From: a virus
Strand: one strand, 5' to 3'
IMG/VR virus record: IMGVR_UViG_3300050821_001293
Location: 1-25,069 of that record
Length of the DNA stretch: 25,069 nt
The notes under the pieces: generated by a model
Told to the model about the DNA's origin: nothing
Databases searched by the model: none
What the model saw: only the letters and a program-made list of their open reading frames with translations
Shown here: one piece after another, positions 1-25,069 of the stretch
How the letters are laid out: each line of letters starts with the position of its first letter
Numbering within the stretch: position 1 is the first letter of the stretch
Program-made: the position numbers and the translations under genes

Positions 1-25
1 GCGGAACGGTCTGCCAATTGGCCAT
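1..25 (-). CDS. Start of a gene running off the left edge
   Basis: A strong ribosome site (AAGGAG, 6 nt) precedes ATG at 25. Only MANWQTVP can be read before the sequence ends. Following the putative small terminase, the large terminase is a natural guess, but eight residues cannot show it. Confidence 0.7.
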
Positions 26-195
26 CGTAACTCCTTGCGGTAGTGGGTTATTGCGTGGGCCGGGCCAGGCCAGGAGGGATTAGCACCGACCTGACCCGGC
101 TCCACTGAGATGCAAACCTGGCGGGTAAATGAATCTCGTGAGCAGGTAACCCACCCGTTTCCACGGGCAAAGCCGAGTGTACCTTGCTTCGCGGT
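26..195 (-). terminator. 170-nt gap with GGAA-loop hairpin, possible weak terminator
   Basis: Downstream of the 358-aa gene is a perfect hairpin CCCGT-GGAA-ACGGG (154-167, minus sense), which could slow transcription, but no U-run follows. Further along are GC-rich inverted segments (GGCCTGGCCCGGCC, around 60-73). A good ribosome site (AAGGAG) lies just before the next start. Boundaries and function are inferred. Confidence 0.3.
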
Positions 196-1272
196 TCATG
201 GCTCGTCTACATCTTGTGTGTCGTCCAAGGCGCCCAACAGTTTCGATTGCACGCCATCGATGGGCACATCACGTAGCAATCGGTTCTGTACATCAACGCC
301 CAAGGCGCGCTTGGCAATTCGCTTGGACTTGGCCGCTTGCAACACCTTCTTGCGGTTGGCCCGCGCTTCGGCCACACGCTGGGCTTCGGCCTGGGCGTGC
401 GCAATGGCCTGGCTAACCGTTGGTTGCACCTGTTGCTGTGTACTGGCTTGGGCTACTTGGTGCACCGGGTTACTGGTCGCTGGCGCAACAAAGCTCGGTG
501 CAGGCGTGGGTGGCGCAAAGGGTGCTGTTGCATCTGGTAGCTGCCAATGGCCAGCGCCATCTCCACCCCCTGGTCCATCGTCTGCGCTATCACCGCTCGT
601 TGCCTGTACGTCATGGTAACGTGGTCGGTCTGACACCCCAGCGTTAGGCACATGGTCTGCTCCCGGTGGGTGTAGGTTGGCCCCATCTTGGGCTGGCGTT
701 GAGTCCTCAACAACTTCCGCGTCAATGACACCGGCCTTAAGCGCGTTGTGTTGTGCCCGTGTAATGTGCGCCACGTCGGTGAACAGTTCCTCCCATGGCG
801 CCTTAGTGACAGCCACCTGGACCTTGTCTGGCGTTTTGCCCATCACCCGTTCGATGATGTACTTGGCTGCGTCGTTGCGATCACGCCACTCTGCTGTGTC
901 GTCGGCTACGCACGTGGCCATGGCATCAAGGCAGTCATCTAGTGTTTGGCGGAACTTTTCTTGTGTGCGCCGTTGGTGTTCCGCGACCATCTCATCGTAC
1001 AGATCACGCGGGATCATTTCCATGGTCTTGTTCACGCGTGGTATCTTGCCGTTTGCGTCGCGCATACGGCCACAGCGCAGTTCCTCGTCGTCCATGTCCT
1101 CCACAGTGAGGAACCCATTGTTGAACATGTCTTGGCGCGTCATGTTCTGCGCTTGGCGCTTGAGCTTGTCTTGCTCGATGGCATGTTGAAAGAACGGCGG
1201 GTGGTCTACGACTGTGTGCGTCTTGACTTCTGACGCAACAGGTTTCACCGCGTCTGCGAATGGGTTACCCAT
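196..1272 (-). CDS. Putative small terminase subunit-like protein (358 aa)
   Basis: The ATG at 1272 follows AGGTGG by ~6 nt. The central part (residues ~125-170) reads EWRDRNDAAKYIIERVMGKT, then PDKVQVAVTKAPWEELFTDV, the pattern R-x-A-A-x-Y-x-x-E-R-V-x-G-K-x-P often seen in phage small terminase subunits. Residues 200-300 are Ala/Pro/Gln-rich and disordered (APFAPPTPAPSFVAPATSNP), then a basic helical C-terminus (RANRKKVLQAAKSKRIAKRA). At 358 aa it is larger than a typical small terminase (~150-200), so a different DNA-packaging or scaffold role is possible. The next gene, leaving the window, would be the natural large-terminase neighbour. Confidence 0.45.
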   Translation of the reverse strand: MGNPFADAVKPVASEVKTHTVVDHPPFFQHAIEQDKLKRQAQNMTRQDMFNNGFLTVEDMDDEELRCGRMRDANGKIPRVNKTMEMIPRDLYDEMVAEHQRRTQEKFRQTLDDCLDAMATCVADDTAEWRDRNDAAKYIIERVMGKTPDKVQVAVTKAPWEELFTDVAHITRAQHNALKAGVIDAEVVEDSTPAQDGANLHPPGADHVPNAGVSDRPRYHDVQATSGDSADDGPGGGDGAGHWQLPDATAPFAPPTPAPSFVAPATSNPVHQVAQASTQQQVQPTVSQAIAHAQAEAQRVAEARANRKKVLQAAKSKRIAKRALGVDVQNRLLRDVPIDGVQSKLLGALDDTQDVDEP

Positions 1273-1360
1273 AGAACCACCTGCTTGGACACGCTGACAT
1301 CAAGCCAGCACCTACGCTGAACGGAAACACCGTAAGCCACAACACCATTGAGATGATCAT
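1265..1360 (-). CDS. Tiny hydrophobic protein (31 aa)
   Basis: It starts at ATG 1360 in ATGA with the preceding small membrane gene and stops at TAA 1265, overlapping the start of the next gene. The product is MIISMVLWLTVFPFSVGAGL, then MSACPSRWFYG, a single hydrophobic segment. It depends on coupling for translation. It may be a membrane partner of the 38-aa protein. Confidence 0.45.
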   Translation of the reverse strand: MIISMVLWLTVFPFSVGAGLMSACPSRWFYG

Positions 1361-1473
1361 GTCTTGCCCTTGGGCCGCTTGCCAAGATGAAAGAACTCAA
1401 CCATGTGAGCTACCCATGACCCACTGGCGAACACTAGTGCCACTATGGCAATGGCCAACGCAGCCTTGTCCAT
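1357..1473 (-). CDS. Small single-pass membrane protein (38 aa)
   Basis: The ATG at 1473 follows GGAGATGAG and lies 2 nt after the previous stop. Residues ~4-23 (AALAIAIVALVFASGSWVAH) are a clean membrane span, followed by a short His/Lys-rich tail (MVEFFHLGKRPKGKT). It ends in an ATGA overlap with another tiny hydrophobic ORF. The pair could be a holin-like or membrane-disrupting set, but no lysin gene is present in the window to support this. Confidence 0.55.
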   Translation of the reverse strand: MDKAALAIAIVALVFASGSWVAHMVEFFHLGKRPKGKT

Positions 1474-1475
1474 GT

Positions 1476-1574
1476 TTACTCATCTCCACCCCATAGGAAC
1501 GTGCGCACGAACCAACTTGTAATACGTTGCAACAGTGTACGTTTCGGCTTGTTGCGTACAACGTCTTCGGTCAT
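1476..1574 (-). CDS. Possible tiny basic amphipathic protein (32 aa)
   Basis: The ORF runs from ATG 1574 to TAA 1476: MTEDVVRNKPKRTLLQRITS, then WFVRTFLWGGDE. It has a basic, aromatic amphipathic helix that could bind membrane or nucleic acid. The start has no clear ribosome site and the frame is open upstream to about 1625 without an ATG. It fills the gap between two genes; real expression is uncertain. Confidence 0.35.
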   Translation of the reverse strand: MTEDVVRNKPKRTLLQRITSWFVRTFLWGGDE

Positions 1575-1579
1575 GGTGT

Positions 1580-2098
1580 CTACCAATGCCTTTGCATACG
1601 GCTGCGACGTGGTAATGGGTACGGTTTGAAAGTTGGTGTGCGCCTTTCACGTACCAGCGGTGGTTGGGCACCATAGCGGTCTGTGTTGCCCGCCACGTAC
1701 GGTGATGGTTGATCTTGTGGGTCCGCAAGGTCCATGCGCCTAATCGCCATGAGCTCAAGGAATTGCGCGTCTTGGTCTGGGTCAGCGATTGGTATCATCG
1801 ACCGTATGCCACCATCACTAAAGTCTATGCGTGGGTCTGGGAAATGTCCACGGCCAAAACCAAATTCAGAGCTTTGGTCGTGGGTCTCATCGCGGTCGTA
1901 GGTGAATGGGTTGCGGGGCATACATCTAGTGTACCCCAGATGCCCGCCACGGAGTTGTTGTCGCCACAGTGTTTTCGTGCCGCTGGTTGCAACGCGGGCG
2001 TGTGAGCGTTGATGGCAGACCGTCATGGTTAAGCACATCCAAATCCAAAGTGTGGTTACCGCAACAATTTTACACAGTCTGTGCAGCTTACTCAACAT
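1580..2098 (-). CDS. Membrane-anchored unknown protein (172 aa)
   Basis: The ATG at 2098 follows GGAGG at 5 nt, the best site in this stretch. Residues ~9-27 are hydrophobic (CKIVAVTTLWIWMCLTMTVC), a single membrane anchor or uncleaved signal, followed by a basic segment (HQRSHARVATSGTKTLWRQQ). The rest is hydrophilic, Pro/Asp/Arg-rich and probably disordered (MPRNPFTYDRDETHDQSSEF, then SPYVAGNTDRYGAQPPL). A second ATG at ~1924 (MPRNPF) could give a soluble form. Function is unknown. Confidence 0.5.
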   Translation of the reverse strand: MLSKLHRLCKIVAVTTLWIWMCLTMTVCHQRSHARVATSGTKTLWRQQLRGGHLGYTRCMPRNPFTYDRDETHDQSSEFGFGRGHFPDPRIDFSDGGIRSMIPIADPDQDAQFLELMAIRRMDLADPQDQPSPYVAGNTDRYGAQPPLVRERRTPTFKPYPLPRRSRMQRHW

Positions 2099-2338
2099 GC
2101 CGTCCTCCAAAAAGTTACTCCTAAATTTTTACAAGTAACCCTTCTACCAGCAATAGTTACTAGGTTACGGGTTACTTCACATCTCTCTACGTACGAACCA
2201 CTTTTCGGCCCATTCTCGCTACCCGTTTTCGCGTTAGGGTAGCCGTACGGTGAGTAACCAGTAACCCAGTAACTTTTAGCCATTTGAGCACGTAGATACA
2301 CGGTTACCGCAGTAACTTTTGGGCATTATGTCGGTAAC
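2055..2338. repeat. GTTAC/GTAAC motif cluster with long inverted repeat; candidate replication origin
   Basis: Twelve GTTAC or GTAAC pentamers occur in 284 nt (starting at 2055, 2114, 2135, 2156, 2164, 2171, 2254, 2261, 2269, 2303, 2312 and 2334), against fewer than one expected for random sequence. Three at 2155-2176 and three at 2253-2274 form a 22-bp inverted repeat matching at 20 positions. The spacer holds a perfect inner inverted repeat (GCTACCC 2218-2224, GGGTAGC 2237-2243) and the palindrome CCGTACGG (2243-2250). A/T-rich runs lie around 2120-2130. This resembles iterons around a stem, just downstream of the primase-helicase and GIY-YIG genes. A small ORF overlaps much of it. Confidence 0.6.
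2092..2283 (-). CDS. Small ORF through the repeat cluster (63 aa), uncertain
   Basis: The ATG at 2283 lacks a ribosome site; a GTG at 2301 would give 69 aa. The product (MAKSYWVTGYSPYGYPNAKT and onward) is Gly/Ser/Asn/Tyr-rich, with VTRNLVTIAGRRVTC read directly from the repeats. Its stop overlaps the next gene's ATG, which mildly supports expression. But the sequence constraint here seems to belong to the inverted repeats, so it may be chance reading. No domain is recognised. Confidence 0.3.
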   Translation of the reverse strand: MAKSYWVTGYSPYGYPNAKTGSENGPKSGSYVERCEVTRNLVTIAGRRVTCKNLGVTFWRTAC

Positions 2339-2760
2339 CCTCGTCTGTTGTATCGCGGTCTTTCACTTCTAATCGCTTGTAGCTCTGCATCTTCTAGTTG
2401 TGCACGCGAGTCGAAGTGTTCAAATTTAGCATCCACTACTTCTCGCCACCACACCTGGTATTGCGAGTGTTGTCGTATGCGGTCATTCAAACTACAAGTA
2501 ATACCAACATAAATCAACACACCATGCTTGTCATAAAATCGGTACAGAGTGTTGTTGTCTCGGGTGTTGGGCCGCACTGGTCTCATATGCGGGTACTTCT
2601 CTAAGTACGTCGGCTTACGTCGTCGTGGTTTCGACTCAACCACTTCAGCACGTCTCAGGCTATGTTGTTCAAAATAATTAGCAAGCGTACCAAATCGCTT
2701 GCGCGCTCTGTCTTCTGGCGTAGTCACGGCCATATACATTATGTTCACTTTACTCGCCAT
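2326..2760 (-). CDS. GIY-YIG nuclease (144 aa)
   Basis: The nuclease core is in the C-terminal half: LYRFYDKHGVLIYVGITCSLNDRIRQHSQ (in parts, residues ~70-100) gives the variant GIY and the YVG element, a conserved R-x-x-x-H follows, and AELQAIRSERPRYNRR supplies the catalytic-type Glu. The N-terminal ~65 residues are basic and probably bind DNA. The ATG at 2760 follows AGGGGGAG by 6 nt and overlaps the helicase stop, so it is efficiently coupled. It could be a homing endonuclease or a branched-DNA nuclease. It sits immediately next to a repeat-rich region, which may be its target or a replication origin. Confidence 0.8.
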   Translation of the reverse strand: MASKVNIMYMAVTTPEDRARKRFGTLANYFEQHSLRRAEVVESKPRRRKPTYLEKYPHMRPVRPNTRDNNTLYRFYDKHGVLIYVGITCSLNDRIRQHSQYQVWWREVVDAKFEHFDSRAQLEDAELQAIRSERPRYNRRGLPT

Positions 2761-5513
2761 CCTGCTCCCCCTTGCTCTTCATTGGGCCTCAAGCGTATGC
2801 CATAGTAGCATCGCGCAGCCTTGCCATCTATCTTGCGTACAAACGGCTTTCCAAGTGCCAAGTCCTTGGTTAGCTCTGGTCTACTGCCGACATCTACGCC
2901 ATTAGCATTACACCAACGTATGTAGCTTTCATACACTCGCGCAACAGTTGGCGTCCAATCGGCTTCTAGGTCACTAGGCACTTCGGTGCGCTTCTTGCTC
3001 TTGGCTTTAGATTTAGCGCGCTCCAAGGCACGCCTACCATCTTCACAATCACGCGCCAACTGTAGCTGTTCGCTGATAAATGCTTGCGTACTATTCAAGC
3101 CACTCACCAAGTCTCGCTGGGCTTTACGTACATCCAAAGGCGCATCATCTAAACCTTCAGCCACATACATCTTCCAACCCTCAACAAGCCAGCTCAAAAC
3201 TGCAACGCCGCTATGCTTTTCAATTTGCGTCTGTCGCTCATACTTACGGTGGCTGCGGTCTATCTCACGCTTAAACGGTAGTACCAACAAGCGTTCGTTC
3301 AACGCTTCATCAGCATGCTTAATGTTTGGCGGGTTATTGGCTGCAACCACGGTCGTAAACTGTGGGCGCCCTTCAAATATGTCGTTACTGTACTTAGCTT
3401 CAGCCATGACCTTATCGTTGCCGGTTAGTCGCTTCACGGTAGCGGCATCCATAGTGCCCGCATCGACCTCCGACATAGCCGTAACGCGCAAGGGGCACGC
3501 TCGTATTAAGCCGGGGTTCAAGTCCTTCGGCTTAAACAACGCTACATCAACAGTGCCATAGTAGTCACCAAGCGCCGAGCTCAACGCACCTATCATCGTG
3601 CTCTTGCCAGTATCGTGTGGCCCATACAAAAACACTATGCGCTTCTCTGGGTTTTCGCCAACTATCAAGTGCCCCATCACTTTTTGCACATAGCGTTGCA
3701 ATTTCTTATCTGGCAAGAACAAGTCAAGATACTCAAGCCACAACAGATAACCCTCAAGCGTCTCACCATCGCTGTTAGCCAACGAGCGCCACGGCACGTA
3801 CTCAGAACCGGTGTTGAATGTTACATAGTCCTCTTTGCGCGGCCTGCGTAGGTCTGGGTCATCGCTTAGCTCCAAAACGCCATTAGCGCAACCAAGTAGG
3901 CCAGGGTTGCTATCAAAGATGTTAGCCTTTACAGCAACTGCGTCGTCATCAACATACAAGCGTATGGCGCTTTCCATAGCGGCGTTGATCGGCCCCACGT
4001 TACCACTACGCTTGGCCCATAGACTCCACGAGCGCGCAACAGCTTTCAACGTCTTATCATCGTTGGCTAACGCTTCGGCCATAACCATACTTGCATAGGC
4101 TTCTTGCTTAAAGCGCACGCGCCGATACGCAAGCCCTACATACCTGCCATCTATGTCCCTATGCCAACGATCGCCATCCCACACAACCCAACTATCGCGC
4201 CCGTCAACATATTTCACGTTTGCACCGTACAGGTCTATGAAGTGCTGCCCGTTGCCATCATCGTGCTGGCCATAGTCCTCGGCGGGTTTAGCACTCAACA
4301 CTTCCATACGGCCAACTATGGGCCCAAGCCCTATGTTGTCGGCATCTTCTATCTCTGTTGAATCCTCTTTGTTAGCAAGCATATCCATCCACGCGTCAGC
4401 ATCGCCATAGTTGTTTAAGCACGTATCATCTGGGCGCCCAAGCCCCTCGTAAAATGGTTGTATCTTATCAAGTGCACCAGTTATGCTTCGCGCTATCTCA
4501 TCGCCGGCAGTCTCGCGTGCTCGTCCAGCGTTGTTTTGTACGTGCTCCCACCACTTCTGGTGAAAAATGTTAAGCGCCCAACCAACTCCGCTATGGCCTT
4601 CGGCTGCTAAGTTAAGCAGTCGCCAGTGGGCGGGTGTCAATTTGTCGTGGCTACTAGCTGACTCCTCAAGGCGCTCAATCCATTTGGCTACATCACGTTG
4701 CATAACTTGGCAAGGCTCATCATCGTATCTAAGTGTCAACAACCACTCGTGCAGCTCAGAGTCGGTCATGTTGCTAATCGGGTCGTCGCTCTCAAGCGTG
4801 CCCTGCCGGCTTAGGTACATAAACCACGCAACAGGCAACACTACAATATCATCTGTCGCAAGGTTGGGCAACCCATCAAACTCCTCAAAAGCCGTGGCTG
4901 GTTGCCCTACACCATAATTCAAGTCACTTGGCTTGCCGTGCAACCACTCATAAGTGGCGCCGTTGGCGTCAGGGTTAGTGCTCGGGTGTACAGCCGTAAA
5001 GCGATGCCGCTTTTGTATTACGTCTATACCCGGCGCGGCCTTGCCCATGTACCTATAGCCACGAGGCACAAGGTACACAGCGGTTCCGCTACCCGTGCCC
5101 CACCTTGCGGTACTTATAGCCGTGGCGGGTAACTCACCGTGTTCGGCCTCCAGCGCGCTTAGGTCATCGTAGCCGTGCTTCTCGCCATAGTTATCAACAT
5201 CAATGCCTAGTGTCTCCCAGCCATCGACGTTATTACCAGCGTACACAACAGGTAAATCGTTGCGCTCGTGCAGAATTGCGTCACGCACTTCGGCTAGGCG
5301 TAAGGCAATATTGCCATCGCCATCAGACTTACACCAACGAGCTACCTCAACATCCGTTGGGTGCGGTCGGCCACTACCCGTGTAACCTTTAGGTGGTGGG
5401 TGCTTTTGCCCCGGTGGTAACGGTAAAGTGCCGTCCCATCCTAACTTTCGGTATTGCTTTGCATACTTACCATATGGCCCCACGGTGCTCCCGCCAGGTT
5501 GCAAACGTACCAC
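2745..5513 (-). CDS. D5-type primase-helicase with N-terminal prim-pol domain (922 aa)
   Basis: Two-domain replication enzyme. Residues ~25-220 look like an archaeo-eukaryotic primase/prim-pol: LGIDVDNYG with the D-x-D metal pair (D105, D107), GSGTAVY, and HRFTAVHPST (170-179) with the conserved His. D5_N-type sequence (NIFDSNPGLLGCANGVLEL) lies at ~531-549. The C-terminal SF3 helicase has Walker A GPHDTGKST (631-639), an acidic Walker-B-like motif in VTAMSEVDAG (~677), sensor-1 Asn in AANNPP (724-729) and the Arg-containing ALNERLLVLPFKR (737-749). It should prime and unwind DNA for phage replication. The GTG at 5513 is the earliest start because an in-frame TGA lies four codons before; no strong ribosome site is seen. 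Its end overlaps the GIY-YIG gene by 16 nt. Confidence 0.9.
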   Translation of the reverse strand: MVRLQPGGSTVGPYGKYAKQYRKLGWDGTLPLPPGQKHPPPKGYTGSGRPHPTDVEVARWCKSDGDGNIALRLAEVRDAILHERNDLPVVYAGNNVDGWETLGIDVDNYGEKHGYDDLSALEAEHGELPATAISTARWGTGSGTAVYLVPRGYRYMGKAAPGIDVIQKRHRFTAVHPSTNPDANGATYEWLHGKPSDLNYGVGQPATAFEEFDGLPNLATDDIVVLPVAWFMYLSRQGTLESDDPISNMTDSELHEWLLTLRYDDEPCQVMQRDVAKWIERLEESASSHDKLTPAHWRLLNLAAEGHSGVGWALNIFHQKWWEHVQNNAGRARETAGDEIARSITGALDKIQPFYEGLGRPDDTCLNNYGDADAWMDMLANKEDSTEIEDADNIGLGPIVGRMEVLSAKPAEDYGQHDDGNGQHFIDLYGANVKYVDGRDSWVVWDGDRWHRDIDGRYVGLAYRRVRFKQEAYASMVMAEALANDDKTLKAVARSWSLWAKRSGNVGPINAAMESAIRLYVDDDAVAVKANIFDSNPGLLGCANGVLELSDDPDLRRPRKEDYVTFNTGSEYVPWRSLANSDGETLEGYLLWLEYLDLFLPDKKLQRYVQKVMGHLIVGENPEKRIVFLYGPHDTGKSTMIGALSSALGDYYGTVDVALFKPKDLNPGLIRACPLRVTAMSEVDAGTMDAATVKRLTGNDKVMAEAKYSNDIFEGRPQFTTVVAANNPPNIKHADEALNERLLVLPFKREIDRSHRKYERQTQIEKHSGVAVLSWLVEGWKMYVAEGLDDAPLDVRKAQRDLVSGLNSTQAFISEQLQLARDCEDGRRALERAKSKAKSKKRTEVPSDLEADWTPTVARVYESYIRWCNANGVDVGSRPELTKDLALGKPFVRKIDGKAARCYYGIRLRPNEEQGGAGWRVK

Positions 5514-5587
5514 CGAGCTAGGTCAGACCAGCGCACAACACCCCCGTGTTAGCGCCCGGTTAACTCGGCGTAAAACTTCGGCCTACT
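5514..5587 (-). promoter_or_regulatory. 74-nt gap with small hairpin before the primase-helicase gene
   Basis: The gap contains a perfect 5-bp stem (AACAC/GTGTT) with a 4-nt loop at 5537-5550 and a short palindrome (GGTCAGACC, 5521-5529) just upstream of the GTG start. It is one of the few real gaps in the operon, so it may hold a promoter or operator. No -35/-10 pair was identified and no U-run follows the hairpin. Confidence 0.3.
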
Positions 5588-6061
5588 CTACTCCTGCCCC
5601 TTGCTTGGGGTAGCCTTCCACGCTTCTAACATACTTGGGAAGTCTGGGCTCATCAGCATATCATCGACTGCAGCCACTAAAAATGTAGCTAACATGTTGC
5701 CTAGCAACTCAACCGGCTTATCCCCAAAGCTCTTCAGTAGCCGTATAAACACCAGGTGGTTCGCTTCGCGTGTCTCTGAATTCGCTTGCTGCTCTGCATA
5801 ATCCATGATTACGCTGTAGTTCAGCTCGTCCATATCCTGTATCACGGAGTCCACGAATACCGGCAAAGCGTTTGGCACGTTCTCGGCGGTGGTAGCGCCG
5901 GTCAGCGGCCCCGCATTTAGGTCATATTGCACCGCGGTCAGGTCTAGCGTATCCACGCTTGGCGCCGCATCTGGGCCTTGTTGTCCCTCTGCAAATCTCA
6001 CTAGTAGCATACGCACTATGTCTGGCTCTTTGGGCACATACGGTCTAACCATTTCATTCAT
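5588..6061 (-). CDS. Unknown helical protein (157 aa)
   Basis: The ATG at 6061 lies in ATGA, with GGAGGAA ~8 nt upstream. The product is largely helical, with an N-terminal PYVPKEPDIVRMLLVRFAEG, a Leu/Asp/Ala-rich middle and a C-terminal hydrophobic stretch (KPVELLGNMLATFLVAAVDD), likely buried rather than transmembrane. No motif is recognised. It lies between MazG-like and primase-helicase genes, so a replication-accessory role is inferred only from position. Confidence 0.55.
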   Translation of the reverse strand: MNEMVRPYVPKEPDIVRMLLVRFAEGQQGPDAAPSVDTLDLTAVQYDLNAGPLTGATTAENVPNALPVFVDSVIQDMDELNYSVIMDYAEQQANSETREANHLVFIRLLKSFGDKPVELLGNMLATFLVAAVDDMLMSPDFPSMLEAWKATPSKGQE

Positions 6062-6531
6062 GCTAACTTTCCTCCGTGTCGGTAGGGTCGTGTCTGGTTG
6101 TACGCGGCTTTGCGTACCAACGCTTCAGTAATGGGTATGTTCAGCATCTTGCACGTGTCCAGTATGCGTATAATCACATCAGCAAACTCGCTCGCAACCC
6201 CAACGGGCTTACCAAGTTCCACACGACCATCTGCGTACACAAAGCTTGGTTCATACAACACCGTGGTGCCGTCAACGTTACCCTCATTAGTAAGTGGGTA
6301 CTCATAACGTATAGCCGTCACGTTGTCGTGGTCCCGCCAAGCCTCAAGTGCCTCAGACAATTCGCTGTGCATCAGGGCTATCATCTCGCCCATGTTGCGG
6401 CCCGTCTTCGGCCACCAACCATGGTCCACAGCCGTCGCGTGCACGGCCCGCGCATAAGCATTCAGGCCGGCAGCGAACTCAATGATGTCATAGCCCTGCT
6501 CAACGCCCGCCACGCTACTCTCAATTTCCAC
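6058..6531 (-). CDS. MazG-like NTP pyrophosphohydrolase (157 aa)
   Basis: The all-alpha MazG metal-binding pattern is visible: HSELSEALEAWRD (residues ~55-67, E57/E60) and EFADVIIRILD (E115/D118), the E-x-x-E plus E-x-x-D arrangement. Between these is a longer insertion with beta-like segments (GNVDGTTVLYEPSFVYADGR). Such enzymes hydrolyse nucleoside triphosphates, possibly cleaning non-canonical or toxic dNTPs or (p)ppGpp. The GTG at 6531 follows GGAG at 6 nt. Its TGA overlaps the next gene's ATG. Confidence 0.8.
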   Translation of the reverse strand: MEIESSVAGVEQGYDIIEFAAGLNAYARAVHATAVDHGWWPKTGRNMGEMIALMHSELSEALEAWRDHDNVTAIRYEYPLTNEGNVDGTTVLYEPSFVYADGRVELGKPVGVASEFADVIIRILDTCKMLNIPITEALVRKAAYNQTRPYRHGGKLA

Positions 6532-6540
6532 TTCACGCTC

Positions 6541-6837
6541 CTACAGGTATTCTGGTTTAGCCCAACGTGTTTCAACATTCAAGTGCGGCACGGCTTTCAA
6601 CCATACGGTGTCATAGCCATCGTCCAACATATCTCGTGCTAGCTCAGTCAGTTCCTCCAACGATAAATGCGCGTATGGGTGGCGGCTGTGCGGCCGCAAG
6701 CTGCTGCCTAAATCTGTTGCCGCGCTTGTAGCTTCGGCGCATTCCCCAGCTTCGGCGCGCAGCACGATTGGCGTCTGGCGGGTTACGTCGTGGGGTATCC
6801 CCTGGCGCAACCTTCTGCGCGGCCCGTAAGGCATCAT
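6541..6837 (-). CDS. Unknown acidic-helix protein (98 aa) overlapping the upstream ORF
   Basis: The ATG pair at 6837/6834 is preceded by AAGGGGGAGA, a strong Shine-Dalgarno, although it sits deep inside the previous ORF (about 194 nt shared, different frame). The N-terminal half is Arg/Ala-rich (RRRLRQGIPHDVTRQTPIVL) and the C-terminal half is convincing coding (SLEELTELARDMLDDGYDTV, then WLKAVPHLNVETRWAKPEYL). A later start, such as TTG near 6700, would remove most of the overlap but has a poor site. Function is unknown. Confidence 0.55.
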   Translation of the reverse strand: MMPYGPRRRLRQGIPHDVTRQTPIVLRAEAGECAEATSAATDLGSSLRPHSRHPYAHLSLEELTELARDMLDDGYDTVWLKAVPHLNVETRWAKPEYL

Positions 6838-6907
6838 TCTCCCCCTTGCGTGTTTCTCTGGCCAAATGTGTTTCGGCCTTGCACTTTTCGTACACGTCTT
6901 GCTTCAC
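6644..6907 (-). CDS. Basic, low-complexity protein (87 aa), partly overlapped
   Basis: It starts at GTG 6907 in a GTGA overlap. The product is charged then Arg/Ala/Pro-rich (VYEKCKAETHLARETRKGEN, then RRNPPDANRAARRSWGMRRS), ending QQLAAAQPPPIRAFIVGGTD. Its last ~190 nt are shared, out of frame, with the next ORF. Composition suggests a disordered nucleic-acid-binding tail. Coupling supports the start; whether the whole length is translated is uncertain. Confidence 0.5.
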   Translation of the reverse strand: MKQDVYEKCKAETHLARETRKGENDALRAAQKVAPGDTPRRNPPDANRAARRSWGMRRSYKRGNRFRQQLAAAQPPPIRAFIVGGTD

Positions 6908-7278
6908 TCTGTTACCCACCAATCTGTTACATCGTCGTTTTGGGTATGGGGCGGCATGCCCCCATACTGGCGTTCGTTGGCGTACCTAGCGCCAATCAGT
7001 ATAATGTACTGCGGCATTGGCGCGCCCATACGATTAACCATCTCAAGCAATAAGTAGTCCAACGGGCAAGGTATCATGGTTTGCCGCAACAGATTTAACG
7101 TGTTCTCTTGCCATTGCTGTTGTGCGCCAACATGTGCGGCCGTTACACGTTGCTCAAAGTCCTCTTGCGTCAACACCGGGGTAATTACTATCTCGCCGCA
7201 GTCCTGGCACGGTTGGCCCCTATGTTGGTGCCGCCCTTTGTTACTCACGATGTCATCACCTTGTCTAAACGTCGGCAT
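6904..7278 (-). CDS. Unknown protein with CxxC (124 aa)
   Basis: The ATG at 7278 (MPTFRQGDD) lies 8 nt after the upstream stop, without a strong ribosome site; a GTG at 7317 would overlap more. A PCQDCG motif near residue 25 is the only cysteine pair. A helical middle (FEQRVTAAHVGAQQQWQENT) is followed by a hydrophobic stretch (CPLDYLLLEMVNRMGAPMPQ) and an acidic, aromatic end (DDVTDWWVTE). Function is unknown. The stop forms a GTGA overlap. Confidence 0.5.
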   Translation of the reverse strand: MPTFRQGDDIVSNKGRHQHRGQPCQDCGEIVITPVLTQEDFEQRVTAAHVGAQQQWQENTLNLLRQTMIPCPLDYLLLEMVNRMGAPMPQYIILIGARYANERQYGGMPPHTQNDDVTDWWVTE

Positions 7279-7286
7279 GGTCGGGC

Positions 7287-7811
7287 TTAGCCGCTGCCGT
7301 ACTTCGGGGTGGTCCACGTGCCGCCATGCTTAGCGGCATCAGCCTCGTCGTCGCTTATGTATGGCGCCGGTAACTGCGTTGCTTCTGCAATTTTCACAAG
7401 TATCTGCTCAGATGTCTCGGCCACCGTAAAGCTAGTGTTGCCAAGGTGCACAATGGTCGCATAGATGGTCTGTTGTGCAGACCTAAAGCGCACCACCGGG
7501 CCATACCACCCCTTGACGTCATCGACCCGCCAAGTCAGTATTGGGCCTGGGTTGTTGTTCTCGTCTAGCGCGTGCAACGTAATCAGTTGCGGCGCACCAG
7601 TGTTCGCAGTTACCAAAGGCAACACCGTGCCAACGGTGCTCTGGTACAGGTCATACTGCTTGTCGGCGTTGTCATAGCCATGCTCGCCACGCGCATACTG
7701 CATATCATCTTCAGGTATGCCCAGCATGTTACGTCGTTGGCGCTCAAGGCGCTCTGCCTCCTGGCGGGCCGCGTAATCTGCATCGCCGCCATAGTAATCA
7801 TTCGACATCAT
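7287..7811 (-). CDS. Unknown protein (174 aa)
   Basis: The ATG at 7811, or the adjacent one at 7808, follows AAAGGG. The N-terminal ~45 residues are charged and disordered (YYGGDADYAARQEAERLERQ), then come beta-rich repeats (QLITLHALDENNNPGPILTW, WYGPVVRFRSAQQTIYATIV). The C-terminus is disordered (DEADAAKHGGTWTTPKYGSG). The beta-rich middle might be a small OB or jelly-roll-like domain; this is only shape-reading. No catalytic motif or family is recognised. Confidence 0.5.
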   Translation of the reverse strand: MMSNDYYGGDADYAARQEAERLERQRRNMLGIPEDDMQYARGEHGYDNADKQYDLYQSTVGTVLPLVTANTGAPQLITLHALDENNNPGPILTWRVDDVKGWYGPVVRFRSAQQTIYATIVHLGNTSFTVAETSEQILVKIAEATQLPAPYISDDEADAAKHGGTWTTPKYGSG

Positions 7812-8088
7812 TCATCCCTTTCTCACAACAGCGCGAATCATGCACGTACAGCACACAATCCTCGCCGTTTTCTGTTTGATATTCTTGAGCTCTGTGGTAC
7901 ATGTGGCGCTTAGGCATCACCATCATAACGTCGTTGCGGTTGAATATGTCAAGCTGCATGTTGTAGCGGAAGTCGGCGCGCACATGTGCATCTTCAACGG
8001 CTAATACCATGCCGGTTCGGTTACACTGCTCGCTGATCTGAAAGGTCTTGCCGTGGCAAGGCCCAAACATCAGCAGTATGTCAATCAC
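7798..8088 (-). CDS. Small unknown protein (96 aa)
   Basis: The GTG at 8088 lies in a GTGA overlap with the upstream stop; a TTG two codons earlier is the alternative. The product starts VIDILLMFGPCHGKTFQISE and has a central Asn/Asp region (FRYNMQLDIFNRNDVMMVM). The C-terminus holds CVLYVHDSRCCEKGMN. The first residues (FGPCHGKTF) loosely resemble a phosphate-binding loop but lack the full Walker A pattern, so no ATPase is claimed. Confidence 0.5.
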   Translation of the reverse strand: MIDILLMFGPCHGKTFQISEQCNRTGMVLAVEDAHVRADFRYNMQLDIFNRNDVMMVMPKRHMYHRAQEYQTENGEDCVLYVHDSRCCEKGMNDVE

Positions 8089-8654
8089 GACCAATCCTGT
8101 TCCGGCCCAAAGACTTCTGGCACATTACCGTCCTCGCCCTTGGCCGTCCACGGGGTGCGCAACCATGTCTCGCCCCGGCTCTCAGCGGCGTGTACGTAGC
8201 CCGGTTCAAGGATTCCTACGTCCACGCATGCACGCAAAAACCTTATGTACTTCTCCCACGACACGTGCTTGCGAAATATCAAGTGCGCGTGGCCTTCTGT
8301 GTTACTAGGCACATACACATGCGAGCCATCAAGGTCTAGCATCACTTGGTGTGCATTGCCAAGGCTACCCAAGCCAGTCCTTGTTTTGCTGCCGATGGCC
8401 GTCGCACGATGCAAAGGTACGGCATCTTGTATCATGCGCTCGTCAGGGTTGTCGCTTATGTCGTCGCTGCTCTTGGCATAGAAGTTGATTATGGCCGAGT
8501 GCATACGCTCGCATACATGAAACCACTGGCGCCACTTGACCATTCGGTCTATGCGCAAGTTCTTCTCGGCCTGGTTGGTTTGCCCCACAGCGCGCTCAGC
8601 ATAGTTCGGCCCAATCATAGTCTCGTGATAGCCCGACTTAGGGTTGAACGTCAT
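8085..8654 (-). CDS. Unknown conserved-looking phage protein (189 aa)
   Basis: The start is the ATG at 8654 in an ATGA overlap; an upstream frame to 8753 lies inside the previous gene. A striking middle and end read MLDLDGSHVYVPSNTEGHAH, then LIFRKHVSWEKYIRFLRACV, then GILEPGYVHAAESRGETWLR. The alternating hydrophobic DLD, GHAHL and E-S-R-G-E-T-x-L-R motifs resemble a family of actinophage proteins of unknown role that I recall only loosely, and faintly recall the DxD/S-x-H elements of AEP primases. No function is claimed. The C-terminus ends in a D/E/G-rich loop and the stop forms a GTGA overlap. Confidence 0.55.
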   Translation of the reverse strand: MTFNPKSGYHETMIGPNYAERAVGQTNQAEKNLRIDRMVKWRQWFHVCERMHSAIINFYAKSSDDISDNPDERMIQDAVPLHRATAIGSKTRTGLGSLGNAHQVMLDLDGSHVYVPSNTEGHAHLIFRKHVSWEKYIRFLRACVDVGILEPGYVHAAESRGETWLRTPWTAKGEDGNVPEVFGPEQDWS

Positions 8655-9052
8655 TTCTTTTCTGCCTCCATTTGGGCAGTACGTAGCGCGTGTTGCACTA
8701 CGCTCTGCATGTCCAAATATGTTCGCTCCTTGTCGGTTTCCCAGAAGCGCCATTCACCATAGTTCTCCACCTCAACGATAGCCATGAACATCGACATGAT
8801 CTGGCTACGCCACCAGTAAAACGTCGTGTAGCTCGGCCTGAAGTGCCCTGGGTCGTAGCAAAAGCAGCAGTAGTCGAGCATGCTGCGTAAGTCCCACCGT
8901 TCCAAGCGGCTTGGGCAATCAACCGTAATCTCGCCGTACATCCAGTGGTTGTCCTCAATGACGCCCAAAAGTCGTTGCAGTATCTCAACTTTCGGTATCC
9001 ACTGGCTGCCGGCAGGATGGCGGGCTCGCGCCTCACCTTCAGTCATCCCCAT
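8651..9052 (-). CDS. Unknown aromatic-rich protein (133 aa)
   Basis: The ATG at 9052 follows GGAGG by about 6 nt and overlaps the upstream stop by 14 nt. Residues ~40-95 are rich in Trp, Tyr, Phe and Cys (LDYCCFCYDPGHFRPSYTTF, then YWWRSQIMSMFMAIVEVENY), suggesting a compact aromatic core. Cysteines in CCFC could bind a metal. No catalytic signature is clear. It is coupled by ATGA to the next gene. Confidence 0.55.
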   Translation of the reverse strand: MGMTEGEARARHPAGSQWIPKVEILQRLLGVIEDNHWMYGEITVDCPSRLERWDLRSMLDYCCFCYDPGHFRPSYTTFYWWRSQIMSMFMAIVEVENYGEWRFWETDKERTYLDMQSVVQHALRTAQMEAEKK

Positions 9053-9233
9053 GATGCGCCTCCACCCGTATCTTCAGACCAGTCAACGCCAAGTGCGCGT
9101 CATCAAAGTCCTCTGCTACCACCATGATTCGCTTGCTGTTCAGAAAGTAAATCGCAGATGCGCGGTTTACGTGGTTGACTATCTTCGGCTGGTTCGTTGC
9201 AGACACAAACTCAAGCGGCGGTCCATCGCTCAT
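9039..9233 (-). CDS. Small unknown protein (64 aa)
   Basis: It starts at the ATG in an ATGA overlap with the YegP-like gene. The product is compact and mixed alpha/beta in character (VNRASAIYFLNSKRIMVVAE, then LALTGLKIRVEAHHGDD), with a His-His-Gly-Asp-Asp end. No family is recognised. Coupled translation on both sides supports reality. Confidence 0.55.
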   Translation of the reverse strand: MSDGPPLEFVSATNQPKIVNHVNRASAIYFLNSKRIMVVAEDFDDAHLALTGLKIRVEAHHGDD

Positions 9234-9628
9234 GTGTCGCTCGTCTCATCCGTGTTCTCGTCACGGTGGTCAGCAGGCACAACTGGCGGGCCATCACTGT
9301 AGTCATGGGCGCCGGCACCTGGGTCCAAGTGCACCGGGTCATCGTCGCGGCGCATTGGGTCGCCGCCTACGATACGCACGGGCGGTCCATCTTCCGTGCC
9401 CGGTACCTTCGTGTACTGGTCTGGGTGGTACGCTTGCCAATCCGCGTACAGAGTCAAGAAGCTCTCATCCCAGTCACCAAAGAACACGCCGAACAACGAG
9501 TGCAGCGCATCCTTCTTGTTCTCGTATCCCTGCGAGCCGTCCGTGGCCACGACATCGTCGCCTACGTTAATCCGCCAGCCGTAACGGCCATCCTGGCGGG
9601 TCACCAGCTCCATGCTATGCGTGCTCAT
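9230..9628 (-). CDS. YegP-like (UPF0339/DUF1508) domain protein with acidic tail (132 aa)
   Basis: Residues ~10-50 resemble a YegP repeat: RQDGRYGWRINVGDDVVATD, then a GSQGYENKKDALHSL strand-helix unit, as in UPF0339 (typical R-W-x-L, G-x-x-I, S-x-x-Y, K-x-x-A). One repeat is visible rather than the usual two. The C-terminal ~50 residues are Asp/Pro/His-rich and disordered (DGPPVRIVGGDPMRRDDDPV). The domain's biochemical role is not established. The stop forms an ATGA overlap with the next gene. Confidence 0.55.
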   Translation of the reverse strand: MSTHSMELVTRQDGRYGWRINVGDDVVATDGSQGYENKKDALHSLFGVFFGDWDESFLTLYADWQAYHPDQYTKVPGTEDGPPVRIVGGDPMRRDDDPVHLDPGAGAHDYSDGPPVVPADHRDENTDETSDT

Positions 9629-9755
9629 TCTGTAATCCCATCTGTTGTTTGGTTAGTGCATTTTGCTCTTCAATCGCCTTTGCAAGGCGCTCAAAGGCTT
9701 TCACCATGCGGTCCATAGTGGCCCACAGCGGCTTCAAATCAGGTACCCCCACCAT
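9615..9755 (-). CDS. Small helical protein (46 aa)
   Basis: The ATG at 9755 follows GGGAGG at 5 nt; the preceding in-frame ATG at 9758 is too close to it. The ORF stops at TAG 9615, overlapping the start of the YegP-like gene. The product is MVGVPDLKPLWATMDRMVKA followed by an amphipathic helix (FERLAKAIEEQNALTKQQMG). It is probably one helix or coiled coil. It has a clear ribosome site and fills an otherwise empty gap. Confidence 0.6.
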   Translation of the reverse strand: MVGVPDLKPLWATMDRMVKAFERLAKAIEEQNALTKQQMGLQNEHA

Positions 9756-10060
9756 CATATCCTCCCGGTCTGATCGTAGTCATACCACTCACTATATGCC
9801 CGTGGGCTAGTCAGCGGCATCGTGTACGGGTCATATGCACCGAACATATCGCGCTCGTCACGCAGCCATGCACGGTTCTCTTGCTCTGCCCGCCAGCGTA
9901 AGTCGGCTAGCTCAGCCTCACGTTCTACCCTTGCGGCTGCCCAGCGGTCCAACATGCCTAGTACGCCCCGGTACGTAAGCCACGCGCCGAGTGCCATCGC
10001 CCCTAAGCCGATAATCCAAGGCATGTAGTGGATTATCAATATGGTGCGTACCCAGAACAT
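9755..10060 (-). CDS. Single-pass membrane protein with charged tail (101 aa)
   Basis: Residues ~7-31 form a hydrophobic segment (ILIIHYMPWIIGLGAMALGA) suited to one membrane span, perhaps two short ones. It is followed by a long charged helical cytoplasmic or periplasmic part (RWAAARVEREAELADLRWRA). The C-terminus is acidic and aromatic (SEWYDYDQTGRI). It could be a holin-like, envelope or Rz-like protein, but nothing else in the window supports a lysis cassette here. The start ATG at 10060 lies 8 nt after the previous stop, and its TGA overlaps the next start. Confidence 0.6.
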   Translation of the reverse strand: MFWVRTILIIHYMPWIIGLGAMALGAWLTYRGVLGMLDRWAAARVEREAELADLRWRAEQENRAWLRDERDMFGAYDPYTMPLTSPRAYSEWYDYDQTGRI

Positions 10061-10068
10061 TGCAACGC

Positions 10069-10338
10069 CTAGCAGAAGTTACTGCGGTAGCTCGGCGGGC
10101 ACGGAGTGTACCCACCAGGGTTGCGTGTTCCAGGCTCACCCGGTACGGGCGAGCACGCCAAGCCAAGACTACAGTAGCTGCCTGGCCCATCGCACACGGC
10201 GTTGTACGGTGCGTAAGGCACTGCAGGGGTGCAATAGTCGGGCGAAGCGTTCGCTACTCCTGTAGAATGTACAAACAGTGCAGTGATACCCCAACCAACA
10301 CCCGCCACAAGTGCAGTAGCACGTGTAAATTTCTTCAT
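10069..10338 (-). CDS. Secreted Cys-rich small protein with signal peptide (89 aa)
   Basis: The N-terminus is a standard Sec signal: KKFTR, then hydrophobic ATALVAGVGWGITALFV, then STGVANAS with an A-x-A-like cleavage site near residue 31. The mature part is Cys- and Pro-rich (DYCTPAVPYAPYNAVCDGPG, SYCSLGLACSPVPGEP, YTPCPPSYRSNFC), with six cysteines that probably form disulphides. Small secreted proteins of this look are common in mycobacteria and their phages, which hints at host type. It sits among DNA-metabolism and small unknown genes, coupled by ATGA to the RHH gene. Function is unknown; interaction with the cell envelope or superinfection exclusion is a guess. Confidence 0.7.
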   Translation of the reverse strand: MKKFTRATALVAGVGWGITALFVHSTGVANASPDYCTPAVPYAPYNAVCDGPGSYCSLGLACSPVPGEPGTRNPGGYTPCPPSYRSNFC

Positions 10339-10610
10339 TTCTTTGCCCCTTCTGGTTCATCGAATGCATAACCTTCCGCTTGCGCACCAATGATAGCCAG
10401 CCTGCGTAGAACCTCACTTAGCCCCCGCATGCCAGCCCGCACTCCATACTGCTCCAAGAACCGTACGAAGTCCAACTCAAGGTAGGTGCTGATGCGTTCA
10501 GTGCGAGACTTACTGTCCCGCAGGGCGATTGGCAACAATGGGTGCCCCAGAAAAGGCTCCCGTGAAGTCAGAGCTTCTCTCACTCTGTCCTCAAATGCTT
10601 TATCTCCCAT
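10335..10610 (-). CDS. Ribbon-helix-helix (CopG-like) DNA-binding protein (91 aa)
   Basis: Residues ~37-75 match the RHH pattern: RISTYLELDFVRFLEQYG as strand plus helix A, then MRGLSEVLRRLAIIGAQ as turn and helix B, with the S-E-V-L-R-R-L dimer core. The N-terminal part is charged and helical (FEDRVREALTSREPF). RHH proteins are dimeric repressors or partition factors. The ATG at 10610 has AGGAG upstream, but about 14 nt away, so the translation site is weak. Its TGA overlaps the start of the secreted protein. It may regulate this accessory stretch; no operator was identified. Confidence 0.65.
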   Translation of the reverse strand: MGDKAFEDRVREALTSREPFLGHPLLPIALRDSKSRTERISTYLELDFVRFLEQYGVRAGMRGLSEVLRRLAIIGAQAEGYAFDEPEGAKK

Positions 10611-10625
10611 AGCGGTAGTCTACTC

Positions 10626-11192
10626 CTATCCGGCCCGGTTCGGGCGTTCCAATTGCCTTGACCTTACAAGTTTTTCGGTACGTTCCTTGCACGGTAAGGC
10701 ATGGGCCCTAGCGCCCATCACTGAGCTAACGGTGCCGAGTGGACCAATCTTGATTGACATCCAGCAGATGGTACACGTTGCAATTTCGTCTTCGTGCTTG
10801 ATGAATCCATACTCTTTGACTCGGTTCTTGAAGTCCTCATCTTCTGGTATCAGCTTGCCACTTTGCGCCTGAAACCTAGTGCAACCCAGTGATTTTCGTC
10901 CGGCTGCCCTCAAAGTGTCGCATTTCTTGCAGCCGAACATATCATGCAAATCTACGTTGTGCTTGCAGATGCATATGTCGTCGTGCATTTTCTTTGACTT
11001 ACGTGGTTTGCGCGGCTTACGGTCGTGCGGCCTATGCGCCTGGCACATGCAACCGGGCCTGTGCATAGGCTTGTGCCGGCCACATTTACAACCTGGCGGG
11101 CAAGGATGACTTTGACGCTTAGGTCCAACGAATTGGTTTGCGTGTTTTGCACACTGGCAGTTAGTTGGGTGCACATCAGAAAGGGTCATACT
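10626..11192 (-). CDS. Cys-rich zinc-knuckle protein with four CxCxxH motifs (188 aa)
   Basis: The N-terminal ~95 residues carry four C-x-C-x2-H knuckles or near-knuckles (CQCAKH, CKCGRH, CMCQAH, CICKHN), with the core PCPPGCKCGRHKPMHRPGCM, then a C-x-x-C (CKKC). The C-terminal half has CTICWMS and a Cys near 172. The ligands suggest at least two zinc sites. Similar GCxCxxH knuckles occur at the ends of phage HNH/NUMOD-type endonucleases, so this may be a DNA-binding remnant or a stand-alone zinc adaptor; that link is inference. The start was placed at ATG 11192, with a GTG at 11198 as the alternative. Confidence 0.6.
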   Translation of the reverse strand, partial: SMTLSDVHPTNCQCAKHANQFVGPKRQSHPCPPGCKCGRHKPMHRPGCMCQAHRPHDRKPRKPRKSKKMHDDICICKHNVDLHDMFGCKKCDTLRAAGRKSLGCTRFQAQSGKLIPEDEDFKNRVKEYGFIKHEDEIATCTICWMSIKIGPLGTVSSVMGARAHALPCKERTEKLVRSRQLERPNRAG

Positions 11193-11304
11193 CACCAACT
11201 TTCAGATTCTCGTAATACTCAGTATAGTTGGGCATGTACAGTCCGCAGTGGACAATTAGGAAGTATGCCCAGTCAGGCGGTACGGCTATAAGCTCCGCGC
11301 TCAC
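11176..11304 (-). CDS. Possible small protein (42 aa), uncertain start
   Basis: A frame open on the minus strand ends in TGA at 11176. The GTG at 11304 gives 42 residues overlapping the resolvase end, and an ATG near 11235 gives 19. The visible segment is MPNYTEYYENLKVGEYDP, acidic and Tyr-rich, preceded by PDWAYFLIVHCGLY. It fills the 74-nt gap between the resolvase and the knuckle protein, and its stop overlaps the next start. No strong ribosome site was found, so coupling to the resolvase is required. Function is unknown. Confidence 0.35.
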   Translation of the reverse strand: MSAELIAVPPDWAYFLIVHCGLYMPNYTEYYENLKVGEYDPF

Positions 11305-11989
11305 CGAACAAGTGCGGCCACGCCTTAGCACGAAAGTTAGCTTTTGCCTTAGCCTTTCGCAAGAACAAGATCGCATGGCGGTCAGCATCCCTGGCATGTT
11401 GTAGACCTCCTGTTGGGTCGTACATCTGCCAGTTCTTGAGTCGGTCGTCGGTACATACTCGCTTCGCATCGCTGGGCGACTGAATGTGGTAGTCCCGCCC
11501 AGACTTCCACAGTTGGTAGCCGATGGCGCTCGTAATTCGCACCGGAGACAACAACTCTCGGTCCATACGCATCTGGCGCAGTACGAAATCCTCTATGACC
11601 ACAGCTGCGCATGGCCATTCCCTGATGAGCTTAACGATGTCGTAAACGCCTGAGAACTCTCCATCTGTACTGATACCTGAATGGAGTGACGTGGCGAGAT
11701 TACCACGATGTGATCCACAGTCAACCTGGCCATGTTGATGGACGAATATGTTTTCCAAAACCGACGCATCAGGGGTAGTAAGCGCCTCTGGATGAACCGA
11801 GATGAGCGACCAACCGGTGGTACCTCCAGGATCCAGTGCGATGATAGTTGCTGCGTCATAAGTGATTTCATCCTCCTTAATGTAGCCACGCCTACGGCGG
11901 GTGCGCATCGCCAAGTCAATAGTTGTGATTCCACGCATCTTGATTGACGTAGTCAATCTTGTGCCCTCCCAATCAATTTGGAGAGCCAT
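11273..11989 (-). CDS. RuvC-like Holliday-junction resolvase (238 aa)
   Basis: The RNase H-fold acidic residues are in the RuvC order: IIALDPGGTTGWSL (catalytic Asp near residue 53), VVIEDF (Glu near 133) and an acidic/His end motif HARDADRHAILFL (Asp near 201-203, His near 205). Residues 1-45 form a basic N-terminal extension (TRRRRGYIKEDE). RuvC-like enzymes cut four-way junctions and resolve branched phage DNA before packaging. The start is taken as the ATG at 11989; a GTG one codon earlier is equally possible and neither has a strong ribosome site. It follows the ThyX cluster, fitting late replication functions. Confidence 0.82.
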   Translation of the reverse strand: MALQIDWEGTRLTTSIKMRGITTIDLAMRTRRRRGYIKEDEITYDAATIIALDPGGTTGWSLISVHPEALTTPDASVLENIFVHQHGQVDCGSHRGNLATSLHSGISTDGEFSGVYDIVKLIREWPCAAVVIEDFVLRQMRMDRELLSPVRITSAIGYQLWKSGRDYHIQSPSDAKRVCTDDRLKNWQMYDPTGGLQHARDADRHAILFLRKAKAKANFRAKAWPHLFGERGAYSRTA

Positions 11990-12008
11990 CACCCGCCAGG
12001 TGTGCTAT

Positions 12009-12359
12009 TTATGTGTATGGATCCATTATGTTGAGCGCCTTGGTCATAGCTTCGGCCATGTTCTCAATTCGTTCTTCTTGCGCGTCGATGATGCCTTGCT
12101 TGCCAATACAGTCGTCTTCAAGCGCGGCAATCTGTCTGCGGTAGTTAGCGCAAGCGGCTTGCAGCTGCTCGGCCTTCTCCATCCATTTCAGTCGATCTTG
12201 TGCTAGTGTTGCATAATCCACCAAGCTCTTGATTTCATGTTCGTGTATGTCGAACGTCACCATCTTGTTAAGTTGTTCCACGACAACCCTTTCGATGTCT
12301 TCACGCGCCCACAACAGGTGCGCCGGCAAATCACTACCAGGTCCATCTTGTTTACTCAT
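12009..12359 (-). CDS. Coiled-coil protein (116 aa)
   Basis: The ATG at 12359 lies in an ATGA overlap with the thyX stop, with GAGG 6 nt upstream. Residues ~20-110 are one long charged helical region (AREDIERVVVEQLNKMVTF, LAQDRLKWMEKAEQLQAACA, ALEDDCIGKQGIIDAQEERI), a likely coiled coil with heptad-type spacing. No catalytic motif is present. Such short coiled coils may serve as oligomerisation or loader adaptors in phage replication, but no partner is visible. A 19-nt gap separates it from the resolvase. Confidence 0.6.
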   Translation of the reverse strand: MSKQDGPGSDLPAHLLWAREDIERVVVEQLNKMVTFDIHEHEIKSLVDYATLAQDRLKWMEKAEQLQAACANYRRQIAALEDDCIGKQGIIDAQEERIENMAEAMTKALNIMDPYT

Positions 12360-13390
12360 GATATCCTCGCTGCCGCATGGTTGTTCATCCACTCTTCTGG
12401 TTGAATGTTGCCAGTTGTGCTCTTGTACTCCCACATACTCACGGGCACTTTTTGCAACGGTCCTTGCACCCGGTCACGTATCGCGCAGTAACGGTCGGCG
12501 CTGCTCATGAACTCGCACTTGCCCGTCTGGTAGCAGATGGGCTTGAATACCTTGCACAGTTCCTCGAATTGCCAAAGGCTGCCGTGCCATTCGTCACCAA
12601 GCCGGTAGCTGGCTACATCATCGCCATACTCACGGAGCGCCGAAAGTATCTGTACCCAAACAACTTTCCACTCGTGCTGGGCCTGCGTACATAGCCGGTT
12701 GCCGGCGTGCTCATACAGGTTGCGCAGGTTCGTGCAGTAGTGTATGCGCGTCTGTAGGTTCGTCGGCAGCAAGCCGCGTGCGTCCTCGGCGGGCATACCC
12801 GAATCGATGAGAGCGTTGTAAACGGTGCTAATGGACTCAACGTGTTGATCCCATAGCTTACGCCATAGTTGCTCTCTGCTAGCTTGCTGATTTGCGTGCT
12901 TGAAAGCTAGCTTCCATCGCTCATTCTTTTCACGCCAAGGTATCTCATCACCAGGGAACAAGTCGCCGTAGCATTTCACGACCCATTCTTGCCACGGGAC
13001 CGTGCCGTCTAGCGATGCCGGCATTTGTACGGGCACATCCTCTTTCACCGCGAACCGCACCGACTCCTGCGCGTATACAGCGGTACGTTGACGGACCATC
13101 TGATGAGTAAAAGCACGTGTAACTCCACTGATAAGAAAGTGGAAGTTGACGAACTCAAGTGGTGCCCAGCGACGAGCCTTGAACACATCGTCCAGATAGA
13201 AGCGACGCTGCTCATCAGTAATCTCATGCAGGCCACCTGGGAACTTCCCTTCGTAAGTCATTGTCGCAGCTGCGATCTCACCTAATGGATCGTTACTTGC
13301 AGACAGGACAACGACTTTGGGCCCGCCAGCCTCCATGGGCTTCGCCGCGTACATAGCGCGGTCTGCCCACTTTTGCACCTCTTTGGTCAT
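12356..13390 (-). CDS. thyX: Flavin-dependent thymidylate synthase (344 aa)
   Basis: ThyX makes dTMP from dUMP using FAD, NADPH and methylene-tetrahydrofolate. The fold signature is clear: RWAPLEFVNFHFLISGVTRAF, then HQMVRQRTAVYAQESVRF (residues 96-113), the R-x-R-x(7)-S-x-R ThyX motif with R100, R102, S110 and R112. The usual central His of RHR is Gln here. The distal motif LPTNLQTRIHYCTNLRNLYE (~212) is followed by R...AQ.E, which binds dUMP. At 344 aa it is longer than the usual ~220-270, with extra sequence in the middle (~115-170) and a C-terminal extension containing several Cys. AGGAGC lies 7 nt before the ATG. It follows the small basic gene by 1 nt and shares ATGA with the next gene. 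Its role would be to supply dTTP for phage replication. Confidence 0.92.
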   Translation of the reverse strand: MTKEVQKWADRAMYAAKPMEAGGPKVVVLSASNDPLGEIAAATMTYEGKFPGGLHEITDEQRRFYLDDVFKARRWAPLEFVNFHFLISGVTRAFTHQMVRQRTAVYAQESVRFAVKEDVPVQMPASLDGTVPWQEWVVKCYGDLFPGDEIPWREKNERWKLAFKHANQQASREQLWRKLWDQHVESISTVYNALIDSGMPAEDARGLLPTNLQTRIHYCTNLRNLYEHAGNRLCTQAQHEWKVVWVQILSALREYGDDVASYRLGDEWHGSLWQFEELCKVFKPICYQTGKCEFMSSADRYCAIRDRVQGPLQKVPVSMWEYKSTTGNIQPEEWMNNHAAARIS

Positions 13391-13723
13391 CTATTGCTCC
13401 TGTTCATCTGGTTGTAATTCGTTGACGCTGAAACCACTCAGCACTTCATATTCCTTGGCTATCAGCTCCTGTGTAGGTATCACCAGGCAGTCGGTAGGCT
13501 CATCACCTAGCATCACCGTGATGACACGCTTCGGAATCCCCAATGTCTCAAGGGATTTCAAGATGGGTACGTGGGCGGGCTTGCGACCAGCGAACATCTT
13601 TTGCAGGTTCTCAAGACCTTTCGCCCGTTGCTGTTCGTCCACAGCCTGCTCGGCGTGGTTAACTTCCGGTGCCCGCCAAGCGGCTTGACGTGACGCGGCG
13701 CTGCGCGGTTTGCGCGGTGGCAT
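13391..13723 (-). CDS. Small unknown protein with basic N-terminus (110 aa)
   Basis: The ATG at 13723 follows CGGAGAAG, the best ribosome site near the start; a GTG at 13750 would overlap the polymerase end. The first ~30 residues are Arg/Lys/Ala/Pro-rich (MPPRKPRSAASRQAAWRAPE), then a helical stretch (HAEQAVDEQQRAKGLENLQKM) and a compact C-terminal part (RVITVMLGDEPTDCLVIP). A basic, disordered N-terminus suggests nucleic-acid binding. No family is recognised. It lies 13 nt after the polymerase and 1 nt before ThyX, so it may be a polymerase accessory or just a hitchhiker in the operon. Confidence 0.6.
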   Translation of the reverse strand: MPPRKPRSAASRQAAWRAPEVNHAEQAVDEQQRAKGLENLQKMFAGRKPAHVPILKSLETLGIPKRVITVMLGDEPTDCLVIPTQELIAKEYEVLSGFSVNELQPDEQEQ

Positions 13724-13736
13724 AGCTTCTCCGTTC

Positions 13737-16025
13737 CTAGTCGAGTTCAAGAGCCCACATTTCCTTCACAATTATGTTGGTACCAAAGCCATCTCGCTTC
13801 TTGCCCTTGACGATGATCACGTCTTTACCGTTACACCGCAAGTCTTCTAGTCGGTCTGCGAACCTGGGGAAGTCCCACCGGTTGATTCGGCAGTGGACAT
13901 CCTCATCGCCATCATCATAGCACTTAACCACGCATAGCTTGGTGAGCTCTGGGTCTTTGATTTCAGAAAGTATCGTGTCGGTATCCTTGTCTGTTCTGGC
14001 ACGGATGTCCTCGACAACGTCTTTGTATTCCTTGACTTTCGGGATGCCGACCCATACGACGTCAAAAGAACCATCTTCTGCCAAGTCGTCGCTCGTATGG
14101 GTTGGTTCAGGTATTCCCCACTTACCGCCTGCCAAGTCATTTCTCACACCATGCAAAATTCGTCGAATCTTGTTGACGCCGAAGGGGTCTGGGTCTTCAG
14201 CGAACGCCTGCATTTTCTCAACTGTTTTTGGACCGATACCGTGGACCTTAAGCAGGTCTTGCCAAGTAGGAGCGGTCTGCCATTGCTGGGATTCCAGGTA
14301 ATCCAGAATAGCCAGTGCCTTGGCTCGTCCAATTCCTGGTATCTGAGTGAAACCAGCACGCACAGTACGCCCGTGTTCTGGCGTCCAATTTTCCTCAGAG
14401 AACAAGACGCTAGGTGGTACCACTTTAATTCCGTGTCGGACAGCATCTTTGATGAGCTTAGTACGCTTAAAGTCATCGTTTTCCTTCCGCAGTCGCGCAG
14501 CATAGAACGCGGCGGGTTTATGCTGCTTGAACCATTGCCCCCACCACGCGATGATCGCGTAGCCGGTAGAGTGCGCAGTCACGAACGTATAGGTGGCGCT
14601 CGTCACCATGAAGCGCCAAATCTTCAGGGCCAGTTGCGGATTGATGCCATGTAGCTCCATCGCCCCGTGCTCAAACTTCTCATAGAACGAACCAAACTGC
14701 GCCTCGCCAAGTTTCGCCGAAATGATCTGGCGAATCTCATGCACGCGGGTCATGGGAAACCCGCCAATTTCCTTGATAATCCTCAGGATTTGCTCTTGGA
14801 AAATAATCTGGCCATGCGTGTGCGTAGTCTCGCGGTCCACGATGGGGTGGAGACTGATGGGGTCAGCCCGATCATGTTTAATATCAACATATTGCGCTGT
14901 TGTTCCGCTGAACAGCGGGCCTGGTCTGGAAAGCGAATTGATATCGACAAGCTCCTGGAATGTGTCAGGCTGTACGTCTCTGCAGACCAGCCGGGTAGCT
15001 CGGCCTTCAAATTGGAAAATTCCAACGACATCGCCCCTCCTGAAGGCGTCCATAGTCTTCTTGTCTTCCAACGGTATTCGGTATACATCCTCCAACGACA
15101 TACCGCAGAACTTGGCGGCCTGCCCGATCACGTTCATCGTGCTTAGGCCCAAGATGTCAAGCTTCAGAAAGCCCAGATACTTGCTGTCTTTTTTGTCAAA
15201 CGCAACGACGGTAGTCTCAACTCCATTCGTCGTCTTCGTGTACGTAGCGCAAGAATCAGTGATGGGCGTGTTACTGATGACCATTCCGGCCGCATGGACA
15301 CCCATGCCACGGTAACCACCTTCCAGCCGAACAGCGTTCGCAATGTTCGGGTGACGGTCCAAGACTTCACGGGCTTTGGGGAATGTGGCAAAAGTATCCT
15401 CAAGTGAATTGCTCTCCCGGCTATCACCACCGCCACGCTCAATGATGAGCTTCTTGACTGTCTCAGCGTCCCACTTGGGTATCTTGTAGACTCGTGCAAC
15501 GTCATCTATGCTGTTCTTTCCCTTGTAGCGCATGAAGTTAGCCATCTTGCCAACCTTGTCGGCTCCGTACTTGCGCTCAGCGTAATCGAATACCTCCCAA
15601 CGTCTTTCATCATCGAAGTCCAGGTCCACGTCAGGTAGCTCAGAGCGTGTGGGGTCGATGAAGCGCTCAAACATCAAGTTGCTGAAGATGATCGGGTCCA
15701 CTTCGGTAATTCGCAAGAGGTAACACACAAGTGATGCCGCCGCTGACCCACGGCCAGGTCCAACAGCAATCTCGTGGTCTTTAGCCCATCGTACGATGTC
15801 ACTCGTGACCAAGAAGTAGTCAACAAAACCCTTCTCAATGATGAGCTTAAGCTCATACTCCACACGCCTAATGTACTGTTTCTTGTGACGTAAAATGTTG
15901 GCGTTCTTGGTCTTTTCAATGCGGTAATCCCATCCAAAATTAAGCCACTGGCGGATTAATGCGATACCCTCGTCCGTTGACACGAGGTCAACGGTGTAGC
16001 TGTTGAGGTCTGGCTTAAGCCCCAT
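13737..16025 (-). CDS. dnaE: DNA polymerase III alpha subunit lacking the PHP domain (762 aa)
   Basis: This is the catalytic chain of a C-family replicative polymerase. GPGRGSAAASLV (89-100) is followed by PDVDLDF (131-137) with the first two catalytic Asp (D132, D134), and KLDILGLST (288-296) gives the third Asp (D290). Further DnaE signatures are FQFEGRATRLV (~338) and the thumb/fingers stretch FVTAHSTGYAIIAWW (~481-495). Two helix-hairpin-helix elements (IPGIGRAKA ~562 and VHGIGPKT ~594) precede a ~150-residue OB-like C-terminus. DnaE1 proteins are ~1100-1200 aa with PHP fused; here PHP is the separate gene at 16528-17463. The ATG at 16025 overlaps the preceding TAA and follows GAGG by ~9 nt. 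Together the two chains should form the polymerase; whether they associate is inference. Confidence 0.92.
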   Translation of the reverse strand: MGLKPDLNSYTVDLVSTDEGIALIRQWLNFGWDYRIEKTKNANILRHKKQYIRRVEYELKLIIEKGFVDYFLVTSDIVRWAKDHEIAVGPGRGSAAASLVCYLLRITEVDPIIFSNLMFERFIDPTRSELPDVDLDFDDERRWEVFDYAERKYGADKVGKMANFMRYKGKNSIDDVARVYKIPKWDAETVKKLIIERGGGDSRESNSLEDTFATFPKAREVLDRHPNIANAVRLEGGYRGMGVHAAGMVISNTPITDSCATYTKTTNGVETTVVAFDKKDSKYLGFLKLDILGLSTMNVIGQAAKFCGMSLEDVYRIPLEDKKTMDAFRRGDVVGIFQFEGRATRLVCRDVQPDTFQELVDINSLSRPGPLFSGTTAQYVDIKHDRADPISLHPIVDRETTHTHGQIIFQEQILRIIKEIGGFPMTRVHEIRQIISAKLGEAQFGSFYEKFEHGAMELHGINPQLALKIWRFMVTSATYTFVTAHSTGYAIIAWWGQWFKQHKPAAFYAARLRKENDDFKRTKLIKDAVRHGIKVVPPSVLFSEENWTPEHGRTVRAGFTQIPGIGRAKALAILDYLESQQWQTAPTWQDLLKVHGIGPKTVEKMQAFAEDPDPFGVNKIRRILHGVRNDLAGGKWGIPEPTHTSDDLAEDGSFDVVWVGIPKVKEYKDVVEDIRARTDKDTDTILSEIKDPELTKLCVVKCYDDGDEDVHCRINRWDFPRFADRLEDLRCNGKDVIIVKGKKRDGFGTNIIVKEMWALELD

Positions 16026-16407
16026 AGATTGTGCCTCGCTGGCGATTGTGTTCCGGGCACACAGCTTTCACTATGTTCTTTGGATACTTCCATACACGCG
16101 ATGGTTGCGGATGATGATAGTTAAGCGGCGCTTGGTAGATGACCAGCATGTCTTTAGCAAGGCCTGCGCGGCCACACTCGGCGCAATTGATAAGCGTCTG
16201 CGTACGTGCTAATTCAGCATGGATTAACGGCGAAGCAATGTCCACCGGCCCACACCCAAAGTCAAGTACCAAGCTAGCGTAAATTGGTGTTATGCCGCAT
16301 AATTCATGATGCTTACCGCATTCAGGTATCCCACAAGAACAACTATCATCTAGGTCGAACCAACGACCAGTAAACGCGCACTTAAGGAAATCAGGCTTGA
16401 GCCCCAC
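16015..16407 (-). CDS. Cys/His-rich putative HNH-like zinc protein (130 aa) between polymerase halves
   Basis: It starts at GTG 16407, overlapping the upstream TGA by 17 nt, and stops at TAA overlapping the polymerase start. Cysteine/histidine clusters are CAFTG (~10), CSCGIPECGKHHELC (~23-37), CAECG (~76) and CPEHNRQRG (~117). The second half has the spacing of an HNH/zinc-ribbon fold: CxxC, then NYHHPQP, then NIVKAVCPEHNR, like the N-(L/I)-x-x-(L/V)-C-x-x-(C/H)-N/H tail of HNH nucleases. However, the usual D-H-x-x-P catalytic His context is altered. It could be an HNH nuclease, a decayed one, or a structural zinc protein for the polymerase. It begins MGLKPDFLK, sharing the MGLKP start with its neighbours. 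Confidence 0.6.
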   Translation of the reverse strand: MGLKPDFLKCAFTGRWFDLDDSCSCGIPECGKHHELCGITPIYASLVLDFGCGPVDIASPLIHAELARTQTLINCAECGRAGLAKDMLVIYQAPLNYHHPQPSRVWKYPKNIVKAVCPEHNRQRGTIYGA

Positions 16408-16537
16408 GCCTCACCGCCTCATCAATTATGTTGAGTACGTACTCAACTCGTATGTATTTGCCAACTTCACCAAAGTCTGTTTGGTTGTACACGATGCGAT
16501 CCTTGAAGGCTTCGACGTCTATTGGCTTCAGACCCAT
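16391..16537 (-). CDS. 48-aa ORF inside the split polymerase locus
   Basis: The ATG at 16537 overlaps the PHP stop, and the TGA ends at 16391, inside the next ORF. The product begins MGLKPIDVEAFKDRIVY, continues through a GEVGKY turn and ends in a helical segment (YVLNIIDEAVRRG). The first five residues are identical to those of the next two ORFs. A perfect 18-bp palindrome lies within it. Upstream only a weak AGGA is present, so translation probably depends on coupling to PHP. No known domain is recognised. It may be a tiny adaptor or a remnant of the lost linker. Confidence 0.55.
   Translation of the reverse strand: MGLKPIDVEAFKDRIVYNQTDFGEVGKYIRVEYVLNIIDEAVRRGAQA
16430..16447. repeat. Perfect 18-bp palindrome
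   Basis: GTTGAGTACGTACTCAAC reads identically on both strands with no spacer. It lies inside the 48-aa ORF, so it is either a chance feature of that coding sequence or a binding or cleavage site for a dimeric protein. Confidence 0.85.
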
Positions 16538-17463
16538 GGTTCCCAATCCTGTTCGCCCGCCACGTATCTGATCGGCTCCACCTTCTGAAGCACGACGTTA
16601 CAGCGGTCTGCGATAATGGCCGTACTCTCTATGGCCGTAATCGCCGCATCTCCGCTGAGCCCGGTAGCTACGAGGTCATCGAAAACCTTTGCGTCGCTTG
16701 AAGGTATGTCAAGGGTGCAGTCGTACTCCCACGAGGCTTCAACGGCCGCAACAGTAGCGCCACGGTGAGCAGCATGAAGAATCTTCTGCATCTCATTGTC
16801 TCTTGCATAGACATAATGACAATCGCTCGTCGCAGCAAGCGGTGCTCCGGTGTCTCTGCTGAGTAGCTCAAAGGCCGGGTTGAGAGCACGAGCGCGATCA
16901 AGCATCGGAAAGCGTTGAACCTCAATGTAGTACCTGTCACCAAATATCTCTTGGTACCATTCAACCATCCCAAGGGCACGGCGGTAGTCATGCTTGTCGT
17001 AAGTGAGTCGCTGGTCACCGTAAGACTTTCCACCCAGGAGCGTGCATGATAACACTGAATCGGCGCATCCTGATAAAACGATAAGCCCATCGCTGTATTC
17101 CTCCAGCACGTTAAAGTGGATCGTGGGGAAGCGCGACTTGCTTGTTGTCCCAAGGGTTTTCCACGATTCGACCACCATCTTGTTCAGGTTGCTGTAGCCA
17201 CTTTGCGTCATCGCCAGTATCGTCTGGTGACACTTACGCTTCTGACCTGCCGGGGCAATGTAGCCTTCCAGGCCGAAGATGGCCTTGATTTTGTTTGCGA
17301 CGCAAGCCTTTTCAAGCTGAACGTGCGAGCTAACGTTGCCGTGCTCGGTGAGCGCCAACGCCTTCATACCGTAAGCAGCAACTGCCTCAGCGTGTTCGCT
17401 CGGCAGACCGTAGCCGTCGCCGTAACTGAACGTCGAATGGTGGTGTAGGGACACATAGTCCAT
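16528..17463 (-). CDS. Stand-alone PHP domain of DNA polymerase III alpha (311 aa)
   Basis: This is the N-terminal PHP domain of a DnaE-type polymerase encoded as its own chain. Visible metal-ligand motifs are LHHHSTFS (residues 6-13), ALTEHGN (near 38-44), GLEGYIAP (near 64-71) and SDCHYV (near 206-211). These match the positions where DnaE1 proteins have LHxHTxYS, LTDHGN, G.E.Y and N-D-x-HYV. The chain ends at a TGA after ADRCNVVLQKVEPIRYV, where DnaE proteins have the PHP-to-palm linker. The polymerase part follows 500 bp downstream as a separate gene. Because histidines and acids look intact, the domain could act as an exonuclease, as PHP of mycobacterial DnaE1 does; that is inference. 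Its TGA overlaps the next ORF's start (ATGGGTCTGA). Confidence 0.88.
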   Translation of the reverse strand: MDYVSLHHHSTFSYGDGYGLPSEHAEAVAAYGMKALALTEHGNVSSHVQLEKACVANKIKAIFGLEGYIAPAGQKRKCHQTILAMTQSGYSNLNKMVVESWKTLGTTSKSRFPTIHFNVLEEYSDGLIVLSGCADSVLSCTLLGGKSYGDQRLTYDKHDYRRALGMVEWYQEIFGDRYYIEVQRFPMLDRARALNPAFELLSRDTGAPLAATSDCHYVYARDNEMQKILHAAHRGATVAAVEASWEYDCTLDIPSSDAKVFDDLVATGLSGDAAITAIESTAIIADRCNVVLQKVEPIRYVAGEQDWEPWV

Positions 17464-17472
17464 CGTTCTAGT

Positions 17473-17967
17473 CTACCCTTTTAGCCCTGACCGGGCGAGT
17501 AGCAAATGCCCAAATAAGTCATCTAAAACTTCCACGGTTCCCTCGTGTTGTAGCTTCTCACCATCCCACAAGGCGCGCTTGAGCTTCCCCACTTTGCGCC
17601 ATAGCCCAACGAAGTGCGCCCGCGGTCCTAAATCCGCCAAGGCAAAGTCTTGGTAGTCAACGTTTTTCGACATAAAGCGTTCCATGATGTCCGGCAAGTG
17701 CTCGGTTACAATCTTCATGCTCTCTGGTGTCATGTTCAGAAACTCAAGGTGTGCAGAGGTTTCGCCGGTAACCTCCACATAAACTGCAGGCCTATTCAAG
17801 ATTTCAACGGCCTTGTGCCCGCCCATAGGCGACTTGCCGCATTCGCGCCCCCGCAAGACTTCGGCCTGAGAAGTGCTGCAGCGCACATAATCTGCTAGCA
17901 AGCTGTCTGCCTCTTCTTGGTTTGGGTACACCGGGTCCATCGAGATGTTGCCGTCACCTATTCCCAT
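17473..17967 (-). CDS. MazG/DUF1599-like nucleotide-metabolism protein (164 aa)
   Basis: The ATG at 17967 has GGAGAAG 5 nt upstream and overlaps the HAD gene by 14 nt. The C-terminal half (residues ~105-160) has the pattern of the all-alpha DUF1599/MazG-like fold: a Y-x-D-F start, an LGPRAHF segment, then K-x-x-K-L-K-R-A-L-W and a closing acidic helix (EVLDDLFGHLLLARSGL). The N-terminal half has a Cys near 29 and 43 and a beta-rich segment (RPAVYVEVTGETSAHLEFL). This family is linked to modified-nucleotide pathways in phages. The match is by pattern only. It lies 9 nt before the PHP gene and likely shares its mRNA. Confidence 0.5.
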   Translation of the reverse strand: MGIGDGNISMDPVYPNQEEADSLLADYVRCSTSQAEVLRGRECGKSPMGGHKAVEILNRPAVYVEVTGETSAHLEFLNMTPESMKIVTEHLPDIMERFMSKNVDYQDFALADLGPRAHFVGLWRKVGKLKRALWDGEKLQHEGTVEVLDDLFGHLLLARSGLKG

Positions 17968-18607
17968 GTTGTCTTCTCCATTTCTCAACTAGCTGAACAA
18001 AATACACTCTTGCTTCATTCAAATCTGTTACGCGCCCGCCAAAGTCGATCTGACCTAGCGCATCTGGCTCGTAGTGCCGGTTGTATGGTTGGTCCCTCAG
18101 AAAACTGCGTAAGGTTCTCCCCAACGCCTGTTCGATCATCTCTGGCAAGTCGTCCATAACGGCGACTACCCGGTTAACGCCTACGTTGCGCACCAGGTCA
18201 CGGTACTTATGCTCACCGTAGATCACCGCATCGTGCTGAATCTTGTTGCGGCGCAACCAATGGCGGGTATCTGGGTCAATGTTGTCTAGTCGCAAGTATG
18301 GGCGGGTAGTCGCAATCCATACTTCCGCACCAGCTTTGCGTATATCAACGGTTAGCTCTCTGGCTCCTGGGTAGCATGGCATGGATCGTTTAAGACCGCC
18401 CTGGCGATAAGCAAGTTTACATGATCTGTAGGTAGCCTTGCTGATTCGCATATGCTTGTGAAGGGGCAGCCCAGGGTTGATGTCTTCAGGCGTAGGCATA
18501 GCACGGCCAACCCACTGCTCCGCAAAGCGCAAAAAGTGTCCATGGTAATCTCCCAATGTGCCGTCGATATCAAGCGCGACAACAGGTTTGAAATCAGTTG
18601 GCCTCAT
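17954..18607 (-). CDS. HAD-superfamily hydrolase, probable 5'(3')-nucleotidase-like (217 aa)
   Basis: The start is the ATG at 18607 in an ATGA overlap; an upstream TTG frame lies inside the previous gene and was rejected. All four HAD motifs are visible: motif I DIDGT (nucleophile D13, acid D15), motif II with Thr in WIATTRPY (~T100), a Lys in GEHKYRD (~K134) as motif III, and motif IV VMDDLPE (D152/D153). Length and the all-helical cap between motifs I and II (residues ~20-90) fit the deoxyribonucleotidase-like branch. The expected reaction is phosphate removal from a nucleoside monophosphate, which would tune the phage dNTP pool. It lies between small unknowns and a MazG/DUF1599-like gene, consistent with nucleotide metabolism. 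Confidence 0.78.
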   Translation of the reverse strand: MRPTDFKPVVALDIDGTLGDYHGHFLRFAEQWVGRAMPTPEDINPGLPLHKHMRISKATYRSCKLAYRQGGLKRSMPCYPGARELTVDIRKAGAEVWIATTRPYLRLDNIDPDTRHWLRRNKIQHDAVIYGEHKYRDLVRNVGVNRVVAVMDDLPEMIEQALGRTLRSFLRDQPYNRHYEPDALGQIDFGGRVTDLNEARVYFVQLVEKWRRQHGNR

Positions 18608-18795
18608 AATACTCTCGTCACAGTCTGTCGCTCTCTGTAGTATAGCCAAAAGTACCATGCGGCTATTTGTATGGTTGTACCTGGCGTAACGTGGCTGCCC
18701 ATGTACCTTGTCTGTCCTTCAACACATTCCCAAACATAAGCCTTTTCGCCATATGAATCTGTAACTGGTTTTCTCAGCTCAAACTTGGCGCTCAT
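18604..18795 (-). CDS. Small aromatic-rich unknown protein (63 aa)
   Basis: The ATG at 18795 lies in an ATGA overlap with the preceding stop and is preceded by GAGGATGG; an ATG four codons earlier is possible but lies deeper in the upstream gene. The protein is MSAKFELRKPVTDSYGEKAY onward, with a WECVEG turn and a hydrophobic aromatic stretch near residues 43-54 (IQIAAWYFWLYY). That stretch may be a buried strand or a weak membrane anchor, and it is too short for a confident transmembrane call. Function is unknown. Confidence 0.55.
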   Translation of the reverse strand: MSAKFELRKPVTDSYGEKAYVWECVEGQTRYMGSHVTPGTTIQIAAWYFWLYYRERQTVTRVL

Positions 18796-19073
18796 AGTGG
18801 CACCCATCCTCGCTCATTAACCTTACGGTTTCGGTGGTCTACGCCGCGTTGAATGTTGCCACGTAGCACGGCCTCATGTGCTAATATCATGTCAACGGCG
18901 TGGTCAAAGTTCACCGCTTCATGCACACGAACGCACTTATTGTCTTGAAAATATGCAATTTCGTTGTTCAAGTCTATCTCATAGTCCATCAGACCTTCGG
19001 CCATCACCATGCCGTCATCCTCGTCCTCAGACCATTTCAGATCAACAACGCCGTGCTCAGCCAATCGTGTCAT
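18792..19073 (-). CDS. Unknown acidic protein (93 aa)
   Basis: The start is an ATG inside the last codons of the oxidoreductase gene, and the stop forms an ATGA overlap with the next gene. Composition is acidic in the first half (WSEDEDDGMVMAEGLMDYEI), with a His-containing helix near residues 50-70 (HEAVNFDHAVDMILAHEAVL) and a basic end (DHRNRKVNERG). No catalytic signature is recognised. Tight coupling on both sides supports it as a real gene. Confidence 0.6.
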   Translation of the reverse strand: MTRLAEHGVVDLKWSEDEDDGMVMAEGLMDYEIDLNNEIAYFQDNKCVRVHEAVNFDHAVDMILAHEAVLRGNIQRGVDHRNRKVNERGWVPL

Positions 19074-19857
19074 TGCGAAATGCCTTCATCGCCTCGTGAA
19101 ACACATCACTAGTTAGTACCCCTTTTTGCCACGCGCCATACCTGCCTAAGTGCAAGAAGTCTGGTGCAGCATTTCCCAAGTAGCGCAACGGCTTAGTCAC
19201 TAGGCTGGCACCTTCTACGGGTATGTAACTCTTGACGCCGTTGTATGGCCACTCCATCGTACAGTGCCCGTAGATGTTGCTTACGCGGTACCACGGCGTG
19301 CCAGGCGTACCATCGCAGGCTACGGTGAAAGGCTCAGGGCGGTAAGGCTTATCAACACGCGGCAGCTCGGTGTCACCCAGGGCCCAGATGTACGTTCGCT
19401 GAAAGTTGGCGTTGTTACTATCCCATACGGTCCTGGGTATCGTTGATACCACCAAATCTCGGCCCCACCATAGGTGCTTACGCAGCTCCTCATATGATAT
19501 GTCATAGAACGTACAGTCTACAATCTCTGGTGCATACCTATACCACAAATCGCTGTAGGCCCAACGTAAGTCCCACGCGTTGTGTTCCTCCATAAAGTCT
19601 TCTGGGCTCGTCGTGCCATCCCAGCTGTCGCCGTACACCTTGCGCCGGTACTGCTCAGGCGTACCCCTAAGCGTGTAGCGCACCGTCTTAGCTTCGTTCG
19701 TAACGCCCGGTATCGGCGCGTGGAGGTACTGGGCGCCATACAACTTGCTTTGCATTTTCTTTGAGTACACACGGAAGTCCCAGCCGCATATATGCGCCGC
19801 GTGCGCCGCCATCAATCCTGCAGGGCCGCAACCCAATATCGCCACTGACTTGGTCAT
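19057..19857 (-). CDS. Rossmann-fold FAD/NAD(P)-dependent oxidoreductase-like protein (266 aa)
   Basis: The ATG at 19857 follows a good ribosome site (AAGGGAG, 6 nt). The N-terminus is a classic dinucleotide-binding fold: SVAILGCGPAGLMAAHAA, with GxGxxG at residues 9-14, then an acid-free second strand (FRVYSKK). A second strand motif (GRDLVVSTIPRTV, near 132-144) resembles the ATG-like motif of flavoprotein oxidoreductases. Substrate-facing aromatic stretches follow (WDLRWAYSDLWYRYAPE). At 266 residues it is shorter than most two-domain FAD oxidases. It sits among nucleotide-metabolism genes (HAD phosphatase, MazG-like, ThyX), so a role in nucleotide or DNA-base modification is possible, but the substrate cannot be read from the sequence. 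It overlaps the next gene by 17 nt. Confidence 0.75.
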   Translation of the reverse strand: MTKSVAILGCGPAGLMAAHAAHICGWDFRVYSKKMQSKLYGAQYLHAPIPGVTNEAKTVRYTLRGTPEQYRRKVYGDSWDGTTSPEDFMEEHNAWDLRWAYSDLWYRYAPEIVDCTFYDISYEELRKHLWWGRDLVVSTIPRTVWDSNNANFQRTYIWALGDTELPRVDKPYRPEPFTVACDGTPGTPWYRVSNIYGHCTMEWPYNGVKSYIPVEGASLVTKPLRYLGNAAPDFLHLGRYGAWQKGVLTSDVFHEAMKAFRNDTIG

Positions 19858-20019
19858 GTTGTCTCCCTTGAAGTTTGTTGGCAGTACGGTGCCAGCGGGT
19901 GGTTTGTATAGCGCAGCCGCGCTTCGCTGCTAGTTGTACTTTCGCGTCGATGCCCAGGCGGCGCTTAATGGCAGACCCGTCAGACACCCCACGCCGTACT
20001 AACACGTAGCAGGCGTCAA
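19858..20019. other. 162-nt stretch without a convincing gene
   Basis: Between the SSB-like stop and the oxidoreductase start no ORF has both a good start and a ribosome site. One minus-strand frame is open through the stretch with a GTG at 20005 (VRRGVSDGSAIKRRLGID), but it continues far into the oxidoreductase gene out of frame. The last bases hold the ribosome site of the next gene (AAGGGAGACAAC before ATG). A promoter may sit here, but no clear -35/-10 pair was seen. Confidence 0.5.
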
Positions 20020-20802
20020 TCAGAAAACAGGCCGTTTGCTGGCGGGCGCAACATCTTCTGCGTCCTCGCCATCCTCGTCCTCATCTTCGTAATCCTCGTC
20101 ATCGTCATCGTCGTCAACGACATCATCATCGTCTTCATCAACATCGTCTTCATCGATGTCATCAGAGTCCAACAAGTCGTCGTCATCCTCGTCCTCGTCC
20201 ACCTCAGCCCCGTTGAGCGGGCCGGCAAAAGTAGTGGGGTCGAATGGGATGTACCCGGTGACTTCAGCGCGATAATCACCCTTCCACTCACCAGGTTTAG
20301 TGGTGACTTGAACCATGACCTCGCCCTTGGGGCTGTCAATCTTAACCCGCCCAATCTTGATGATGTGGGTTTCGATCTTGCCGGCATTCTTGCCTTTGAG
20401 CACCTTGATGCGCTTGATGTCAGGCCCTTTGTCGTCATCCCAGAATGCCGACTCGATGGCATCCTTGGCGCGCTGCGAACCGTCCGTCAGGCCGTGCAAG
20501 AAGCCGTTGACGAACGATTCCGAACCTTTGATGATGTTCAAGCCGTCCCAGATGGGGTGGCCGTGGTACTTCTTGCGGTCTGGGTCGTGAGAAGTTTGGA
20601 CCTCCAACAAGATTCGCAAACGCGGCTTGCCGTCATTTGCACTCTTGGCGTCACCCTCCTTTTTGTTCTCACCAATCTTCACGACCTCCACGCGCTTGAC
20701 CTTTGCCGGCCACGAGCCTTTGGGCAAATCCGGCCCAGCGTATCCGCCAGCACTACCCGGCGCCACACCCTTGCCATCAACGTCCCATTTCATCTTGGGC
20801 AT
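20020..20802 (-). CDS. SSB-like protein with highly acidic C-terminal tail (260 aa)
   Basis: The ATG at 20802 follows GAGGAG by about 9 nt. Residues 1-195 look like one compact beta-rich domain: WPAKVKRVEVVKIGENKKEG, PRLRILLEVQTS, GHPIWDGLNIIKGSES and IKVLKGKNAGKIETH. Phage SSB-like proteins of the DUF669/DUF2815 type have comparable features. Residues ~200-250 are almost entirely Asp/Glu, followed by a short basic, hydrophobic tip (SKRPVF). Acidic tails with a hydrophobic end are the protein-docking element of SSBs. The gene follows the Sak4-like ATPase, consistent with an annealing pair. Family assignment rests on pattern and context, as no diagnostic motif exists. A 162-nt gap follows. Confidence 0.62.
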   Translation of the reverse strand: MPKMKWDVDGKGVAPGSAGGYAGPDLPKGSWPAKVKRVEVVKIGENKKEGDAKSANDGKPRLRILLEVQTSHDPDRKKYHGHPIWDGLNIIKGSESFVNGFLHGLTDGSQRAKDAIESAFWDDDKGPDIKRIKVLKGKNAGKIETHIIKIGRVKIDSPKGEVMVQVTTKPGEWKGDYRAEVTGYIPFDPTTFAGPLNGAEVDEDEDDDDLLDSDDIDEDDVDEDDDDVVDDDDDDEDYEDEDEDGEDAEDVAPASKRPVF

Positions 20803-20805
20803 GTC

Positions 20806-21729
20806 TTAACTCTCCTCACTGTCGTCGGCCATGTCATCGGCCTCATCAGACGTGGCAGTCACCAACGTCATTGGGTTTTCTTTTACTCCTGCAACTTTCG
20901 GCCTACGCCCGCCAGCTGCGACCTTTTTGGCCGGCACAACGCGCCCAGGGGCTGGTTGCTTCGGACCTGCCTCCAGGAGTTCACGAACATCGTGAAGCCC
21001 ATTCAGCTTGCCTTCGCCGACAACAATTCTCGGCTCCAGGCACCGCGTGCGATCCTTCGCCATGACGTTGTTCGTGCCACGGAACTGGATTACGCGGAAC
21101 TCATCATAGATAGCCTTGCCGTCTTCGTCAACGCCAGTCTTACGGCGAGACACCGACATGCGACCAAAGCTGGTCATCGTGCTGGCTACCTTCTTGCTGT
21201 ATTGCGTCCCACGGCCCTGAAGCATTGGGAGCACAACCTTTTCACCCTCTTCTGTTTCCTCTTCCATCTGCAACGCCGTATACACGACGTTCACCGGAAG
21301 ACTGTTGAACAACTTAATGAACCGCATGAACTTGTTCTGGTACGGTATCCAGTCCTGCAGTTGCGGCACATCTGGGTCGCGCCCAGGGTTGTTCTCATAT
21401 GCCTCATCAAGAATGTGGCGCATACACATGTCCTGCATCTCGGTGATCGAGTCCAAGATGATCCAGTTGAATGGTATCGGGTCTTGCTCGACCAACCACT
21501 CATACGCCTCTTTGATGTCGTTCCAAGTGTTGACTTTCCACTTCTTGGCAGTGGAGCCAAATCGCTTGGCGCTCAACGTGCCGTTGTCCTCCGGTGCGAC
21601 GAACAACACGCCCTCGTCACTGCCGCAGAACACGGTCTTGCCGATACCAGAATCACCGTAGATGAGGATGTTGACGTATTCATCCTCTTCTTGTATGTCG
21701 ATGATGTTGGCGGGGAACTCAATTCCCAT
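20806..21729 (-). CDS. RecA-fold ATPase, Sak4-like single-strand annealing recombinase (307 aa)
   Basis: Walker A (GDSGIGKT) spans residues 25-32 and Walker B (FNWIILDS) lies near 87-94. A conserved downstream region (PVNVVYTALQMEEE) is followed by the target-adjacent loop LPMLQGRGTQYSKKVAS. This is the layout of phage AAA_24/Sak4 proteins, shortened RecA-like ATPases that promote annealing with a partner SSB. About 310 residues, including a Pro/Ala/Lys-rich tail (PAPGRVVPAKKVAAGGRRPK) and an acidic end (DEADDMADDSEES), fits the family with an extended C-terminus. It is coupled by TGATG to the small upstream gene and lies 3 nt before the SSB-like gene, the usual Sak4 partner arrangement. Confidence 0.82.
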   Translation of the reverse strand: MGIEFPANIIDIQEEDEYVNILIYGDSGIGKTVFCGSDEGVLFVAPEDNGTLSAKRFGSTAKKWKVNTWNDIKEAYEWLVEQDPIPFNWIILDSITEMQDMCMRHILDEAYENNPGRDPDVPQLQDWIPYQNKFMRFIKLFNSLPVNVVYTALQMEEETEEGEKVVLPMLQGRGTQYSKKVASTMTSFGRMSVSRRKTGVDEDGKAIYDEFRVIQFRGTNNVMAKDRTRCLEPRIVVGEGKLNGLHDVRELLEAGPKQPAPGRVVPAKKVAAGGRRPKVAGVKENPMTLVTATSDEADDMADDSEES

Positions 21730-21920
21730 CAGAACAACTCCCTTTCCAGCTCTGGCTTTTCGTGCATCTTACCTACGAACCGTTCAATTTCCTCAACGTG
21801 ATCAACGAGCCAATCCGCGTCACTAGGTTTGATACGGCCAAGTGCCTCAAGCTGTTTCGTTCGCTTCTTGAACGACTGCAGCTCGGCCACTCCCTTCTCT
21901 TTCAGACGAGCTACTTGCAT
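21729..21920 (-). CDS. Small helical charged protein (63 aa), overlapping the nuclease end
   Basis: The ATG at 21920 has GAAGGTG about 6 nt upstream, so the site is credible even though the ORF overlaps the last 74 nt of the nuclease gene in another frame. An internal in-frame GTG near 21896 would shorten the overlap. The sequence is helical and charged (LKEKGVAELQSFKKRTKQLEAL), with an acidic second half (DWLVDHVEEIERFVGKMHEK), suggesting a small coiled coil or adaptor. Its TGA overlaps the ATG of the Sak4-like gene (TGATG), supporting expression. Function is unknown; a recombinase-partner role is inferred only from position. Confidence 0.6.
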   Translation of the reverse strand: MQVARLKEKGVAELQSFKKRTKQLEALGRIKPSDADWLVDHVEEIERFVGKMHEKPELERELF

Positions 21921-23106
21921 CAGTCACCTTCTTGCTGTTGGTTGCGTCCTCTCTGTGATCCTCGTATGCATCATACGGTTTCATCGTGGTCTTGATGAAA
22001 TACTCTGCGTCATCGCCTGATTCATCAAGCTCGCACAAGTCCACGTACTTGCAAAACTTGCAATCTTTCGTTGGTGTCTTCAGAACGGGCAGCTCACCAG
22101 TACGTACCATATTCATCACCTGCGCCTCTTCGCTGATACGCACGATCTGCCGGTTACGTTCCTTGGGCGTACGGGGCACGAAATGCCGCACAAAGGTAAC
22201 GCCACTCTGGTCTGCGCTTACATCGCCCCAGACCGTTAAGCCGTGCTTGTCGGCATATTCAGATAAGTCACGCACCGACAACTTGAACGGATCATTAGGG
22301 AATGAAACTCCAACGCTTTCAAGGGCTTCCACGTAGTGCTTTTTGAGCGGCTTGTTACGCGCCATCCCATTATCGTCACGTGGGCGCTCGTCCAGCGGCG
22401 CTCGGCGGATGTAGTTGTACTCCATACCGCGCACCACCTGGTCGGGCTCAATCAGGCCCTGCTCCCGTAGCGCGTGCGTGCCGACGGCTATGTACGTACC
22501 GGCTTGCTCGTCCATGATCAAATAGGTGAAGTCAGGAATGCGGCCAACTGTCTTGTGATCCAACATCTTTACGAGCGGCCTGTGCTTGTTGTCTTGCATC
22601 TTCAGGTCACGCATGCAAAGGTCAATAGTCCCAACAAGAATCACCACAGGGCGGTAACCACGTTTGCCCTTCTCAGATTTCAGCGGCTTCACCCGAGTAT
22701 CAGGTATCACCACCCTGAAACGGCGCTCAGCGTCGATGATGTCCCAGTGTGGATCACCTTGGTACCGATCAACATACGCATCGAGCAACACAGCGCCAAG
22801 CTCATAGAAGTCCTCCCATGTCTTGAGCTCGTCGTCATCTGCATCCGAAACACGAAGCGACGCAACAACTTTACCCGCCAGCTTCTGCCAAGTCTCGGCG
22901 GGATGCGGGCCGCGCTTCGTGCCCGGTAGGTAGTATTCAGCCAAGCATACGTGGACGATGGTGCCGAAATCTGCAGCCTCTTTCCACTTTTCGACAATCG
23001 GCGTTATCCCCACTACGTGCTGTTGGAACCAAGCCCATTGGCACCGCTTGAACACGCCGCGCTCGCTCTGACGAAGTAGCGGCAGTTCCATATCATGTAG
23101 GCTCAC
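21847..23106 (-). CDS. PD-(D/E)XK nuclease, Cas4/RecB-like, with Fe-S-type cysteines (419 aa)
   Basis: The motifs fit the RecB/Cas4 nuclease family. A first cysteine at ~22 (FKRCQWAW) is followed by a His motif near residue 52 (GTIVHVCLAEYY), an acidic residue near 127 (DAERRF), GTID near 159-162, and a catalytic core MLDHKT near 181-186, where D183 and K185 match the D-x-K of motif III. Three further cysteines sit at ~349, 352 and 358 (CKFCKYVDLC). Four cysteines bracketing the nuclease core are typical of the 4Fe-4S cluster in Cas4 and AddB-type enzymes. The C-terminal ~55 residues are Ser/Glu-rich and probably disordered. In phages such enzymes process DNA ends for recombination. It precedes a Sak4-like ATPase and an SSB-like protein, which supports that role. 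The start is a GTG in a GTGA overlap. Confidence 0.85.
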   Translation of the reverse strand: MSLHDMELPLLRQSERGVFKRCQWAWFQQHVVGITPIVEKWKEAADFGTIVHVCLAEYYLPGTKRGPHPAETWQKLAGKVVASLRVSDADDDELKTWEDFYELGAVLLDAYVDRYQGDPHWDIIDAERRFRVVIPDTRVKPLKSEKGKRGYRPVVILVGTIDLCMRDLKMQDNKHRPLVKMLDHKTVGRIPDFTYLIMDEQAGTYIAVGTHALREQGLIEPDQVVRGMEYNYIRRAPLDERPRDDNGMARNKPLKKHYVEALESVGVSFPNDPFKLSVRDLSEYADKHGLTVWGDVSADQSGVTFVRHFVPRTPKERNRQIVRISEEAQVMNMVRTGELPVLKTPTKDCKFCKYVDLCELDESGDDAEYFIKTTMKPYDAYEDHREDATNSKKVTDASSSSEREGSGRAAVVQEANETA

Positions 23107-23312
23107 GAAGTCATCCCGTCCAGCACCGCTTTAATTTTGTGCAACGCGGCTTCCGGCTGAACCAACTCATAGCCATACACAATGTCGGCTATCTCACTGA
23201 GGGCAACCATATCCGCCAGTCGCTCGTCGCGATGCTTCTTGCATGGAAAGCCAAAGTCGCACAACAAATCTCGTGGGTGACGCAAAGCAAACTTCACCAT
23301 GAACAGGTTCAC
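23103..23312 (-). CDS. Small unknown protein (69 aa)
   Basis: It starts at a GTG in a GTGA overlap with the upstream stop; an in-frame ATG four codons later is possible. The protein begins MNLFMVKFALRHPRDLLCDF, has a C-x-K-K-H patch (FPCKKHRDERLADM) and a helical C-terminal half (LSEIADIVYGYELVQPEAAL). Its position directly before the Cas4-like nuclease suggests a replication or recombination accessory role. No known family is recognised. Confidence 0.55.
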   Translation of the reverse strand: MNLFMVKFALRHPRDLLCDFGFPCKKHRDERLADMVALSEIADIVYGYELVQPEAALHKIKAVLDGMTS

Positions 23313-23533
23313 TCTGCTACCGCCCTCGTGGCCCTGCGCCGGGTGCGCTTAACGGGTGGCTTCTCGGCCTTAGCTGCGCACGTTGGGCATGTACGGCCCG
23401 ACTCACGCCGGAACTCTGGCCAGTCCTTCTGCCACACTGGGATGTTGTCCCGGTTCTTGCAACCTGGGTCCTTGATATCATGCAGAGCTGTGCCATTTTT
23501 CGACACAAGCTCGCTGATTGGTTTCCTAGACAT
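23309..23533 (-). CDS. Small basic protein with CxxC motif (74 aa)
   Basis: The ATG at 23533 is preceded at 5 nt by GAGCGGAG; a GTG one codon earlier is the alternative. Cysteines fall at about residue 25 (DPGCKNRD) and in a CPTC pair near residue 49. The tail is very basic (PPVKRTRRRATRA). With only three cysteines, plus one histidine near residue 18, a single zinc site is plausible. The small size and basic tail suggest nucleic-acid binding, but that is inference. The GTGA overlap with the next gene indicates translational coupling. Confidence 0.55.
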   Translation of the reverse strand: MSRKPISELVSKNGTALHDIKDPGCKNRDNIPVWQKDWPEFRRESGRTCPTCAAKAEKPPVKRTRRRATRAVAE

Positions 23534-23696
23534 CACGGCTCCGCTCGTGGGCGTCGATGCGAATATTGATGAGCGTCAGGTAGCTCTCGAACAACGACCA
23601 ACCAGTCGGGTGTTGGTTCAAGAACTCACACGCGCTCGTAACCAAATGGCGGGTCTTGTCTGTAAGCAAGACCTCGCCGCTACGTATCGTCGGCAT
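23526..23696 (-). CDS. Small unknown protein (56 aa)
   Basis: A 56-codon ORF starts at the ATG whose A is the last base of the upstream TGA (TGATG) and ends in TAG at 23526, just inside the next gene. It begins MPTIRSGEVLLTDKTRHL and ends in a charged tail (RIDAHERSRDV). Support is positional: it exactly fills the gap between two coupled genes, and no other minus-strand ORF covers the stretch. It has no motif, signal peptide or membrane segment. Function is unknown. Confidence 0.6.
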   Translation of the reverse strand: MPTIRSGEVLLTDKTRHLVTSACEFLNQHPTGWSLFESYLTLINIRIDAHERSRDV

Positions 23697-24328
23697 CACT
23701 CCACCACAGCAATCGTATAGTGCTCGGCCCGCTCAGTAACCCGCCAGAGGCTACGGTGAGGAACCATTTCAATGAGGCACACGCCTTTGAGCAGCTGTAG
23801 CTGCACGCTAACCTCTTGCGGGTGCCAGTTCAGTAGCGTAGCGATGTCCGAGGAACGTATTGGCTTGCCGTACTCCACGAGTACCGAGTACACGTCAGCG
23901 GCAGCTTGCCGTAGTGGAATCTGGTGCAGGATAACATGTTCCACCTGTACCAACTTGGGCCGTGGCGCCTCGTCGGCTACCGGCTTGGGCTTGACCGGGT
24001 TGGGATTTTTCGCCTCCCACAGGTCGATGTCCTTGAGTAGCTCCCACCAATGGTAGTGGTCGTATGAGACCTTCTTGCCTTCGCCGGTCAGCGTGGGGTA
24101 GTGCAGTCGCTGCCAGTCCATGCGTAAGCCGACGTGTGATAGCTTACTGAACGCCTTGTTGATCACTGCGTCTTCAACGTCGTGAAAGCCGTTGCGGCAG
24201 AACGATATCAGCATCCGCTTCTCGGCTATGGAAAGCACTTCCGAGTCAAGCCACAAGCGCGCTAGCAACTGGTTTTGAAAGTTGCAGCGCGACTTGCGAC
24301 TGACTGGAATGCCGGAGGTCTGCGGCAT
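23696..24328 (-). CDS. Unknown protein with C-terminal winged-helix-like region (210 aa)
   Basis: The start is the ATG at 24328 that overlaps the upstream TGA; a GTG one codon earlier is possible. The N-terminal half is basic, with an aromatic stretch near residues 90-105 (YDHYHWWELLKDIDLWEAK), followed by a Pro/Lys linker (NPNPVKPKPVADEAPRPK). Residues ~135-205 (AAADVYSVLVEYGKPIRSSDIATLLNW and onward) read like a winged helix: helix, helix-turn-helix (IRSSDIATLLNWHPQEVSVQLQLL), then a wing (CLIEMVPHRSLWRVT). This suggests DNA or protein binding, in a replication-regulator or DnaD-like arrangement. I do not recognise the family. It is coupled to neighbours on both sides by TGATG overlaps. Confidence 0.6.
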   Translation of the reverse strand: MPQTSGIPVSRKSRCNFQNQLLARLWLDSEVLSIAEKRMLISFCRNGFHDVEDAVINKAFSKLSHVGLRMDWQRLHYPTLTGEGKKVSYDHYHWWELLKDIDLWEAKNPNPVKPKPVADEAPRPKLVQVEHVILHQIPLRQAAADVYSVLVEYGKPIRSSDIATLLNWHPQEVSVQLQLLKGVCLIEMVPHRSLWRVTERAEHYTIAVVE

Positions 24329-24528
24329 CACGCTACGACCGCCGGCACGCGGCCCCGGCTACCGGGGTGACGGCGACGGTGCTGCTCAAGCCGTGCCGCG
24401 TTTATGATGCGCTCGGTGACGCCGTACTTCCGCGCCATCTGTCGTAGAGTCAAGCCACTCCGATTGAGGTAGATGTCCCGAACCTGATTTGCGGTCAGGT
24501 TCATGAACCTCGGATTGCCTTTCGTCAT
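24328..24528 (-). CDS. Small helix-turn-helix DNA-binding protein (66 aa)
   Basis: The ATG at 24528 was chosen because AAGGGAAG lies about 8 nt upstream. A longer frame from GTG 24633 would read through the inverted repeat and lacks such a site. Residues 10-45 (LTANQVRDIYLNRSGLTLRQMARKYGV) follow the Hin-resolvase/sigma-like HTH pattern: a first helix, then LTLRQMARKYGVT as helix-turn-helix, then a basic recognition region (ERIINAARLEQHRRRH). The rest is a short basic, disordered tail. At this length it is likely a stand-alone regulator or an accessory DNA-binding protein. It sits directly after the structured leader, which suggests autoregulation, but that is inference. Its TGA overlaps the next gene's ATG (TGATG). 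Confidence 0.65.
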   Translation of the reverse strand: MTKGNPRFMNLTANQVRDIYLNRSGLTLRQMARKYGVTERIINAARLEQHRRRHPGSRGRVPAVVA

Positions 24529-24560
24529 TGGTTCACTTCCCTTCGTAATTTGTTTCATAT

Positions 24561-24683
24561 CAGGGCATTTACCCTGGAAGAGACTGGGAGCGATCCAGTG
24601 GGTCACCGGCCCACCATCCTCCGGCCCAAGCACAGGGTGCGGATTTGATCGGTGCTTCGCCCAGTCTCTTCCAGGGCACTGGG
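24561..24683 (-). promoter_or_regulatory. Structured leader with competing inverted repeats
   Basis: A perfect 17-bp inverted repeat has arms at 24572-24588 (CCCTGGAAGAGACTGGG) and 24660-24676, separated by 71 nt. Each arm can instead take part in shorter local hairpins: 24561-24576 (CAGGG/CCCTG, 6-nt loop) and 24583-24599 (ACTGG/CCAGT, 7-nt loop) on one side, and 24660-24683 (CCCAGT/ACTGGG, 12-nt loop) on the other. The long stem and the local hairpins use the same bases, so they are mutually exclusive in RNA. The element lies between the coiled-coil gene and the small HTH gene, about 35 nt upstream of the latter's start. No U-run follows either hairpin, so a simple intrinsic terminator is not supported. 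An attenuator, an antitermination leader or a protein-binding operator are all possible. Confidence 0.5.
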
Positions 24684-24728
24684 TACACGCTAGGAGGAAT
24701 GTACCCAGGCCTGGTATTTAGTTGTCGG

Positions 24729-25069
24729 TCAGAAGGTCTCAGCGCCGCTAGCGGCAGGTGCCCGCCGCTTCAGGCCCTTGGTCACCTTGGCAGCTTCGCG
24801 CAGAGCGCCGCGTCCCACTGGGGCGCCATTCTCTGCCGGCGCGGTACTCGTGGAGTCATCCCCATCCGCACCAGCTTTCGCGGCTTCGGCTTCGGCTTTC
24901 GCGGCCTCGTCGGATGCCTTCTTGTCGGCTGCCTTCTTGGCACGTGCCTCCTCAGCAAGGCGCTCGTCGGATGCCTTCTTGTCGGCTGCCTTCTTGGCAC
25001 GTGCCTCCTCAGCAAGGCGCTTCTTGTCGGCTGCTTTCCACTCGCGCTCGGCCCGCAACCAGTCACGGA
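24729..25069 (-). CDS. Lys/Ala/Glu-rich coiled-coil protein, 5' end cut by window edge
   Basis: The frame stays open to the right edge, so the true start probably lies outside; a TTG at 25058 is the first possible start inside. The visible ~110 residues are almost all Ala, Lys, Glu, Asp and Arg, with a 19-residue unit (RLAEEARAKKAADKKASDE) present twice in perfect tandem and a degenerate part-copy before it. This pattern predicts a long charged helix or coiled coil. The C-terminal third (GADGDDSTST onward) is low-complexity and ends in a basic patch (KGLKRRAPA). No catalytic motif is visible. Such helices occur in phage scaffolding, tape-measure-like and nucleoid-binding proteins, but nothing here chooses between them. 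It is followed by an intergenic leader rather than a stop/start overlap, so it may end a transcription unit. Confidence 0.6.
   Translation of the reverse strand, partial: RDWLRAEREWKAADKKRLAEEARAKKAADKKASDERLAEEARAKKAADKKASDEAAKAEAEAAKAGADGDDSTSTAPAENGAPVGRGALREAAKVTKGLKRRAPAASGAETF
24906..25019 (-). repeat. 57-bp tandem direct repeat, two perfect copies
   Basis: Positions 24906-24962 and 24963-25019 are identical at the DNA level, and a partial third copy follows towards 25040. The unit is a multiple of three and encodes 19 residues of the coiled-coil gene. Perfect DNA identity, not just protein identity, points to recent duplication by slippage or unequal recombination. Confidence 0.9.

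Follow-up and report, generated by a model that had tools for sequence, protein, structure and literature searches.

Separate PHP and polymerase genes of a DnaE-type DNA polymerase, with small genes and a putatively copied stop/start overlap at their junction, in a viral contig related to mycobacteriophage Onyinye

In the surveyed bacterial DnaE and PolC enzymes, PHP and polymerase form a single fused chain, and the role of PHP, as a proofreader, a structural support or a relic, is still debated. Cyanobacterial DnaE is encoded by two genes, the products of which are joined by a split intein. Phage 'genes in pieces' produced by homing endonucleases include nrdA with mobE in Aeh1, gene 39/60 with mobA in T4, and gene 43 of Aeromonas phage 25 (PMC2988022). 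The PHP proofreading centre of Mycobacterium tuberculosis DnaE1 comprises nine metal ligands (PMC5636811). No published description of split PHP and polymerase genes in phages was found in a literature search; two 'DnaE-like' genes are nevertheless annotated in existing GenBank records.

The window analysed here, 25,069 nucleotides in length, is a 25 kb metagenomic contig from a soil-phage relative, the nearest known phage being mycobacteriophage Onyinye. Its C-family DNA polymerase is specified by two genes, both on the minus strand, which encode the PHP chain of a DnaE-type polymerase of 311 aa (16528..17463, C-terminus DWEPWV*, Pfam PHP with E 4.6e-32) and a chain of 762 aa (13737..16025, N-terminus MGLKPDL) that comprises the linker, palm, fingers, HHH and tail, with Pfam matches to DNA_pol3_alpha (2e-73), the finger domain (4e-34) and HHH. 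The single polypeptide running from PHP to HHH, characteristic of C-family polymerases, is replaced by two chains, and the split in the PHP-to-palm linker that the first-pass annotation described is borne out by the location of the PHP and polymerase Pfam domains on separate ORFs and by the same split in relatives. Between the two genes and on the same strand lie an ORF of 48 aa with an ATG start (16391..16537) and a Cys/His-rich ORF of 130 aa with a GTG start (16015..16407), both with the N-terminus MGLKP; going from PHP to polymerase, each ORF overlaps the next, with overlaps of 10, 17 and 11 nt in turn. The upstream neighbour, a 165-aa ORF (17473..17970, minus strand), resembles Onyinye gp81, the C-terminal parts being alike, and the downstream gene order, which includes a ThyX-like thymidylate synthase (12356..13390, minus strand, Pfam Thy1 with E 1.4e-30), is that of Onyinye. 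No HNH cassette precedes the PHP gene in this fragment.

The identical linker split was found in Onyinye, Leopard, Aikoy and at least 10 IMG/VR lineages, and a split close to the same place in Papyrusvirus, Terapinvirus and Krampusvirus (including phages Beyoncage and Krampus). A search of related phages for an uninterrupted version returned intact single chains in Troll4, Hawkeye, Zany and Nocardia phage P3.1, among others, while the closest relatives of the window are split as well. The trees of both genes require at least five changes between the split and fused states, forced by supported branches. A single ancient split followed by re-fusions, rather than several independent splits, is the strongest rival explanation, although we consider it the less probable one. 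On this reading, D-(W/F/Y/L)-x-(P/A)-W would be an inherited feature of the PHP tail; this motif ends the split PHP in the clade of the window, Papyrusvirus, Beyoncage and Krampus and is absent from intact linkers, as is the ending EEMxW of PHP in relatives L040-L047. However, in both trees several split groups each have intact chains as their sister, bacterial DnaE is intact, and an overlapping ATG or GTG start would itself force a terminal W after a codon ending in A or G.

The reading that we prefer, with a probability of about two in three, is that the window carries a DnaE-type polymerase in pieces, in which separate PHP and polymerase genes are translationally coupled, their junction has been colonised by small genes, and the stop/start overlap has been copied. 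The ground state of the junction is a PHP stop placed within the first polymerase codons, as in three split lineages without an insert (relatives L014-L018, L030 and L035), where the polymerase start is simply overlapped by the PHP stop, PHP ...PWS* overlapping polymerase MVVKPDL. In L014 the PHP stop occupies bases 8-10 of the polymerase start, which is the register of the first MGLKP copy of the window. On the evidence of the sequences compared, the junction is an insertion hotspot because different small genes are found there in relatives, including endonuclease VII in L026 and L027 (7e-13 and 3e-13), an HNH gene in L028 and probably also in L034, and unrelated small genes in others; the insert-bearing L026 and L042 are close kin of the insert-free L035. 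A family search detected no homing endonuclease gene at the split of the window itself. As the relatives show, small genes land at this junction, and homing endonucleases are among them. Insertion of an endonuclease probably made the split or holds it open, by analogy with mobE in Aeh1 nrdA, although endonucleases may instead have colonised an existing split only later.

The window junction would then have acquired two genes, a Cys/His-rich one also present in L012 and the 48-aa ORF, which is specific to this lineage. The 130-aa ORF is related to an ORF of 138 aa that occupies the same position in L012 and L013 (E 1e-16, 42% over aligned columns), a relative found by position only, since the sequence search of phages and viral contigs returned no homolog; it matched no Pfam or endonuclease family and nothing convincing in PHROGs, and its AlphaFold model (pLDDT 44) was unusable for a fold search. 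The codon usage of the 48-aa ORF is coding-like, with 0.234 log-odds per codon, a value above those of all non-coding-frame segments from the training genes, and no homologs were detectable in phages or viral contigs. Its possible derivation from the polymerase N-terminus (KYI-RVEYVLNIIDE against QYIRRVEYELKLIIE) was rejected as not significant, with 112 of 2000 shuffles scoring equal or higher. The proposal that the small ORFs are co-translated polymerase partners is not upheld by a familyless protein related only to that of L012/L013 and another without relatives.

The three MGLKP starts, all on the minus strand, are ATGGGTCTGAAGCC at 16524..16537, which contains the PHP stop TGA, GTGGGGCTCAAGCC at 16394..16407, with the 48-aa ORF's stop directly after it, and ATGGGGCTTAAGCC at 16012..16025, which includes the TAA that ends the 130-aa ORF. 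They are the only exact matches to RTGGGNCTNAAGCC in the 25 kb (16537-16524, 16407-16394 and 16025-16012). Of the 1119 ATG/GTG triplets on this strand, those that begin the two small ORFs resemble the polymerase start most closely; over the 12 bases past the start codon both copies match at 10 positions, and the next best triplet at 8. Chance is excluded because 10/12 was obtained twice against at most 8/12 for all other starts, which confirms the three starts as real. The first-pass annotation had each 14-mer overlapping the upstream stop, which holds at 16537 and 16025; at 16407 the stop abuts (16393-16391), and the ORFs still overlap. The triplet was absent from the relatives compared. A search for an insert-free MGLKP junction elsewhere gave a single pattern hit (L054), which had no PHP or polymerase match; nor is start duplication a general trait of insert-bearing relatives, in which the similarity of the first start to the polymerase start is mostly not raised (2-7/15).

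The MGLKP triplet has the look of a local and recent duplication of the overlapping PHP-stop/polymerase-start junction. The overlap has to serve both as the end of one gene and as the beginning of the next; its copying would have left every gene with a start, giving three MGLKP copies. The starts could instead be convergent, favoured by translation or serving as an N-terminal tag, and not copies of each other. The four variable sites in 15 nt are, as first described, confined to the first base of the start codon and to the third base of three further codons; the 'MG' of copy 1 is dictated by the overlapping PHP codons (CC-ATG-GGT = P-W-V), and 'KP' is conserved in the polymerase starts of relatives (MATRPDL, VATKPDL, MVVKPDL, VVAKP, VTKP). 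With MG forced and KP conserved in this way, the selection on the peptide proposed from the synonymous differences is only weakly favoured, and convergence is unlikely in view of the 10/12 matches, equalled by none of the other starts, and the confinement of the set to this fragment. The polymerase starts of Onyinye and L012, which are also split, begin with MAT/VAT, and the GLK of the window may be a later copy rather than a relic of the first insertion.

Two alternative origins had been offered, a cassette entering the linker or serial duplication of the start. The first is consistent with the cassettes that this junction accepts in relatives; creation of the split by start duplication is contradicted by L014-L018, L030 and L035, which are split with neither insert nor MGLKP repeat, and by Onyinye and L012, which carry inserts without the repeat.

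All nine PHP metal ligands are present in the window (H7, H9, D16, H41, E66, H79, C133, D214 and H216), so that the suggested separate exonuclease subunit is plausible. The polymerase chain, which aligns to E. coli DnaE 315-851, keeps the catalytic aspartates in PDVDLDF at 131 and LKLDILGL at 287 (PDxDxDF and KxDxLGL), and dN/dS is about 0.1-0.2 for both chains, indicating purifying selection. Since the ligands and aspartates are conserved, a two-subunit enzyme proofread by PHP is likely; the two chains would most likely reassemble into one enzyme, with PHP attached non-covalently as a subunit for 3'-5' proofreading or for stability. It is doubtful that the polymerase chain works by itself and PHP is no more than a relic, non-catalytic or dispensable, given the intact ligand set, the low dN/dS and a PHP gene that always adjoins the polymerase gene. 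In the viable isolates Leopard and Aikoy, however, a stop codon lies between the HHH metal motif and the remainder of PHP, and in L015-L018 the first two metal motifs are cut off, which, barring recoding, would argue against a PHP that is catalytic and essential. Against a relic, the part of Leopard and Aikoy PHP that precedes the stop is preserved at the protein level, its changes being synonymous only.

Joining of the two chains by programmed frameshifting or bypassing, the split being only apparent, is very improbable and found no support as a route to a single chain: in insert-free relatives the polymerase is read in frame -1 relative to PHP, and phage bypass elements are known (PMC5009743), but 503 nt and two more ORFs intervene in the window, and every relative has its own polymerase start codon. 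A sequencing or assembly artefact, conceivable for a metagenomic contig, is ruled out for the split, which independent isolates and contigs share, and is hardly credible otherwise.

HNH cassettes in relatives place a stop codon and 1-6 extra bases within the PHP/DnaE coding sequence. The z-scores for RNA structure at this gap are -1.95 (Erutan) and -0.93 (Xenia2), and the folds differ between the two. We tentatively propose, at somewhat short of even odds, that the actinophage DnaE/PHP locus is a recurrent target of homing cassettes at which the enzyme is kept working translationally. At the junction this would be achieved by duplicated stop/start overlaps, as in this fragment; at the 5' end of PHP/DnaE in relatives, a mobile HNH cassette would bring a synonymously different gene start, a stop and the extra bases, across which ribosomes would have to hop or shift. 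If true, these would be bypass elements of only 4-9 nt, a family of T4 gene 60 counterparts in miniature.

The locus illustrates recurrent gene splitting at one linker, which holds varied small genes and endonucleases, and suggests a harmless route for gene entry into an overlapping stop/start junction through copying of the overlap. A separate, deletable PHP gene makes the role of PHP testable in phages of Mycobacterium smegmatis.

Among known systems, the closest is Onyinyevirus (M. smegmatis phages Onyinye, with gp82 and gp84, Leopard and Aikoy), with the same split point, 81% (PHP chain against gp82) and 83% identity, and the same order of PHP, small ORF, polymerase, small ORF and thyX; it differs in its intervening ORFs, a 19-aa frame and an ORF of 92-94 aa, with no MGLKP repeat. 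The single-chain DnaE of Troll4, Hawkeye, Zany and P3.1 has the same domains, a polymerase 52-58% identical and a homologous PHP, but in one chain of about 1070-1150 aa. M. tuberculosis DnaE1 shares the nine-ligand set and differs in carrying PHP within one chain. Like cyanobacterial DnaE the window enzyme has two genes, but no intein domain was detected by Pfam in either chain and linker residues reach both chain ends, so that a split-intein DnaE, lacking intein halves at the split, was rejected. The traits of T4 gene 60/mobA, that is, an endonuclease gene, a replaced 5' piece and a stop at the coding gap, are seen in relatives and not in the window. With the pieces of Aeh1, T4 and phage 25 the window shares an enzyme of replication or nucleotide metabolism in two chains, split at a site that holds endonuclease genes in some relatives, and an overlapping stop/start, and, as in Aeh1, it is split where relatives are intact; it differs in that its inserted ORFs match no endonuclease family, and in being a C-family polymerase cut between PHP and palm, with the overlap triplicated.

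ORF calling recovered the four minus-strand genes at the coordinates proposed by the first-pass annotation, namely a PHP chain of 311 aa (16528-17463, Pfam PHP domain), a polymerase chain of 762 aa (13737-16025, NTPase/palm, finger and HHH domains) and, between them, ORFs of 48 and 130 aa. In comparison to solved structures, the PHP chain aligns with DnaE residues 3-292 and lacks none of the nine ligands that make up the Taq/Mtb-type exonuclease centre, and the polymerase chain, which retains PDVDLDF and LKLDILGL, aligns with E. coli DnaE residues 315-851. The linker is complete, since the PHP end (...YVAGEQDWEPWV) and the polymerase start (MGLKPDLNSYTVDLVSTDEGIALIRQWLNFGW) jointly span the linker of intact relatives. 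Both chains are under purifying selection (dN/dS of about 0.1-0.2 versus mycobacteriophage Onyinye and the relative L012). The genes of the PHP chain, the small ORFs and the polymerase are separate and overlapping; most likely their translation is coupled and the two chains assemble with each other, PHP acting as a proofreader in trans. It is well supported that the split is real, lies at an insertion hotspot and has a locally and unusually triplicated start, and the split enzyme poses a testable question on PHP function.

The same two chains occur in Onyinye, Leopard and Aikoy with a 92-94-aa ORF between them, in Papyrusvirus (Nilo, Send513) with one of 128 aa, in Beyoncage with 85 aa, and in Krampus and JingleBells with no ORF listed; many further split cases were found among IMG/VR contigs. 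The uninterrupted version sought in related phages is present in Troll4, Hawkeye, Zany and Nocardia P3.1. This distribution indicates that the split is old and shared among relatives. At least five split/intact changes are needed in the polymerase tree and likewise in the PHP tree, both derived from quick searches and having some long branches; the state therefore changed repeatedly, through either many splits or fewer splits combined with fusions. 'DNA polymerase III sliding clamp (Beta)' is the annotation given to the PHP chains of Nilo (L006:2977-3912) and Send513 (L025:4477-5412), which are in fact the DnaE PHP domain. The tail D-(W/F/Y/L)-x-(P/A)-W closes the split PHP chains of four lineages, that of the window (16531-16548) among them, and EEMxW closes those of a fifth; neither tail is present in intact linkers, and shared inheritance, a docking tail or constraint by the overlapping start are candidate explanations. 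The otherwise intact single-chain DnaE of the relative L045 has a frame break in the polymerase at about residue 305 (6780-6900), the frame stopping at 6872 and picking up near 6850 in another frame.

At least 11 different small ORFs occupy the PHP/polymerase junction across relatives, and almost every one of them has its start on or inside the PHP stop. Among them are endonuclease VII genes in L026/L042 and L027 (Pfam, 7e-13 and 3e-13), an HNH protein gene in L028 (HNH families, 2e-5, PHROGs) and probably another in L034. L026/L042 and the insert-free L035 branch close together in the PHP tree, and the gain or loss of a junction gene is therefore recent. In the window, the 48-aa ORF is coding by its codon usage, and the 130-aa ORF is related to a 138-aa ORF of L012 (E 1e-16) and matched no known family. 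Precedents include Aeh1 nrdA/mobE, T4 mobA with genes 39/60 and phage 25 gene 43, endonuclease/host gene overlaps of 11-24 bp, and gene pieces that form active enzymes (reviewed in PMC2988022).

Across the window, the pattern RTGGGNCTNAAGCC is matched exactly by three 14-mers only (16524-16537, 16394-16407 and 16012-16025), at the MGLKP starts of the 48-aa ORF, the 130-aa ORF and the polymerase. A chance resemblance is excluded because, among 1119 ATG/GTG triplets of the minus strand, the two small-ORF starts best match the polymerase start past the start codon (10/12 each), the next-best triplet reaching 8/12; the starts are related. The search for the same starts in related phages came out negative, the triplicate being found in none of the fetched relatives. 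MG at the first copy is forced by the overlapping PHP codons P-W-V, and for this reason the first small ORF begins with MG in most relatives too. Several relatives retain M/V-x-x-K/R-P at the polymerase start; the window has GLKPDL versus ATRPDL/ATKPDL in Onyinye and L012, and the last copying was therefore probably recent and local.

Relatives split without an insert (L014-L018, L030, L035) suggest how the copies arose. Their PHP chains terminate as PWS*, PW* or PWI*, and it is inside those codons, in the -1 frame, that the polymerase begins. At the L014 junction, CC-ATGGTCGTAAAACCAGAC, the PHP stop TAA takes up positions 8-10 of the polymerase start, with KP encoded by AAACCA; in the first window copy, CC-ATGGGTCTGAAGCCA, the stop TGA likewise takes up positions 8-10, with KP encoded by AAGCC. 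Because stop register and KP are equal, this copy resembles the overlap seen at an insert-free junction. Upon entry of an element into the junction, the stop/start overlap would be copied and both genes would stay whole, which may be the simplest route to that outcome.

Elsewhere in the window, the primase-polymerase/D5-like helicase gene (2745-5513) overlaps at its end with a GIY-YIG endonuclease gene (2326-2760, minus strand, Pfam 1.8e-6). AAA_24 ATPase and PD-(D/E)XK nuclease genes adjoin (20806-23106, minus strand), similarly to the RecA-like/Cas4-like pair near the polymerase of Papyrusvirus (L006). Neither an HNH cassette of the kind found in relatives nor an HNH_3 match was detected across the window.

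In several relatives, an HNH gene directly upstream of PHP or DnaE is followed by a synonymously different gene start, a stop codon with 1-6 more bases, and the original frame. The gap is TAGCC after codon 10 in Leopard (L003, about 1736-1771), TGAAC after codon 14 in Aikoy (L004) and TAGGTGGCC after codon 13 in the single-chain DnaE of Gordonia phages Erutan, Ranch, Patos and Xenia2 (L050/L051/L052/L057); at codon 42 it reads GGT[TGAGGT]AAC in L015-L018, TGAGAGC in L038 and TAGC in L047, whose upstream ORF is HNH-like by eye and matched no HNH model in Pfam. Relative to Onyinye, the 10 codons that precede the gap in Leopard carry 8 synonymous changes and the 150 codons that follow it carry none; for Aikoy the counts are 14 synonymous changes over 14 codons and zero over the next 56. 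Similarity between Xenia2 and Erutan is 83% in HNH and 80% in DnaE, but 48/48 nt are identical from the replaced start to the gap end. These HNH-linked units are candidate mobile recoding (bypass) elements. L015 represents a 'stop-hop' form, in which matched GGT codons flank the stop, and the HNH cassettes of the relatives are a miniature likeness of the T4 mobA/gene 60 bypass cassette (PMC5009743).
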